Shown: piece by piece, positions 1 through 64,000 of the stretch
Layout of the letters: every line of letters begins with the position of its first letter
Position numbering within the stretch: position 1 is the stretch's first letter
Origin: a cyanobiont of Ornithocercus magnificus
Lineage (GTDB): Bacteria; Cyanobacteriota; Cyanobacteriia; PCC-6307; Cyanobiaceae
NCBI GenBank assembly: GCA_007996965.1
Contig: BIMP01000001.1
Location: 496,001-560,000 of the forward strand
DNA length: 64,000 bases
Reading direction: 5' to 3'
Translations under genes and position numbers: made by a program
Notes under the pieces: model-generated
Databases searched by the model: none
What the model was told of the DNA's origin: nothing
What the model saw: the letters and a program-made list of their open reading frames with translations, nothing else

Positions 1-119
1 AGAGCGACAGCGGGTGGGCTGCTCGCGAGAGTCACAAAAATCCTTTGGGAAGGTTGGCCTGGGCTTGCGTTTGCTGATTCTAGGCTACTAGGGAAATCCA
101 GAGAGTATCTTGATACTAG
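1..119. other. Left edge, no gene assigned
   Basis: This edge stretch lies beyond the 3' end of glyA. Plus-strand frame 2 is open from the edge to a TAG at 89-91 (29 codons), and frame 1 is open to about base 123, so the C-terminal tail of a plus-strand gene could be present. Neither peptide is recognisable, and open frames this short arise by chance. No hairpin with a T-run is visible to terminate glyA. Confidence 0.25.
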
Positions 120-1415
120 TTAGACAAGCTCTGGATGGGGCGCTTTTCTATAGAGTGGGTAGCGGCGGCAAAGCATGCTGACTCTGTTGCAACAGCGTGC
201 CTTAATAGCTATATCATCTTGCTGAAGTAGTCGATCTGCAAGGATGTCAGCTATTTCGCGAAAAGCATTTCTGTCAAAACCGCGGGTGGTCAGAGCTGCA
301 GTACCAAGGCGAAGGCCACTAGTAACGAATGGTGATTCAGGGTCAAAGGGAACAGTGTTTTTGTTAGCGGTGATGTTTACATCACTCACTAGCAGATCGG
401 CAACCTTACCAGTTAGACCTATTGTCCGCAGATCTATCAGTACTATGTGATTGTCAGTACCACCGCTAACTACATCGATTCCTCTTTCCTGAAGACGAGT
501 AGCAAGAACACTAGCATTTTCTAGTATGTGACGACAGTAATCACGGAAGGAGGGATGGAGTGCTTCGGCAAAGGCTACAGCTTTAGCGGCGACTACGTGC
601 TCTAAAGGACCTCCCTGGCTACCTGGAAATACTGCCCTATCAAACTGCCGGGCGAATTCTGCGTCACGGCAAAGAATTAGGCCTCCTCTAGGGCCACGAA
701 GTGTCTTGTGTGTTGTTGTGGTAACGACATCGCAGTGAGGAATCGGATTGGGATGAAATCCCGCAGCTACAAGACCGGCAATGTGCGCCATGTCTGCTAG
801 AAGGTAAGCCCCAACTTCATCAGCAATAGTGCGGAAGGCTGCAAAATCAATCACACGTGGGTAGGCTGAGCAACCACAGATGATTAAGCGTGGTCTGTGT
901 TCCAGTGCTAGTCGGCGAATAGCCTCCATGTCGAGACGCTGGGTTTCACGTTCAACGCCGTAATGACAGGTGTTGAACCATTTACCACTCACATTTACAG
1001 GAGAGCCATGCGTGAGATGACCACCGTGGGAAAGATCCATCCCCATGATCGTATCGCCAGGCTTTAGCAGTGCAAGAAAGACAGCAAAGTTGGCCTGCGC
1101 TCCACTGTGAGGTTGTACATTAGCCCAAGCAGCGCCGAAGAGGGTGCACGCTCGGGAAATGGCCAACTCCTCAATTGCATCGATATGCTCACAACCGCCA
1201 TAGTAGCGCTTGTTAGGCAAACCTTCTGCATACTTGTTCGTGAGCACAGAGCCTTGGGCCTGCATAACAGCCTGGGAGGCAAAATTCTCGCTAGCGATGA
1301 GTTCTAGGTGATTTTCCTGACGCTCCCGCTCCTGACCAATGAGCGCCGCTATGTCAGGATCAGTGTCCAATATCGTAGCAGTGATAGAGGGCCAGGAGGT
1401 ATTTGTCACTAGCAA
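120..1415 (-). CDS. glyA: Serine hydroxymethyltransferase
   Basis: A PLP enzyme of the cytosol that interconverts serine plus tetrahydrofolate with glycine plus 5,10-methylene-THF, feeding one-carbon units to purine, thymidylate and methionine synthesis and taking part in photorespiratory glycine use. The 431-residue protein has the usual family length. The PLP-binding lysine lies in the [11 protein letters not shown] motif at about residue 237. The N-terminal substrate region (IASENF, about 40-45; YYGGCEHID, about 71-79) is intact. It is read leftward, downstream of tRNA-Arg, but a strong terminator separates the two, so it should have its own promoter near 1416-1458. The C-terminal tail is slightly longer and more basic than in typical relatives. 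Identification is secure. Confidence 0.97.
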
Positions 1416-1458
1416 AAACCAGTTGTCATGCTAAGGCTAGAAAGTAGATCCTCGCACA

Positions 1459-1487
1459 ATAAAAAGCACTGCCCTGTTAGGGCAGTG
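1459..1487 (-). terminator. Rho-independent terminator of tRNA-Arg
   Basis: A perfect 9-bp stem (CACTGCCCT at 1467-1475, AGGGCAGTG at 1479-1487) has a 3-base loop. On the minus strand it is followed directly by CTTTTTAT (A-run at 1461-1465 on the plus strand). It lies 14 bases beyond the tRNA-Arg 3' end, in the right orientation to end that transcript before glyA. This is the clearest intrinsic terminator in the window. Confidence 0.88.
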
Positions 1488-1501
1488 AGAGGTCCTTCAA
1501 A

Positions 1502-1575
1502 CGCGCCTGGAGAGATTCGAACTCCCGACCCTCTGATCCGTAGTCAGATGCTCTAATCCGCTGAGCTACAAGCGC
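1502..1575 (-). tRNA. tRNA-Arg (anticodon ACG)
   Basis: The minus strand folds into a full cloverleaf. The acceptor stem GCGCTTG pairs with CAGGCGC (one G-U pair), the D arm begins TAGCTCAG, the anticodon loop reads CTACGGA with anticodon ACG, and the T arm is GGGAG-TTCGAAT-CTCTC. The discriminator base is G, and CCA is not encoded. The first A of the anticodon is normally edited to inosine by TadA so that CGU, CGC and CGA are read. It appears monocistronic because a strong terminator follows. Confidence 0.95.
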
Positions 1576-1666
1576 CTGAACAGATCCATATCACTGCATC
1601 AAGGGGTGAATCGTCAACCAAGGTGCGGACCCAGCGCCAGAATTTACCCAAAGACAAACGGACTCA

Positions 1667-1921
1667 ATGCCAATACGTTGGTACGGCCCCGCCGATCCTT
1701 TAGACCCCACCTATCAACACTTCAGTCGTGTAGTAAATCTAACGCTCCATGCAATGGGCTTTGCGGCAGTGAATAGTGGGCTATGGTTCATTCAGGAAAT
1801 TCGTCATCCCTGGACGCACTTGATCTGGTTCAGTGGTCTCTGGCTAATGGCCCTGATACTGCACCTTGTCATAGTTCTTCGGCAGCGTCCAGCTCCTGAA
1901 ACGACAAACCCTATTACATAA
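1667..1921 (+). CDS. Small two-helix membrane protein, unknown function
   Basis: An 84-residue protein beginning at an ATG. Residues about 22-42 and 48-72 are hydrophobic and separated by a short polar turn (QEIRHPWTH), which suggests two membrane helices. The N-terminal part is polar and aromatic (RWYGPADPLDP), and the C-terminal tail is short and basic. It resembles small '2TM' cyanobacterial proteins, but no function is known to me. It is followed 16 bases later by a second small conserved gene on the same strand, so the two are probably cotranscribed. The membrane prediction is visible in the sequence; the family assignment is a guess. Confidence 0.7.
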   Translation: MPIRWYGPADPLDPTYQHFSRVVNLTLHAMGFAAVNSGLWFIQEIRHPWTHLIWFSGLWLMALILHLVIVLRQRPAPETTNPIT

Positions 1922-1937
1922 ATTTATCGACCCTGCC

Positions 1938-2228
1938 ATGAATCTAAATGCCGCTGATCTTCGCGATCTACAACTGGCTATCGCTGACCGTTTGTTTTTG
2001 CAAGTGAGCGGATGGCATCTCTACCTAGGGGATGCCCAATTGGCTGAGCCGCTTGCAATAGAATGTTGTGCCCGTCTCGGACAGGGAGCTGTGACTGCAG
2101 CTAAGGAGTCCATAGAGGCTGTGCAGGTTCCGTTAGGTGACGGTTCGACGCTCCTGCCACTTGGTCAACTGATTCCCTGTAGCCAGCTTCGTGACTTGCA
2201 GGATATTCTCAAGCCATACTGCCGGTAA
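1938..2228 (+). CDS. DUF3181-like cyanobacterial protein
   Basis: A 96-residue soluble protein that I recognise, with moderate certainty, as the cyanobacterial DUF3181 family. The marks are an N-terminal helix (LRDLQLAIADRLF), the central GWHLYLGDA segment at about residues 25-33 and a C-terminal LIPCSQLRDLQDIL segment. No catalytic motif, signal peptide or membrane segment is visible. It starts 16 bases after the upstream two-helix protein and ends 25 bases before the next small gene, so the three form a likely operon. Function is unknown. Confidence 0.75.
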   Translation: MNLNAADLRDLQLAIADRLFLQVSGWHLYLGDAQLAEPLAIECCARLGQGAVTAAKESIEAVQVPLGDGSTLLPLGQLIPCSQLRDLQDILKPYCR

Positions 2229-2253
2229 GGTGCTGCTAAAGTAGGGAGACCCT

Positions 2254-2517
2254 GTGCTGATCATCGAGGTCACTAATGCCAGGGAGGTAGTACGCCAGCG
2301 CATTGGCCCATTGGGGAGTCGTCTGATTGGCAATGTGGTGGATGCTGAGGCTCAAGTGGAGAAGGCTTTAATTCACGAGCTAGACAGCGCTTTTCGCGAA
2401 TTCGGGATTGAAGCTAGGATTATATCAGTCCAAGGCCCACAAATTGTAGGCCGCCAGTATATTGAAGTGCCTATCCAAGTCCGTGAGGAGAGGCAAGTTA
2501 ACCTAGGCGACGCTTGA
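2254..2517 (+). CDS. Conserved hypothetical protein, 87 aa
   Basis: An 87-residue protein starting at GTG with a purine-rich GGGAG tract about 10 bases upstream, which supports this start. It alternates a helical amphipathic middle (about 33-50, EAQVEKALIHELDSAFREF) with predicted strands (ARIISVQG, RQYIEVPIQVREE), giving an alpha/beta look of a small soluble domain. No motif is recognised. It is third in the small-gene operon. Its last 20 bases overlap the 3' end of murJ, which is read in the opposite direction. Confidence 0.65.
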   Translation: MLIIEVTNAREVVRQRIGPLGSRLIGNVVDAEAQVEKALIHELDSAFREFGIEARIISVQGPQIVGRQYIEVPIQVREERQVNLGDA

Positions 2518-4108
2518 AATGAAGGGCAAGTAATGCCATCTCCGGGATCCCCATCATTCCAGCTATGGCTATATATGTAGTAAGACCAACTATACCAGAA
2601 ACACTAATTTGCAACAGGTATCCAGACGTCCCCGCTGGCCAAATCATCTTTTGTGACAAAGACCAGGCTGCAAAGCCTCCAATCAAACCAGCTGCCAATA
2701 GACAAATACTGTCGGAGAGCCAACTTAGTAGTGGAAGACCTCCGAGCTTGTGGTGTAAGACCAAAAGGAGTGCTAAGCAAGTGAGGCAATTCACAGCAAC
2801 AGTAGCCAAAATAATTCCTGGTGCACCAAATCTCAAGGGAGAGAGAGTTCCCCACATCCAAGGTAAAGATTGGCCCACTAAAAACCAGTCAAGAAAGATA
2901 TTGAGACCAATACCCACTAATGAAAGTTTTAGAGGGGTGTTGCCATCCCCAAGCGCATAGAAGATGCGCACCAGAACATCGCGTCCCAGGTATGCAGGCA
3001 TACCTATACCATAAGCAATCAGAAGACTAGTGACAAGTTCCGTTGCTGCAGAATTGAAGGCACCTCGCTGATATATTAGAGAAACAATTGGCCCGCCAAG
3101 TACTACGAATAGTGCTCCCAGGGGCACGGTGCTAGCTGTAGATAACATCAGGCCCTGGCGGATTTTATTGATTAGAGCAATACGGCAGCCTGTCGACGAG
3201 ATCAAACGCGAGAGGACTGGTAACAAAGGAACTAGAAGGGCGTTAGATATTAAGCCGACTGGCATCTGGACAAGCAAACTTGCATAACCTAACCCAGCTG
3301 CAGCCCCAAGAATGCCAGAAGCAAAAAATAGATCGACGAACACATTAACCTGGAGCACGGCAGATGAGAGAGTTGCCGGTCCCATCACGTGCCATACCTC
3401 ACGGACTCCTAAATGCTGCCAGTTCCATGAGAAGCGGAACCACATCAGGCGATGTTGTATCAGTACTGGGATTTGGAGCAGCCATTGCATCATGGCTCCG
3501 ATTAGAGTTGCTGTAGCCAACACAACGCTGCCTACTAGTGCAAAACTGGGCTGAGTGACAGCAGCACCGAGCTGCCACCAAAGCCCACTAATTGCTAGTA
3601 TCAGCGTCAAGCTGGACATAAGAGGTGAAATAGCTGGGATCCAAAACTCATTGGTTGCATTGAGTGACCCGAATCCGAGACCTATTAGACCTGCTAGCAG
3701 AGATATGGGAGACATTACTTGTAGCTGCACTACTGCAACACGGTGAACATGGTTAGGAATCCCTGGTGCTAATAGACTGATAAAAAAATCAGCAAAAAGG
3801 ATCATAGCTACGCTAACTAGCAAGAGCACCGTACCCACTAACGTAGTTAACGTCGCTAGGATATAAGCGCGCTCTTCTCTTGGACGGCGACTAAGCACAC
3901 TAACCATTGCACTATGAAAAGGTCCATTAATTCCTCCTAAAAGAATTAGCAAAAAGCCTGGCAGAATGTATGCATAGCTGTAAGCTTCATAGACAGTTCC
4001 AACACCAAATGCTGCTGCTATGATTAATTGACGCGCCAGACCTCCTAACTTGCTTAGCAGGGTTCCAATAGTGACAACAAAAGCAATATGCTTGAGGGAT
4101 CTTGCCAT
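2498..4108 (-). CDS. murJ: Lipid II flippase MurJ
   Basis: A polytopic inner-membrane protein of the MOP exporter superfamily that flips lipid-linked peptidoglycan precursor across the cytoplasmic membrane. The reading frame extends upstream to 4168, but the family normally begins at the ATG at 4108 (MARSLKHIAF), giving 536 residues and about 14 hydrophobic segments. The N-terminal signature around LLSKLGGLARQLIIAAAFG and the loop GGINGPFHSAMVSVLSRR are characteristic of MurJ/MviN. The gene is divergent from sfsA (start codons about 65 bases apart) and its 3' end overlaps the small hypothetical gene by 20 bases. Identification is secure; the start is an inference from the family. Confidence 0.93.
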   Translation of the reverse strand: MARSLKHIAFVVTIGTLLSKLGGLARQLIIAAAFGVGTVYEAYSYAYILPGFLLILLGGINGPFHSAMVSVLSRRPREERAYILATLTTLVGTVLLLVSVAMILFADFFISLLAPGIPNHVHRVAVVQLQVMSPISLLAGLIGLGFGSLNATNEFWIPAISPLMSSLTLILAISGLWWQLGAAVTQPSFALVGSVVLATATLIGAMMQWLLQIPVLIQHRLMWFRFSWNWQHLGVREVWHVMGPATLSSAVLQVNVFVDLFFASGILGAAAGLGYASLLVQMPVGLISNALLVPLLPVLSRLISSTGCRIALINKIRQGLMLSTASTVPLGALFVVLGGPIVSLIYQRGAFNSAATELVTSLLIAYGIGMPAYLGRDVLVRIFYALGDGNTPLKLSLVGIGLNIFLDWFLVGQSLPWMWGTLSPLRFGAPGIILATVAVNCLTCLALLLVLHHKLGGLPLLSWLSDSICLLAAGLIGGFAAWSLSQKMIWPAGTSGYLLQISVSGIVGLTTYIAIAGMMGIPEMALLALHFKRRLG

Positions 4109-4174
4109 AGCATCATCTCCCGTGTCTCTACACTGGCTGCACTCTCCAGCAAGGTGCTTGATCGGCACATGTCT

Positions 4175-4930
4175 ATGTTAAGCAAAACTATGATTGGCAA
4201 GCGCTTGCTGACATTCGAGCCCTTGCGGGAAGGGATTTTGGTAAGGCGCTACAAACGTTTCTTGGCCGAGGTAGAATTGCTAGAAGGTAAAATGGTGACA
4301 GCACACTGTGCCAACACTGGTCCGATGAAGGGTGTGTTGTGCCCTGGCAATCGTGTGCGCTTACGCTATGCCCCTTCACCTAGTCGTAAGCTTGCCTGGA
4401 GTTGGGAGCAGATTGAAGTTCCCTCTGCAAATGGAGATTTGTGTTGGGTTGGCATCAACACTATGCTCCCGAATCGCCTGCTGCGAAGAGTCATCGAAGC
4501 TGGTTTGCTGGAGCAAAAGCTTGGCCCTGTGGCGTCGCTCCGACGTGAGGTTCCTTACGGTTGTTGTAGCCGAGTTGACCTATTGCTAACGCCTACTGTT
4601 AATGCCCAAGATTCACGACTAATATTTATGGAGGTAAAAAACACCACCTGGAGTAGTGGAGACATAGCTTTGTTCCCTGATACGGTGACTAAAAGGGGAC
4701 AAAAACACCTAAAAGAATTAATCGGTGTGCTCTCTGAGGCCCGTGCAGTCCTGGTTCCTTGTCTAAGCCGAGATGATGTAAAGGCTTTCGCACCTGGAGA
4801 TGAGGCGGACCCCTACTACGGTCAGCTGTTTCGTCAGGCTATAGAAGCGGGCGTAGAAGTACTGCCATGCTGCTTTGGCTTCGAGCCTGACGCTATCACA
4901 TGGCAGGGAGAGAGACCTGTGAGGATATGA
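4175..4930 (+). CDS. sfsA: SfsA family protein
   Basis: A sugar fermentation stimulation protein A homologue of 251 residues when read from the ATG at 4175; the frame is open from 4088, but the extra N-terminus is not family-like. The N-terminal OB-like part contains VRRYKRFLAEVEL and the conserved CANTGPMKG motif. The C-terminal part carries a nuclease-like core (RVDLLL, then FMEVKNTT, then FPDTVTKRGQKHLKEL), with acidic and lysine residues in the arrangement of restriction-endonuclease-like folds. E. coli SfsA was described as DNA-binding. The biological role in cyanobacteria is unknown. Confidence 0.9.
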   Translation: MLSKTMIGKRLLTFEPLREGILVRRYKRFLAEVELLEGKMVTAHCANTGPMKGVLCPGNRVRLRYAPSPSRKLAWSWEQIEVPSANGDLCWVGINTMLPNRLLRRVIEAGLLEQKLGPVASLRREVPYGCCSRVDLLLTPTVNAQDSRLIFMEVKNTTWSSGDIALFPDTVTKRGQKHLKELIGVLSEARAVLVPCLSRDDVKAFAPGDEADPYYGQLFRQAIEAGVEVLPCCFGFEPDAITWQGERPVRI

Positions 4931-5055
4931 AGCCAGCATGGCTGGGACTCAAACGATCCTTACAGTTCTTGCTGATTTGGTAGCAACAGCAACTTTAAGC
5001 GGTACTGAAATACTGCAGAAGTTGTGCCCGAAGTCTCAGCACTGCACTTGACCCT

Positions 5056-6516
5056 ATGAAAACTGTTTCGCACACTCCTAAACGGCAAGACAAGGTGCAC
5101 CTCCGGAAGGCTAGCCTTTTGGATGGTCCCATGCTGATCTTGCGCAGAATTCTCAGTTTCGCCTCCCGACGTTCCTTGATCTGGCTGGCGACCGTTCCTC
5201 TTGCCCTATTTGGACTTGGCATTTTCAATTTGTCCAGCCGCGCTCAGGAAATCCCCGAGCTGAGTACGGCTTTCCTGGCCAATAACCTCTGGCTACTAAT
5301 TGCTACAATTCTGGTAATCTTCATGAATGCTGGCTTTGCTATGGTCGAGGCAGGCATGTGCCGTCAGAAAAATGCTGTCAACATCTTGGCTAAGAACCTA
5401 TTCGTATTTTCCCTAGCTGTAACTGCCTACTGGTTCATAGGATACTCTCTGATGTATGGTGATGTAGTCGTTCCTGGCTGGCTGCATTTTAGAGGACTCT
5501 TCTTTGACCCAAACGTAACCCCAGAGATGGTTGCAGAAGGTAAACTTGCCCCTACAGTTGATTTCTTATTCCAGGCCGCTTTCGCAGGTACTGCTGCTAC
5601 GATAGTCTCTGGCCTCGTGGCAGAAAGAATCAAGTTTGGCGAGTTCGTAATTTTCTCTCTCGTTCTAACAGCCGTGATCTACCCAATTTCTGGTTCTTGG
5701 CAGTGGAATGAGGGCTGGTTAGCTAAGCTTGGGTTTATTGACTTTGCCGGATCCTCAGTTGTTCACTCCGTTGGAGCTTGGGCAGGTCTTGTAGGCGCTT
5801 TTTTGCTTGGCCCTCGTATCGGCAAGTTTATCGATGGTAAAACTCAAGCCATACCTGGTCATAACATGGCTATTGCTACTTTAGGTGCCTTAGTCTTATG
5901 GATCGGTTGGTACGGCTTTAACCCTGGCTCTGAGCTTGCTATGGACCAATGGGTTCCATATGTAGCAGTAACTACTACTTTAGGTGCTGCAGGCGGCGCA
6001 ATAGGCGCAACGGCAACATCTACCTTAACTTCTGGGAAGCCAGATCTCACAATGATTATTAATGGCGTTCTGGCTGGTCTGGTAAGTATCACTGCTGGTT
6101 GCGCCAATGTAACTATGGTGGGTGCCTGGTTTGCTGGTTTAGTTGGCGGCGTGATTGTTGTCTTCGCTGTTGCTGTACTAGATTTTGCTAAGATTGACGA
6201 CCCTGTCGGTGCATTCTCTGTCCACGGATTCTGCGGTATCTGGGGAACGCTGGTTATCGGGCTTTGGGGCTTTAACATCCAGGGTGATGGTGCTCCACTC
6301 GGACTCTTTGTTGGAGGCGGCATTTCTACTCTTGGTATCCAAGCTATTGGTTGTGCTGCCTATGCTGCCTGGACTTTGACCAGTTGTTGGGTCGCATGGT
6401 CTATTATTGGCGCTTTATTCAATGGTATCCGTGTAAGCGAGGATGAGGAGATCGAAGGGTTAGATATTGGTGAGCATAGTATGGAAGCTTACCCAGACTT
6501 TGCTTCTAGCAACTGA
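5056..6516 (+). CDS. amt1: Ammonium transporter
   Basis: An inner-membrane channel of the Amt/MEP/Rh family that takes up ammonium, the preferred nitrogen source of marine picocyanobacteria. Its 486 residues comprise a basic N-terminal stretch and first hydrophobic segment ending near SSRAQ (about 58-62, a likely signal peptide), then about 11 membrane helices. Conserved features include AGFAMVEAGMCRQKNAVN (about 91-108) and the twin pore histidines in HSVGAWAG and HGFCGIWG. The cytosolic tail is acidic. The start at 5056 matches the length I expect in relatives; a later ATG at 5131 is possible. No clear NtcA site (GTA-N8-TAC) is visible upstream although nitrogen control is expected. Confidence 0.95.
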   Translation: MKTVSHTPKRQDKVHLRKASLLDGPMLILRRILSFASRRSLIWLATVPLALFGLGIFNLSSRAQEIPELSTAFLANNLWLLIATILVIFMNAGFAMVEAGMCRQKNAVNILAKNLFVFSLAVTAYWFIGYSLMYGDVVVPGWLHFRGLFFDPNVTPEMVAEGKLAPTVDFLFQAAFAGTAATIVSGLVAERIKFGEFVIFSLVLTAVIYPISGSWQWNEGWLAKLGFIDFAGSSVVHSVGAWAGLVGAFLLGPRIGKFIDGKTQAIPGHNMAIATLGALVLWIGWYGFNPGSELAMDQWVPYVAVTTTLGAAGGAIGATATSTLTSGKPDLTMIINGVLAGLVSITAGCANVTMVGAWFAGLVGGVIVVFAVAVLDFAKIDDPVGAFSVHGFCGIWGTLVIGLWGFNIQGDGAPLGLFVGGGISTLGIQAIGCAAYAAWTLTSCWVAWSIIGALFNGIRVSEDEEIEGLDIGEHSMEAYPDFASSN

Positions 6517-6685
6517 GAGAACTTGCTGTTCGTGCTTGCGTGTGACATAAATCCTCGCATGCACGCACAGATAGACCGAAGAGAGGAGACAACAGGCCGC
6601 TATGGCACTTTTTGATCGTCTGGTTATCTCCAGAGCCTCAGAGTACCCTAATAAAATCATAGCAGCAATAGTCTTCCCTCTTCCT

Positions 6686-7882
6686 ATGGACACCCACGCG
6701 TTCAAGCGCTCTCTGCACCGATCTGAGAGATACAATCGGCGTGGATTTAAACGGGCTGACGATGTGGTCAGCAGTCTCGAGCAGGCATACAAAAGCAGCC
6801 TAATTGGGGCAATCCGTGACAATAGCTACTGCCTCAGCCATGGACGCCTCCAAATCCGCCTGGCTGAGGCATTTGGCTTCTGCTGGGGGGTTGAGCGTGC
6901 TGTGGCAATGGCTTACGAGACCCGCCGTCATTATCCGACTGAGCAAATCTGGATTACAAACGAAATCATACATAACCCATCAGTTAACAATCACTTGCGA
7001 TCGATGAATGTGCGGTTTATTCCTGTTGACCAAGGGGTCAAGGATTTCTCAAGTGTTCAACCTAGTGATGTAGTGATTTTGCCTGCTTTTGGCGCTACTG
7101 TTCAAGAGATGCAGCTACTTGATAAGCGTGGTTGCCACATTATCGATACAACTTGTCCTTGGGTCTCTAAAGTCTGGGCAACCGTGGAGAAGCACACAAA
7201 GCGCTCTCACACCTCAATTATTCATGGCAAGGTGAAGCATGAAGAAACCCTTGCTACTAGCTCTTTTGCTAGAACTTACTTGGTGGTTCTCAACTTAGAA
7301 GAAGCCCAAATAGTAGCAGACTATATTCTTGGTTTGGGGAGTCGAGAAAACTTTATGAAGCATTTTGCGAGAGCTTGCTCCCCTGGTTTTGATCCCGATC
7401 GAGATCTAGAAAGCATTGGGGTTGCTAATCAAACTACGATGTTAAAAAGCGAGACCGAAGAAATTGGACGTCTTTTTGAGAGAACTCTCTTACACAAGTT
7501 TGGGCCAGAAGATCTGAGCCAGCATTTTCATGCTTACAATACGATTTGTGATGCAACACAGGAGCGCCAAGATGCAATGTTTGCTCTTGTTGATAAGCCA
7601 ATTGACTTAATGGTAGTAATAGGAGGCTTTAATTCATCTAACACTACTCATCTACAAGAGATTGCAGTCAGCCGTGGAATTCGATCTTTTCATATCGATA
7701 CGCCTGATCGAATTAGTAGGAACAACAGTATAACCCACAAACCACTTAGGGAAGGACTAACCACCAGCTCAGGGTTTTTACCCGATGGCCAGCTAACTGT
7801 TGGAGTTACTTCTGGTGCTTCTACACCTGACCAGGTCGTTGAGGAAGTAATCCGTAGATTAATTGACCTAAGTGAAAGATAG
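6686..7882 (+). CDS. ispH: 4-hydroxy-3-methylbut-2-enyl diphosphate reductase
   Basis: The last enzyme of the MEP isoprenoid pathway. It reductively dehydrates HMBPP to IPP and DMAPP using a 4Fe-4S cluster, supplying carotenoid, phytol and quinone side chains. The frame opens at 6602, but the family starts at the ATG at 6686 ([10 protein letters not shown]), giving 398 residues, the long cyanobacterial/plastid form. Three cluster cysteines are visible: [19 protein letters not shown] and [10 protein letters not shown]. The HGK and GGFNSSNT substrate loops are present. In cyanobacteria electrons come from ferredoxin. It is preceded by amt1 on the same strand, about 170 bases upstream. Confidence 0.96.
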
Positions 7883-8265
7883 ACAGTTAGGAAGCTGTAC
7901 TACTATTAACCACAGCAATATGTTAGTATTGTCTAATTAGACTGAAGCCTAAAGTATGGTTAGTATAACCATACTGATGGTAAAACCTTTATAGAGCTAG
8001 ACTAGAGATCAGGCTTAACTATGAAGACTGCACTTATGGCTGGAGAAATGCGGCCGCTTGTACTAAGATTTACCGTTTCACACTTATTTTACTAAAGTGG
8101 TAGTTAGAGGAACCTGTATATTGCCTAGTCAATAATATATAAAGAAGTAGTAATTGACTTAATAGGTAGCAAAACCATCTATCTCAGTTGTCTCTTTATG
8201 TACGAGTCATCGTGGTTCACCTGCTGCATAGCGAATAATGTCTTAGTTGGTAAAACCACATAAAA
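7883..8265. other. 383-base intergenic region without a gene
   Basis: This gap lies between the converging 3' ends of ispH and purH. It is AT-rich. The longest ATG-initiated peptide I noticed is 24 codons and unrecognised. The only clear structure is a perfect inverted repeat at 7953-7975. No intrinsic terminator with a T-run is visible for either gene. It may be a decayed gene or may hold a short untranslated RNA; nothing supports either directly. Confidence 0.6.
7953..7975. repeat. Perfect inverted repeat between ispH and purH
   Basis: Arms of ten bases (AGTATGGTTA and TAACCATACT) flank a three-base GTA loop. It lies 70 bases past the ispH stop, where it could fold in the 3' UTR of that mRNA and act as a stability hairpin or weak bidirectional terminator. 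There is no T-run on either strand and the stem is AT-rich, so efficient termination is doubtful. A protein-binding operator is an alternative but is unexpected between converging genes. Confidence 0.6.
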
Positions 8266-9843
8266 TCAATGCAAAAAGTGGCGACGTCCAGTGAGGATCA
8301 TAGCCAGTCCAAGCTCATCACAGGCAGAGATTGAATCTTTATCCCGTAGGCTGCCGCCAGGGTGAATCACAGCGGTTATACCATAATCTGCTGCTAGGCG
8401 AACAGTGTCATTAAAGGGGAAGAAACCGTCACTAGCTAGAACAGCACCTTTAGCCCGCTCTGCAGCGGCCTCAAGCGCTATACGCGCTGAGCCAACGCGG
8501 TTCATCTGGCCTGCACCAATACCCAGACTTTGCAAGCTACGAGCCACAACAATAGCATTTGAGTGCACGTGACGGACTAACTGCCAGGCAAAACGTAAAT
8601 CAGTTTTCTCTATAGCAGATGGGGAACGCTGGCTAGGCACAGTCCACGCTGTATCATTTATTAGCAAATCATCACTTTCTTGTACCAGCAAACCACCAAG
8701 GATGCTGCGGACACAGTTGCGCTTATGGCCTGCAGCAGCAATTGCTTTGTTTGACAGCTCGAGTAGGCGGAGGTTGGGTTTGGTGGCAAGGATCTTGCGG
8801 GCATCAGGCGAAAATCCCGGTGCTACGATACACTCTAAAAACAGAGTAGTTAGTTCATTAGCCGCCAAGGCATCCACAACACTGTTAAGAGCAACGATGC
8901 CGCCGAAAGCACTTGTCCGATCAGCATCTAGGGCACGTGTGAGTGCTGTAGCAGCTTCATCGCCAATCGCAACTCCGCACGGATTAGCATGCTTCACCAC
9001 TACTGCAGCAAATTGTCCGGCAGTATGCTTAGCATCAAGGCCATAGCCAAACTCCCGCACAGTCGCTAGCGCAGCATCAAGATCGATAAGATTGTTGGCG
9101 CTGAGGTCTTTGCCCTGCAGCTGCATAGCCCTGCCCCATCCCTGATGGGGCGTGCTGTACCAGTAGGCTTGTTGGTGTGGATTTTCACCATATCTCAGTT
9201 GCTGAGACAGCGGCAGAGCCTCAAGCCACAGAGACGATTTAGGCGATTCTTCTAGGTGCGATGCCATCCAACGAGATATAGCTACATCATAGGCAGCTGT
9301 GTGCTCGAGTGCTTCTACAGCAAGTCGCTGGCGCAGGCTCGCGGGAACCTGACTTGCTCCCGATGCTTGAAGTGCTGTAAGAAAGCAGTCGTACTGATCG
9401 GGGCTAGTTAGCACGGACACGTGGGCATGATTTTTGGCAGCAGCTCGTATTAATGCAGGTCCGCCAATGTCTATGTTTTCAATCGCATCAGCCCAACTGG
9501 CATTGGGATCGGCTACGGTTTTTTGGAATGGGTACAGATTAACAACCACTATGTCGATTAGTTGAGCATCACACGTTTTGAGATCTAACTGGTAATTAAC
9601 GCTATCGCGCTGTGCTAAAATCCCTGCATAGATTCTCGGATGCAGGGTCTTAACTCGACCCCCAAGGATACTAGGCACTCCTGTGTAGTCAGATATGTGT
9701 GTGACTGGCAGACCAGCTTGTTCCAGTACGTTAGCTGTCCCAGCACTAGAGAGAAGCTGAAATCCATAGATCCTGTGCAGTGCTTGGGCTAGAGGGATGA
9801 CTCCCTGCTTGTCGTATACACTCAATAAGGCTGTGGGAGACAT
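8266..9843 (-). CDS. purH: Bifunctional AICAR transformylase / IMP cyclohydrolase
   Basis: A cytosolic enzyme catalysing the last two steps of de novo purine synthesis: formylation of AICAR with 10-formyl-THF, then ring closure to IMP. At 525 residues it has the standard length. The N-terminal MGS-like cyclohydrolase domain (about 1-195) contains [12 protein letters not shown], and the C-terminal transformylase domain (about 200-525) contains the KHANPCG catalytic motif and FPFNDT. The start ATG lies 65 bases from a divergently read esterase gene. It stands alone as a transcription unit, with a long empty gap beyond its 3' end. Confidence 0.97.
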
Positions 9844-9908
9844 AACAAGGCAGTGGTAACAGCATTAATAGGCAACCTACGCAGCACTTCAAGTTTCTAT
9901 TACAGTGC

Positions 9909-10523
9909 ATGGACGATCTACACAGTCCTGGAAGTGTCGGTATCCGTCGCCGGCTCATTGTCTTGCACGGATGGGGTGCTGATGCTTCAGACCTTTGGCC
10001 TATTGCGAACAACCTACGAAAGCGACTGATTCAGATACCCGAGCTTATCGTTTTGCAGGCACCAGAGAGCTGTGCTAGCACATCAGGAAGGCAGTGGTAC
10101 GGGCTTTTTCCGGCCGAATGGGATGCAGTCCCTAAAGCTGTGGAGGAGTTGCTACATCGTCTGGATGCTCTAGAAACCAGCGAGCTTCCGTTATCACGAA
10201 CAGTGCTTCTGGGCTTTTCCCAGGGCGGAGCTATGGCTGTACAGGTTGGGTGTCAACGTCCTCTTGCTGGCATTGTTGGCTGTAGCGCTTATCCACATCC
10301 AGGCTGGACAGCACCAATAGAGCGACCGCCAGTACTGTTACTGCACGGACGTCATGATGAGATTGTTCCCTTTGAAGCTTGCACGGATCTGCACAACCGA
10401 CTCGGTACGGGGGTTGAGCGAACGATGTTGCCATTTCCTGGCGGGCACACAATTCCTGATGACCAGTTAGCCGCTATCGCAATGACAGTTGAACGCTGGT
10501 TTAGTGCTGTGGACACGCTATGA
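9909..10523 (+). CDS. Alpha/beta-hydrolase, carboxylesterase type
   Basis: A 204-residue cytosolic serine hydrolase of the phospholipase/carboxylesterase (YpfH-like) family. The oxyanion region is LHGWGAD (about 19-25), the nucleophile elbow is GFSQGG (about 103-108), and the rest of the triad is Asp in HGRHDEIVP and His in GGHTI near the C-terminus. There is no signal peptide. The substrate is unknown; relatives hydrolyse short acyl esters or lysophospholipids, and some bacterial members act as acyl-protein thioesterases. It is divergent from purH, and its 3' end faces the DUF3155 gene 34 bases away. Confidence 0.88.
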   Translation: MDDLHSPGSVGIRRRLIVLHGWGADASDLWPIANNLRKRLIQIPELIVLQAPESCASTSGRQWYGLFPAEWDAVPKAVEELLHRLDALETSELPLSRTVLLGFSQGGAMAVQVGCQRPLAGIVGCSAYPHPGWTAPIERPPVLLLHGRHDEIVPFEACTDLHNRLGTGVERTMLPFPGGHTIPDDQLAAIAMTVERWFSAVDTL

Positions 10524-10557
10524 GCTGTGACTAAAGTCACTGCCTCTGTGAAATTTT

Positions 10558-10926
10558 TTAGACGAAGGCATACTCATATTCTTCTATTTCCTCCCAATCA
10601 TCAGATGATAGCTCAAGGCCCTTAAATAGCACCTCCTCGCCAATTCTATCGACGATAGTCCGTAGGGAAGGAAATAGGAAGTGGTTCTCCTCAGCATACT
10701 GAGCGCTGAATAGCCCTTTTTCGCCCCAAAAAAAGCGGTCGGTAGTGTGCTCGTTACGACGCACATTCACTAGTGCCGGGGGTATGATGCCGCCCTCAGC
10801 AATATAGTGCCGGGCTGCGGTCACTGGCTTGTGCTTGCCGGTCTCGAGATGGAAAGTGGGTACATACGCCAGCACGCGCTGGCCGGCGAGGCGACGGCGA
10901 CTGGTCCGCTTACGCTTCTTGGACAT
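10558..10926 (-). CDS. DUF3155 protein
   Basis: A 122-residue protein recognised as the cyanobacterial DUF3155 family. It has a strongly basic N-terminus (SKKRKRTSRRRLAGQRVL, about 2-19), a central region HYIAEGGIIPPALVNVRRNEHTTDRFFWGEKG, and a very acidic C-terminus (DDWEEIEEYEYAFV). The charge split suggests RNA, DNA or ribosome contact, but no role is established. There is no membrane segment. A short hairpin covers its likely ribosome binding site. It is convergent with the esterase and divergent from the histidine kinase. Confidence 0.85.
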   Translation of the reverse strand: MSKKRKRTSRRRLAGQRVLAYVPTFHLETGKHKPVTAARHYIAEGGIIPPALVNVRRNEHTTDRFFWGEKGLFSAQYAEENHFLFPSLRTIVDRIGEEVLFKGLELSSDDWEEIEEYEYAFV

Positions 10927-11338
10927 TGTGTGAGGAAGCTCCTAAATGGGAGCGAAGGATGGACTAAGTACAGGATGAGCAAAACACTGTTGTCTGGTAG
11001 CGAATCGCAATCAATGGACAGGCCAGCTCTCAGATGTCAGACTATCGGGACGTAGTGCATTTCCCATAACCAAGTCCCAAACCAGGATCTTAGACCAGCC
11101 CTGAGCTCAAGAGTGCATTTCACAGTCACCACTCCAGCTTTTGACATCACCCAGAGCACAGCCGCTGCTAAGCTGGGTCAGTATGTCACTCTATGGTGTC
11201 ATGCATTGTTAACCATTGATCGGACTTTAGGGCTTTTTCCGAAATTTTCAAGGTCAACCTGCACTTCGGCACTTGCCCCATCACAGTCTCCACAACACGA
11301 TTTACTCCGTAGAGCTGTCAAACCAGTTCCTATCCTTA
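10927..11338. other. Divergent intergenic region between DUF3155 gene and kinase
   Basis: About 410 bases separate the DUF3155 start from the first ATG of the kinase (346 bases if the kinase begins at the TTG at 11273). Promoters for both genes must lie here, but no convincing -35/-10 pair stands out. Open frames within it are short and unrecognised. A small hairpin sits immediately upstream of the DUF3155 gene. No tRNA or other RNA fold is recognised. Confidence 0.55.
10938..10953 (-). promoter_or_regulatory. Hairpin covering the DUF3155 ribosome binding site
   Basis: On the minus strand GCTCC and GGAGC arms of 5 bp flank a six-base loop, in the leader of the DUF3155 mRNA. The right arm contains the only AGGAG-like Shine-Dalgarno sequence, about 12-15 bases before the ATG at 10926, so pairing would hide it. 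The stem is short and may be chance; the spacing is also somewhat long. Confidence 0.35.
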
Positions 11339-12442
11339 ATGGAACAGCAACTACAGCTACTGCGATCTGAATCCCCCTTACGGCAATTAGTCGTCTATCT
11401 GGCGCGCTCTCAACAAGATAATCGACCCACCTTAGAAGTGGTGGGTGCCTCGCCAGAAGTTGGCAGCATCTTGCCTCCAGTGGAGGCCGAACTAGACTTG
11501 CATGTAGGTTCAACTAGCCGGCGCTGGTATCCGCTCCAAGACGGCAGCGTGCTGCTTGGGGTTCTAAGAGCCGAGAGAGAACCTGAAGCAACTTGGTCCA
11601 CCCAGCTAGATACACGACTACGCCATGGAGCAGCACTACTAACTCGAGCTATTTGTCTTGACTTGGAAAGAGCCAAGGTACAAAAAGCACTGAGAACTCA
11701 GAGAGAACAACTTCAGTTGCTAGTGCACCAGCTCCGCAATCCATTAGCTGCTCTTCGCACTTATGCTAAGCTGCTACGAAAACATCTGGATAATGGTAGT
11801 CGTGAACGCTCGTTAGTAGACAATCTGTTGCAAGAACAAAACCGACTTGATGACTACATCAGTGCAATGAGTAGGATTGAAGGCGATGCACTGGTGCTTG
11901 CAATGGGAATGCCGATGGCACTGCTGCCACCAGTCCCAAGTCATGCCTTAGAAAGTAGCTTCCAGGAATTACTGTATCCGCTCTTAGAGCGTGCCAAGGC
12001 AACAGCAGCTCTTCAGCAGCGATCTTGGCAACCCCCTCAGAGCTGGCCAGCATGGACACAGTGTCCCCGACCCGCTGCTGACGCTGTTTTAGCGGAAGTT
12101 GTTGCTAACCTCTTAGAAAATGCCTTTCGCTACAGTCCTTCAGGATCTTTGATAGGACTTAGAGTCCTGGCTGATGGCATTTGCGTTTGGGACAGCGGAA
12201 CTCCGATACCTGAATCAGAACGTGAGGTGATCTTCCAGCCTGGTGTGCGTGGCAGCCAGGGCCGCGATCGACCAGGCAGTGGCTTAGGGCTGGCCCTGGC
12301 CAGGGATTTAGCTCGCCAACTTGGTGGTGACCTTGTCTTACTGCTCAGACCTGCAGAGGCTGCAGATGATCTACCTAATCAGGGTAATGGCTTTCACCTC
12401 ATCTTGCCAGCGACCACAACAGTGCCAGTAACAGCAGGGTGA
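11339..12442 (+). CDS. Orphan sensor histidine kinase
   Basis: A two-component kinase of 367 residues from the ATG at 11339; the frame is open to a TTG at 11273. The N-terminal 110 residues form a soluble sensor region with no membrane helix, possibly a degenerate GAF-like domain, and lacking the KaiB-like fold expected of SasA. A short coiled linker follows (about 108-128), then the H-box LVHQLRNPLAALRTYAKLL with His at about 130, the N-box ANLLENAFRYSPSG, the G1 box VWDSG and G2 box GSGLGLALARD. No response regulator is adjacent, so its partner is unknown. Its 3' end overlaps cobS by 44 bases. Confidence 0.88.
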   Translation: MEQQLQLLRSESPLRQLVVYLARSQQDNRPTLEVVGASPEVGSILPPVEAELDLHVGSTSRRWYPLQDGSVLLGVLRAEREPEATWSTQLDTRLRHGAALLTRAICLDLERAKVQKALRTQREQLQLLVHQLRNPLAALRTYAKLLRKHLDNGSRERSLVDNLLQEQNRLDDYISAMSRIEGDALVLAMGMPMALLPPVPSHALESSFQELLYPLLERAKATAALQQRSWQPPQSWPAWTQCPRPAADAVLAEVVANLLENAFRYSPSGSLIGLRVLADGICVWDSGTPIPESEREVIFQPGVRGSQGRDRPGSGLGLALARDLARQLGGDLVLLLRPAEAADDLPNQGNGFHLILPATTTVPVTAG

Positions 12443-13220
12443 CAGTCTCAGTGGCAACTACAGTTGCACCATAAGAATCCCCACTGTGTCCTCCAAGTTG
12501 TCGGCCTAGTCGCTCAGGTACAATCAGCGCAGGCACAAGACCAGCCGCCAAGCCAATAAGGCGCGATGGTAATGATAGATGCCAGTGTGGCAAGCACAAC
12601 ATGGCCGACAGTACAAATGATAAAGGCAGCAGTGGTAGCAACTCGCGCCAGCCTTGCCAATAGTGCTGGTGAAACCCTGCCGAACCTTCCTGCAGCCGTA
12701 AGTAGGGGAAGCGCTGCAGAGCAACGAAAGGTGCAATGCGTCCCCAGACTGCAGCGAGAACGAGTGCAGGAGGTGCGAGAGGCCCAAGGTGTATCAGGGA
12801 CGCTAACTGCAATAGCAGCAGTAGTGCAAAAGCCTGAACACCACTAGCTCCTACGCGACTGTCTTCCATAGCTGCAAGACGACGGTCTGCACGGGCGGCT
12901 AGACCATCAGCTGTATCCATTAGGCCATCGTGGTGTAGTCCGCCAGTGATCCAAAGACCTAACCCTAGAACAGCAGAGGCTGTAGATACTGACGACCAGC
13001 TAAGGGAGCTTAGTCCTAACCAAAGTCCTGCCTGGATTGAACCAGTCACTAGTCCAATCCAGGGAGCGAATCGGGCAATGCGCTTGAAGCTTGGTTCCAG
13101 CTGAGGCCAGATAGGCAGTATTGAATAAAATGTCCAGGCGCCGGCAAGATCCTGAAGCCACTCGGGAACATGTCGCCTCACCAACAAACTGCTACGAAGG
13201 AGCCAGCGTAGGATTTTCAC
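12399..13220 (-). CDS. cobS: Adenosylcobinamide-GDP ribazoletransferase (cobalamin synthase)
   Basis: A membrane enzyme joining alpha-ribazole to adenosylcobinamide-GDP, the final assembly step of (pseudo)cobalamin. The 273 residues contain several hydrophobic helices and the Mg-binding motif [21 protein letters not shown] (about 92-112) with its aspartates intact. [11 protein letters not shown] near the C-terminus is family-like. Picocyanobacteria make pseudocobalamin with this pathway. The ATG at 13220 is used here; a GTG at 13181 is an alternative. Its start lies only 17 bases from the tgt start on the other strand, and its 3' end overlaps the kinase gene. Confidence 0.92.
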
Positions 13221-13237
13221 TTGGGCTAATACAGTTT

Positions 13238-14356
13238 GTGTTCGAATATCAGATACACTGCCACTGTACTAAAACGTTTGCTCGCACAGGTTGTTTCTCA
13301 ACACCTCATGGCTGTGTAAAAACACCGCGGTTTATGCCTGTCGGCACCTTAGCGACAGTGAAGGGAATATCGACTGATCAACTTGCTGCTACTGGAGCGC
13401 AAATGATCCTGAGCAATACATTTCATCTACACCTGCAACCTGGTGAAGATATAGTAGCAGCAGCTGGAGGATTACACAGCTTCATGAACTGGAGCAAGCC
13501 GATACTCACTGACTCAGGCGGCTTCCAAGTTTGCAGCCTCGCTGACCTCAACCGGATCGATGATGAGGGCGTTATGTTTCGGAATCCGCGTAATGGGAGC
13601 CTAGTCTGGCTGAACCCAGAGCGGGCCACCGAAATCCAGATGGCTCTTGGCGCTGATGTAGTTATGGCCTTTGACCAGTGTTCACCATATCCTGCTAGTG
13701 AACTAGATCTAGAAACTGCCTGCCGCCGCACTCATGACTGGTTGAAGCGCTGCATAAATGCACACAAACGCACTGATCAGGCACTGTTCGGCATTGTGCA
13801 AGGTGGCTGCATGCTTCATCTTCGTGAGTGGAGCGCACGGACCGTAGCCGAATTGAACCTGCCGGGGATTGCTATAGGCGGAGTCAGTGTTGGAGAGCCT
13901 GCTGAAGAATTACACAGGATCGTGCGTCATGTCACACCGTTATTGCCAGAGGACCGCCCACGTTATCTGATGGGCATTGGCACACTAAGAGAGATGGCAA
14001 TTGCCGTGGCAAATGGGGTCGATCTTCTAGATTGTGTTCTGCCTACGCGCCTTGGGCGACATGGCACTGCCTTAGTAAATGAGCAACGTTGGAATCTCCG
14101 CAACACGCGGTTTCGCCATGATTACGCTCCTCTAGATCCTAGTTGCTCCTGCCCAGCTTGTCTGTACCATAGCCGTGCCTACCTGCACCACTTGGTTCGT
14201 AGTCAAGAGCTCCTAGGCCTCACACTTCTCAGTTTGCATAACCTAACCCATCTGATCCGGTTTACTACTGCTATGGGTAAGGCAATAGAGGACAACTGCT
14301 TCTCAGAAGACTTTGCCCCTTGGAAGATAAACTCTCCAGCTCACCATACGTGGTAG
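13238..14356 (+). CDS. tgt: tRNA-guanine transglycosylase
   Basis: Exchanges G34 of GUN-anticodon tRNAs (Asp, Asn, His, Tyr) for the queuosine precursor preQ1. The frame is open from 13121, but family alignment favours the GTG at 13238 ([10 protein letters not shown]), giving 372 residues. The active-site aspartates are visible in DSGGFQ and [12 protein letters not shown], and the zinc site in [17 protein letters not shown] with a later LHNL histidine. The usual phenylalanine after GGFQV is Cys here, a small oddity. psbK follows 31 bases downstream on the same strand, so the two are likely cotranscribed. Confidence 0.94.
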
Positions 14357-14387
14357 ACTGAAGTTTACAGCATTCTAACAGTCCGAG

Positions 14388-14531
14388 ATGATTTTTGAGT
14401 ACCTAAGACTAGTAGGCCAGCTCCCAGAGGCTTACCAAGCCTTTGGCCCAATGGTTGACATATTGCCCATAATTCCTGTTTTCTTCTTACTTCTTGCCTT
14501 TGTCTGGCAAGCATCAGTTGGATTTCGCTGA
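14388..14531 (+). CDS. psbK: Photosystem II reaction centre protein PsbK
   Basis: A 47-residue single-helix thylakoid protein that stabilises the PSII core near CP43. Translation from the ATG at 14388 gives an N-terminal presequence followed by the mature part beginning about [20 protein letters not shown], then a hydrophobic helix [15 protein letters not shown] and stop. The Pro-rich [20 protein letters not shown] stretch is diagnostic. It lies 31 bases after tgt and ends one base before the converging end of the glycosyltransferase gene. Confidence 0.95.
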
Positions 14532-14532
14532 C

Positions 14533-15285
14533 TCAGGGACGTTTTTCTGTAGAGCCATGTCTGTGCCAGAGTACTGTCCAGACAAAAACCGGAATCGATA
14601 GTGTTCTCCGCCACCGGCCTGGTTCCTGCAGAAGTCTATAAAGCCACTCAATCCGGCAATGTCTAATCCAGGTAGGTGCTCGCCTCTTGACACCTGCCCA
14701 AACGTCAAAGCTTCCTCCAACTCCCATCCAAATTCCTGGTAACCCCTGACGAACTCTGTGTGACCAAAGTTCTTGATGGGGAGCTCCTAATGCTACTAGG
14801 ACAAGATCCGGTCGCAGCTGTGCCAGTCTTAACTCAGTGTTTAACCACTGTTGTGGCTCCTGATATCCATGCTCAACTAGATTTAGCTGTAGTCCGGGCA
14901 GACATTTTGGTAGTCGTTGCTGAAGACAGATCCTTACCTCAGGTGCTCCACCTACTAGGGCAACTGCCCAGCTATGTGTTGCGGCATACTGCAGTAGCGA
15001 CCACGCTAGCTCGATGCCAGGAATACGAGACACACGAACATTCTGACACTCTAAAGCCCAGATGACTCCAGCTCCATCCGGGATAACTAGCTCGGCAGCA
15101 GCAATAGTGTCTCTAAGGGATGGTAGTGCGCGTGCCATCATAGTTATCTCAGCATTCAGCGTAACTATCTGCCCACCACCACCGTCACGAAGACTAATAG
15201 CTGCAGCAACAACATCATGACAGACATCTACAGAGATTCCAACAACACAGCATCGCCTCTGGTCACCCGGGCTTACTTTAACCAT
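14533..15285 (-). CDS. WecG/TagA/CpsF family glycosyltransferase
   Basis: A 250-residue GT26 enzyme that transfers a sugar (in relatives ManNAc or ManNAcA) from a UDP donor to an undecaprenyl-linked acceptor at the inner face of the cytoplasmic membrane. Visible motifs are the TLNAEITMMAR segment (about 42-52), PDGAGVIWAL (about 69-78), the nucleotide-binding VALVGGAPE (about 112-120) and the LVALGAPHQELW signature (about 165-176). No membrane helix is present, as in the family. Its exact sugar is unknown. It probably contributes to surface polysaccharide, but no glycan gene is adjacent except the Gfo/Idh oxidoreductase across a gap. Confidence 0.9.
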   Translation of the reverse strand: MVKVSPGDQRRCCVVGISVDVCHDVVAAAISLRDGGGGQIVTLNAEITMMARALPSLRDTIAAAELVIPDGAGVIWALECQNVRVSRIPGIELAWSLLQYAATHSWAVALVGGAPEVRICLQQRLPKCLPGLQLNLVEHGYQEPQQWLNTELRLAQLRPDLVLVALGAPHQELWSHRVRQGLPGIWMGVGGSFDVWAGVKRRAPTWIRHCRIEWLYRLLQEPGRWRRTLSIPVFVWTVLWHRHGSTEKRP

Positions 15286-15633
15286 TTTGCACAGTTGCCA
15301 TAGTGCCTGTTCCTATCTGAAATTCTGCAGGTGGAGAAGTATAGTGTCCACTAACAGCAGCTTCTGAGTCTGTCTTAAGTGCATAAGTCCGCGGAATGAA
15401 GTTAAATGTCCAGAAATAAATTTATCTCTGAGAGGGCATACTTGCTGCTTTTTTTGCTAACACACACTGTATAGTATCAGTCGAACCAGCTAATGGCAAT
15501 ACGAGTTCTCTAGAGCCATAAAATTTCTAGGAAGATTATTGAAAAACTCTTTATAGCTAGTCTTACTATAGGTAGACCGCTATAGTCTATCTGCTTACTA
15601 GCAAAAGCTTAAGTACTGAGATGGGCAAGAGCT
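15286..15633. other. 348-base intergenic region without a gene
   Basis: This AT-rich gap lies between the start of the glycosyltransferase gene and the end of the Gfo/Idh gene, both leftward. It must contain the glycosyltransferase promoter and the end of the upstream transcript. A plus-strand run of seven T at 15449-15455 has no convincing stem before it. No open frame of note and no RNA gene are recognised. Confidence 0.55.
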
Positions 15634-16638
15634 TTAGACTGATCGACCAAGTAGAAGTCCCGTACTAGGCTGTCTGACAGCTTGTTCAATTAGGTCAGCT
15701 AGATAGAGTGCTCTTGAGGCTTGCTGGCCATCCACAGCGGGTATCTCTCTACCACGAACACACTGGAGAAAGTGTTCTAATTCAGCATAGAGTGGTTCTA
15801 TTGAGGTGATGCTCACCTCTTCAATAAAACCATCATTGCGGTATAGAAGCTCTCCATGGTCAGCTGAGTACCACTCATGAGCCTGACGGTAGATATGCAA
15901 TGTGTGATTAAGGAAGTCAGTCTCTACCAAGCTGCCACGACAATGAGCACTAAGACTTCTGATCTTACGGTGAGTCATTTTGCTAGCTGTTAGGCTGGCT
16001 ACCACGCCATTCTCGAATCCAAGGGTGGCGTTAACATAGTCAATAGGGCCATTGCTGCTACAGCCACCCGAGGCAGCAATATTTACTACTGGTGCTTGAG
16101 CGAGCTCAAGCACCAGGTCAAGGTCGTGGATCATCAAATCTAGGACAACGGAGACGTCATTAGCGCGATTTGGGTGCGGACTGTGACGTCGTGCTTCCAA
16201 AACAACCACCTCTTCGTTAGCCACTATTTTAGTGAGCTCACGGAAGGCAGGATTGAAGCGTTCAATATGACCAACTTGTAGCAGCTTACTAGCACGATGT
16301 GCGGCATCGATCAGTGCAGAAGCTTCATCTTGACTTGCGGCAATTGGCTTCTCGATCAGCACATGTAGACCAGCCTCCAGACAAGCGGTACCTACTGGAT
16401 GATGAAGGATTGTAGGAACTGCGACACAAACAGCTTCAATGCTTGAGAGCATCTCAGGATAGTCAGGAAACCACTGGCAGCTGAACTGATCGACAGCTAA
16501 ACGGCCACGCTCAGAGTCTGGATCGGCCACTCCTACTAAATCTGCATCTCTAAGCAAGCTCAGCACACGGGCGTGATGCCATCCCATGTTCCCAATTCCG
16601 ATCACCCCAACCTTCACCGGAACTATGGGGTCGGTCAT
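15634..16638 (-). CDS. Gfo/Idh/MocA family NAD(P)-dependent oxidoreductase
   Basis: A 334-residue cytosolic dehydrogenase. The N-terminal Rossmann fold opens with VGVIGIGNMGWHHA (about 8-21). The family EKP motif occurs in HVLIEKPIAAS (about 92-102), and the C-terminal alpha/beta domain contains HDLDLVLEL. Members oxidise or epimerise sugars, often nucleotide sugars for lipopolysaccharide or sialic-acid-like residues, but some reduce biliverdin or process inositols. The GHIERFNPA segment is typical of sugar-nucleotide members such as WlbA. The substrate cannot be fixed. It follows the CNNM gene by about 40 bases on the same strand. Confidence 0.88.
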   Translation of the reverse strand: MTDPIVPVKVGVIGIGNMGWHHARVLSLLRDADLVGVADPDSERGRLAVDQFSCQWFPDYPEMLSSIEAVCVAVPTILHHPVGTACLEAGLHVLIEKPIAASQDEASALIDAAHRASKLLQVGHIERFNPAFRELTKIVANEEVVVLEARRHSPHPNRANDVSVVLDLMIHDLDLVLELAQAPVVNIAASGGCSSNGPIDYVNATLGFENGVVASLTASKMTHRKIRSLSAHCRGSLVETDFLNHTLHIYRQAHEWYSADHGELLYRNDGFIEEVSITSIEPLYAELEHFLQCVRGREIPAVDGQQASRALYLADLIEQAVRQPSTGLLLGRSV

Positions 16639-16677
16639 CAGGCAGAACTTGCGTATTATCTGGCTGATTATCAGCGA

Positions 16678-17964
16678 TCAACTGCTCGTGTGATGGCCTC
16701 GGGGCAAAATCAATCGTACACGTTGGATCCGCGGCCCATCCATCTCGGTAATCTCGAACCGCATGCCGTCATGTTGCAGGGCCTCCCCAGGAGTTGGTAT
16801 ATGTTGAAGTTTTTCAAGCAGGAAGCCAGCTAAAGTGTGGTGGTCATGAGCTTCTGGTAAATGTAAGCTGAGCTGACGATTCAATTCAAATATCTCAAGA
16901 TCACCAGCTAGCATCCACAAACCTGGTTGCCCATCAACTGGTTGCAGGTCAGTTTCATCGTCCCCAGGTCTGATTTCTTCTCCAACAATTTCCCCATTAA
17001 GATCTGCTGTAGTTACTAAGCCTTCTGTACCTCCATGCTCGTCAACTACAAGTAAAAAGGGATGACCGCTACGTATCCTCATCAGCAACTCTTCTAGGGT
17101 CTCTGTCTCAAGTACTCTTACTGCCGGCAGTAGATAAGGCTCCAGTAGTGAGTTAGCATTGAGTTCTCCACGAGAAATTGGCTCAGCCAGACGACGCAGG
17201 TCAAGAACACCACGAACATCATCAAGGGAAATGCCAATTACAGGGAACCGAGCATGGCGGGTGCAGTGCACAGCATGCATCAATTCATGGAATCGTACAC
17301 TCACTGGTAGCGTTACCATGCCAGAGCGTGGCACCATGACCTCTCTCACCTGAGTATCTCTTAGTGAGAAGACTCCTTCTAGGATATTGCGCTCATCGGG
17401 CCGCAGTCCTGTGACACCGCCTGACTCAATTAGAGTCTCCAGCTCACCAGCGGAAAGTACAGGCATCAAAGCATCCCAGCCGTTTCGTAAGCCAACAAGT
17501 CTAAATAACAAAGAAACCAGAGTCTCAAGAAGAATCACAAGAGGCATCATTACTTGTAGTGCTGACTCAAGTGGCGGCGCAAGCCTCAGTGCAGCTAGCT
17601 CAGGATGACTAAGCACCCAAGCTCGTGGTAGGAGCCCAGCAAGTAGAGTTGCTAAAGCCACCAGTAACAGGAACAATATGGCATCCCACCACCGGGAACC
17701 ACCAGCCACGATGCTTGGCCAGATTTGCTCGCCTAGACCACGGCCAACCCATCCAAGAGCCAGCAACGATAGAGCTGTACCTAATTGTGAGACGATCAAG
17801 GTTCGCCGAAGTCGTCGCTGAAGGCGCTGGACAGCTCGGGCTCCGTGAGTCCCTTCCTCAACAAGAATTGAGACACGGCTTGGTCTTAGACGTAGTAACG
17901 CAACTTCAGCCGCTGCAAAGAAAGCTGGTAAGAGCAGCAACACAGCAAGAGCCAGGAACCGCAT
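16678..17964 (-). CDS. CNNM/DUF21 and CBS-domain membrane protein (CorC/HlyC type)
   Basis: A 428-residue membrane protein with a likely role in magnesium or cobalt efflux or homeostasis; it is often misnamed hemolysin. The DUF21 membrane domain (about 1-170) has three to four helices and the LLPAFFAAAEVALLRLRPSR opening. A pair of CBS domains follows (about 200-315, including VREVMVPRSGMVTLP and DEHGGTEGLVTT). The C-terminal CorC_HlyC domain (about 330-425, including WMLAGDLEIFELN and HHTLAGFLLEKL) ends the protein. The ATG at 17964 is favoured over the TTG one codon earlier. It begins only 14 bases after tRNA-Met on the same strand. Confidence 0.9.
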   Translation of the reverse strand: MRFLALAVLLLLPAFFAAAEVALLRLRPSRVSILVEEGTHGARAVQRLQRRLRRTLIVSQLGTALSLLALGWVGRGLGEQIWPSIVAGGSRWWDAILFLLLVALATLLAGLLPRAWVLSHPELAALRLAPPLESALQVMMPLVILLETLVSLLFRLVGLRNGWDALMPVLSAGELETLIESGGVTGLRPDERNILEGVFSLRDTQVREVMVPRSGMVTLPVSVRFHELMHAVHCTRHARFPVIGISLDDVRGVLDLRRLAEPISRGELNANSLLEPYLLPAVRVLETETLEELLMRIRSGHPFLLVVDEHGGTEGLVTTADLNGEIVGEEIRPGDDETDLQPVDGQPGLWMLAGDLEIFELNRQLSLHLPEAHDHHTLAGFLLEKLQHIPTPGEALQHDGMRFEITEMDGPRIQRVRLILPRGHHTSS

Positions 17965-17977
17965 CAACCGGTATGAG

Positions 17978-18050
17978 TGGGGGTCGCGAGGATCGAACTC
18001 GCCTTGGGCGAATTATGAGTTCGCTGCATTCACCAGATTGCTAGACCCCC
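17978..18050 (-). tRNA. tRNA-Met (anticodon CAU)
   Basis: A cloverleaf on the minus strand has acceptor stem GGGGGTC pairing with GACCCCC and discriminator A. The D-loop is TAGCAATCTGGTGAATGC, the anticodon loop CTCATAA carries CAU, and the T arm is GGCGA-GTTCGATCC-TCGC-like. CCA is not encoded. Three tRNAs share CAU (initiator Met, elongator Met, lysidine-modified Ile); the fully paired G1-C72 end argues against the bacterial initiator, and the body resembles elongator Met, though Ile2 is not excluded. No terminator is visible before the CNNM gene 14 bases downstream. Confidence 0.9.
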
Positions 18051-18536
18051 TTCCTGCTGGATCTACCACAGTCTATAAATTAAGTGTAACGGGAGCAAAG
18101 CCCAACCCAGATAGTGTCAGGTTACAGTGCTCCACATCTCTAAGATAGACTGTCCAACCGTGTAACAAGGTTTCCTGGTATACTCAGTGACCTAGTATTA
18201 CGTGTTGAGATCCGTAGCCAAGAGTTCCAGACATGTGCAACATGTTCAGCTAAATCCAGCATTAACTATGTGGGTCCGCATTTTGAAGTCTGACTATGTA
18301 GATCATGTTAACCCACGACCATCATGATCGGACTCTTGCGAGTACAAGCTTCAAAGATGCTGATACAGTTCTCTTGCCAGTGAGTCAAGTGGTTCAGGCA
18401 ACAGAAGGCAGCGACAGCTTTAGCCAGGAGACAAGATATATGACCATACCTAGGATAGGATGTAAAGAATCTTCGCAGCCAGAAGAAGCTGAGGCTGCGT
18501 ATAGGGCACAAATGAGACATTTTATGTACCAGTCCA
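18051..18536. other. 486-base intergenic region with a doubtful 80-codon frame
   Basis: This gap lies between divergent tRNA-Met and pyrE. One plus-strand frame runs from 18305 to 18547 (80 codons) and overlaps the pyrE start by 11 bases. Its product has no recognised motif; the tail ([19 protein letters not shown]) looks helical and protein-like, but the front half does not. It could be a degraded gene or chance. Promoters of both flanking genes should lie here, but none is convincing. Confidence 0.45.
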
Positions 18537-19112
18537 ATGAGTGCTGATTCTGATGCCAGCAATCGCCGTGAGGCACTACTTGACTGCTTGGCAAAGAAAG
18601 CTTACCGTTTCGGCAGCTTTACACTTTCGTCTGGCAGGCACAGCCTGCACTACGTTAATTGTAAGCTGGTAAGTTTGAGTGGAAAGGGCCTGTATCTTCT
18701 TGCACCAGCCCTATTGGAGCAAATAGAACCAGAAACTAAGGCTGTTGCAGGACTCACCCTTGGAGCCGATCCTCTGGTCAGTAGCGTAGCAATGGTCGCT
18801 ACTCAGTTAAAGCGCCATCTCGATGCATTGATCATTAGGAAAGAACCAAAGGAGCATGGCACTAGTGCTTGGTTAGAGGGTCCTCTACCAGAACCTGGCT
18901 CCCGAGTTACTGTTCTTGAGGACGTCGTAACTACGGGTAACTCCTCTTTGAGAGCAGTGCGTCAGCTACGGCAAGCTGGTCAAATAGTAAATCGTGTGGT
19001 CGCGATTGTCGACCGTGAGGAGGGCGGCTGCGATGCTCTGTCTGCTGAGGGACTAGAACTAATAAGCCTCTTTCGATTGGAAGAATTGGCTCGCAGAGCT
19101 TCAGAAGAATGA
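18537..19112 (+). CDS. pyrE: Orotate phosphoribosyltransferase
   Basis: Transfers ribose-5-phosphate from PRPP to orotate to give OMP, the fifth step of UMP synthesis; cytosolic. The 191-residue protein has the PRPP-binding loop [13 protein letters not shown] (about 123-135) with its acidic pair, the catalytic-loop region [17 protein letters not shown] (about 100-116) and the N-terminal [16 protein letters not shown] (about 25-40). The gene overlaps the YgfZ-like gene by 4 bases (ATGA), indicating translational coupling. Confidence 0.95.
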
Positions 19113-19945
19113 TAGCGAAACTATGGAGTGCTGAATTTCCTCTAATCCGCCTCGAGGGCGATGGGGCGGCGCAATTTCTTCACGGCCAAACTAGTGCTGA
19201 TGTATGCGGAGCTGGATTAGATGTGCTGGTGGATGCTTGCCTGCTGACTGCGGCTGGAAAAGTCAGAGCTCTGTTAGAGATTCGTGTCGACAGGAATGGC
19301 GCTGGTGTGTTAGTGCTAGCTGGAGATGCAGAAGCAGTTCACACAGGATTCGACACCATAATTTTCCCGGCAGACAAAGTCCGGTTGCTACCCCTTAGCC
19401 GATGTCACCGCGTCCAGCAACTGACAACGGCAAACACTCTTCAGCTAGAGCGCTACTGGTTGGCAACAAGCGAAGATCTACCACCAGAGTGGCTGAATTT
19501 GCCAGTCGCCTCTCAAGAGGAAGTCGAGCGTTGGCGAATTCGACTAGACCTACCTTTAGGAAGAGGGGAGGTAGACGGAAGTTTCAATCCTCTTGAGCTG
19601 GGTCTAGAAGCTTGGGTAAGTTTATCAAAGGGCTGTTATCTAGGGCAGGAAACTATTATAAGGTTAGTCAGAGCTAATGGTAGACTACGCCAGCGATTGT
19701 GCTCCTGGCAAGCAACAACAAGTATTAGTGTTGGCACAAAGCTGAAAGACCCTGGAGGAGCAGTTTCTAGCCGCAATGTAGGTGTTGTCACCTCAAGCAT
19801 AAGCTTAGATGACAAAAGGATCGGGCTTGCCATGATTCACCGCCAAGCTTTAAACGCAACCTCCCTGGTCACTACTGAGACTAATTCGATAGTCCAGCTG
19901 ACATCACAATCGATTTATCCTGGGTGCAGCAAGCCACAAGATTAG
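19109..19945 (+). CDS. ygfZ: YgfZ/GcvT-like folate-binding protein
   Basis: A 278-residue member of the COG0354 family, structurally related to the glycine-cleavage T-protein. It binds folate and helps maintain or repair certain Fe-S enzymes. The family signature KGCYLGQE is present at about residues 173-180 (K-G-C-x-x-G-Q-E), with its conserved cysteine. The N-terminal FLHGQTSAD motif (about 23-31) is also typical. It lacks glycine-cleavage neighbours, which fits YgfZ rather than GcvT. Its start codon overlaps the pyrE stop. Confidence 0.9.
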
Positions 19946-20349
19946 ATACTTACTAGCCTATTTGCCTAATCTCTTTGCACAAGGCAAGCTGAATGGATAA
20001 CCAAATAATTATAAGAGGACCTAACTCAGTAAGCTAGCAAATATAGTCTATGCTCAAGATCAGGTATCTCTAAGCTACAGCAGTGATATTAACCAACTGA
20101 CTAGCAACTATTAAGCTATGCACAATCTTGAAAGCATAGCTTAGATATTGAAGGTAGCCCGCGACTGTTGGTAAGTGGTTAAAGCAAACAACTCCCCCGC
20201 TCCCCTTTTTTTCGTGCTGATATCAAACTAGACTAGCTTCTTAAACAACTTGAATTATTTGGTGAGATACCAATGCCAGGCTAAGATTGGTGGAAATTTG
20301 GAATCTTTGACAGCTGCTGCTAAGCCCATTGTGAGTTGCACCTCCTTAC
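19946..20349. other. 404-base intergenic region upstream of phosphoglucomutase
   Basis: No gene is recognised. The stretch contains a perfect 10-bp inverted repeat (20112-20143) and, 50 bases later, a pyrimidine tract ending in a run of seven T (about 20193-20212). These could be the remains of a small RNA gene or part of a long leader for the phosphoglucomutase gene. There is no good stem directly before the T-run, so a terminator is not called. Confidence 0.5.
20112..20143. repeat. Inverted repeat upstream of phosphoglucomutase gene
   Basis: The arms TAAGCTATGC and GCATAGCTTA (10 bp, perfect) enclose a 12-base loop, about 205 bases before the phosphoglucomutase start and 165 bases after the ygfZ stop. 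It may be a 3' UTR stability hairpin of the pyrE-ygfZ mRNA or an element in the next leader. There is no adjacent T-run. Confidence 0.55.
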
Positions 20350-21816
20350 ATGACTTCCATGCCCTTTCCTCTAGGAGCACCCCCCATCATCTTCGGTACT
20401 GATGGTTGGCGTGGTATTATTGGTGTAGATTTTACTTTAGAGAGGCTGCTGCTCGCGGCAGCAGCTGCAGCGCAGGAATTAGCCTATCGGGCGCCTAATG
20501 GGTGTGATAGCCGTGAAGTAGTGATTGGCTATGATTGTCGTTTCATGGCCCCTGAGTTTGCTGAAGCGGCGGTAGCAGCAGTAAGGGGTTGTGAACTGGA
20601 GCCACTGCTCACAGCAACACCAGTTCCAACACCAGCTTGCAGTTGGGCTGTTGTCCAGCGTAAAGCTTTAGGCGCGCTAGTTATCACCGCCAGTCACAAT
20701 CCGCCAGAGTGGCTTGGAATTAAGATCAAAGGCCCGTTTGGTGGCTCAGTAGAGAACGATTTCACGCAAGCAGTGGAGCGGCGGCTTCGCGCTGGAGGCA
20801 TAACAGTTCCCATAGCAGCAACTAACAGCAAGCAGTTCGATGCCCGTGGTAATTACCTGCGCAAGATTAAAACTAGTTTTGATGTGCCCGCTATATTAGA
20901 AGGTCTTCGCCGCCGTGGCCTTTGTGTAATCGTTGATCCTATGCACGGCTCAGCAGCGAAATGTGTTTCAGAGCTTTTTGGTCCTGGATCAGAGGATGTG
21001 CTGCGGGAGATTCATAGTCAACGGGATCCTCTCTTTGGTGGATGTTCTCCTGAGCCAATAGCCTCCCATCTAAGCGAGTTGATTGAGGCTGTATTGTCCT
21101 CAAGAGGTAAAAGCAGAGCTGCGATTGGATTGGCTTTTGACGGCGATGGTGACCGTCTTGCAGCTGTTGACGAAGATGGCTGTTTCTGTAGTAGCCAACT
21201 ACTTATGCCATTACTTATTGATCATCTTGCTAGGTTCCGTCAACTACCAGGATTGGTGGTAAAGACTGTTAGTGGGTCAGACCTGATACGGTACGTAGCT
21301 GAAGAACTTGGTCGTGAGGTACTAGAGTTGCCCGTTGGCTTTAAGCACATTACTGCCACGATGCTAAGCAGTGATGTATTGGTCGGTGGTGAAGAGTCAG
21401 GTGGTATTGGATTTGGCATACATCTGCCAGAAAGAGATGCTCTCTTTGCTGCTATGCTTGTGCTAGAAGCACTTGTAGAGAGTAACCAGACCCTTGGCAC
21501 AAAGCTTAAAGACCTGCAAAGAGGCTGTGGTAGAGCGAGCCACTATAAACGTCTCGATCTTCGCTTAGCTAGCTTGGGATCACGCAAGAGGCTTGAGGGC
21601 TTGCTAGACGGGATACCACCATCAGTGGTAGCTGGCTATAAGGTGCAGGAGATAATCCGGACTGACGGCATTAAGCTCAGACTGGGATTAGGCCACTGGC
21701 TAATGCTTAGATTCTCTGGGACAGAGCCACTATTAAGAATCTACTGTGAGGCTCCAGAAGCAAAGCGCGCTCAGGATATATTGTTATGGGCAAAAGAACT
21801 TGCCGAATCGATATGA
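20350..21816 (+). CDS. Phosphoglucomutase/phosphomannomutase
   Basis: A 488-residue alpha-D-phosphohexomutase interconverting sugar 1- and 6-phosphates; the substrate may be glucose, mannose or both. All four domains of the superfamily can be followed. An early GTDGWRG motif lies at about 16-22, the phosphoserine loop is TASHNPPEW (about 117-125), the metal loop is DGDGDR (about 259-264), the sugar-specificity loop is GGEESGGIGF (about 345-354), and the phosphate-binding loop is RFSGTEPLLRIY near the end. It would feed ADP-glucose/glycogen and UDP-glucose synthesis, linking it to the glycan genes after 41 kb. Its stop codon overlaps the rdgB start. Confidence 0.92.
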   Translation: MTSMPFPLGAPPIIFGTDGWRGIIGVDFTLERLLLAAAAAAQELAYRAPNGCDSREVVIGYDCRFMAPEFAEAAVAAVRGCELEPLLTATPVPTPACSWAVVQRKALGALVITASHNPPEWLGIKIKGPFGGSVENDFTQAVERRLRAGGITVPIAATNSKQFDARGNYLRKIKTSFDVPAILEGLRRRGLCVIVDPMHGSAAKCVSELFGPGSEDVLREIHSQRDPLFGGCSPEPIASHLSELIEAVLSSRGKSRAAIGLAFDGDGDRLAAVDEDGCFCSSQLLMPLLIDHLARFRQLPGLVVKTVSGSDLIRYVAEELGREVLELPVGFKHITATMLSSDVLVGGEESGGIGFGIHLPERDALFAAMLVLEALVESNQTLGTKLKDLQRGCGRASHYKRLDLRLASLGSRKRLEGLLDGIPPSVVAGYKVQEIIRTDGIKLRLGLGHWLMLRFSGTEPLLRIYCEAPEAKRAQDILLWAKELAESI

Positions 21817-22439
21817 GCGTGATGGAGTCACTATTTATCAACCAAAGAGAACTAATTATCGCGAGTAGCAATTCAGGCAAGATCCAGGAATTTATTAATC
21901 TGCTCAAACACTTGCCATTGAAGATACAGGCCCAGCCAGACAATCTGAATCTCAATATTCAGGAAACAGGGATGACTTTTGCTGAGAATGCTTGTATTAA
22001 AGCCACTACTGTCGCTGCTGCTACTGGCTATTGGACACTTGCAGATGACTCTGGACTCTGTGTTGAGGCACTAAACGGTGCTCCTGGCATCTACTCGGCA
22101 CGCTACGCCTCAACAGAGGCCATGTGTATTAACCGGCTACTCAATGCTTTGGGAAATAACAAGAACCGTAAGGCAAGTTTCCGAGCGGCACTCTGTGTTG
22201 CTGCACCCGATGGCTCCATACTTGCAGCTGTGGAGGGCCAATGTGATGGCCATATTACAGCTGTGCCTCGCGGCCAGGGTGGTTTCGGCTATGACCCAAT
22301 CTTTGAGGTAGCGGGTGTAGGCTTAACCTTTGCTGAGATGAGTCCTGACAGAAAGCGGTCTCTGGGTCACCGCGGTCAGGCATTTGCTTTACTCGAACCA
22401 GAGTTAATACGACTGGTAGACTTAGACTCAAGGAGATAA
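21813..22439 (+). CDS. rdgB: XTP/dITP pyrophosphatase (Ham1/RdgB)
   Basis: A house-cleaning enzyme that hydrolyses non-canonical purine triphosphates (dITP, XTP) to monophosphates and keeps them out of DNA. Read from the ATG at 21813 it has 208 residues. The motif IASSNSGKIQEF, the catalytic region LADDSGLCVEALNGAPGIYSARYA and the C-terminal SHRG-like LGHRGQAF are intact. The chosen start overlaps the phosphoglucomutase stop (ATGA), consistent with coupling; a frame upstream to 21786 and an ATG at 21822 are alternatives. Confidence 0.92.
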   Translation: MSVMESLFINQRELIIASSNSGKIQEFINLLKHLPLKIQAQPDNLNLNIQETGMTFAENACIKATTVAAATGYWTLADDSGLCVEALNGAPGIYSARYASTEAMCINRLLNALGNNKNRKASFRAALCVAAPDGSILAAVEGQCDGHITAVPRGQGGFGYDPIFEVAGVGLTFAEMSPDRKRSLGHRGQAFALLEPELIRLVDLDSRR

Positions 22440-22906
22440 AATTAGAGCGTAATCAGCTCAAAATACTAAGCTCTGTGTAACTAGTATTACAATCGGTAAG
22501 CTGGCTAAGGAAACTTACAGGGATCAGATCCCCTATCGACGGCTCACTATCTGTGGATAAGTGTTGCTCATAAAAAAGGCGGAACTATATTTAAGCCAAG
22601 CCGTGTCAGAGATTGCACTGCTAGTTCTGGCAATTCGATGACTGCCAGGGGCTGGCCAGACTATTTGGTAGAAACAGTAATCAGAGCTTAGTACTATAGA
22701 TAGTGTTTGCTTTTATTGTATCCATCTTGTAGTAGTATCTTCACACACTGTGCTGTTATGAGATTCTCTCCACCTGGCATTTACCTAATCCAAAGATCAG
22801 TCAGGTAATTCTGAAACTACTTTGTCGAATTGCTAAGAAGATCGCATCGATTTGGTTGAGCTCTAAGTGAGTTAAGATCCCTTTACCTTCTTGTGAAGCC
22901 AGAAAC
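22440..22906. other. 467-base gap between converging genes
   Basis: This gap lies between the 3' ends of rdgB and the carotenoid oxygenase gene, where no promoter is required, so its length is unexpected. Only very short peptides (up to about 17 codons) begin with ATG here. A GGGATC-A-GATCCC palindrome occurs near 22519-22531. Nothing else is recognised. A decayed gene or an untranslated RNA is possible. Confidence 0.5.
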
Positions 22907-24409
22907 TCATTCAGAAGAGCGAGTGGTAAATGAGGAGGGAGCTGGATCCCAACTGCCATGCAGACCAGGCGGAATAGCAAGTGGTAACTCTAATACTGCC
23001 AACTCGTGCAAGCTCGCCGCATCAAGTATAACTAGATCTGAGGCTTTTCTAGCCCCATTCCAAATTAGGCTCAAAACCCAGCCAGCGTCTTCTAACTCTC
23101 CCTCTTGGCCAAAGGACGGAACCATTATTGGTTCGCTGACGAAACCACGTGGAGCTGCGCTCCACATTATCGATGCTCCACTACGCAGATCTAGCTTCCG
23201 TATTACCTGTAGGGGAGCATTACCTTGTTCACATTCAGCTGCTGCCATCCAGGCAAAGCGAGCAGGCAGTCCCTGTACCGCAGGGTTAACCATAGCAAAC
23301 TCGCAGCAACGTTCACTTAGACGTTCAGTGTGTATGTTGCCTTTGTCAAGTTCTAGGTGTGTGCGGTACAGACGCCCTTCAGGAATCGCATTGAAGTCAA
23401 CTTGGCGAAAGTCTTGATCAGGACCAATCGATGGGAAATCATCGTAAACAATGCTCTCGATAGTAACCATGGTATTTTCCTCCCAGGCATTAAGATGATG
23501 GAATACAAAGCCATCAGGAGCTTCTAGGATCCGTGGTGCTTGACCAGCAAAAGCTCCGCTATCACGTGGCACTAGCCAGAAATGTCCCCTTTTGCTGCGT
23601 TGTGAGGCAAGACACTGAGCTGCTCCCTTCCGGCCAAGTATAAATGGTAAGGGGTTGAAAGAGATAGCATTCTGGAGAAATACTGCCCAATTCGGTGTAA
23701 TAGCAAAGTCATGCAGAAAGGCAAACCCAGGAAAAGTATCGCGACGGTCGTGTAGCAAACGACCAGCATCAGCGCCCTTGCTGGCAAACTCCATCAGGCG
23801 AATAGTGCTACGGGGGCCTGTCTTGACACTGAAGGTCACCATGCAGGGTACCTCATGGTGACCTGGGTCAAAGCGGGGATGCGCGCTAAAGGCGTCGCCT
23901 GGCTGCAAAACGCCATCAAGGAGAGATAGCTCACGTGTCTCTAACGTTTCTGGATCAAGCGCATGAGGCTCAGCTGCTTCCCAGAGTGCAAGCAGGTGGG
24001 TACCTAGACGCACTACGTTGGTGTTGGCAATGTTTTTGAGACGAAGGTCAAAGGCATTGGCAAGAAGACCGCCAGGCTTCTGGGTACCGAACACGCCTCG
24101 ATAGAGCATGCGGCCCGCAGCCTCCTCTTCCTGCCAGCCAGCTGTACGCACAAAACGGTTATTGAGCTGTACGGAACCATCCCCAAACCGAAAAGCGGTG
24201 ATCATGCCGTCTCCATCAAAAGGATGATGCACCATTCGACCGCCTCGCTCTAATCGGCCAGGACCGTTTCGGTAGAAAGTGCCTCTAAGGCCATCAGGAA
24301 CAACTCCTCGAGCTACCTTTAGCGAGACGTCGCTAAGTTCTCGATCGACGTTGACAAAGGCACTGGCCCAGTCACGACGGTCATAGGCCTGGGAGGTAAT
24401 GACAGTCAT
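22907..24409 (-). CDS. Carotenoid cleavage oxygenase (RPE65/CCD family)
   Basis: A 500-residue non-haem Fe(II) dioxygenase that cleaves carotenoids or apocarotenoids at a polyene double bond. The early YRNGPGRLERGGRMVHHPFDGDGM segment and the four iron-binding histidines expected of the seven-bladed propeller are traceable: SAHPRFD, FLHDFAIT, FHHLNAWE and the C-terminal GLHGSWDP. The ATG at 24409 is preferred; the frame opens with a TTG four codons earlier. Cyanobacterial relatives include apocarotenal oxygenases making retinal and 9,10-cleaving enzymes; which bond is cut cannot be told. No rhodopsin gene is adjacent. Confidence 0.9.
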   Translation of the reverse strand: MTVITSQAYDRRDWASAFVNVDRELSDVSLKVARGVVPDGLRGTFYRNGPGRLERGGRMVHHPFDGDGMITAFRFGDGSVQLNNRFVRTAGWQEEEAAGRMLYRGVFGTQKPGGLLANAFDLRLKNIANTNVVRLGTHLLALWEAAEPHALDPETLETRELSLLDGVLQPGDAFSAHPRFDPGHHEVPCMVTFSVKTGPRSTIRLMEFASKGADAGRLLHDRRDTFPGFAFLHDFAITPNWAVFLQNAISFNPLPFILGRKGAAQCLASQRSKRGHFWLVPRDSGAFAGQAPRILEAPDGFVFHHLNAWEENTMVTIESIVYDDFPSIGPDQDFRQVDFNAIPEGRLYRTHLELDKGNIHTERLSERCCEFAMVNPAVQGLPARFAWMAAAECEQGNAPLQVIRKLDLRSGASIMWSAAPRGFVSEPIMVPSFGQEGELEDAGWVLSLIWNGARKASDLVILDAASLHELAVLELPLAIPPGLHGSWDPAPSSFTTRSSE

Positions 24410-24468
24410 AGTGAGGGACAAGAGAATATATACATTCTCACGTAACCATGTGTGAAGCTGCGGCTTGC

Positions 24469-25083
24469 CTAGAGTGCTTTAGCTTGCTCTAGTATTCCCT
24501 TGCTGCTGGGCACACTGCCAACACGCCGAGGATCAATCTCAGTTGCCATACGCAGGGCTCGAGCAAAAGCCTTGAAACAAGCCTCAATGATGTGATGAGA
24601 GTTGAGGCCGTTAAGCTGCCGAATATGTAGGCTCAAACCACCATTACTAACGACAGCGACAAAGAACTCACGTACTAGCTCCGTATCGTAGTTGCCAACG
24701 CGCTGAGCTGGTATCTGAAGACCATAACTGAGATGAGGCCTGCCTGAACAGTCAAGCACCACCTGAACCAATGCCTCATCTAAAGGCGCGAGGAAATGGC
24801 CAAAGCGGTAAATGCCACAACGGTTACCTAAGGCCTGGGCAAGAGCTTGTCCAAGTGCAATACCAACATCCTCATTTGTGTGATGATCATCTATGTGGGT
24901 GTCACCACTAGCGCTAACTTGCAAATCAAATAGGCCGTGGCTTGCGAGCTGATGCAGCATGTGATCCAAGAACGGCACGCCGGTTGCGACAGCGCAACTA
25001 CCAGTACCATCGAGATCTAGCTGCACATGTACCTCCGTCTCTCCAGTTTTCCGGTGGACTTGACCCTGTCGCAGGACTGTCAT
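24469..25083 (-). CDS. hisB: Imidazoleglycerol-phosphate dehydratase
   Basis: Dehydrates imidazole-glycerol phosphate to imidazole-acetol phosphate, the sixth step of histidine synthesis. The frame opens at 25128, but the ATG at 25083 preceded by a GGAAG tract gives 204 residues, the usual length of the monofunctional enzyme. The Mn-binding histidine motifs are visible: [23 protein letters not shown] and the C-terminal [16 protein letters not shown]. The gene lies just after fabI on the same strand, and the two are probably cotranscribed though metabolically unrelated. Confidence 0.95.
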
Positions 25084-25129
25084 GAAACTTCCATCACTCT
25101 GGCCATGCTGCTCAGTGATTAAGAGCAAA

Positions 25130-25912
25130 TTACATGCCTGTAATGCAGTAACCCCCGTCTACATAGATTGTTTGCCCAGTAATTCCACTAGCAAGGTTGC
25201 TGAGAAGGAAAGCTGCAGTGTCACCAACTTCAGTTTGAGTGACAGTGCGGCGTAGAGGAGCCTTCTCCTCAACATTGTGGATCATTTCAAGAATGCCACC
25301 AATAGCTGAGCTTGCTAGAGTGCGAATGGGTCCAGCACTAATGGCATTGACACGTACCTCCTTATCAGGGCCAAGCTCAGCCGAGAGGTATCGGACCGAT
25401 GCTTCGAGTGCTGCCTTAGCGACGCCCATAACATTGTAGTTGGGAACTGCTCGCTCAGCTCCCAGATAAGATAACGTAATAACTGAGGCTCCTTTGCTAA
25501 ACAAAGGCTTGGCGTGGTGACAAAGTGGCGCAAGTGAATATGCGCTGATATCTAAGGAGCGGGCAAAAGCTTCAGCAGTAGTAGCACTGTAATCGCCTAC
25601 TAGTTCTTCCTTGCCTGCAAATGCTAGGCAATGAACTAAACCGTCAAGTTGTTTCCAACTTGTGCCAACCTTACTGAAGACTATCTGCATCTGGCTTACA
25701 TCCTGCACATCTAGGGGCAGAAACAAAGTTGGCTTTAGAGGGGCCGTGAGCTCACGTACCTTGGCCTCAAAGCGCCCTTTGTTGTCAGGAAGATAGGTAA
25801 TACCCAGTTCAGCACCGGCGGCACTTAGCTGTTGGGCAATACCCCAGGCAATCGAGCGGTTGTTGGCAATGCCAGTGACGAGAATTCTCTTACCAGTGAG
25901 ATCGAGAAGCAT
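25130..25912 (-). CDS. fabI: Enoyl-[acyl-carrier-protein] reductase (NADH)
   Basis: Catalyses the last reductive step of each fatty-acid elongation cycle. It has 260 residues from the ATG at 25912 (nine more if the first ATG is used). The short-chain dehydrogenase fold opens with the atypical FabI nucleotide motif [16 protein letters not shown] (about 11-26), and the catalytic Tyr-x6-Lys pair is in [12 protein letters not shown]. The [10 protein letters not shown] substrate loop is present. It is followed directly by hisB. Confidence 0.96.
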
Positions 25913-26037
25913 CGGGGATGTACCCGGAGTCAGTAACATCAGCTATTCTCCCTCACACTGGTGCTAATGCAGCTCCGGTATTTTCCCAAGTAGCCTGGCA
26001 GCTATGAACATTCTGCCTATCACACCGTTTCAGCTCG

Positions 26038-26898
26038 ATGACTGAGCTGCCACACTCCAATCCCCTTCCTTGGGCCTCTGTGCCAGGGGACTTGCCGCGT
26101 TCGTTCTCTGCCCGTAAGGATTTTGAGGAGTTTTTAGCCAGTCTCTTCCCGACTAGTAAGGGAACGCTAAGTCCTATCCTTGGTGGGCGGTTAGCTGCTG
26201 AGCATCAGTTAAAACAGCTAAATGCAAAGCACTACGGGCATAGCCGCAACTACCTTAATGGTGCAGTAACACGTCTCTCACCCTTCATTTCTCATGGTGT
26301 TCTGACTCTAGTGGAGGTAAGAAATGAGATATTCTGTCAACTCCGACGGCATCGGCAAGACCAAGCTGAAGGCGCAAAACTGATTAACGAGTTGGGATGG
26401 CGTGACTTTTGGCAACGGATGTGGCAGAGGCTCGGGAATGGTATCTGGGAAGAGCGTGAAGAATATAAAACTGGCTACAGCGCATCTAGTTATGATCACT
26501 GTCTACCCCAAGATATTCGCGATGGCTACACTGGCCTTGCCTGCATGGATGCCTTCCAGAAGCAGCTAGTGACCACAGGTTGGTTGCACAATCATGCTCG
26601 GATGTGGTTAGCTGCTTATATAGTCCACTGGCGACAAATACATTGGCGCACTGGAGCGCACTGGTTTCTAGAACACTTGCTTGATGGGGATCCTGCTAGC
26701 AACAACCTCAGTTGGCAGTGGGTAGCCAGTAGCTTTAGTCACAAACCCTATATTTTCAATCGGCAAAGTCTAGAAAGATTTAGCTGTGGCTGCTTCTGCA
26801 AAAAATGTGAGGTACAAAAACACTGCCCATTCGATGCAAGTTATGAGCAGCTTCAACAGCAGCTGTTTCGGCCACAAGACAAATGCGCAACTTACTAG
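26038..26898 (+). CDS. Photolyase/cryptochrome-like FAD-binding domain protein
   Basis: A 286-residue protein that matches only the C-terminal, FAD-binding helical half of photolyases/cryptochromes. Recognisable stretches are RLSPFISHGVLTLVEV (about 80-95), NELGWRDFWQRMW (about 117-129), GWLHNHARMWLAAYIVHW (about 180-197) and the FAD-contacting DGDPASNNLSWQWVASSF (about 217-234). The antenna domain is absent here and a photolyase N-domain-like protein is encoded four bases downstream. The C-terminus has a cysteine cluster (CGCFCKKCEVQKHC, about 253-266), suggestive of a metal or Fe-S site. DNA repair activity is unproven; it may be a light sensor or a split enzyme. Confidence 0.85.
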   Translation: MTELPHSNPLPWASVPGDLPRSFSARKDFEEFLASLFPTSKGTLSPILGGRLAAEHQLKQLNAKHYGHSRNYLNGAVTRLSPFISHGVLTLVEVRNEIFCQLRRHRQDQAEGAKLINELGWRDFWQRMWQRLGNGIWEEREEYKTGYSASSYDHCLPQDIRDGYTGLACMDAFQKQLVTTGWLHNHARMWLAAYIVHWRQIHWRTGAHWFLEHLLDGDPASNNLSWQWVASSFSHKPYIFNRQSLERFSCGCFCKKCEVQKHCPFDASYEQLQQQLFRPQDKCATY

Positions 26899-26902
26899 GT
26901 AA

Positions 26903-27340
26903 GTGGAAGTTTATTGCTCTCCACGCCCTATCCTTTGGGTACATAGTGAGGGTTTAGGGCCTAAGAACCCGGCACTGCAAGAACACCCTAACACTCCTGC
27001 CATATTTGTATTTGACCGTTTTTTGATTGAGCAAGGCCGGTTCAGCCGCAAACGTCTGGCCTTTCTGTATGAATGCTTACTTGAGTTGCCGGTGACAATA
27101 AGACAAGGTGATGTGGTTGCTGAGGTGCTTCGCTTCGCACGAAGACATGCTGCGGATACAATTATCACCAGCCAAGCTGTAGACCCACGCCTTAAGGCGT
27201 TTTGTAAGGCCCTCGAAGATACACTACCAGTTGTTGTTCTTGAGCCAGAGCCATTTGTATCACTGTCACCATCAATATATCTCAACCGTTTCAGCCACTA
27301 TTGGCGCTACGCTCAGTCTCTAGTTTGGCAAGATTTTTAG
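26903..27340 (+). CDS. Photolyase N-terminal-domain-like protein
   Basis: A 145-residue protein starting at GTG, four bases after the FAD-domain gene. It resembles the Rossmann-like antenna domain of photolyases: an initial strand ILWVHSEGL, a central AIFVFDRFLIEQGRFSRKRLAFLYECL (about 34-60, the photolyase 'FVFD' and helix), LPVTIRQGDVVAEVLRFARRHAADTIITSQAVDPR (about 63-97) and a final strand TLPVVVLEPEPF. It is too short to work alone as a photolyase. The tight spacing suggests that it works with, or binds to, the upstream FAD-domain protein. Confidence 0.75.
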   Translation: MEVYCSPRPILWVHSEGLGPKNPALQEHPNTPAIFVFDRFLIEQGRFSRKRLAFLYECLLELPVTIRQGDVVAEVLRFARRHAADTIITSQAVDPRLKAFCKALEDTLPVVVLEPEPFVSLSPSIYLNRFSHYWRYAQSLVWQDF

Positions 27341-27546
27341 CGTACTAGGGTAGACTAGAAATTCTTCCTCTCAGTGCCAGCTTATAATTTTATTACTCCT
27401 TGGCTTCGTTAAATGCTACATACTGTCCTAATAGTGGTAAAGCACCATCGCTGCGTTGAGACTACTTAAAATCTGGACAGACAACACGCTGACTTTGCAT
27501 CGTTACCAAAGATCCTGAATGCAGGACATCACCAACTGCCGTTCCC

Positions 27547-28161
27547 ATGACTATTACGCCTTCTACGATGCTACCATTAGGGACTATTCTACCATCTTTT
27601 GCTCTAACTCAGATCAATACATTAGGATTAAAGGATACTTCTACAGTCATTCGGGATTACGACCCATCACTACAGCCACTTCTGCTAATGGAGTTATGTG
27701 CTCACTGCCCCTTCGTCAAACATGTTGAAGTTGAGCTGACGCGTCTGTATCAAGACTATGGCAAGCGAGTACGGTTTTTAGCAGTATCTAGTAATAGTCT
27801 AGAGACCCATCCTCAGGATTCTCCTAAATATTTAGCTGAGCAGGCAAAGCGTAATGGCTGGGATTTTCCTTACCTTCTTGACAGTGATCAGCAGCTAGCA
27901 CGTGCTCTTCAAGCTGCCTGCACTCCAGATTTCTTCTTATTCAGTCCTGATGACAACAATCATCAGAGACTTCGCTATAGGGGACAGCTAGACGACAGTC
28001 GACCAGGTAACTCAAGGAGCCTGACTGGTAAGGACTTGCGCTGCGCTCTTGATGCCGTTCTCGCAGGCGCTGAAATCTGCATTGACCAGAAACCCTCAAT
28101 TGGCTGTAATATCAAGTGGCATCCTGGCCGAGAACCCAACTGGTTTAACAAGAGATCTTAG
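27547..28161 (+). CDS. Thioredoxin-fold (redoxin/AhpC-TSA type) protein
   Basis: A 204-residue cytosolic protein with a redoxin fold. The N-terminal LPLGTILPSFALT is typical of peroxiredoxin-like proteins. The active-site region LLMELCAHCPFVKHVEVEL (about 48-66) holds a C-x-x-C-P pair, as in thiol-disulfide exchangers. A cis-Pro-like CTPDFFLF segment follows at about 127-134. There is no signal peptide. Relatives are annotated simply as thioredoxin family proteins and the substrate is unknown. Its last part lies just ahead of the DegT gene (10 bases apart), so cotranscription is likely. Confidence 0.85.
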   Translation: MTITPSTMLPLGTILPSFALTQINTLGLKDTSTVIRDYDPSLQPLLLMELCAHCPFVKHVEVELTRLYQDYGKRVRFLAVSSNSLETHPQDSPKYLAEQAKRNGWDFPYLLDSDQQLARALQAACTPDFFLFSPDDNNHQRLRYRGQLDDSRPGNSRSLTGKDLRCALDAVLAGAEICIDQKPSIGCNIKWHPGREPNWFNKRS

Positions 28162-28171
28162 GGTATCAACT

Positions 28172-29398
28172 ATGCAGGTACCCCTATTCAGCCTCACGCA
28201 GCAAATCACTGGACTTGGCGATGAACTTGACGCGGCAGTGCTTCAGGTGCTTCATAGTGGTCAGTACATTGGTGGTTCTGAGACTCGTCGCTTTGAGGAA
28301 GCTTTTGCTGCACTTATCGGAATACCTCATGTTGTAAGTTGTAACAGTGGTACCGATGCACTTGTGTTGGCCTTACGTGGCCTTGGAGTTGGAACTGGAG
28401 ATGAGGTTATCACTTGCTCCTTTAACTTCTTCGCCACCGCTGAGGCAATCAGCGCAGTTGGTGCAACTCCCGTGTTTGTTGATGTTGATCCCACCACCAA
28501 ACTCATTAATCCTAACCAGATCGAGGCGGCAATCACTCCAGCTACCCGAGTTCTGTTGCCAGTGCATCTCTTCGGGCGTCCTGTAGCTATGGACCAATTG
28601 ATGGCTATTGCTCAGCGTCACAGTTTGTGGGTGATCGAAGATTGTGCCCAGGCAGCTGGTGCCAGCTGGGATAATCGACCTGTGGGCAGCTGGGGAGACG
28701 CAGGTTGTTTCAGCTTTTTTCCCACCAAAAACCTCGGTGGAGCTGGCGATGGTGGAGCTATTACTTGCCATGATGCCAGCCTGGCACAGCGCATGCGCGA
28801 GCTGGCTGTTCATGGTATGCCCCGCCGCTATCTACATACAGCTCTAGGTATTAACAGCCGCCTTGATGCACTTCAAGCTGCTGTTCTCAATGTAAAGTTG
28901 CCCCATCTGAACACTTGGCTAGATCAGCGCCGCCACATCGCCCAGCGTTACTTCAACGGACTGGCAGATATTCCAGGATTAACACTGCCAGATCCTGCTA
29001 ATGATGGCCGAACAGGCCATAGCTGGAATCAGTTTGTTCTCCGCATCGCGAATTGCTCAGCAGTCAAACCTGCCGAAAATAATATATGCACCCCCTCTAC
29101 GGACACTATGCATAGTCTTTCTGAGGGCTGCTGCCGTGATCAGCTCAAGCAAAGTCTCTTAGATCAGGGAATTCAGACGACAATTTATTACCCAATTCCG
29201 ATTCATCGGCAGCCAGCCTACAGCCATCTTCACCTCGGCCCTGGAAGTCTTCCCATCACGGAACAGCTCTGCAGTGAGGTTATCAGCCTTCCCATTTACC
29301 CAGAGTTGCCTACAGATTACCAAGACTGGGTCATGGTGGCACTACGCCAGTATCTTTCGAGATGCTGGCCAGACAGTCAAGCACGGATAGCAGCATAG
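28172..29398 (+). CDS. DegT/DnrJ/EryC1/StrS family aminotransferase
   Basis: A PLP-dependent sugar aminotransferase of 408 residues from the ATG at 28172; the frame extends upstream within the preceding gene, but the family starts at MQVPLFSL. The PLP lysine is in FFPTKNLGGAGDGGAI (about 185-200). SCNSGTDALVLALRGLGVGTGDEV (about 53-76) and EDCAQAAGA are typical. Members convert keto sugars (for example UDP-4- or 3-keto-hexoses) to amino sugars for surface glycans. A 30-residue polar insertion after ANCSAVKPAENN is unusual. No sugar oxidoreductase is adjacent, so the substrate is open. It overlaps the photolyase 3' end by 22 bases. Confidence 0.9.
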   Translation: MQVPLFSLTQQITGLGDELDAAVLQVLHSGQYIGGSETRRFEEAFAALIGIPHVVSCNSGTDALVLALRGLGVGTGDEVITCSFNFFATAEAISAVGATPVFVDVDPTTKLINPNQIEAAITPATRVLLPVHLFGRPVAMDQLMAIAQRHSLWVIEDCAQAAGASWDNRPVGSWGDAGCFSFFPTKNLGGAGDGGAITCHDASLAQRMRELAVHGMPRRYLHTALGINSRLDALQAAVLNVKLPHLNTWLDQRRHIAQRYFNGLADIPGLTLPDPANDGRTGHSWNQFVLRIANCSAVKPAENNICTPSTDTMHSLSEGCCRDQLKQSLLDQGIQTTIYYPIPIHRQPAYSHLHLGPGSLPITEQLCSEVISLPIYPELPTDYQDWVMVALRQYLSRCWPDSQARIAA

Positions 29399-30888
29399 AG
29401 TTTTTTGAAACGCATCTGCTGGCATTTATGCTCCACTAGTGGCTCTGGGTAGCCACGACGCTCTGCTGCAGTGATGACGCCACTAAGTAGATCTGGCGTG
29501 GCAACATGGGCAATCTCTGGCAGCCAGCGACGGATATATGAAGCATCAGGATCAAACTTGGCCGCCTGAATCGCTGGATTGAAGATTCGCAATGGTTTGG
29601 GGTCCATACCACTGCTAGCACTCCACTGCCATCCTCCATTGTTGGCAGCTAAGTCACCATCAACCAAAAGATTTATAAAAGCCCTTTCACCCCAGCGCCA
29701 GTCACATATCAAATCCTTAACTAAAAAAGAGGCCACAATCATGCGACAGCGGTTATGCATCCATCCGCTCTCCTGTAGCTGTCGCATCGCGGCATCAACA
29801 ATAGGTACACCAGTCAATCCATCACACCAGGCATGGAAGCGAATGATGTGATTGTCCCAGCGAAAAGCCTTCCATTGAACACGATAAGGGCCGTTAGCTA
29901 ACTCTGGGAAGTGGAAAAGAGCCTGCTGATAGAACTCGCGCCAGGCTAGTTCTTGCTCCCAAGTACAAACTGCTTTGGCCTGTTCAGGTTTATAGATGAG
30001 CTTGTATGCTTGGCGAGCAGCTGCCCAGACTTGGCGTGGGCTAATAGTGCCAAATCTAAGAGCTGCACTAAGACATGATGTACCCATATCTCCAGGAAAA
30101 TTGCGTTTGAGCTCGTACCTAAGTAGCGGACCATCTTCACAAAACATTCTTAACTGTTGGTAGGCAGCTTTCTCACCAGGGCGACAAGGACAGGAGCTGA
30201 CCCCACCAAAGCCATGTCTTTTTAGAAGGCTCTCTAGGCAAGCTTGTCCATGCAATAGTGCAGCAGTAATAGACTTACAGTGATTTAAGCCTTGCTCAAT
30301 TTCAGGTGGCAGATCAAGAAGATCGTGTGACGCCAGCGAATCTTCCACATAATCTTTAGAGATTACCTGATCTTTGCACTCCATCTGACGACGCCAGCTG
30401 CGCCAGAATGCACCATAGATACGATAAGGGCGGCCAGATTTAGTGTATAATTGTCCTGGCGGAATAAGCAGTTGGTCCCAACCAACCAAGACGCGGAAGC
30501 CACTAGACTGCAGTGCAGCAGCTGTTCGGCGATCGCGTTCTCGACTCATTGGTTCAACATCGCGATTCCAGACCACTGCTTCTGCCTGTAACAACCTTGC
30601 AAGATGAGGAAATAGCGTAGCTGGATCACCACTCATTACCAGCAGACGACTACCAGCTTTGCGCCAGTGACTTTCTAACTCCTGTAGGCTCTCAGCTAAA
30701 AACCAGCGCCGGGCTGGAGCATCCAGAAGATAGTCTTCATCTCTCCCAATAGAGTCTGGTGCAGCAGCTTGATCAAGTAGAAATACGCCAGTAACAGCAG
30801 GTGTAACTTTCATTGCAGCTGCTAGGCCAAGGTTGTCACTTAAGCGCAGATCACGGCGATGCCAAAATAGATAGCGTGGTGGTGCCAT
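29377..30888 (-). CDS. phrB: Deoxyribodipyrimidine photolyase (class I CPD type)
   Basis: A full-length photolyase of 503 residues that repairs UV-induced cyclobutane pyrimidine dimers with blue light. The N-terminal antenna domain (about 1-140) begins LFWHRRDLRLSDN; the FAD domain (about 210-490) contains WEQELAWREFYQQ, GVPIVDAAMRQLQESGWMHNRCRMIVASFL and LVDGDLAANNGGWQWSASSG. The conserved Trp positions expected for electron transfer and the MRQL-GWMHNR lesion-binding region are present. The antenna is probably 8-HDF as in cyanobacteria. The start codon overlaps the NUDIX stop by one base, so it ends a folK-NUDIX-phrB operon. Confidence 0.94.
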   Translation of the reverse strand: MAPPRYLFWHRRDLRLSDNLGLAAAMKVTPAVTGVFLLDQAAAPDSIGRDEDYLLDAPARRWFLAESLQELESHWRKAGSRLLVMSGDPATLFPHLARLLQAEAVVWNRDVEPMSRERDRRTAAALQSSGFRVLVGWDQLLIPPGQLYTKSGRPYRIYGAFWRSWRRQMECKDQVISKDYVEDSLASHDLLDLPPEIEQGLNHCKSITAALLHGQACLESLLKRHGFGGVSSCPCRPGEKAAYQQLRMFCEDGPLLRYELKRNFPGDMGTSCLSAALRFGTISPRQVWAAARQAYKLIYKPEQAKAVCTWEQELAWREFYQQALFHFPELANGPYRVQWKAFRWDNHIIRFHAWCDGLTGVPIVDAAMRQLQESGWMHNRCRMIVASFLVKDLICDWRWGERAFINLLVDGDLAANNGGWQWSASSGMDPKPLRIFNPAIQAAKFDPDASYIRRWLPEIAHVATPDLLSGVITAAERRGYPEPLVEHKCQQMRFKKLYAAIRA

Positions 30889-31451
30889 TAGAGATTAAGG
30901 AGTTGCTTGGCCCGATACCAAGCAGTCACACTTTTGCCATCGAGTAACTCACTCCCACCAGCTAATCTGGAGTCAAATTCAGAGGGTATCATGTGCAGTA
31001 TTTGCAGGTCTTCGTCCTCATCACCAGCTAGAGGTGATTCTAACTGCGTGAGTTGACGGGCTAAGAAACAGTGGATTACTTCATCAGAATAACCGGGACA
31101 AGGCAGCATAAGGCCTAAGGAGTCCCACTGTAGGGCTGTGTAGCCGGCTTCCTCAGCTAGCTCACGCTGCATTGATGTGAGTGGATCCTCACCATCCTCC
31201 AGAGTCCCTGCGGGAAACTCGAGCAGCCTTGCCGATACGGCAAAGCGATACTGGCGCAGCACCACAAGCTGGCCATCGTTGGTAATAGGTACTGCCAAGG
31301 AAGCTCCAGGGTGGCGAACCATGCCGAAACTGCCCTCGATACCTATTGGCAAGCGGATACGGTTTCGTTCAAAGCGGATTTTGCGTGCTTGCAAGACCGC
31401 TTCCAGCCTCAATAATTCAGCAGGCTCGGGAGGTGGTAGAGAAGACATCAA
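30888..31451 (-). CDS. NUDIX hydrolase (ADP-ribose pyrophosphatase-like)
   Basis: A 187-residue protein with a complete NUDIX box: a Gly at the end of FPAGTLEDGED then REL-AEEAGY (about 102-111), matching GX5EX7REUXEEXGU. The surrounding FAVSARLLEFPAGTLE and GLMLPCPGYSDEVIHCFLA segments resemble ADP-ribose pyrophosphatases, but other nucleoside diphosphate-X substrates are possible. It sits between folK and the photolyase gene with essentially no spacing, suggesting one operon; a nucleotide-housekeeping role next to pterin synthesis and DNA repair is an inference. Confidence 0.9.
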   Translation of the reverse strand: MMSSLPPPEPAELLRLEAVLQARKIRFERNRIRLPIGIEGSFGMVRHPGASLAVPITNDGQLVVLRQYRFAVSARLLEFPAGTLEDGEDPLTSMQRELAEEAGYTALQWDSLGLMLPCPGYSDEVIHCFLARQLTQLESPLAGDEDEDLQILHMIPSEFDSRLAGGSELLDGKSVTAWYRAKQLLNL

Positions 31452-31453
31452 AA

Positions 31454-32065
31454 TTAGTAGCTAACTGGTTCACAGCATGCACTCTCCATAGCACCCTCTG
31501 GCCATAACAGACTGGCGCTAAGTTGTTTGGGAACTTGTCCAGGTCTTGCCAAGGCTGCTGCTAGTGGAGCAAGAACGAATGCCCGTAAGTGTAGACAAGG
31601 GTGAGGCAAAACTAGCCTGGGATGTTGTAGCTGTAGTGCACCCCAAAAGAGTATGTCCAAGTCTAGGCTACGCGGTCCCCAGCGAACAGCGTTACTACCA
31701 TAAGTTCGCCCGTGGCGGCGCTCTAGAGTTTGAAGCCCATCGAGCAAAGCGAGAGCCGTAGCTTCACTAGGTATTTGCCTCTGTAGACCAGGACCCTGAA
31801 CAACTAGGGCTGCATTGACGAAGGTCGGTTGGTCTGGTGGACCACCTACAGGACTAGTGTGGTAAAGAGGGGACCAAGAAATGTTCAAACCTCTGCCTTC
31901 TTGTAACCAGTCAACCAGCAACTTTTCAAGTTGTGGTCTTACGCACTCTAGTGTTGTCCGCGGCATGCCAGCAGGTCCAGGTAGGTTTGCACCCAGACTT
32001 ATGGCTAAGGTGGGACGGTAAACGTGGCTAGCGCACCCACAAGATTGAGACTTAGAGGCATCCAT
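31454..32065 (-). CDS. folK: 2-amino-4-hydroxy-6-hydroxymethyldihydropteridine pyrophosphokinase
   Basis: Transfers pyrophosphate from ATP to the hydroxymethyl group of 6-hydroxymethyl-7,8-dihydropterin in folate synthesis. At 203 residues it is a little longer than E. coli HPPK because of an N-terminal extension (about 1-18) and extra loops. The [10 protein letters not shown] motif (about 23-32), the [21 protein letters not shown] stretch (about 68-88) and the [15 protein letters not shown] Mg/ATP site (about 138-152) are clear. It is the first gene of the folK-NUDIX-phrB unit. Its ATG is separated by a single base from the chlD GTG on the other strand. Confidence 0.94.
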
Positions 32066-32066
32066 A

Positions 32067-34166
32067 GTGACGAGCAGCGCAATTGACAGTGACTTAGTGG
32101 TAGATCAGGCAGCTCATGCTTTTCCTCTCGCAGCCATTACTGGACACGGCCCACTAAAACTAGCCTTGCTGCTTGCTGCGGTTGATCCCAGTTTAGGAGG
32201 TGTGATCATTGCAGGTAGTCGGGGCATGGGCAAATCTGTCTTGGCCCGCGCTCTACATGCACTGTTACCACCAATCGATATTCTAGTTACTAGTCTAGAG
32301 AGTGTTAGTTACAATCTCGACCCGCAATGTCCAGGAGAGCTAAGTTCCTTCTGTAATCAGCATCAGCTTCTAGCTTTAAAAGACAAACCGACTAAACGCA
32401 TTGTACCTGCCCCGTTTATCCAGGTGCCGCTAGGTGTGACTGAGGACAGACTGGTCGGTGCTGTAGATATAGCTGCATCACTAGCTAGCGGTGTTCCTAC
32501 CTTTCAACCGGGACTACTGGCAGAAGCGCATCGAGGTGTGCTCTATGTAGACGAACTCAACTTGCTCGACGATAATATTGTCAACCTACTGATGGCAGCA
32601 GTCGGAGCTGGTGAGAACCGAGTTGAACGTGAAGGCCTAAGTATTAGTCATCCATGCCGCCCACTACTAGTTGCCACTTACAACCCAGAAGAGGGAATAG
32701 TACGCGACCACCTTCTCGACAGATTTGCCATCGTGCTCTCTGCTAACCAGCCAATGAGCACTGAACAGCGAGTAGAGATAACGAATTCAGTACTGGCTCA
32801 TAGTACATGCAACCGAAGTTTTTGTGAGCGCTGGGCTTCAGAGACTGAGGCCCTCGCTACACAGCTCATACTAGCTCGACAATGGCTTCCCGATGTACAG
32901 ATTAGTCGTGAGCAGATTAACTACTTAGTATGTGAGGCAATACGCGGTGGTGTCGAGGGACACCGGTCCGATCTCTATGCTGTACGAGTAGCTCGCTCAC
33001 ATGCTGCTCTTAGAGGAAGCGGTTATGTAGAGGCTGAGGACCTCACTGTGGCAGTTCGACTTGTGATTGTGCCACGGGCATCGCAGTCACTGCCAGACAA
33101 TCAACTTGAGCCACCGCCACCCAAGCAAACACCTGATCCCCAGTCACAACAGGGAGAAAAAAAAGAAAATTCTAAAAGAGATCAATCATTACAAGAAGAC
33201 CAGAATGACAGAGATAACTTGGGAGAGAGTGAAGAGGAAGATGCTTCTAAAGATCAGGCACCAGCTACACTTCCAGAAGAATTTATGTTGGAGCCAGAAG
33301 ACTCTAGTGTTGATCCTAGTCTACTCCTATTCAATTCTGCTAAAGCCAAAAGCGGCAACAGTGGTAAACGTCTAGTAATAAATAGTGAGAGTCGTGGCCG
33401 CTACGTAAAGCCGATCTTACCAAGAGGTCCAGCACATCGGATTGCTGTTGATGCAACTCTACGCGCAGCAGCACCCTACCAAAAATTACGTAGGCGTGAA
33501 CAGCCAGAGCGGTCCGTAATAATAAAAGAGAGTGACTTGCGTGCCAAGCTATTGCAGCGGCAGGCTGGCTCTCTAATCGTGTTCCTAGTTGATGCTAGCG
33601 GTTCTATGGCACTCAACCGTATGCAGAGTGCGAAGGGCGCAGTAATCCGGTTACTAACGGAGGCCTACCAAAACCGTGATGAAGTGGCATTGATCGCATT
33701 CCGAGGTGATAGAGCAGAGGTGTTGCTACCTCCCACCCGTTCAATCACTGCTGCTCGTCGACGTCTGGAATCGATGCCTTGTGGTGGTGGCTCTCCTTTA
33801 GCTCATGGTCTTACATTGGCAGCACGGGTAGGGACTAATGCATTAACTACTGGAGACCTTGGACAGGTAGTAATAGTAGCAATCACTGATGGTCGTGGCA
33901 ATGTACCATTAGGGGTCTCACTTGGCCAACCGCAGATTGATGATGAGGTAGCAATCGATCTTAAGAAGGAGACCCTCAACATTGCCAGTCGTTACCATAC
34001 ACTAGGATTGAAGTTGCTTGTAATAGATACTGAGAGAAAATTCATTGGCAGTGGTATGGGGAAAGATCTTGCTGAAGCAGCTGGTGGCCGCTATGTACAA
34101 CTGCCAAAAGCGAGCGAGCGGACTATTGCTGATGTTGCCCTTAGTGCTATCAGCACAGTATACTAA
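32067..34166 (+). CDS. chlD: Magnesium chelatase subunit D
   Basis: One of three subunits (ChlI, ChlD, ChlH) that insert Mg2+ into protoporphyrin IX, the first committed step to chlorophyll. It has 699 residues in three parts: an AAA+ module at the N-terminus ([15 protein letters not shown], about 50-64; [15 protein letters not shown], about 171-185), a proline-rich then highly acidic linker (about 350-430), and a C-terminal von Willebrand A domain with the MIDAS motif DASGSMA (about 509-515). ChlD is the platform for the ChlI ring. It begins at GTG, one base from the folK start on the other strand. Confidence 0.97.
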
Positions 34167-34170
34167 TTGA

Positions 34171-35103
34171 TTAACGTGTGGTATCGTCGGCCTCAACAGA
34201 ATAAAGTCCTTCAAAGAAGGTACCTAATCCAACAGTCAAGTCTTGTATAGCTTTTATAACGCGTGGGTCTGCGGTAAGACTGCTGATGTCATCACTAACG
34301 GCAGCAACGCGCGCGGTCAGAAGACGCGTGTTGCTAACTGCTTGACTGAGCTCTTCTATGACTTGTAAATCATTGAAAGCTGCCACAACGCTATTAACAT
34401 GACTTGCAGCTCTAGCAGCATCAGCAGTAGCTTGATCGAGATTAGTGATGATTGGCCTTGCCCGAGCTGCCTCAATACGCAGAAACTGGATTAGGTCATC
34501 TACTTTAGCAATTGTTGTATCTGCATTTTCAAGAAAGCGCGATATATCTCTCGCCGCACGATTAATTTGCTTAGTAGTTGTTGTCAAGTCACTAATTGAT
34601 TTTTCATTTTCTACTTCCCTCAACAGACGCTCTAATGACTCTGTGACAGAAGCAATGCTGGCGGCTGTTCTGCCAGTAATCTTATCACCATTGCATAGAA
34701 TTCCCTGTCCAGCACAACTGCGAGTATGAGGCATAGACAGGCTCTTTGCCGGTAATTTGCCCTGGCTAACAAGTCTGACTGTGGCATTGCCACCAAGTAA
34801 AGACTCTGGAGATAAAACAGCGATAACTGGAAGTGGTAGTTGGAGATCTGCTTGATTAATCTCAAGTGAGGCTAGGACACTTTTAGAAGTAACCTGAATG
34901 CTGCGAACAGACCCGACAAGAATGCCTCGATAGGTAACCGGGGACCTCTTGACTAGACCTTCTGCATTGGAGAAATCGGCTATCACTCCCCAAGTCTTAC
35001 CACCAAGACGTACACCGTAAAGCCAAAGCAGGGTGAAGATGAAGCCTATAGCAGCCCCAATAATAGAGAATCCGACGATGGCCTCTCGGACACTGCGCCG
35101 CAT
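34171..35103 (-). CDS. MCE/MlaD family lipid transport protein
   Basis: A 310-residue periplasmic protein anchored by one N-terminal membrane helix (about 9-31, VGFSIIGAAIGFIFTLLWLYG), then an MCE domain (about 37-115, including GLVKRSPVTYRGILVGSVRSI), then a long helical tail with coiled-coil character. It is the substrate-binding component of an Mla/TGD-type importer that moves phospholipids between outer and inner or thylakoid membranes. The frame extends to 35139, but MRRSVREAI at 35103 is the likely start. It follows the ATPase gene by 5 bases. No permease (MlaE/TGD1-like) gene is adjacent. Confidence 0.92.
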   Translation of the reverse strand: MRRSVREAIVGFSIIGAAIGFIFTLLWLYGVRLGGKTWGVIADFSNAEGLVKRSPVTYRGILVGSVRSIQVTSKSVLASLEINQADLQLPLPVIAVLSPESLLGGNATVRLVSQGKLPAKSLSMPHTRSCAGQGILCNGDKITGRTAASIASVTESLERLLREVENEKSISDLTTTTKQINRAARDISRFLENADTTIAKVDDLIQFLRIEAARARPIITNLDQATADAARAASHVNSVVAAFNDLQVIEELSQAVSNTRLLTARVAAVSDDISSLTADPRVIKAIQDLTVGLGTFFEGLYSVEADDTTR

Positions 35104-35108
35104 AGACT

Positions 35109-35924
35109 TCAGGTCTCCCCAGGTTGTATAGGTCCGCACAAACTACCTGTGCGAAACTGTTTAATGTAGGGGTTTTCTGTGCGCTTAAAGTCTTTTACTG
35201 GCCCTTGCCATCTGAACTGACCACCGTATAGCATTAATACTCTGTCAGCTGTGCGCTCAATTGTGCTACGCACGTGGCTAACCACTACAGAGCAACCCCG
35301 TGCTACCTGAGTAGTTTTCATAATCAGATTCTCTATACGAGTACATGCAACTGGGTCTAGACCCGCTGTCGGCTCGTCATAGAGAATTAGCGGCATACCT
35401 CTATCCTCGTTCTCAGGATGGTTAACTAGAGCCCGGGCAAAACTGACACGTTTCTGCATACCACCACTAAGCTGGCTTGGATATTTCTGTGCAACGTTGT
35501 GCAACCCTACTGCCTCCAGACAATCAAGAACATGTGTACGAATCTCTGCTCCTGACAGTTTTCTGCTGCGCTGCAGCAGAAAACCGACATTTTCCTCAAC
35601 AGTTAATGAGGCCAATAGGGCAGGATTCTGAAAGACAAAGCGGACGTCAGCGGGTTGATACTGATCGAGACGTAGATATGATTGGAGTTTGCCGAAGAGC
35701 CAAAGCTCACCAGACGTCGGCAGCTGTAATCCTGCCAATAGACGCAGCATGGTGGACTTCCCAGCTCCTGAGGGACCGATAATAGCTAGGCGTTCACCAG
35801 CTTGCATTGAGAGATTAACTGCGTCTAATACTGGGCGGCAACCCCACTGCATAGTGAGGTTGCGCATCTCGACTACAAGAGGGACAGAAGACACAAAACA
35901 ATGATCACAAACATGGGTTACCAA
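35109..35924 (-). CDS. ABC transporter ATP-binding protein (MlaF/TGD3 type)
   Basis: The ATPase of the lipid transporter whose MCE protein is encoded next; 271 residues. Walker A is GPSGAGKST (about 54-62), the Q-loop is in RFVFQNPALLAS, the signature is LSGGMQKRVSFARAL (about 147-161), Walker B is LILYDEPTAGLDPV (about 174-187) and the switch histidine is in VVSHVRST. The first 19 residues are poorly conserved, and an ATG at about 35867 (MRNLTMQW) is an alternative start. Cofactors and the permease must come from elsewhere in the genome. Confidence 0.93.
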   Translation of the reverse strand: MVTHVCDHCFVSSVPLVVEMRNLTMQWGCRPVLDAVNLSMQAGERLAIIGPSGAGKSTMLRLLAGLQLPTSGELWLFGKLQSYLRLDQYQPADVRFVFQNPALLASLTVEENVGFLLQRSRKLSGAEIRTHVLDCLEAVGLHNVAQKYPSQLSGGMQKRVSFARALVNHPENEDRGMPLILYDEPTAGLDPVACTRIENLIMKTTQVARGCSVVVSHVRSTIERTADRVLMLYGGQFRWQGPVKDFKRTENPYIKQFRTGSLCGPIQPGET

Positions 35925-36034
35925 TCTTGCCTAGGTATCCGGATCAGGAGCCTTTCTTACGATCTATCAAACTCTGCTGCAGCTGCGCGAAGATCACCAA
36001 CTGAACTTGCTGATTTTCCTACTCCCCAACGACG

Positions 36035-37429
36035 ATGGCAGTGCCGTCACGCCGTTGCCCAGCTCCTGGAATGACACCACGCTTGGTAAGCCGTTCCAGG
36101 CGTGCTATGCGCTGGCTTCAACCTGGTCTGGTCGTGAAGCGCTGGGTTCTTACCTCAGGTCTTGGACTTCTACTTGCTCTTCTTGGGACCGCGGTCTGGG
36201 CAGATCTAAAACCAATTTACTGGACAATTGAGACCCTTGCTTGGTTGCTTGGAATAGCCACAAATGTTCTTCCCCGCCATATAACAGGACCACTGTTGCT
36301 ACTAGCAGGCTCTGCTCTTGTTTTGTGGGGGCAGAGTCGAAGCTTTGCGTCAATTCAGCAAGCCCTAGCCCCAGATAAGGATAAGTTGTTAGTCGATGCA
36401 CTTCGTGCTAAGAGCAAGCTCAGTCGTGGTCCTAACATTGTCGCTATCGGCGGAGGCACTGGGCTTTCCACACTGCTCAGTGGGCTGAAGCGCCATAGTA
36501 GCAATATCACTGCGATTGTCACTGTGGCTGACGATGGTGGTAGCAGCGGTATCCTGCGCCGTGAATTGGGAGTGCAACCGCCAGGTGATATTCGTAACTG
36601 TCTAGCAGCACTATCTACGGAAGAGCCTTTGCTAACTCGGTTATTCCAGTACCGTTTCTCAGCAGGCAGGGGTCTGGAAGGTCACAGCTTCGGCAATCTG
36701 TTCCTTTCTGCGCTTACAGCAATTACGGGGAGCCTTGAAACAGCAATCACTGCTTCTAGCCGTTTGCTAGCAGTTCAGGGCCAGGTAGTGCCAGCAACCG
36801 GTGCCGACGTACGCCTCTGGGCAGAGCTTAAAGACGGCCGACGTATTGAAGGAGAGTCAGAGATAGGAAAAGCTTCCAGCCCAATTGTGCGCCTTGGCTG
36901 CGTACCAGATCAACCACCAGCACTACCGAGGGCTTTAGAGGCAATAACGCATGCAGACCTAATCATCCTTGGTCCTGGCAGTCTTTACACTTCACTATTA
37001 CCCAATCTTTTAGTACCAGAATTGGTAACTGCGATCCAGCATAGTCATGCCCCGCGTCTTTACATTTGCAATCTGATGACTCAACCAGGAGAGACCGATG
37101 GTCTGAATGTAGGAGATCATCTCCAGGCAATTGAGGCACAGCTAGCAGGTCTAGGAATTAGACAGCGGCTGTTCAGTACTGTATTAGCGCAAGAAAGATT
37201 ACCATCATCACCCTTAATAGAAAGCTACCGAGCCCGTGGTGCAGAACCGGTAGCTTGCGCTGATCATGAGCTTGAAGCCAAGGGCTACGATGTCATACAA
37301 GCCCGTCTTCAAGGAATAAGTCCGACTGCAACACTGCGTCATGATCCTCGCAGCCTCGGTTTAGCTGTAATGCGTTTTTACCATAGCCGTAGGCATAGAT
37401 GGAATTTATCTGCACGCTGTTTACGTTGA
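36035..37429 (+). CDS. yvcK: YvcK/CofD-like UDP-GlcNAc-binding protein
   Basis: A 464-residue protein of the gluconeogenesis-factor (YvcK) family, related in fold to CofD. Bacillus YvcK binds UDP-sugars and affects cell shape and growth on gluconeogenic carbon. The N-terminus (about 35-100) carries two hydrophobic segments not found in Bacillus YvcK, so this form is membrane-attached. The core has GGGTGLSTLLSGLK (about 140-153), TVADDGGSSGILR (about 172-184), GDIRNCLAAL and the GPGSLYTSLLPNL loop. The start in an in-frame ATG at 36035 is uncertain. It converges with ndhJ, 16 bases apart. Confidence 0.88.
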   Translation: MAVPSRRCPAPGMTPRLVSRSRRAMRWLQPGLVVKRWVLTSGLGLLLALLGTAVWADLKPIYWTIETLAWLLGIATNVLPRHITGPLLLLAGSALVLWGQSRSFASIQQALAPDKDKLLVDALRAKSKLSRGPNIVAIGGGTGLSTLLSGLKRHSSNITAIVTVADDGGSSGILRRELGVQPPGDIRNCLAALSTEEPLLTRLFQYRFSAGRGLEGHSFGNLFLSALTAITGSLETAITASSRLLAVQGQVVPATGADVRLWAELKDGRRIEGESEIGKASSPIVRLGCVPDQPPALPRALEAITHADLIILGPGSLYTSLLPNLLVPELVTAIQHSHAPRLYICNLMTQPGETDGLNVGDHLQAIEAQLAGLGIRQRLFSTVLAQERLPSSPLIESYRARGAEPVACADHELEAKGYDVIQARLQGISPTATLRHDPRSLGLAVMRFYHSRRHRWNLSARCLR

Positions 37430-37445
37430 GCGAGCTATTCCCAGT

Positions 37446-38006
37446 TTAGTATGCATCTTGCATCTCATAAAAATCTGGCTGGATGTAGTCTTTGCGCAAC
37501 GGCCAACCTTTCCAATCCTCGGGCATCAGCAGTCTCTTGGGGTGAGGATGACCTTCAAAGGTAATGCCGTACATATCAAAGGTCTCGCGCTCCTGCCAGT
37601 CTGCACCACGAAAGAGCTTATAAAGACTTGGGATACTTAATGCACCATCTCGCGGAAGAAAGACCTTGAGACGGACCTCGCGCAAGCTATTTATCTTTTC
37701 GTCCACTATCTCGGCCATGGCGATGAGATGGTAAAAACAGACTAGGCATTCCCCAGGGCCCTCATCATAACCACCTTGGCATTGGAGATAGTCAAATCCA
37801 TGAGTCTTGAGAGCGGCTGCGACTGTTGGTAGCGCTGTAGGCTCTACTGCAATTACCTCAATGCCGATGTGATCAGCTTCAAGAGGTTGGTGGTTGAGGC
37901 CCTGCTCAGTCAACCAACGACTGATGGGTCCAGTCACCAAGACGTTAGAGGTGGCTAACGACTCTGGAGCATCAGATCCTGTATTTATTATCTCACCCAT
38001 TGTCAA
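37446..38006 (-). CDS. ndhJ: NAD(P)H-quinone oxidoreductase subunit J
   Basis: A hydrophilic subunit of the cyanobacterial NDH-1 complex (30-kDa/NuoC type) in the peripheral arm of thylakoid NDH-1, which accepts electrons from ferredoxin for cyclic electron flow and respiration. It has 186 residues. The signature region is [36 protein letters not shown] in the C-terminal third. It is last in ndhC-ndhK-ndhJ, overlapping ndhK by 14 bases. Confidence 0.97.
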
Positions 38007-38760
38007 CTATCTGAGAAGATTGGAGCTCGGCAATATCTTCCTTGAGTTTGCTAGAAGCAGTGTCAAGAGGCTCAGCCATTGCTGGCTGTAGTGCGGCTAG
38101 CTGGGTTTCAGCTCGAAGATAAGTACCTGTCACTTCCGGAGCAATTCGCTTCATCTGGTGCTGGACGGTAATGTAGCGATGTATAGGTAGGATCTTTCGG
38201 CGTTCAGCTATAGATTCATCAGAAACTTTTTTACGTAGCTTGATAACTGCGTCGAAAATTGCTTCTGGTCTTGGTGGACAGCCTGGCAAGTAGAGGTCAA
38301 CAGGAATAAGTTTGTCAACACCACGAACTGCAGTGGTTGAATCTGCGCTGAACATGCCTCCAGTGATTGTACAAGCTCCCATAGCGATGACGTATTTTGG
38401 CTCTGGCATTTGCTCGTAAAGACGCACAAGAGCTGGAGCCATCTTCATGGTTACAGTGCCAGCAACAATGAGAAGATCAGCCTGACGTGGTGAGCTACGC
38501 GGAACCAATCCAAAGCGGTCGAAGTCGAACCTCGACCCAATTAGGGCGGCAAACTCGATAAAGCAGCAGGCGGTTCCATAGAGAAGTGGCCAAAGGCTAC
38601 TTAAGCGAGCCCAGTTGTGTATGTCATCAAGTGTTGTAAGGACAACATTCTCACTCAGGTTGGATGTGATAGCTGGAGCACTTTCGTGGACTCCAGCAAC
38701 TGGGCCACAGCTAGCGTCTCTCAGATCACGAAGTGCTCGAATTGATGGGGTCTCAGTCAT
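37993..38760 (-). CDS. ndhK: NAD(P)H-quinone oxidoreductase subunit K
   Basis: The NuoB/PSST-type subunit holding the terminal 4Fe-4S cluster N2 that passes electrons to plastoquinone. In 255 residues the cluster ligands are visible: the vicinal cysteines in [11 protein letters not shown] (about 59-69), Cys in MGACTITGG and Cys in [11 protein letters not shown]- and C-terminal extensions beyond the core are as in cyanobacteria. It lies 6 bases after ndhC and overlaps ndhJ. Confidence 0.97.
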
Positions 38761-38766
38761 AAGTCC

Positions 38767-39129
38767 TTAGCTCCATTCAAGGGCGCCTTTACGCCAGGCA
38801 TAAGCGAGAGCTACCACAAGAATTGCAATAAAGATTAGTGCCTCGACAAAAGCTAGAAGACCAAGGTTGTGAAAGGCAACTGCCCAGGGGTACAGAAATA
38901 CAGTCTCGACGTCGAAAACGACAAAGACCAGGGCAAACATGTAGTAGCGGATATTAAACTGAATCCAAGCTCCTCCAATTGGTTCCATACCCGATTCATA
39001 TGTAAGTTCCCGCTCACCTCTGCGGCTGCTCGGAGCAACAAGCTTATTCGTTACTAGTGCCAGAATTGGCACAGCAGCGGCGACCAGTAAGAAACCCAAA
39101 AAGGCATCGTAGCCCGGCAGTTCAAACAT
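38767..39129 (-). CDS. ndhC: NAD(P)H-quinone oxidoreductase subunit 3
   Basis: A 120-residue membrane subunit (NuoA/ND3 type) of NDH-1 with three hydrophobic helices (about 8-27, 66-85, 92-111). The loop between helices 1 and 2 holds the conserved [32 protein letters not shown] region. It is the first gene of the ndhC-ndhK-ndhJ operon. Its promoter must lie in the 88-base divergent spacer shared with rubA. Confidence 0.97.
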
Positions 39130-39217
39130 GGATTGTTATGGTCTAGAGCTCAGTCTGACACCCATGTCTATTCGTTGAGAGTCGATAGAGTCTGTTGTGC
39201 CTAGCCTCTGCTGCAGC

Positions 39218-39628
39218 GTGAGTAACGAGATCACACCAGCTGGGGAGAATGCTCCCGCGACCTCTAATGCTGCTCAAGCAGACGAAGTAGGGGTTGCCCC
39301 TACCACAAGTGACCCCGCTACCCATCGTCACGAATGCCGTAGTTGTGGCTACGTCTACGACCCCATCGAGGGTGTGCGGAAGTTAGGTATTAAGCCTGAT
39401 ACCCCCTTCTCTGATCTCGACATCCTTAGTTTCCGCTGCCCGGTTTGCCGAAGCCGCGTTGGTGCCTTCCGCGACATTGGCCCACGTACTAAGCCTAGTG
39501 GCTTTGAGGAGAATCTCGGCTATGGCCTTGGTGTAAATCGTTTAACGCCAGGACAAAAAAATGTCCTGATCTTTGGAGGCCTGGCTCTCGGCTTTGCCTT
39601 TTTCTTATCACTTTACTCCTTACGTTAG
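39218..39628 (+). CDS. rubA: Membrane-anchored rubredoxin RubA
   Basis: A rubredoxin required for photosystem assembly in cyanobacteria and plastids. It has 136 residues from the GTG at 39218; a GTG seven codons earlier is also open. An N-terminal Ala/Pro/Thr-rich linker (about 1-40) precedes the rubredoxin domain with its two iron knuckles, CRSCGYVYDP and CPVCRSRVG. A single C-terminal membrane helix (NVLIFGGLALGFAFFLSLYSL) anchors it in the thylakoid. It is followed within 2 bases by ycf48 and then psbEFLJ, the classic PSII assembly cluster. Confidence 0.95.
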   Translation: MSNEITPAGENAPATSNAAQADEVGVAPTTSDPATHRHECRSCGYVYDPIEGVRKLGIKPDTPFSDLDILSFRCPVCRSRVGAFRDIGPRTKPSGFEENLGYGLGVNRLTPGQKNVLIFGGLALGFAFFLSLYSLR

Positions 39629-39630
39629 CC

Positions 39631-40635
39631 ATGAACCGACTGTTCCAAACTTTCCTCCAGCTACTAACTACAGTGACACTGAGTCTTAGCCTGGTTGGTT
39701 GTGTTAGCACCGGTTTGCCTACAGCAAGTGCCAGCCCTTGGGAGTCTATAACTCTAGGAAGCACTGGAAATCCCCTAGATGTGGCTTTCACAGATGCCAG
39801 TCACGGCCTTCTGGTAGGAAGCAATCGCATGATCCTAGAAACTGACGATGGTGGTGCAACGTGGCAAGAGCGAAGCCTCGAATTGCCTGAGGAAGAGAAC
39901 TTCCGGTTAATCAGTATTGACTTCCAGGGTGACGAGGGTTGGATTGCAGGTCAACCTGGTTTGCTGATGCATAGTAATGATGGTGGTCGTAACTGGACAC
40001 GGTTATTTCTCGACACAAAATTGCCGGGTGAGCCCTACCTGATTACAGCTCTTGCGCCTAACAGTGCAGAGCTAGCCACTAATGTTGGAGCAGTCTACCA
40101 AACTGTCGATGGCGGTGTCGGCTGGGAGGCAAGGGTAAGCGATGCTGCTGGGGCGGTGCGTGACTTGCGTCGCAGTGACGATGGACGCTACGTGAGTGTG
40201 AGTAGCCTGGGTAACTTTTTCGCTACATGGAATCCAGGTCAAGACACCTGGCAAGTTCATCAACGCGTCAGTAGTCAGCGACTTCAGAGCATAGGTTTTC
40301 AGCCTGATGGTGAGCTCTGGTTAGTAGCCCGTGGTGCACAGATACGTTTTAATGCTGAGCCCGGCAACCCTGAGAGCTGGACAAGGCCAATTATTCCAAT
40401 CACCAATGGTTACGGCTACCTTGACATGGCTTGGGACCCAAACGGCACGATCTGGGCAGGCGGGGGCAATGGTACCCTTCTGGTCAGCCAAGATGGTGGT
40501 GATAGCTGGGAGCTAGACCCTGTAGGGGAGCGTGAACCTAGTAACTTTACCCGGATCATATTTAGAGAGGTAGAAGGACAAGCTCGCGGATTTGTTCTTG
40601 GGGAGCGAGGCCACCTACTGCGCTGGAATAGCTAG
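39631..40635 (+). CDS. ycf48: Photosystem II assembly factor Ycf48/HCF136
   Basis: A lumenal lipoprotein needed for early PSII assembly; it binds precursor D1 and helps form the D1-D2-cyt b559 reaction centre. The 334 residues start with a signal peptide and lipobox (LSLSLVGCVS, Cys about 23), then BNR-like propeller repeats (motifs NDGGRNWTRL, VDGGVGWEAR, QDGGDSWELD). It has no soluble enzyme motif. It lies 2 bases after rubA and 105 bases before psbE, matching the conserved rubA-ycf48-psbEFLJ arrangement. Confidence 0.96.
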   Translation: MNRLFQTFLQLLTTVTLSLSLVGCVSTGLPTASASPWESITLGSTGNPLDVAFTDASHGLLVGSNRMILETDDGGATWQERSLELPEEENFRLISIDFQGDEGWIAGQPGLLMHSNDGGRNWTRLFLDTKLPGEPYLITALAPNSAELATNVGAVYQTVDGGVGWEARVSDAAGAVRDLRRSDDGRYVSVSSLGNFFATWNPGQDTWQVHQRVSSQRLQSIGFQPDGELWLVARGAQIRFNAEPGNPESWTRPIIPITNGYGYLDMAWDPNGTIWAGGGNGTLLVSQDGGDSWELDPVGEREPSNFTRIIFREVEGQARGFVLGERGHLLRWNS

Positions 40636-40674
40636 CTACGTGTGTTCCTAAAAGCATAGATTAGAAAACCACAA

Positions 40675-40695
40675 GTAAACGCGACTCCCGTTTAC
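40675..40695 (+). promoter_or_regulatory. Hairpin and possible promoter ahead of psbE
   Basis: A perfect 7-bp inverted repeat (GTAAACG, seven-base loop, CGTTTAC) lies between ycf48 and psbE. A TATAGT -10-like hexamer at 40710-40715 follows it, but the TTTACG candidate -35 is only about 13 bases away, too close for standard spacing. It may be a processing hairpin, an attenuator or an operator. A separate psbE promoter is expected from other cyanobacteria. Confidence 0.35.
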
Positions 40696-40740
40696 GAGGT
40701 CAACTTACCTATAGTGTTCGGAGCTGTAACTTCCAAAGCC

Positions 40741-40989
40741 ATGGCTGCCGGCTCCACTGGAGAACGCCCCTTCTTCGAGATCATCACGAGTATTCGTTAC
40801 TGGGTAATCCACGCTGTGACTTTACCTGCGATCTTTGTAGCAGGATTTCTATTCGTGACTACCGGCTTGGCCTACGATGCTTTTGGTACTCCAAGACCTG
40901 ATGCCTACTTCCAGGCTTCTGAAGGAAAAGCTCCTGTCGTGAGCCAGCGCTATGAGGGCAAGTCCCAACTTGACCTACGACTGCAATAG
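40741..40989 (+). CDS. psbE: Cytochrome b559 alpha subunit
   Basis: A PSII thylakoid subunit; with PsbF it binds the b559 haem that protects PSII from photodamage. From the ATG at 40741 it has 82 residues; the frame is open nine codons earlier. The haem-ligating histidine is in [11 protein letters not shown] (His about 23), within a single membrane helix. The C-terminal lumenal part ([13 protein letters not shown]) is conserved. It is first of psbE-psbF-psbL-psbJ. Confidence 0.98.
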
Positions 40990-41010
40990 GTCCTCAAAAA
41001 AACCCGCAAA

Positions 41011-41157
41011 ATGACTCAGTCTCCTGCTACCTCTTCTGTTTCTACGCCACGCGTTTACCCAATCTTTACTGTTCGCTGGCTTGCCGTTCATACCCTCGGT
41101 GTCCCGACGGTATTCTTTCTAGGCTCGCTAGCAGCTATGCAATTCATCCGCCGCTGA
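41011..41157 (+). CDS. psbF: Cytochrome b559 beta subunit
   Basis: A 48-residue single-helix PSII subunit providing the second haem ligand. Translation from the ATG at 41011 gives a Ser/Thr-rich N-terminus, then [18 protein letters not shown] with the haem His at about 27, and the helix [14 protein letters not shown] before the stop. It lies 21 bases after psbE and 20 bases before psbL. Confidence 0.98.
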
Positions 41158-41177
41158 CCTCACTCCAACACAAACTT

Positions 41178-41297
41178 ATGCAGCGCAACCCAAATCCAAA
41201 CAATCTCCCTGTAGAACTAAATCGTACAAGTCTCTATCTCGGCCTACTCATAGTATTTGTCACTGGAGTTCTATTTTCCAGCTATTTCTTTAACTAA
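41178..41297 (+). CDS. psbL: Photosystem II protein PsbL
   Basis: A 39-residue single-helix PSII subunit at the dimer interface, needed for QA function. Translation from the ATG at 41178 reads [20 protein letters not shown], then the helix [18 protein letters not shown] and N-stop, an almost canonical PsbL. It lies between psbF and psbJ in the operon. Confidence 0.98.
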
Positions 41298-41311
41298 GGG
41301 GTTCGAACATT

Positions 41312-41512
41312 ATGAGCGGCAAGAAGTCTACTCTTCCAGACGGTCGTATTCCTGACCGCCTCCCAGATGGTCGCCCGGCTGTTCCGTGGAGGTCTCGTTG
41401 GACAGAGGGAACACTACCTTTATGGCTAGTAGCTACAGCTGGTGGCATGGCTGTGATTTTTGTGGTTGGTCTCTTTTTCTATGGAGCTTATACCGGGGTC
41501 GGTTCGGCCTAA
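41312..41512 (+). CDS. psbJ: Photosystem II protein PsbJ
   Basis: A 66-residue single-helix PSII subunit involved in electron flow at the QA/QB side. The N-terminal part is basic and Pro-rich ([21 protein letters not shown]), longer than plastid PsbJ as is usual in picocyanobacteria. The helix is [26 protein letters not shown]. It is last in psbEFLJ; a short stem near the converging epimerase end may terminate the operon, but it has no T-run. Confidence 0.97.
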
Positions 41513-41578
41513 AGCGGAAAAAAGAGTAATATACTAAACCCTAATCCTAGCAATCACTTATCAATTCTCACAAGTGAG

Positions 41579-42607
41579 TTAAATACTGTGGTAGCTACGA
41601 TACCAGCTTACAAACCTCTGTAACCCTTCCTCAATAGTGATTGAAGGCCTAAATCCTATCCAGGACTCCAATGCCTTGGTGCTAGCTGCTGTGGCAATAA
41701 CATCACCGGGGTGCATCGGCTGAAATTCCTTGATTGCTTTCCTCCCGAGGAATTTCTCAAGCATCGCAATGAACTGCAGAAGCTCAACAGGCTGGCTGCT
41801 ACCAATGTTAAATATCCTGTGAGGTGCTGCTACTGTTGCTGAATCTGGGCGTAAGGTATCAAAGTCAAGATTTGCAGTGGCTGGTTTATCGCAGCAGCGC
41901 AGTAATCCTTCAACAACATCATCGACATAGGTAAAATCTCGCTGCATGTGGCCGTAGTTAAATACGCGGATTGCCTTACCAGTTAGAATCGCTTGAGCAA
42001 ACAACATGGGAGCCATGTCAGGCCTGCCCCAAGGTCCGTAAACGGTAAAAAACCTTAGCCCAGTAGCTGCCAAGCCATATAGATGGCTGTAAGTGTGTGC
42101 CATCAACTCGTTGGCTTTCTTAGTCGCAGCGTAGAGGCTGACTGGGTGGTCTACCAGCTGTCGCTCATGGAAGGGGAGGCTACAATAACCACCATAAACG
42201 GAACTGCTAGAGGCATAAACTAAGTGCTGTACACCATGGTTCCTGCAACTTTCGAGAACATTCCCAAAGCCAACTAAGTTGCTCTGTATAAAAGCGGCAG
42301 GATTTTCTAATGAGTAACGGACACCAACCTGAGCAGCCAGATTAACGACTACACTGGGTTGCTCATGGCACATAAGAGCGTCGAGCACTTCGCTCTGCTC
42401 GAGCGCGAGTTTCTCAAATCGCCAGCTGCCAGGAGAGTGCTTGGCGCCACACTCAATCCTAGACAAGCGAGCTTGCTTAAGCGCAGGTTCGTAGTAATTG
42501 TTGAGATTGTCGATCCCAATTACCCTCTTGCCCTGCAGCAGTAAACGCCGAGCTAGCGCAGCACCGATGAAACCCGCTGCACCAGTAACTAAAGTGGTCA
42601 CTGTCAT
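41579..42607 (-). CDS. NAD-dependent epimerase (UDP-glucuronate 4-epimerase-like)
   Basis: A 342-residue short-chain dehydrogenase/epimerase. The Rossmann motif is TGAAGFIGAALARRLL (about 8-23), the catalytic Tyr-x3-Lys is in SLYAATKKANELM, and VNLAAQVGVRYSLENPAAFIQSN matches UDP-glucuronate epimerases of the CapI/LpsL type. It would turn UDP-glucuronate into UDP-galacturonate. It overlaps the UDP-glucose dehydrogenase stop by 4 bases, so the two enzymes form a coupled UDP-uronic-acid pathway for surface polysaccharide. Confidence 0.9.
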   Translation of the reverse strand: MTVTTLVTGAAGFIGAALARRLLLQGKRVIGIDNLNNYYEPALKQARLSRIECGAKHSPGSWRFEKLALEQSEVLDALMCHEQPSVVVNLAAQVGVRYSLENPAAFIQSNLVGFGNVLESCRNHGVQHLVYASSSSVYGGYCSLPFHERQLVDHPVSLYAATKKANELMAHTYSHLYGLAATGLRFFTVYGPWGRPDMAPMLFAQAILTGKAIRVFNYGHMQRDFTYVDDVVEGLLRCCDKPATANLDFDTLRPDSATVAAPHRIFNIGSSQPVELLQFIAMLEKFLGRKAIKEFQPMHPGDVIATAASTKALESWIGFRPSITIEEGLQRFVSWYRSYHSI

Positions 42608-44049
42608 CGCTGCCCATCACCAATACGCCAGAGTGATAGACCAGCTTTGGTAACAGCAGCAGGATCTACTACCGAACGTGCATCAAAGACCCAAGCTGGA
42701 TGGCGCATCAATGGAGCAAGTGCTATCCAGTTTAATTGCTTATATACGTGCCACTCTGTAAGGATGGCTACAGCGTCAGCTCCAGTAACAGCTGCCTCTA
42801 TAGTGTCAGCAGGCCACCAAATACCACTATCGTTGCTAGCTGTCACTCGGATATGTGTCCCAAGGCCAATTGCTGGCGGTGAAGATGGCTGAAGATGAAG
42901 ATCATGAGCAATTTGCTTAGGGTCTACCCTGGGATCATGAACAGCAAGCTGAGCACCTTCCTCTAGCAAATCACCTGCAATCTGAATAGCTGGTGATTCC
43001 CGTGTGTCGTTGGTATCAGCTTTAAAAGCAAAGCCAAGAATGGCTAGTCGTTTTCCACTAACTGTCCCAAACAATCTTTCTACAACTGCGCGGGCGATGC
43101 GGTGCTGCTGCCAGCCATTAATATCCACAACCGATTCCCAATAACTGGCAACCTCCGGCAATCCAAAGTACCGGCATAGATAAACTAGGTTAAGAATATC
43201 TTTCTGGAAACAGCTGCCTCCGAAACCTGGTCCAGGTTGGAGAAACTTTGAGCCAATGCGGCTATCACTACCAATTGCCCGAGCTACCTCACGCACATCT
43301 GCTCCTGTTGCCTCACATAAAGCTGCCACAGAGTTAATTGAGCTGATGCGTTGTGCCAGAAACGCGTTAGCAGTGAGCTTGGAAAGCTCGCTGCTCCAGA
43401 GGCTAGTACGGAGTATTCGCTCTTGGGGCACCCATTGCTCGTAGACAGCAGCTAAAGCTTCTACAGAGGCTTTGTCTTCGCCGCCGATCAATACTCGGTC
43501 AGGAACCTCTAAATCACGGATAGCACTCCCTTCTGCTAAAAACTCTGGATTTGAGAGAACTGAGAATGTGCGTGTGGGATAGCCGTTGCTGTGGGAATCC
43601 TGAGCCGCCGCAAGAATCACCTTGACAACTTCAGCAGTGCGCACTGGTAGAGTACTTTTCTCGACCACAATCGTATGACCGCTGGCACAGCGGGCCACAC
43701 GACGGGCACAGGCTTCAACCCAGCGCAGATCGCTAGCCTGGCCTGCACCAAGACCTTTAACTTTTGTAGGTGTGTTTACGGAGATAAACACCATATCAGC
43801 TGAGGCTATACCGGCATCAATGTCAGTGTTGAAATGGAGATTGCGACCACGGACACGTGCCACGACAGCGTCAAGTCCAGGTTCATATACTGGAAGGTTG
43901 TTAAGATTAGGGTTGTTCCAAGCATCGATACGATCCTGGTTGACATCAACTACTGTGATCTGGAGGTTCGGGCAACGGTCAGCAATTACTGCCATCGTTG
44001 GTCCGCCCACATAGCCAGCGCCGATACAGCAAATTGATTGGATCAGCAT
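42604..44049 (-). CDS. ugd: UDP-glucose 6-dehydrogenase, animal-like type
   Basis: Oxidises UDP-glucose to UDP-glucuronate with 2 NAD+. It has 481 residues from the ATG at 44049, opening with ICCIGAGYVGGPTMAVIA. The catalytic Cys is in GPGFGGSCFQKD, and the WSSELSKLTANAFLAQRISSIN and LGFAFKADTNDTRESPAI stretches match animal UGDH far more closely than the shorter bacterial Ugd. The gene is coupled with the uronate epimerase downstream, and hisS lies upstream on the same strand (44 bases). The similarity to animal enzymes is from memory, not from a search. Confidence 0.93.
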   Translation of the reverse strand: MLIQSICCIGAGYVGGPTMAVIADRCPNLQITVVDVNQDRIDAWNNPNLNNLPVYEPGLDAVVARVRGRNLHFNTDIDAGIASADMVFISVNTPTKVKGLGAGQASDLRWVEACARRVARCASGHTIVVEKSTLPVRTAEVVKVILAAAQDSHSNGYPTRTFSVLSNPEFLAEGSAIRDLEVPDRVLIGGEDKASVEALAAVYEQWVPQERILRTSLWSSELSKLTANAFLAQRISSINSVAALCEATGADVREVARAIGSDSRIGSKFLQPGPGFGGSCFQKDILNLVYLCRYFGLPEVASYWESVVDINGWQQHRIARAVVERLFGTVSGKRLAILGFAFKADTNDTRESPAIQIAGDLLEEGAQLAVHDPRVDPKQIAHDLHLQPSSPPAIGLGTHIRVTASNDSGIWWPADTIEAAVTGADAVAILTEWHVYKQLNWIALAPLMRHPAWVFDARSVVDPAAVTKAGLSLWRIGDGQR

Positions 44050-44093
44050 CGACGGGTTCAAGATGTAGCATCTTCTCCAATCCCATGACAATC

Positions 44094-45365
44094 TTAGGGC
44101 AATCGGGCAGTAAGTTCGGCAATGGGCACTTGGGTGTCTTTAGCAGCATTTTCGTTTGCTCGCAGATCTCTGAGGATTACTTCTGATACTGCTGCCTCAG
44201 CATCACCGATCAACAGTGCCCAGCGAGCACCACTACGACCTGCTCTCTTTAGCTGCTTGCTAAAAGCCGCGTCACTAAGGTCTTGCTCGACATGTCGGCC
44301 AGCCTGCCTTAGGTCACGCGCCAATAAAAGTGCCGCAGTGCCGCCAGCGCTACCGCGGCTGACTATATAAATCTCCGGAGCCAGGGACTTGGGGGCAGTT
44401 GAGGCAGCTAGTAGTAAAGCAAGACGTTCCACGCCCAGAGCCCAGCCCACGGATGCGGTAGCCGGGCCACCTAGCTGTTCGACAAGACCATTATACCGTC
44501 CACCCCCACAGACTGTAGCTTGGGCTCCCAGCTGGTTGCTCGTGATTTCAAATGCCGTGTGGTCATAGTAGTCAAGCCCACGTACAAGCGAGGCACTGAG
44601 TCGAAAGGGAATTGCAAGTCTCTTTAATCCCTCTTGTACTTGCTCAAAGCGCTTTTGGCTTTGTGTGGATAGAGACTCTGGTAAGGTTGGAGCCTCTGCT
44701 AACAGTGCTCGTGTACTAGGATGCTTGCTGTCCAAAATACGGAGTGGGTTACGGCTTAAACGCTGCTGTGATTCTGGATCAAGCTTATCCTGACGCTGTT
44801 TAAGCCATGCAAGTAAGCGATCGCGGTAGAGCACTCTATCTTCATGTGTGCCAAGTGAGTTAATCTCAAGGACTAATCCTTTTACACCAAGTGCTAGAAG
44901 CAAATCCCAAGCTAAGGTAATAATCTCAATGTCACTGCGAGGGTCAGCAAAGCCCAAGTATTCTACGCCGATTTGATGAAATTGACGCTGACGACCAGCC
45001 TGAGGACGCTCATAGCGAAACATAGGCCCCCCATACCACAATCGCTGTGGACCCTGGCTGCAGAGTCCATGCTGGATCGCAGCTCTTACTACTGAAGCAG
45101 TGCCCTCGGGTCGGAGAGTACAGCCTCGATCGCCGCGGTCATGGAACGAATACATTTCCTTGCCAACTATATCAGTCGTATTGCCAATGCCACGGGCAAA
45201 CAGTTCAGTGGCTTCTAATAGCGGCGTGCGGATTTCTCGGACAGCTGCTCGAGCAAATTGTCGGCGAGCTTCAGCTTCGATGCATTGCCAGAGGGTTATC
45301 TGCGGCGGCAGCAAATCAACCATACCTCGCAGACTCTGCAACCTCTCCACGGCTAGACTTGCCAC
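44094..45365 (-). CDS. hisS: Histidyl-tRNA synthetase
   Basis: A class II aminoacyl-tRNA synthetase charging tRNA-His. The 423 residues include motif 1/2 ([30 protein letters not shown], about 81-93; [24 protein letters not shown]), the His-specific [14 protein letters not shown] (about 261-274) and motif 3 ([14 protein letters not shown]). The C-terminal anticodon-binding domain covers about 330-420. It begins at GTG, divergent from galE. Confidence 0.96.
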
Positions 45366-45432
45366 TACTAGACATCTTGCGGGATTAGGTTGCCCAGTCG
45401 GCGCTTACGGTAGGCATGGTAATAAGAAAGCA

Positions 45433-46470
45433 ATGGCCCAGTTGCTGGTGACTGGAGGTGCAGGGTTTATCGGCAGTCATACCTGCCTAACATTGCTAAA
45501 TGCTGGCCACCACCTAGTGGTATTAGACAGCTTTGCTAATAGCTCGCCTACTGCTCTCCATAGGGTCTCTGAATTAGCTGGCACAGAAGCGCTTTTCAGG
45601 ATGCAGATTGTGGAAGGTGACGTGCGTCACCCAGATGATCTCAACCGAGCCTTCCAGGCCTGCAAATCTAATGTTGAGGCTGTTGTGCACTTTGCCGGGC
45701 TTAAAGCCCCGAGAGATTCCATCTTGCAGCCCTTACAGTACTGGGATGTGAACCTAGTCGGCAGCCTGCGCTTGTTGGAAGCAATGCGTAGCTTTAACTG
45801 TCGCACGATCATCTTTAGCAGCAGTGCCACACTTTACGGTTTCCCTGAAATAGTACCAATTCCAGAGACAGCGCCAATCTGCCCAGTCAATCCCTATGGA
45901 CAGACCAAAGCTGCTGTTGAGCAACTACTTGCAGACATGACAGCCAGTGAAGATGGCTGGCGTGTTGCAAGCCTACGCTACTTCAATCCTGTAGGAGCGC
46001 ACCCAAGCGGCCGCCTCGGGGAAGACCCGCATGGGCAACCTAACAATCTTTTCCCTTGTATTTACCAGGTAGCGATAGGACGGCGAGCAAAGCTGGAAAT
46101 CTTTGGCGCGGATTGGCCAACACCAGATGGCACTGGGGTTCGAGACTATATCCATGTACTTGACCTAGCCGAAGGCCACAGTCGTGCTCTTGACCTCTTG
46201 ATGCAGGGAGATTTCCAGCTGATTGTTCTCAATCTAGGTAGTGGCCAAGGTCACTCTGTTCTTGAAGTAATCCATGCTTTTGAAGTAGCTAGTGGTCAGC
46301 GCGTACCGTACTGTCTGCGTCCGCGGCGCCCTGGCGATGTAGCTACCACGGTAGCTGATCCTTCAAAGGCTAATATGCTGCTTCACTGGCACGCCCGCCG
46401 CGGACTTGGGGAAATCTGTCGTGACGGCTGGGCCTGGCAGCAGGCGAATCCAGAGGGCTATCCCTGTTAA
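45433..46470 (+). CDS. galE: UDP-glucose 4-epimerase
   Basis: Interconverts UDP-glucose and UDP-galactose, supplying galactolipid and surface-glycan synthesis. The long upstream frame overlaps hisS and is not used; the ATG at 45433 (MAQLLVTGGAGFIGSHT) gives 345 residues. The NAD motif TGGAGFIGSHTCLTLL is at about 6-21, the Ser of SSSATLYGFPE and the Tyr-x3-Lys YGQTKAAVEQ are catalytic, and RYFNPVGAHPSG is diagnostic. Its 3' end overlaps the sugar-transferase frame on the same strand. Confidence 0.95.
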   Translation: MAQLLVTGGAGFIGSHTCLTLLNAGHHLVVLDSFANSSPTALHRVSELAGTEALFRMQIVEGDVRHPDDLNRAFQACKSNVEAVVHFAGLKAPRDSILQPLQYWDVNLVGSLRLLEAMRSFNCRTIIFSSSATLYGFPEIVPIPETAPICPVNPYGQTKAAVEQLLADMTASEDGWRVASLRYFNPVGAHPSGRLGEDPHGQPNNLFPCIYQVAIGRRAKLEIFGADWPTPDGTGVRDYIHVLDLAEGHSRALDLLMQGDFQLIVLNLGSGQGHSVLEVIHAFEVASGQRVPYCLRPRRPGDVATTVADPSKANMLLHWHARRGLGEICRDGWAWQQANPEGYPC

Positions 46471-47788
46471 ACTGGCACATCCACGTCACAAGCTGATCGT
46501 ATGTGCTTCCCTTGACTTAATAGGGCTGCTAATACTGGGGCCTGGTTTAGCAACTCTTCGAGGACTATCGCTTCAAGGGCAGATTGGTTGGCTAATTACC
46601 ACTACTGTTCTTTATTTACTCTTGGGTTGGCTGCTTGGCACCTACACAGTACTTGAGTGGCGCTATCTTCCTTGCCGGATACTACTGCAACGTCTAAGTC
46701 TGCACCTATCAATAACTTTGGCGGTTGTCGCAGTACTGCACTGGCTAGTAAATCCACCTTTAGACATTTGGGTTGTCTACCGCAGTAGCCAGGTAATATG
46801 GCTTCTGCCGGCAACCCTTTGGTCTGGCCTGGTTAGAGTTGGACTGCGCCGCAGTGACTTGCTACAGCGTGAGGAACCAGATTTATTACTAATAGCGGGA
46901 GATGAAGAAGCTCACCGTGTCCTAGCGGCTTGGGAAAAGACACCAAAGCGCTTGATGCCACGTCGCGTAACTCCTGAGCAAGCGGTTAGTCATTCTGGGC
47001 CTGTAGTTTTAGCCGTCTCAGATAGAATCCAAGAACCAGAAGATCATCATAGCTGGTTAGAAGAGTTAAATTTACGGGACCCTTTTAACTATAACCTTAC
47101 TACCCCACTAGCATTAGCGGAACGGCAGCTAGAGCGTCTGCCGCCAAATTTATTGCCAGAGCCTTGGGTAAGCTATGGTGACTTACCTTGGACAGCTGCA
47201 TTCAACCTGCAACGACAATTAAAACGGGTTGCGGATGTACTAATTGCTTTCATCTTATTAATGCTTACTATGCCAATAGTGTTATTGGCTGCTCTGCTAA
47301 TCTGGCTTGAAGATCATGGACCAATTGTCTATACTCAAGAGCGTAGTGGATGGCTAGGAAGACCTTTTTGGGTTTTAAAGCTACGTACGATGAAGGTAGC
47401 ACCACATCACGCACCAGCTAAGTGGACTGTGCAAGGTGATCAGCGCATTACCTGCATTGGATACTGGTTGAGACGTAGTCGTCTTGACGAACTGCCACAG
47501 CTATTGAATGTACTGCGGGGAGAGATGAGTCTGATTGGTCCTAGGCCAGAGCGACCTGAATTAGAAAGAGAGCTGGAAGCTCGTATCCCTCACTACCGAA
47601 AGCGACACTGGATGCAACCGGGCTTAAGTGGTTGGGCACAAGTTTGTGCACCTTACGCAGCCAGCATTGAAGATTCTGAGCTAAAGCTTTCCTATGATCT
47701 CTACTATATAAAGCACTTTAGCACCTGGATGGACTTATTAATTCTCCTGCGCACTGTCAAAACAGTACTCAAAGTAGCTGGACGCTAG
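46421..47788 (+). CDS. Polyprenyl-phosphate sugar phosphotransferase (WbaP/WcaJ type)
   Basis: An initiating transferase that puts the first sugar-1-phosphate on undecaprenyl phosphate for a lipid-linked polysaccharide. It has four N-terminal hydrophobic helices, a variable central CoA-binding-like region, one re-entrant helix (about 275-300, ADVLIAFILLMLTMPIVLLAALLIWL), then the catalytic domain with YTQERSGWLGRPFWVLKLRTMK, RSRLDELPQLLNVLRGEMSLIGPRPERPE and the GLSGWAQV motif. The start is uncertain: no ATG exists at the front; GTG at 46421 (455 aa) or TTG at 46406 lie inside galE. It ends just before the SelD-fusion gene. Confidence 0.92.
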   Translation: MTAGPGSRRIQRAIPVKLAHPRHKLIVCASLDLIGLLILGPGLATLRGLSLQGQIGWLITTTVLYLLLGWLLGTYTVLEWRYLPCRILLQRLSLHLSITLAVVAVLHWLVNPPLDIWVVYRSSQVIWLLPATLWSGLVRVGLRRSDLLQREEPDLLLIAGDEEAHRVLAAWEKTPKRLMPRRVTPEQAVSHSGPVVLAVSDRIQEPEDHHSWLEELNLRDPFNYNLTTPLALAERQLERLPPNLLPEPWVSYGDLPWTAAFNLQRQLKRVADVLIAFILLMLTMPIVLLAALLIWLEDHGPIVYTQERSGWLGRPFWVLKLRTMKVAPHHAPAKWTVQGDQRITCIGYWLRRSRLDELPQLLNVLRGEMSLIGPRPERPELERELEARIPHYRKRHWMQPGLSGWAQVCAPYAASIEDSELKLSYDLYYIKHFSTWMDLLILLRTVKTVLKVAGR

Positions 47789-49966
47789 ATGATATACGCA
47801 GCTCCGGGAAATCATCTTGTGCTGGCTGGTGGTGGTCATGCCCATGCCTTGCTACTACGCCGCTGGGCAATGCGTCCTGGAAGGCGGCCTCCTGGTTTAG
47901 TTACCTTAGTGAACCGAAATAGCACATCTCTCTACTCCAGCATGGTGCCAGGTCTGATTGCTGGCTTGCACAACCTGGATGAGCTAACTATCGATTTGCG
48001 GCGGCTGGCTGATTGCGCTGGAGTAGCCCTAGTGATTGGTGAAATTACCGGCTTAGATCCGGCTGGTTGCCTACTATTGCTACATAAGAGACCACCCATA
48101 CCCTATCAACGCATCAGTCTTGACGTAGGTTCTGAGACGCGGCCAATAGAGATTAGCGGTGATGTGGTTCCGATCAAACCCTTAGAGCCAGTTTTGGCTT
48201 GGCTAAAGCAGTTAGATAAAAACAGTGGGGCTATGGCTGTCCCGGTAACAGTAATTGGCGCTGGGCTTGCTGGTGTAGAGGTAGTACTAGCCCTGCGCCG
48301 TCGCTGGCCACAGCGGCAACTAAGCCTTCAAGCTAAGTCAGGCAGGCCGCGCCTAGCATTTCGTCGAGCACTAGCACAAGCTGGCATAACTATTTGTCCA
48401 CCTGGAACTCCTCTAACAGGGCCAGGCATACTTTGCAGCGGTAGCTGCGCACCGAGCTGGATAGCTGCGGCCGGGCTAGCAGTTGATGAAAATGGACGAG
48501 TGCTAACGGACAATAATCTACAGGTGCCAGGCTATAGTGGGCTTATAGCGTCGGGCGACTGCGCTGTAGTTGAAGCGGATCCACGGCCAGCTGCTGGTGT
48601 TTGGGCTGTACGAGCAGCGATAACGCTTGCAAGAGTATTAGAAGGTCGTAACAGTCGGATCCGGTTTCCGAGCCGGAGACCACAGCAACGTGCTTTACAA
48701 CTACTGGGAGGTACCAACCAGCATGGACAGCCACAGGCTTGGGCTCTATGGGGCCCACTACTCCTAGGACCCCACCGCTTGATTTGGTGGTGGAAGGAGG
48801 TGATTGATCGTCGCTTTATGGATCGCTTCTCAACATTGTCAGTGATGGCTCACAGTAATAGTAGGTTAAACCCACAAATGGCCTGTCGAGGTTGCGCTGC
48901 CAAACTATCTGCCGAGGATCTTTTAAACGCTCTAGAACAAGCTGGGCTAAACAAAATTAGCCAAAAGCCCGAGGACGCTGCTTATCTTGGTCAAGGGCAG
49001 AGCGGCGAGGTCTGGTTGCAGAGTGTGGATGGATTCCCCGCTCTGATTGCTGATCCTTGGCTAAACGGACGTCTTGCTGCCCTTCATGCCTGTTCAGATC
49101 TCTGGGCTAGTGGTGCTGAGGTGCGGAGTGCGCAGGCTGTAATTACATTACCAGCTGTTCAACCAGAACTACAGCGACTGCTCTTGACGGCAACTCTTCA
49201 AGGTATCCGTTCGGTGCTGACACCTCAGGGAGCAGAATTGATTGGTGGTCATACTATGGAAGCTCGTCAATTACCGACAGCCCCGATCTCTCGCGATCTT
49301 CAAGTAACCCTAAGCATAAATGGCTCTGTACCAGATAGACAAGCAGTATGGCAGAAGACTGGATTACAACCAGGCGATATACTCTTATTGAGTCGCCCGC
49401 TTGGGACTGGGGTACTTTTTGCCGCTGCCATGAATGGGGAAGCCTCAGCAGCGTGTATTGACCAGGCCTTGGCAGTGATGAACCATAGTCAAGCACCGCT
49501 CTTAGCAAATTTACGGGACTTGCCGGTTCATGCTGCCACTGACATCACAGGGTTTGGCTTACTTGGCCACCTTGGTGAGATGCTAGAAGCTGGCAACCAA
49601 AAGCGTCTTCAGGATGGACTGTCGATACTGCAAATCATCTTGGATTCCACAGCTGTGCCAGCTTTGCCAGGTGCTCTTCAGCATTTGCGCTCTGGCCGTA
49701 CTAGTAGCTTAGCTCCAGCAAATCGATGGGCATGGAGCTGGCTCAATCCAGTTAAAGGCGTATCGCCAGTAAGCTTAGTGCCGGCCCCAGAAGCTGCATT
49801 GCTCGATCTACTTGTGGACCCTCAAACTTGTGGTCCGCTGCTGGTAGCTGTGCCTATCTCAGTTGCAGCAGGTTTAGAAGCCCGCGGCCCTTGGGAACGA
49901 ATTGGCGTGGTAGTGGAATGCTTGGCAGTCAAAGATTCTAATAAACAAGATAGAATTGCTTATTAG
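47789..49966 (+). CDS. selD: Pyridine-nucleotide-disulfide oxidoreductase-SelD fusion
   Basis: A 725-residue two-domain protein. Residues about 1-350 are an FAD/NAD(P)H oxidoreductase of the NDH-2/sulfide-quinone-reductase group (first nucleotide motif VLAGGGHAHALLLRRW, about 11-26; second IGAGLAGVEVVLAL; SGDCAVVEADP). Residues about 360-720 are selenophosphate synthetase SelD, with Cys366, Cys369 and Lys372 in the CRGCAAKL motif (Cys369 and Lys372 align with E. coli Cys17 and Lys20) and DITGFGLLGHLGEM. No in-frame UGA is needed: the catalytic residue is Cys. It makes selenophosphate for selenouridine tRNA; the flavin domain may reduce the selenium donor, which is inference. Confidence 0.93.
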   Translation: MIYAAPGNHLVLAGGGHAHALLLRRWAMRPGRRPPGLVTLVNRNSTSLYSSMVPGLIAGLHNLDELTIDLRRLADCAGVALVIGEITGLDPAGCLLLLHKRPPIPYQRISLDVGSETRPIEISGDVVPIKPLEPVLAWLKQLDKNSGAMAVPVTVIGAGLAGVEVVLALRRRWPQRQLSLQAKSGRPRLAFRRALAQAGITICPPGTPLTGPGILCSGSCAPSWIAAAGLAVDENGRVLTDNNLQVPGYSGLIASGDCAVVEADPRPAAGVWAVRAAITLARVLEGRNSRIRFPSRRPQQRALQLLGGTNQHGQPQAWALWGPLLLGPHRLIWWWKEVIDRRFMDRFSTLSVMAHSNSRLNPQMACRGCAAKLSAEDLLNALEQAGLNKISQKPEDAAYLGQGQSGEVWLQSVDGFPALIADPWLNGRLAALHACSDLWASGAEVRSAQAVITLPAVQPELQRLLLTATLQGIRSVLTPQGAELIGGHTMEARQLPTAPISRDLQVTLSINGSVPDRQAVWQKTGLQPGDILLLSRPLGTGVLFAAAMNGEASAACIDQALAVMNHSQAPLLANLRDLPVHAATDITGFGLLGHLGEMLEAGNQKRLQDGLSILQIILDSTAVPALPGALQHLRSGRTSSLAPANRWAWSWLNPVKGVSPVSLVPAPEAALLDLLVDPQTCGPLLVAVPISVAAGLEARGPWERIGVVVECLAVKDSNKQDRIAY

Positions 49967-50074
49967 GATGAGACTTTGGCAGAGAGAAAAGCCCACATAT
50001 TCGATCAGGCAATGCTGAACGTTCACGTACTTCCACGAAGAACATCAGCATGTATTAGAGTAAACATACTGCTT

Positions 50075-50089
50075 GGCAATACAATTGCC
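50075..50089. repeat. Small inverted repeat between selD fusion and cca
   Basis: GGCAAT, three-base loop ACA, ATTGCC. It lies 108 bases past the SelD-fusion stop and 21 bases before the cca stop, which converges from the right. It could end both transcripts, but no T-run follows on either strand and the stem is only 6 bp. Confidence 0.4.
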
Positions 50090-50110
50090 TAAAATTGGAT
50101 TGTGGACTAT

Positions 50111-51328
50111 CTAATCTTCTTCTCTGTCTAGAGCTGCAAGCCGGCGCCTCTGTAGTTCTGCGCCAAGCTCAGCGCCAGGAACCCAACCCTGAACTATTAG
50201 CTGATGAGAGCTCTCAGGAGATTTACACAGACGCCAGCGCCAAAACCAGCGACGTAACGTAGGTGTCCAACGCAGATTCAAGCAAGCACAGAGTGCTATA
50301 GCAGCCGGCAAGCTACCGGAATTTTCCAAAAAGTAGCACCACTGTGATGGTCGCCAGCCATGCAATTCTGCTTGCATTTGAGATGATGTCAAACGATGCC
50401 TTACTAGTAATGCTTCCGTTAACAAACGCTGCTGCCGGATTGGTAGCTGTAGGCGAGATGCTAAAGCCAGCGGTTTGTCAGCTGCTATGATATATCCCAG
50501 TAGAGGGTCAACCCCAAGCCAGCGGGCACAACGTAGGCGTCGCTGCCAGTCACTCTCACGCTGTAGACCTGGGTCAAGAAGCTCTAGAGCCCCCCATTGT
50601 TGTAATAGTTGCAGAGCTATTGTGCGAGGCTCGTGCTTAAATAGCAACTCTAGCTCCATGCGTAACCTGACGCCAAGAGCAGGGGGTGCTGTTGTGGGCA
50701 GATCACCCTGACGCCAAGGCCATGGCCAAGAATTGATTGTGGAACTAAGCTGGCTGTAAGAGGAAAGTGCTAGTCTAAATCCTAAACGAGCAGCATAGCG
50801 GGCAGCACGCACAATTCGGGTTGGGTCATCAGCAACACTATGGCTATGCAGGAATTCTAGCTCCCGACGTGCCAACGCCTCGCAGCCATGGTGGGGATCA
50901 ACTAGTCGACCGCTGCCGAGATCTAAAGCTATAGCATTAACACTGAAGTCTCGACGCGCTAAGTCGCTCTCTAGAGAACCTGGTGTAATCACAGGGTTGT
51001 ACCCTGGTGCTGGATAAATCTCGGTTCGGGCTGTAGCAATATCCAGGGGCTTTCCATCAAGTATGAGACCAGCTGTGTCATAGCTTGGATGCAAGCGTGG
51101 ACTTGTTGGTATTTTCAGGCGCTGCTGCAGCACACGGGCTAGCATTGCAGCCGAGCCTTCGACAACTAGATCAATGTCAACTGGATTACCGCGCGGTTCG
51201 CGGCAACTGTGATGCAGCAGGCTATCACGAACGATGCCACCTACTAAAGCTATACGAATGCTTCCAGCCTCAGCTGCAGCAGAGCGCAAGGTTGTGAGAA
51301 GATTTGCAGGCACACCACACAACTCCAC
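50111..51328 (-). CDS. cca: tRNA nucleotidyltransferase (class II, CCA or A/CC-adding)
   Basis: A 405-residue class II nucleotidyltransferase adding CCA, or part of it, to tRNA 3' ends. The head domain has ALVGGIVRDSLL (about 28-39) and the metal-binding VDIDLVVEGSA (about 49-59), followed by LARRDFSVNAIALDL and the RIVRAARYAARLGFRLA region. Some cyanobacteria divide CC- and A-addition between two enzymes, so the exact reaction is not certain. Neither tRNA gene in the window encodes CCA, so such activity is needed. The start is a GTG 23 bases from the kpsF start on the other strand. Confidence 0.88.
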   Translation of the reverse strand: MELCGVPANLLTTLRSAAAEAGSIRIALVGGIVRDSLLHHSCREPRGNPVDIDLVVEGSAAMLARVLQQRLKIPTSPRLHPSYDTAGLILDGKPLDIATARTEIYPAPGYNPVITPGSLESDLARRDFSVNAIALDLGSGRLVDPHHGCEALARRELEFLHSHSVADDPTRIVRAARYAARLGFRLALSSYSQLSSTINSWPWPWRQGDLPTTAPPALGVRLRMELELLFKHEPRTIALQLLQQWGALELLDPGLQRESDWQRRLRCARWLGVDPLLGYIIAADKPLALASRLQLPIRQQRLLTEALLVRHRLTSSQMQAELHGWRPSQWCYFLENSGSLPAAIALCACLNLRWTPTLRRWFWRWRLCKSPESSHQLIVQGWVPGAELGAELQRRRLAALDREED

Positions 51329-51351
51329 GGCTATGGTATCGGCAATGATCA

Positions 51352-52371
51352 GTGCACTATCATGGAGCCGCCAGCTTGTCTGCGCTGACTCGCTATCTCT
51401 ATGAGGAATCTGCCGCTATTGTTGCGGCAGCGGAGCGACTGAGCGATGACCAGGTTGATAGAGCACTGGCACTGCTTGAGCACTGTGCTGATCGCCAAGC
51501 AAAGCTGGTGATCACTGGTGTTGGAAAGAGCGGTATTGTTGGTCGCAAAATTGCCGCGACCTTTTCTTCAGTAGGCCTAACAGCACTCTTTCTAAGTCCC
51601 CTCGATGCCCTACATGGTGACCTAGGAATAGTTACTCAGGGCGACGTATGTATTTTGCTCTCTAACAGTGGTGAGACTACGGAGCTTCTGGAAGTTTTAT
51701 CTCATCTAAAGCGACGGGGCACTGCCTGTATAGCTCTCGCTGGACGGCGCAACTCGTCACTGGCATGCAGCAGTGACGTAGTTTTAGAAGCTGGTGTTGA
51801 TAGGGAAGTCTGCCCACTAAATCTAGCCCCCACTGCCAGCACAGCAGTCGCAATGGCTATTGGCGATGCTCTTGCGGCAGTTTGGATGGAACGTCGCGGA
51901 ATTTCCCCAGCTGACTTTGCGCTCAATCACCCTGCAGGTTTCTTAGGCAGACAGCTTACGCTTGCGGCTTCAGACCTGATGGTACCAAGTCACAGCATTC
52001 ACTCGCTTCACCCAAACACCGAGCTGTCTGAAGTTATTAGCAGACTAACCTGTGACGGCATTGGCAGTGGCTGGGTCGAGGACCCAGCCTATCCAGGCCA
52101 ACTGCTAGGTCTTGTAACTGATGGCGACCTAAGACGCGCTCTGCGTGAGCATAAAGCTCACAACTGGGCTGCACTTACCGCCGCTGACCTCATGACGAGT
52201 GATCCAATCACTATTGCCCCTAATCTTTTAGCGAGCGCAGCCCTGGAACTTATGGAACGCAACTGTCGTAAGCCCATCTCAGTGCTGCCGGTAGTAGAGA
52301 ATATAAGAGATGGTAGACATCTATTAGGCCTGCTACGCTTGCATGACCTCATCCAGGCTGGACTAGCCTGA
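51352..52371 (+). CDS. kdsD: Arabinose-5-phosphate isomerase (KpsF/KdsD)
   Basis: Converts ribulose-5-phosphate to arabinose-5-phosphate, the first step to Kdo. It has 339 residues: a SIS domain (about 40-175, ITGVGKSGIVGRKIAATFSSVG and LLSNSGETTELLEVL) followed by two CBS domains (about 210-335). KpsF/KdsD/GutQ all share this layout. With kdsB and kdsA in the same 5-kb stretch it makes a Kdo pathway; the Kdo-8-phosphate phosphatase (KdsC) is not in the window. It starts at a GTG close to the divergent cca. Confidence 0.92.
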   Translation: MHYHGAASLSALTRYLYEESAAIVAAAERLSDDQVDRALALLEHCADRQAKLVITGVGKSGIVGRKIAATFSSVGLTALFLSPLDALHGDLGIVTQGDVCILLSNSGETTELLEVLSHLKRRGTACIALAGRRNSSLACSSDVVLEAGVDREVCPLNLAPTASTAVAMAIGDALAAVWMERRGISPADFALNHPAGFLGRQLTLAASDLMVPSHSIHSLHPNTELSEVISRLTCDGIGSGWVEDPAYPGQLLGLVTDGDLRRALREHKAHNWAALTAADLMTSDPITIAPNLLASAALELMERNCRKPISVLPVVENIRDGRHLLGLLRLHDLIQAGLA

Positions 52372-52631
52372 TCTGCTGAGTATACTGCTATTGTAATACT
52401 ATAGTCACATTGCTGCTAATATTGCTTGCGATACCACATTAGTTAAGCCCTGAAGCCTTGTCTAACATATTCTTATCAGATACTTAAATATCTTACTCAG
52501 ACCTCTTGGACAAAGCCCTGTTATGTACCCTTAAATATGGTAATCTGGCAATGCTACAGATACATAAGCAGTTAACTAGAGATTAATAACCACCGTACTG
52601 TGTGCCTGCAACAAAACGAGAGGGAGAAGCG

Positions 52632-53474
52632 ATGACTAGCGATGCCTATAGAAATACAGAAGGTACTTTTTTGCTGGGTCTAGGGACACAAAAAGCTGGG
52701 ACCTCGTGGCTGCATAAACAACTAAGTCACCGCACCGACTCAGACTTCGGCTTTATGAAAGAGTACCACATTTTTGATGTTCTCACTGTGCCAAAAATGT
52801 GGTACTTAAGACCAGGATTACTGTCAGGGCCACGTAGTTGGTACCGCCGTTATTTCCTTGCGGATCCCTGGCAATACATTGCCTTCTTTTCTTCACGTTT
52901 GCAACAGCCTAAGATTTATCTGACCGGCGATATGACACCCTCTTACAGTATGCTCTCCGCAGAGACATTGCACTGGATTGCTGACTCATTTAAGTGTTTT
53001 GGTATTGCAGTAAGACCAATCTTCTTGATGCGAGATCCTATCGAGAGAATTATTTCTAGCCAACGTATGCAACTGCGCAAAGTTGGACTTCGAGATCCTA
53101 ATGCTGAGATTGCTGCTTTACGCAAATTAGCTTTTGAACGGCCAGAGCGAATCACGATACGTAGTGACTATCATCATACTTTAAAAGTACTACAGCAAAC
53201 CTTCGAGCCACAACATTGTTTTATTAGCCTTTACGAATCTCTATTCCAGCAAGATAGCTACAAGCAGCTCTGCCGAGTTCTTGGTGTTCCTTATCGGCAA
53301 CCAGAGTGGAAACATAAAGTTAATGCTAGTATCACGAGTACAGTCATTCCCGAGAGCATACTAGAAGCCCTAGGAGCCTGGCAGCGACCGAACTTTTATT
53401 CTGCACGCCAATATCTACCTGAAATTGACTTGGACCGTTTGTGGGCAACATCAAGTCGGTGGTGCTCCTCTTAA
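52632..53474 (+). CDS. Sulfotransferase family protein
   Basis: A PAPS-dependent sulfotransferase of 280 residues. The start at the ATG at 52632, preceded by GAGGGAGAAG, is preferred to the GTG 10 codons earlier. The 5'-phosphosulfate loop is LGLGTQKAGTSWLHKQL (about 14-30), and the 3'-phosphate motif follows at PIFLMRDPIERIISSQRMQL (about 129-148). A late ECxx-like FISLYESLFQQDSYKQLCRVL fits sulfotransferases of the deacetylase/NodH-like family. The acceptor is unknown; the neighbouring Kdo and glycan genes suggest sulfation of a surface polysaccharide, which is inference. Confidence 0.85.
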   Translation: MTSDAYRNTEGTFLLGLGTQKAGTSWLHKQLSHRTDSDFGFMKEYHIFDVLTVPKMWYLRPGLLSGPRSWYRRYFLADPWQYIAFFSSRLQQPKIYLTGDMTPSYSMLSAETLHWIADSFKCFGIAVRPIFLMRDPIERIISSQRMQLRKVGLRDPNAEIAALRKLAFERPERITIRSDYHHTLKVLQQTFEPQHCFISLYESLFQQDSYKQLCRVLGVPYRQPEWKHKVNASITSTVIPESILEALGAWQRPNFYSARQYLPEIDLDRLWATSSRWCSS

Positions 53475-53508
53475 AAATACACCAGCGGTCTAACTAAAAT
53501 CGTTCTTG

Positions 53509-54336
53509 TTAGGCCCCGTTTGTAAACTTTGCCAGGCGACGGGCATGTTCAAGCTGCTCCGGAGTGTCTACCGACAGCGATGTACTTTGGATAGGAAAGG
53601 TAATAATAGTTTGGCCAGCTTCTATTAAACGTAACTGCTCTAACCGCTCAAGATCCTCTAGAGGGGAAGGAGGAAAACAGAACCAGCTAGCAAGAATATC
53701 ACCGCGGAAACAGTATGTTCCTACATGTCCCCAGTAGTTAGCATGATCAGCCCAATGGTTAGGATCAACATCGCGCACATGCGGGATTGCTGAACGTGAA
53801 AAGTAAAGTGCACGCCAGTCATGAGCTACGGCGACCTTAACAATATTAGGATCGTGCACTGCCTTAGGATCAAGTCGGTACACTGGCGTGATTACTGATG
53901 GCATAGGATCACGAAGTGTGAATTTGGCAACCATATTAGTGATCATAGCGGAATCGATAAATGGCTGGTCTCCTTGCACATTTACTATCGCTGTTGTCCG
54001 GAGATGCTCCAAGGTCTCTTTAGTACCCCAGGCTAAAGCAGATTCACCCCATGCAAGTGCTGCTAGCTCTGCTACCACGGAGGCAATTCGTTCGCTACCA
54101 GACGTGCAATGTCTTGAGGTCATTAGCACTCGGAAACCCCAATCCTGAGCTAGATAACTAAGCTTTTCGCTATCAGTACATAGCACCACTTCTGCCGGAC
54201 CATCTGCTTGGGCACAGCGCTCGAGTACGTGCTGCAGCATGGGGCGGTCACCAATCTTGGCTAACAGTTTATTTGGTAGGCGGGAGGAGGCCAAGCGTGC
54301 TGGCACAGCTACTACACTGCGTCCGATCAGTCCCAT
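53509..54336 (-). CDS. kdsB: CMP-Kdo synthetase
   Basis: Activates Kdo with CTP to CMP-Kdo. The 275-residue protein has the N-terminal VAVPARLASSRLPNKLLAKIGDRPML (about 9-34), a metal-site NVQGDQPFI and the C-terminal SVDTPEQLEHARRLA. It is about 20-25 residues longer than E. coli KdsB, mostly through an insert around residues 95-110 that contains the repeated pentapeptide ALAWG twice. Its first 10 bases overlap the upstream glycosyltransferase gene, so the two are translationally coupled. Confidence 0.92.
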   Translation of the reverse strand: MGLIGRSVVAVPARLASSRLPNKLLAKIGDRPMLQHVLERCAQADGPAEVVLCTDSEKLSYLAQDWGFRVLMTSRHCTSGSERIASVVAELAALAWGESALAWGTKETLEHLRTTAIVNVQGDQPFIDSAMITNMVAKFTLRDPMPSVITPVYRLDPKAVHDPNIVKVAVAHDWRALYFSRSAIPHVRDVDPNHWADHANYWGHVGTYCFRGDILASWFCFPPSPLEDLERLEQLRLIEAGQTIITFPIQSTSLSVDTPEQLEHARRLAKFTNGA

Positions 54337-55064
54337 AGCTTTATCGCATCGTCACGGGCACTAAACCATTCAACTGCTAGAGAACCTCCCACTGCACGCT
54401 GCTCACGAAACCAAGGGCCTCCAAGAGTCCAGTGCAGTAATCGAGGAGGCTCACTCTCCTGACTGGACTCGGACTGCACATCAACAAGATGGTTCCAAAT
54501 GGATGAGAGTGCACCAATTTCGTGATCTCCTTGAAGCCAATTAAATTGGTGTAGTTCTAGGCCAGTTGCTGTATTAACATAGTCTATGGTTAGACGGGTG
54601 CAGCGATTACAGTTGAGCAGCATTAAAGAACTCCAATTCTTTTTTGGGTAGGTGCTCTGGGTTTCTCCAAGAAACTTGACCAACTTGCTAGGTACATGTC
54701 TATGCTGCACGCAGAGTGCTGCGTAGCTGTCATCGCGCTGCTGCCATAGCCCTGCAATATCACCACGACAAAGCATATCGCAGTCCATAAAGATTGCCCA
54801 GCCCTTATATCTCATTAGATATGGTACTAAGAAACGTGTGAAGGAGAATGCAGTGCTCTGCTTTGGTTCATAATCTCGATAGTAAATTCCTAAGGCCTCC
54901 AACTGTGGCGTGACAAGCGGTGTAATAGATAATGGCAGTGAGCTATATTGGTAGAGACTGTCAATTAAGACAGTCATGGCTGCTCGCTCGCGAGGATCAT
55001 AACCGATAAAAATTGGTACAAGTGATGCTGCTAAAGCCACGTGATAGAATGGTAAGGTTGGCAA
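54327..55064 (-). CDS. Glycosyltransferase-like protein (GT-A, DxD motif)
   Basis: A 245-residue protein with a nucleotide-diphospho-sugar transferase look: FIGYDPRERAAMTVLIDSLYQYSSLPL (about 19-45), a metal-binding MDCDML (about 96-101) in AIFMDCDMLCRGDIAGLW and LGGPWFREQ near the end, as in GT8-like sugar transferases. No signal peptide or helix. The product is unidentified. It is followed, with a 10-base overlap, by kdsB, and lies divergent from kdsA, which ties it to Kdo-containing glycan synthesis. Confidence 0.75.
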   Translation of the reverse strand: MPTLPFYHVALAASLVPIFIGYDPRERAAMTVLIDSLYQYSSLPLSITPLVTPQLEALGIYYRDYEPKQSTAFSFTRFLVPYLMRYKGWAIFMDCDMLCRGDIAGLWQQRDDSYAALCVQHRHVPSKLVKFLGETQSTYPKKNWSSLMLLNCNRCTRLTIDYVNTATGLELHQFNWLQGDHEIGALSSIWNHLVDVQSESSQESEPPRLLHWTLGGPWFREQRAVGGSLAVEWFSARDDAIKLWD

Positions 55065-55142
55065 ATTTGGGTTTTTGGGAAAGTACTTTCCAGAAGGAAA
55101 GAATAGTAGCTCTTAGAAGGCATGCTAAGTAGTACTCAGTAA

Positions 55143-56012
<870 letters not shown>

Positions 56013-56038
56013 ACAAATTAAATTGACTGAGTTGGGAT

Positions 56039-57121
56039 ATGACCAAGCATCACTTCCGGGAAAAGCTTTATTGGATGTTTGCTTCCTTTGGTCGGCATTG
56101 GTTTGGCCGGCACTTCACATGTACTGAATGGGAAGCCTTAGCTGCTTATCGTGGCCTTGTACAGCAAGCTTTTTGTAGTACACCACTACAACTGAATATC
56201 TGCAGTGATATTTGGCACCAAGGCCGATTTCAAAGTGCTCATGAAAAACGCCCCTTCTTTAGTCCAAGTCAAAGGGAGCGTGAAGGTTCATCTCATCACT
56301 ATGGCCATGATATACAGATCAAGCGGTATGCAGGATTACCTTTAGTAGGACCACCACTACCTCTACTGCTAGAGCACGGTTTGAAGGTAACCAGGAATTC
56401 AGTCTTCGAAGCCCCCCGTACCTGGGCATACCGTGGTTATCTCTGTATGGGTCCACTCCGAGCTTATTGGCTACGGCAACAGTACGGCTGTGCAGTGACA
56501 ATAGTTGGGCCCTGGATTCGCTTTGCCCGTCCATTGCTAGAAGCAACCCAGATTCATAAGCAGCGCAGACTTTGGGGCAAGACCCTTTTGGTGCTGCTAG
56601 CCCACAGCTGGGACCGCGTAAGTCGATCGACAAATCTTGATGCCTGCGTAAGTGTCGTGCAGGAGCTCTGCAAGCATGAAGGATATCAGCAAGTGATTTG
56701 GCTAAGGCACTGGAAGGACTTACAGCAGCCATCTTTGCCTCCGGGATGGCTGCTGGCTTGCAATGGCCATCGTTCAAATCCATGGTTCTTGGATGTGTTA
56801 CGAACGCTGCTCGAGTTATGTGATGGCTTAGCTAGCAATGCCTTCGGAACTCATCTGGGCTATGCAGTTGCCTTTGGACGATCACTACATTGGATTGATG
56901 TGCCTGCTGAGCAAGACTTGAGCCAGTTACCGCTGAGTCAAGCACAACAGGAACTGGAAGAATGGGAAGAACGACGGCGTCTTATCCACAAACTGAGAGC
57001 TATCCTCATGGAGTCTCCTGCGAACCAACAAGAAAAGCTCCACAACTTGCTAGAGCCTTACTGGGGACTCAATACTCATCTTACCACTGAGCAACTACGG
57101 ACTATACTACAGTCTGGCTAG
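56039..57121 (+). CDS. Unidentified protein, possible GT-B-fold glycosyltransferase
   Basis: A 360-residue protein with no identified family. The sequence appears alpha/beta, and residues about 245-285 (LACNGHRSNPWFLDVLRTLLELCDGLASNAFGTHLGYAVAFGRSLHWID) resemble the nucleotide-sugar-binding helix-loop of GT-B enzymes, particularly the 'FGTHLGYA.xxGR' end. A strand-rich LLVLLAHSWDRVSR segment at about 184-197 precedes it. No signal peptide or membrane helix. It directly follows kdsA, so a Kdo-linked acceptor or donor is the best guess. Nothing in the sequence proves transferase activity. Confidence 0.55.
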   Translation: MTKHHFREKLYWMFASFGRHWFGRHFTCTEWEALAAYRGLVQQAFCSTPLQLNICSDIWHQGRFQSAHEKRPFFSPSQREREGSSHHYGHDIQIKRYAGLPLVGPPLPLLLEHGLKVTRNSVFEAPRTWAYRGYLCMGPLRAYWLRQQYGCAVTIVGPWIRFARPLLEATQIHKQRRLWGKTLLVLLAHSWDRVSRSTNLDACVSVVQELCKHEGYQQVIWLRHWKDLQQPSLPPGWLLACNGHRSNPWFLDVLRTLLELCDGLASNAFGTHLGYAVAFGRSLHWIDVPAEQDLSQLPLSQAQQELEEWEERRRLIHKLRAILMESPANQQEKLHNLLEPYWGLNTHLTTEQLRTILQSG

Positions 57122-57144
57122 CTAAGCAAAGTATATAATTGAAG

Positions 57145-58011
57145 TTATGACCTTGTTATTATCTTACTACTGTATACGAGGCGCTGGTTCATTGATGCGA
57201 TTGCTGGTATACCGAGAGCAAAGCTCACCGCGGGTGATTGGCAAGTAAGCCAAGAAGCATCATAGCGAATGTTAGCGCAGTGATCAATGTCGAAGCGTAT
57301 CCGGTTCCCTGAGAGAATGTGGCTGCTGGAATTTCCACCAGGATGAAGCATAGCTTTGTCGAAGGTTAGATTCAGCCAGTTGCATAAACGCTCTAGAGTC
57401 TTCTCTGGCTCAAGGGCAAGCTCCTCATATCCCATCTGGAAGACAGGACAGCAACTGGCATTGAGTTTCCGCTCCATTTTTCTATTCAGCCACCACCAGC
57501 GCATTAGGGCCTGGCAACCGGCCAGTGGATTCCTGACACGACGAATTCTAGAATGAATCCAGGAGCGAGCATCACGCACCAGGAAAATGACACGGACTGG
57601 CCTCCCTAGCTGCTCCGCTAGCCAGTCTGGGGAAATAGTATCCGCTTGATAAGATTCGACTATCCATCGCGGTGATGATTGACCAGGCATGGATTTGCTT
57701 CTCTCAGCGAGTGCTAAAAGACGATCCAGTTTCTTTTCTAGAGGCAGGTCATCATGAGTAGATAACCAGTCAAGCATTGGTCCCCACAAAGGGCAGTTCA
57801 CAGCCAGGGCCTCGCAAGTACAACGTCTTTTGAAGCGGCCGTGGCCACGTAGATAGGCAGGACCACAGCTAATCTCCTCTGGCCTTGGCTGACGCAGCAG
57901 CCTCATGGCCTCGCCAAGTCCCATTATCTCAGGATGAACACCGAGTGACAAATCCAAGATCGTGGTACCACTGTGACCAAGGCCACGAATTAATAAGAGT
58001 CCGGAGGCCAT
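57145..58011 (-). CDS. Sulfotransferase family protein (second)
   Basis: A 288-residue PAPS-dependent sulfotransferase. The N-terminal loop is LLIRGLGHSGTTILDLSL (about 6-23), and the 3'-phosphate-binding VIFLVRDARSWIHSRIRRVR lies at about 134-153. It is unlike the first sulfotransferase (52632) beyond these motifs. Its substrate is unknown. It lies 12 bases after uvrD on the same strand, an unexpected operon partner. A second copy near the Kdo genes strengthens the case for a sulfated surface glycan. Confidence 0.83.
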   Translation of the reverse strand: MASGLLLIRGLGHSGTTILDLSLGVHPEIMGLGEAMRLLRQPRPEEISCGPAYLRGHGRFKRRCTCEALAVNCPLWGPMLDWLSTHDDLPLEKKLDRLLALAERSKSMPGQSSPRWIVESYQADTISPDWLAEQLGRPVRVIFLVRDARSWIHSRIRRVRNPLAGCQALMRWWWLNRKMERKLNASCCPVFQMGYEELALEPEKTLERLCNWLNLTFDKAMLHPGGNSSSHILSGNRIRFDIDHCANIRYDASWLTCQSPAVSFALGIPAIASMNQRLVYSSKIITRS

Positions 58012-58023
58012 TGACAGCTTTAA

Positions 58024-60453
58024 CTAGTCAGTGTGTGGCAGTACCTTGATTGGAGCTGTTCGTGGATCAATAATCTTCGGCCCTATGCCATTAAATTTCA
58101 CAGCAATTGAAATTTTTTCACCTCTACCAAATACGTGTATGATCTCGCCATCGCCAAAGAGAGCATGACAGACGCGTTTACCTACCAACCAGGTAGATTT
58201 CAACGAGCGCTTGCTGGTGTTAGTGACGCCAGAATTTAATATTTCATTGATGTCTCCCCGATGACTCTTCTCACAACTGATTTGGGCAAGATGATTTAGT
58301 GGCCTCTCTACCCGTGAAGCCAGCCTATTAGGTTGAGGCAGATCACCTTGAACAAGTGTTTTAGGTAACTCCGACAAGAAAATAGAGGGTAAGCTAGTTT
58401 CTCTTACACCACCCCAAAGACGCCGTTCACTAGCGTAGTAAATAAACAAGCGTTCCATTGCGCGCGTGATACCAACATAGCAAAGACGACGCTCTTCTTC
58501 TAGCGATGCCGAATCCTCAAGTGAGCGATGACTGGGAAACAAACCTTGTTCTAATCCTACCATACACACAACTGGGAATTCTAGCCCTTTGCTACTATGA
58601 AGTGTCATCAGGGTGACGTGGTCAGCCACGTTGTTGTTATCTCCGCTAGAGTCACTTGCTAGCGCGGCAGACGCTAGGAAATTTTCAAGATCAGCTTCAT
58701 CATTCTCTTCTTGAAATTGTAATGCTGCATTGACAAGCTCTTGCAGGTTATGCCGGCGTTCCTCCGCTTCATCACCACCATTAGCAGCTAGCTCACTTGC
58801 ATAGCCAGTCTGTTCTATAACCTTTTGGATTAACACTGAAAGCAGAGTACCGTGAACATGAAGCTGTAAGTTGCGGATTAGCTCAGTAAACTGCAATATT
58901 CCCTTAGCAGACCTACTACCGAGGGCCCTCGCCGCTACTGGATCACTAACTACTTCCCAAAGGGGAACGCATAATTGATTAGCCGCGTCAGTTAGTCGCT
59001 GCACTGTAACTTTGCCTATACCACGGCGAGGAACATTTAATACACGCAAGAGGCTAATACTGTCATTAGGATTCACAAGTAAGCGCAGGTAAGCTAGCAC
59101 ATCTTTAATTTCACGCCGATCGTAGAAGCGCAAACCACTTATCACTAAGTATGGAATGCCCCGATGTACAAGTGCCTCCTCAATAGAGCGAGATTGTGCA
59201 TTAGTACGGTAGAGAACTGCCATGTCTCGCCAGCTAAAACTTGGATTACCTGCTTTCAAAATCTGGAGACGATGCACTACCATTTCTGCTTCGGCAACTT
59301 CATCATTGCAACATGTGAGGACAATTGGCTCCCCTTTATAACGAGTGGGGCGTAGAACTTTTTCTATCCGCTTGCTGTTGTTAGCAATTAATGCATTAGC
59401 TGCTTCAAGAATAGTTGATGTGGATCGGTAATTCTCCTCAAGCTTCACCATTGTGTGTGTTAAGTTGTCAGGGGCACCATCACCAAAGTCTTTCTGAAAG
59501 CCCATCAGGATTGTAAAGTCAGCAGCACGAAAGCTATAAATGCTTTGGTCAGCATCACCAACTACAAAAACTGATCGTTCACTCCAATCATTCACAGTGG
59601 CAGGGCTACTACTATTGGTTACCAACAGTTTAATTAGCTCATACTGGGTATGATTGGTATCTTGGTATTCATCTACCAATATATGCCGGAAACGATGGTG
59701 CCAGTAGCTTCTTACCTGTGTGTTTTGCTGCAGTAACTGCATAGATAGTAATAGCAGATCATCAAAATCGAGAGCATTATTGGCAGCTAGTGCCTTGCGA
59801 TAGCATCTATAAGCCTCAGCAACTAGTCGACCCTGCTGTCCTCTTAACTGTAGCTCGAAATCATCAGGTAGCCAGCCCTGATTCTTAGCACTGCTAATCA
59901 TCCAACGAATCTTCTTCGGGTCAAACCTTTTCAGGTCAAGTTGCATCTCCTGCGTAACAATTTTCTTAATCAATTTTTGGGTGTCAACTTCATCAAAGAT
60001 GGAAAACTGTCGTGTCCAGCGAAGTCCTTGAACATCATGAAGCTTTTCTACATCAAGGCGAAGTATGCGGGCAAAAAGAGCATGAAAGGTGCCAATCCAC
60101 AGCTCTTTTATCACTCCTTGGCGAATATGTTTCTTCAGCTGCTGCTGATCCTGAAGCTCAAGTGTATTCCAGGGCTGGCTGAATCGGCTCTCAGCTAGTT
60201 GCTGCTCCAGCAGGCTGCTTAGCCTTTCCTTCATCTCTCGAGCAGCCTTGTTAGTGAATGTAACTGCTAGAATCTGGGTAGGACTAACGTTGTGCTTACT
60301 AATAAGGTAAGCAATGCGATGTGTGAGGGCACGCGTCTTTCCACTACCAGCACCGGCTACTACAAGTAATGGGCCTGTGTGATGCACAACAGCCCGATTC
60401 TGGGCGTCATTGAGACCAGTTAGAAACTCCATGCAGTGAGGCATACTCTCCAC
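58024..60453 (-). CDS. uvrD: ATP-dependent DNA helicase UvrD/PcrA
   Basis: A superfamily 1A 3'-5' helicase used in nucleotide-excision and mismatch repair. The 809 residues hold motif I VVAGAGSGKT (about 31-40), motif Ia TFTNKAAREM, motif II LVDEYQDTN, motif III GDADQSIYSFRAAD, motif IV region and motif V/VI VTLMTLHSSKGLEFP and ERRLCYVGITRAM. The C-terminal about 90 residues carry a tandem-tudor-like end (KRVCHALFGDGEIIHVFGRG), as in PcrA. The start is the ATG at 60453. It heads an apparent pair with the downstream sulfotransferase gene. Confidence 0.96.
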   Translation of the reverse strand: MESMPHCMEFLTGLNDAQNRAVVHHTGPLLVVAGAGSGKTRALTHRIAYLISKHNVSPTQILAVTFTNKAAREMKERLSSLLEQQLAESRFSQPWNTLELQDQQQLKKHIRQGVIKELWIGTFHALFARILRLDVEKLHDVQGLRWTRQFSIFDEVDTQKLIKKIVTQEMQLDLKRFDPKKIRWMISSAKNQGWLPDDFELQLRGQQGRLVAEAYRCYRKALAANNALDFDDLLLLSMQLLQQNTQVRSYWHHRFRHILVDEYQDTNHTQYELIKLLVTNSSSPATVNDWSERSVFVVGDADQSIYSFRAADFTILMGFQKDFGDGAPDNLTHTMVKLEENYRSTSTILEAANALIANNSKRIEKVLRPTRYKGEPIVLTCCNDEVAEAEMVVHRLQILKAGNPSFSWRDMAVLYRTNAQSRSIEEALVHRGIPYLVISGLRFYDRREIKDVLAYLRLLVNPNDSISLLRVLNVPRRGIGKVTVQRLTDAANQLCVPLWEVVSDPVAARALGSRSAKGILQFTELIRNLQLHVHGTLLSVLIQKVIEQTGYASELAANGGDEAEERRHNLQELVNAALQFQEENDEADLENFLASAALASDSSGDNNNVADHVTLMTLHSSKGLEFPVVCMVGLEQGLFPSHRSLEDSASLEEERRLCYVGITRAMERLFIYYASERRLWGGVRETSLPSIFLSELPKTLVQGDLPQPNRLASRVERPLNHLAQISCEKSHRGDINEILNSGVTNTSKRSLKSTWLVGKRVCHALFGDGEIIHVFGRGEKISIAVKFNGIGPKIIDPRTAPIKVLPHTD

Positions 60454-60673
60454 TCTAAAGATCTGTTTAGTTAAGTAGGCATATCTCTGGAATTATGCAC
60501 TAATGACAGGCCTTAGCTGAATAGAATGGTGGTAACTAATGTACTTGAACTTAATCTACTTAAGCTATCTTACCTAAGGCTTCTATAAACCTCCCAGACT
60601 GCAAACGTAGTAGTTTTATCACTCTAGGGAGAATAACCTCAGCGATGATGGTGAGAACCTGTACACTTTATAG

Positions 60674-62962
60674 CTATAGTGCTGCACCTTTCCCGAAGGC
60701 CTGTACTCGTCTTGCCTGATGAGTCAGTATTTTTGTAAGTACCTGAATATGTTGCTTGATAGTAAAGTACTTTAGTGAGCGTTTGCGGCCAGCTTTTCCG
60801 AGATTACTAGCTAGCACAGGATCTTGCATTACCTGTTTTAAAGCTACAGCTAACTCTCCTACGGCTCCCTCAGGAACCAACAGACCAGTGTAGCCATCTA
60901 CAACTACCTCTGGGATACCAGCATGCTGTGTGGAGATAACTGGCACGCCACTTAGCTGAGCCTCTATTACTGCTACCGGGCAACCTTCAGCATCACCATC
61001 AGGAGCTGTACGAGAGGGCTGCAGTAGGCAGCGAGCATGGCGGAGTGCAATAGCAATCTCCTCTGGTGAGCGGAGACCAATAAGTTGTACCTGCTCACTA
61101 AGCTCTAGCTCCCGAATACGTTTTTCCAAGGCTTTCCGCAATGGGCCCTCACCTATAAATTCCAGTTTTATCTGGCTGGCGAGAGCTGGCGAGAGCTGAC
61201 GGCGTACAATGGTGAAGGCCTCGAGTGCGTCAAGTGGCGCCTTCTTCGGCACCAGACGGCCGATAAACAATGCAAGTGGTGGTGCTGTTGCTGGATTGGC
61301 CCCGTAGAATAGATCCGGGTTAGCGCCAGAAGGGCTTACTGTGACTATAGAAGGGTCAGCACCAAGACCCTCCAGCACACGACGCATTGACTGACTCTTC
61401 ACAATAACAGCTGAGGCGAGGCGCATAAGTCGCCGATAACGTTCTTGCAATATCCACAGTCGCCGATGTGCAGAAGCGTCAGAACCTCTAAAATGTACGA
61501 CTAAGGGAACACCACTCCAGACAGCAGCGTCCATTACTCGCACAGCATGAAAACCAAACTCTGCTAATATTACCTGTGGTCGGTGAAAACAAACTAGGAG
61601 ATATGTCACTAACGAGCCTGGCAATGTAGATAAGCGTTGGAAACCTAGCCGTGTGCATATCTTGCTAAGTGTGATAGCCAAACCATAGAAATACTGGCCA
61701 GGACACCTCCAAGGACAGAGACCACAGAACTCATCGCCAAAGTAAGCTTGCTGCTGTAAAGATAGATGGGCTAGATTGGCCCGAATAAAAGTCTCTGTAG
61801 GTAAACGTCGTGTTGGAACTAGTAACAGCAAACGAGGTGCTAGCAAAGGATCCAGCAGTTTGAGAAAACCTACACGTATCATGGATTCCGCATGAGTTTT
61901 GCGCAGTCTGAGAGCATGCTCTGCTAGCCGCTGGCGCCGTGGTACATCCTTTATTAGACTGGAGATAGCAGATGCTAGAGTAGTAATATTGCAGGGTTCG
62001 CTAAGCAGTATACCATTAATATTTTGTTGTATTACTTCTCGTGGACCTGTAGGGCAGTCGGTCGCAATACAGGCACAACCGGCTGCCATAGCTTCTTGTA
62101 AGGCATTAGGGGACCCTTCATAGCGTGATGGTAAGACAAAGATTGTTGCTCGTGCATACCAGCAGTCAATGTCGCTTACGATTCCAGGCATTAACAAGCG
62201 CGCCCGGGCTGTTGGAGTGAGGATTTTTAAGGCTAACTGTAGCTGAGGATGGTTGATTGATATTCCTACTAGTGCTAGCCAACAGTTAGGGCAATCTGAC
62301 GCAATGTCAGAAAAAGCAGCTAGCAAGCGGTCAAATCCCTTTTGATATGGCTTGGTTCCCACTGCCAAGAGCAGTAGTGCTTTTGGAGGCAACTGCGCTT
62401 TTTCTAGAGAGCCCTGACCTTTGCGAGTTGGTAAAGGCCATAAGATAGGATTAGCAAGTGTTGCTATGTGCTGAGCCTGTGCTAGACCACGTTTCTCAAG
62501 CCAAGTCCCAATACGCTTGGTTTGAACTAGATGAAGAGCTGCCTGTGGGTAGAGACAGCGGCGTAGAAGCCACAACAATGGGTTCAAAGGGCGTGCAGGA
62601 GGGTAGTTACGCTCTGCTACTACTACTGGCCAGGGACGACCAAGACTGGCCAATAGTAAATTCAGAGATGGTCGTGTCGTAATTCCAATAGCTAAATCCG
62701 GGGAGTATTTATGTAGCCAGTGCCACAGCCAAACCACTGTTAACTTGGGCAGTCCGGATGTTGGATATATCACTAACTGCACACCATCAGGAGCTGTAAA
62801 AAAAATATCCCTACGGCCCAGCAGCAGATGAACCTCATGACCTGCTTCCTGCAGCCAGGCTGCCCAACACAGAGCAATCCGCTCAGCCCCGCCAGGACCA
62901 AGTGCGTGGATATGCAAAGCAACACGGGCCACCTTCTTAGTACTCTTGCTTGGAAAGCTCAC
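60674..62962 (-). CDS. Fused double GT4 glycosyltransferase
   Basis: One 762-residue protein with two GT4 (GT-B) glycosyltransferases in tandem. The first (about 1-370) begins HIHALGPGGAERIALCWA and has SRYEGSPNALQEAMAAG. The second (about 375-755) begins LLVPTRRLPTETFIRANLAHL, resembling colanic-acid-type transferases, with IGRLVPKKAPLDALEAF, GEGPLRKALEKRI and the DGDAEGCPVAVIEAQ signature. No stop or frameshift separates them. The gene overlaps the upstream unknown gene by 26 bases. Two linked enzymes could add consecutive sugars to the same acceptor. Confidence 0.9.
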   Translation of the reverse strand: MSFPSKSTKKVARVALHIHALGPGGAERIALCWAAWLQEAGHEVHLLLGRRDIFFTAPDGVQLVIYPTSGLPKLTVVWLWHWLHKYSPDLAIGITTRPSLNLLLASLGRPWPVVVAERNYPPARPLNPLLWLLRRCLYPQAALHLVQTKRIGTWLEKRGLAQAQHIATLANPILWPLPTRKGQGSLEKAQLPPKALLLLAVGTKPYQKGFDRLLAAFSDIASDCPNCWLALVGISINHPQLQLALKILTPTARARLLMPGIVSDIDCWYARATIFVLPSRYEGSPNALQEAMAAGCACIATDCPTGPREVIQQNINGILLSEPCNITTLASAISSLIKDVPRRQRLAEHALRLRKTHAESMIRVGFLKLLDPLLAPRLLLLVPTRRLPTETFIRANLAHLSLQQQAYFGDEFCGLCPWRCPGQYFYGLAITLSKICTRLGFQRLSTLPGSLVTYLLVCFHRPQVILAEFGFHAVRVMDAAVWSGVPLVVHFRGSDASAHRRLWILQERYRRLMRLASAVIVKSQSMRRVLEGLGADPSIVTVSPSGANPDLFYGANPATAPPLALFIGRLVPKKAPLDALEAFTIVRRQLSPALASQIKLEFIGEGPLRKALEKRIRELELSEQVQLIGLRSPEEIAIALRHARCLLQPSRTAPDGDAEGCPVAVIEAQLSGVPVISTQHAGIPEVVVDGYTGLLVPEGAVGELAVALKQVMQDPVLASNLGKAGRKRSLKYFTIKQHIQVLTKILTHQARRVQAFGKGAAL

Positions 62963-63830
62963 GCTGTAGCCAGATTTCGAAGCCTGAGGCCACTGTTATT
63001 GCTGAGGTGTTGATCATTAGACCCAGCCATAATTGCGGTTGGCAGACACCCCTACCACACACGAATAGCTCCAATTCATAGCAAAGACTCTCTAGGGTAG
63101 CAAGATGTCGCTCGCTGGCATAGCAGCGGCTGGGTACATAGCGCAATTGCCTAAGCTCTTGCCGTAAACCCTGGAGAGGTAGCAGAACCTGTTGACAAAT
63201 GTGAGTATCTAATGTTAATGGTAATAGACCCCTTAGTAAATTGGTGGTAGCTCGGTAAAGTACATCGGCAGGAATTAGATGGGGCTTAAGATCATCAAGG
63301 AGATAGTAGTCGGCTTCAGCAATGCGATAGATCACATCCTGATCTGCACGAGCTAATGCCAGTTGTAATAAGCAAGCCCGGGAAGATACTGTTTGTTTCC
63401 AAGGATGCTCGCGATTACGCTGACCAGTTGCTGCTGGAGTTGGGACAAAAAGCATTGCTAGATCAGCTTGCTGTTTCAGCCAGGGTTCTAGTCGCTGCAG
63501 GCACAGTTGATCATCTCGATCAAGTGCGGCGTAGACAGAAGCGATGCCAGCGTAAAATTGCTGATAAGGAGGAAGAACGGGGCTGCAATGAAGTGCTTCC
63601 AATAATGCCTGACTTACATGAGAATCTTTTGGACGCCGGTGCCGCCGAAACAGCAATTCTTCAACTTGAAATGGCCATTTGTAGCAGCACAGTTGTATCT
63701 CTAAGAGGGCTACAGCGGTGGGAACATCAGCTGCTGCCAGCGCAATTGATGTTTGGTCCTGAAGTCGCCGCAAAATATGCCGATGCTGCCACCAAACGGA
63801 GCGGTGGCGAAGAGATTGCATTACAGTCAC
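62937..63830 (-). CDS. Unknown helical protein upstream of double glycosyltransferase
   Basis: A 297-residue protein with no recognised family. It is rich in leucine and amphipathic helices, and the pattern resembles alpha-helical repeats (residues about 15-60, 75-120, 145-215, 225-265) but no clear TPR motif can be set out. No signal peptide or membrane helix. GTG at 63830 or ATG at 63821 may be the start. It begins 6 bases after the partial gene to its right and overlaps the double glycosyltransferase by 26 bases, so the three form an operon of surface-glycan type. Confidence 0.6.
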   Translation of the reverse strand: MTVMQSLRHRSVWWQHRHILRRLQDQTSIALAAADVPTAVALLEIQLCCYKWPFQVEELLFRRHRRPKDSHVSQALLEALHCSPVLPPYQQFYAGIASVYAALDRDDQLCLQRLEPWLKQQADLAMLFVPTPAATGQRNREHPWKQTVSSRACLLQLALARADQDVIYRIAEADYYLLDDLKPHLIPADVLYRATTNLLRGLLPLTLDTHICQQVLLPLQGLRQELRQLRYVPSRCYASERHLATLESLCYELELFVCGRGVCQPQLWLGLMINTSAITVASGFEIWLQRELSKQEY

Positions 63831-63836
63831 TATAAT

Positions 63837-64000
63837 TCATCTGCAGTATTTGACTAGCTGGCGTAGCAGCATAAGCATCATTAAGGGTAGGCGTTGTAGA
63901 GGTTTCACAATATGCCAATAGAGATGGTGCCACCAGTTCGTAACAAAGCGGCCATTTTGCTCTAGTGGCAATAGTTGCTGTGGCAGTTGCTTAACGTGTA
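63837..64000 (-). CDS. Partial gene at the right edge
   Basis: The C-terminal 53 codons of a leftward gene cut by the window end. The visible end is basic, with WWHHLYWHIVKPLQRLPLMML and an end RQLVKYCR then TGA at 63837-63839. It has a hydrophobic, membrane-adjacent look and cannot be assigned to a family. It lies 6 bases before the helical unknown gene, so it is probably part of the same operon. Confidence 0.55.
   Translation of the reverse strand, partial: HVKQLPQQLLPLEQNGRFVTNWWHHLYWHIVKPLQRLPLMMLMLLRQLVKYCR

What the first reader, a model, noticed from the sequence alone, without database searches (positions are those of the whole stretch)
26038..27340. Photolyase-like protein split into two genes in reversed domain order
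The upstream gene encodes only the FAD-binding half of a photolyase/cryptochrome, and the next gene, 4 bases later, encodes a protein resembling the N-terminal antenna half. The halves therefore appear in opposite order to a normal photolyase and could reassemble as a two-chain enzyme or sensor. A normal full-length photolyase is also present 2 kb away (29377-30888), so this pair is not needed for basic CPD repair. The FAD half ends in a compact cysteine cluster (C-x-C-x2-C-x5-C) that could bind a metal or Fe-S centre.
Basis: partly seen in the sequence, partly recalled or inferred. Interest (0 to 1): 0.6.

Follow-up and report, generated by a model that had tools for sequence, protein, structure and literature searches.

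The report
Two-gene photolyase (Phr4/Phr5) pair
Two neighbouring genes encode the catalytic half and the light-antenna-like half of a DNA-repair photolyase as separate proteins in unusual order; this is the already published cyanobacterial Phr4/Phr5 system, and the genome comparisons made here indicate that the two chains are made separately and needed together.

Summary
Window 26038-26898 encodes a FAD-domain-only photolyase half, and 26903-27340 a photolyase N-domain-like protein whose model matches photolyase N-domains best among solved structures (Z 12). This is the phr4/phr5 pair of marine Synechococcus published by Haney et al. 2022 (PMC9426592): same order, same Fe-S cysteines, phr3 nearby. 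So it is a further member of a known kind. That paper left open whether the ORFs are frameshifted into one protein, and suggested (6-4) repair. Best reading: an obligate two-chain, Fe-S-bearing, FAD-first photolyase, more likely CPD- than (6-4)-specific.

The parts
26038..26898 (+). phr4: FAD-binding (catalytic) half, 286 aa, no N-terminal domain
   Evidence: Pfam FAD_binding_7 87.7 bits; 56-66% identity to Phr4 of family members; fold match Z 17-18.6 to photolyases for the orthologous half of a fused relative
26903..27340 (+). phr5: N-domain (antenna-type alpha/beta domain) as a separate 145-aa protein, GTG start
   Evidence: model pLDDT 89.6; Foldseek/VIA-align to photolyase N-domains; hhalign to class I N-domains probability 93%, E 3e-7
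26896..26905 (+). junction TAG-G-TAA-GTG: frame-0 stop, then a stop in the phr5 frame, then the phr5 GTG start
   Evidence: sequence; junction scripts
26542..26544 (+). Cys169 codon, first conserved Fe-S ligand
   Evidence: C in 144 of 145 Phr4/Phr6 sequences; same number as in RS9916 Phr4
26797..26826 (+). Cys254, Cys257, Cys263 codons (26797-26799, 26806-26808, 26824-26826), remaining Fe-S ligands
   Evidence: 143 of 145 each
26590..26604 (+). Asn185 and Met189 codons, lesion-pocket residues of CPD type
   Evidence: align with N349 and M353 of A. nidulans photolyase; N in 145/145, M in 134/145 and L in 11
29377..30888 (-). phr3: ordinary class I 8-HDF-type CPD photolyase, context gene
   Evidence: TIGR03556 601 bits (below that model's own cut-off of 884.6, which is an exception-level model); the only other FAD_binding_7 protein in this genome assembly

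Best explanation
The pair is a two-subunit photolyase (Phr4/Phr5). Phr4 binds FAD and a [4Fe-4S] cluster and holds the lesion pocket; Phr5 is the photolyase N-domain supplied as a separate chain that docks on Phr4, seals or feeds its flavin, and may carry an antenna pigment. The two are translated separately, probably from one mRNA by coupled re-initiation, not by frameshift. Shown by computation: domain identities, Fe-S ligand conservation, impossibility of frameshift fusion here, co-occurrence even when unlinked, natural fusions. Inferred: physical complex, cluster occupancy, antenna pigment, lesion. The lesion pocket points to CPD repair (about 0.6) rather than (6-4) repair (about 0.2) or a non-repair role (about 0.2).
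For: Domains and fold. Co-occurrence in 386 cyanobacterial genomes: 81 both, 302 neither; Phr5-only = one match at a contig edge (G046) and one frameshifted relic (G535); Phr4-profile-only = one FAD-first NewPHL/Phr7-like protein (G226/L163). 22 of the 81 are unlinked (12 on one contig 25 kb to 4.9 Mb apart, 10 on different contigs), at least 9 linked/unlinked changes on a quick tree. Phr4 and Phr5 identity matrices agree in 21 unlinked genomes, r 0.96, Mantel 0/2000. Fusions in FAD-then-N order in Cyanobiaceae (13 of 114 distinct loci, at least 3 changes) and on three Deinococcus plasmids, split with a 4-base overlap on a fourth. Model of a fused relative: pLDDT 91.7, pTM 0.90 with a low-confidence linker between the halves, implying a defined docking. 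Junctions: frames 0/+1/+2 in 25/19/53 split loci, ATG start in 90 of 97; in 39 of 97, this window included, a frameshift cannot reach the Phr5 frame. CPD-type residues E283, W286, N349, M353, W392 of A. nidulans photolyase map to E118, W121, N185, M189, W228, each conserved in 134-145 of 145; PhrB H366N and H366N/L370M have no (6-4) repair (PMC4619345).
Against: No biochemical data on a complex. Haney et al. found that RS9916 phr4/phr5 raised E. coli survival after UV-C but not light-dependently, and that its loss hurt after UV-C and not UV-B, which they took to favour (6-4) repair. Co-occurrence counts are not phylogenetically independent; in Cyanobiaceae one deletion can remove both genes.
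Confidence: 0.75

Rival explanations
1. A programmed ribosomal frameshift joins Phr4 and Phr5 into one reversed-order protein (the possibility raised by Haney et al. 2022).
For: Natural one-gene fusions in the same order exist; in 58 of 97 split loci the Phr5 frame overlaps the end of Phr4.
Against: Impossible in this window because the Phr5 frame has TAA at 26900-26902, after the Phr4 stop. Phr5 lies in any of three frames relative to Phr4, 25 loci being in frame with a stop between; 22 genomes have the genes unlinked.
Confidence: 0.05
2. Phr4/Phr5 is a (6-4) photolyase of the PhrB (FeS-BCP) type.
For: Four conserved Cys at similar spacing; the Phr4 profile reaches PhrB over the Fe-S region (E 1.7e-4); UV-C-weighted phenotype in RS9916.
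Against: Asn, not His, at the position essential for (6-4) repair in PhrB; the sequence profile matches class I CPD photolyases far better (E 6e-25 against 2e-4); no DPRP (PF04244) match in Phr5.
Confidence: 0.2
3. Phr4 works alone like antenna-free short photolyases, and Phr5 is a decaying or unrelated leftover.
For: A FAD half alone holds all FAD and lesion residues.
Against: Phr5 is well conserved (45 invariant columns over 16 sequences), always kept with intact Phr4 and separately maintained when unlinked.
Confidence: 0.07
4. The pair is a light sensor (cryptochrome-like) rather than a repair enzyme.
For: The superfamily includes sensors; protection in E. coli was not light-dependent.
Against: The CPD lesion-pocket residues are kept, and knock-out lowers UV-C survival in RS9916.
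Confidence: 0.12

Closest known systems
Phr4/Phr5 and fused Phr6 of marine Synechococcus and Cyanobium (Haney et al. 2022, PMC9426592)
   Same: Gene order, adjacency, domain content, Fe-S cysteines (C169, C254, C257, C263 with the same numbers), phr3 close by
   Different: Junction: here TAG-G-TAA-GTG with 4 bases between stop and start and no frameshift route, whereas they report a constant seven-base separation; this assembly has only phr3 as a second FAD_binding_7 photolyase and no PF04244 protein
NewPHL / Phr7 photolyases (FAD domain first, C-terminal Z-domain; described in PMC9426592 citing Emmerich et al. 2020, which was not held)
   Same: FAD-first order; nearest FAD-domain relatives here, all separated from class I with 100/100 support
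   Different: Phr4 has the four Cys and NewPHL/Phr7 do not; Phr5 resembles a class I N-domain more (93%) than NewPHL Z (73%) or Phr7 Z (no signal); one chain against two
Fe-S (6-4) photolyase PhrB (FeS-BCP)
   Same: Four Fe-S cysteines, overall fold (VIA Z 17.4 for the FAD half, 11.8-12.1 for the N half)
   Different: Order of domains, Asn185 in place of His366, N-domain closer to PF00875 than PF04244
Class I CPD photolyase (A. nidulans PHR, window phr3)
   Same: CPD-type lesion pocket and FAD-binding residues
   Different: One chain, N-domain first, no Fe-S cysteines

Membership tests
Phr4/Phr5 (Haney et al. 2022) | FAD-domain ORF followed directly by a separate photolyase-domain ORF | tested here: met
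Phr4/Phr5 (Haney et al. 2022) | Fe-S cysteines at C169, C254, C257, C263 | tested here: met
   numbers
Phr4/Phr5 (Haney et al. 2022) | Groups with picocyanobacterial Phr4/Phr5 in a tree | tested here: met
   sister to the marine Synechococcus sequences, SH-aLRT 99
Phr4/Phr5 (Haney et al. 2022) | Constant seven-base separation of the ORFs, reported for all their strains (a reported trait, not treated here as defining) | tested here: not met
   4 bases here; widely variable in 97 split loci, a 7-base gap in only two
FeS-BCP (6-4) photolyase (PhrB) | Four Fe-S cysteines | tested here: met
FeS-BCP (6-4) photolyase (PhrB) | His at the PhrB 366 position | tested here: not met
   Asn in 145/145; equivalence taken from alignment to A. 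nidulans N349 and the H366N design in PMC4619345
FeS-BCP (6-4) photolyase (PhrB) | DPRP (PF04244) N-terminal domain | tested here: not met
   Phr5 gives no PF04244 match at E <= 1; no PF04244 in the genome assembly
NewPHL/Phr7 | FAD domain before the alpha/beta domain | tested here: met
NewPHL/Phr7 | Z-domain on the same chain, no Fe-S cysteines | tested here: not met
   separate chain; cysteines present
Class I CPD photolyase | N-domain and FAD domain on one chain, N-domain first | tested here: not met
Class I CPD photolyase | Lesion-pocket residues E283, W286, N349, M353, W392 | tested here: met
Any photolyase | Light-dependent repair of pyrimidine dimers | not testable with these tools
   needs biochemistry

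The most novel reading that the evidence does not exclude
Probability: 0.5. Interest if true: 0.6.

Novelty: new member of a known kind. Interest (0 to 1): 0.4.

Why it matters
The system is known but its working form is not. Gene order, junctions, unlinked copies and fusions together make the two-chain model directly testable, and the Asn/Met pocket puts the published (6-4) prediction in doubt. If CPD repair is confirmed, the Fe-S cluster cannot serve as a marker of (6-4) activity, which bears on what that cluster does in photolyases and primases.

Tried and rejected
Programmed frameshift as the general mode. Phr5 as simply the NewPHL Z-domain set free: first suspected from similar C-terminal motifs, but profile comparison favours class I N-domains. 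Phr7 Z-domain homology: no signal. Phr5 itself was not searched in phages; a NewPHL-type query gave no phage match. The NewPHL paper (Emmerich et al. 2020) is not in the library. Word searches for split, heterodimeric or two-component photolyases found nothing relevant in the ten rows listed. The placing of the Phr5 domain relative to classical photolyases could not be compared because model coordinates are not exposed. A first regular-expression count of the Fe-S cysteines failed on Nostocales sequences and was replaced by an alignment count.

Full report
WHAT IS THERE. The two ORFs are at the stated places. Phr4 (26038-26898) matches only the FAD-binding domain of photolyases; Phr5 (26903-27340) matches the photolyase N-domain weakly by sequence (16.5 bits, below the Pfam cut-off) but clearly by predicted structure: pLDDT 89.6, photolyases and cryptochromes fill the top 45 Foldseek rows, VIA-align Z 12.1 to PhrB and CryB. 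Universal stress proteins score up to Z 10.2 with the same common alpha/beta fold, so the assignment rests on the fold, the profile match to class I N-domains (probability 93%, E 3e-7) and the fused relatives taken together.

ALREADY PUBLISHED. Haney et al. 2022 (PMC9426592) describe this pair as phr4/phr5 in all marine Synechococcus studied, with reversed domain order, Fe-S cysteines C169/C254/C257/C263, fused phr6 in two Cyanobium strains and phr3 several genes away. The window matches on each of these points, and its pair is sister to the marine Synechococcus sequences. They left open one chain or two, and predicted (6-4) repair.

ONE CHAIN OR TWO. In the window the Phr4 stop (TAG 26896-26898) is followed by TAA in the Phr5 frame (26900-26902) and then GTG (26903); a ribosome that shifted into the Phr5 frame before the Phr4 stop would end at that TAA, so no single frameshift there yields a fusion. 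In 97 distinct split loci Phr5 lies in frame +2 (53), 0 (25) or +1 (19), starts with ATG in 90, and the spacing varies widely, with peaks at overlaps of 1 and 4 bases. In 386 cyanobacterial genomes the two profiles co-occur in 81, with three exceptions: a contig edge, a frameshifted relic and a NewPHL-type protein. In 22 of the 81 the genes are unlinked, scattered over the tree with at least 9 changes (quick tree, modest support). Their divergence is congruent (r 0.96), which shows shared vertical history and does not by itself show contact. Fourteen named genomes in which the Phr5 locus lacked Phr4 or held it at a distance all contain a full Phr4; in several of these it lies only a few kb beyond the fetched flank.

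FUSIONS. Single-chain forms occur in Cyanobiaceae (13 of 114 distinct loci; at least 3 changes) and on plasmids of D. psychrotolerans, D. wulumuqiensis and Deinococcus sp. AJ005, while Deinococcus sp. QL22 is split with a 4-base overlap. The model of the fused relative L071 has pTM 0.90 across both halves despite a linker of pLDDT about 58, so the halves are predicted to pack in one defined way.

METAL SITE AND LESION. C169 is conserved in 144 of 145 and C254, C257, C263 in 143 of 145 Phr4/Phr6 sequences; C252 is not conserved. The exceptions are G408, which lost the three C-terminal ones, and G419, which is truncated. By the alignment, E118, W121, N185, M189 and W228 correspond to E283, W286, N349, M353 and W392 of the A. 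nidulans CPD photolyase; that these are its lesion-pocket residues is general knowledge, not a result here. N185 is invariant and M189 is Met in 134 and Leu in 11. In PhrB, H366N or H366N/L370M abolish (6-4) repair (PMC4619345). That position 366 is equivalent to N185 is taken from the mutation design and from general knowledge, not from a structure superposition made here.

RELATIONS. In a FAD-domain tree Phr4/6, Deinococcus, NewPHL and Phr7 separate from class I with 100/100 support; order inside that group is mostly unresolved and has long branches.

HOW IT MOST LIKELY WORKS. Phr4 and Phr5 are made from adjacent ORFs, Phr5 by re-initiation at GTG 26903 (inferred). They bind each other (inferred from the fused relatives, the pTM of the fused model and obligate pairing). 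Light excites FADH- on Phr4, directly or through a pigment on Phr5 (inferred), and an electron splits the dimer held in the Asn185/Met189/Trp pocket (inferred from conservation). The cluster probably stabilises the C-terminal part of Phr4, as argued for PhrB in PMC4619345.

LIMITS. Groups in the genome search are unnamed, so independent losses could not be counted on a species tree. No experiment supports the complex, the cluster or the lesion class.

Noticed in passing
whole genome (G000): Only two FAD_binding_7 proteins (phr3 and phr4) and no PF04244 protein were found in the assembly (95.6% complete), so it appears to lack phr1 and phr2, unlike the marine Synechococcus of Haney et al..
   Followed up: partly
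L247 (G535): Frameshifted Phr5 relic in a genome without Phr4, as expected if Phr5 has no use without Phr4.
   Followed up: partly
L241 (G408): Phr4 that has lost the three C-terminal Fe-S cysteines, next to a strongly diverged Phr5: a natural cluster-less variant.
   Followed up: partly
L132 genome (G453): A second, shorter Phr5 copy (query positions 2-117) elsewhere in the genome.
   Followed up: no
window 27547-28161: AhpC/TSA-type redoxin gene directly downstream of phr5; whether it is co-transcribed is unknown.
   Followed up: no
L061: Contig titled Blastopirellula carries a Synechococcus-type pair, most likely a mis-binned cyanobacterial contig.
   Followed up: no
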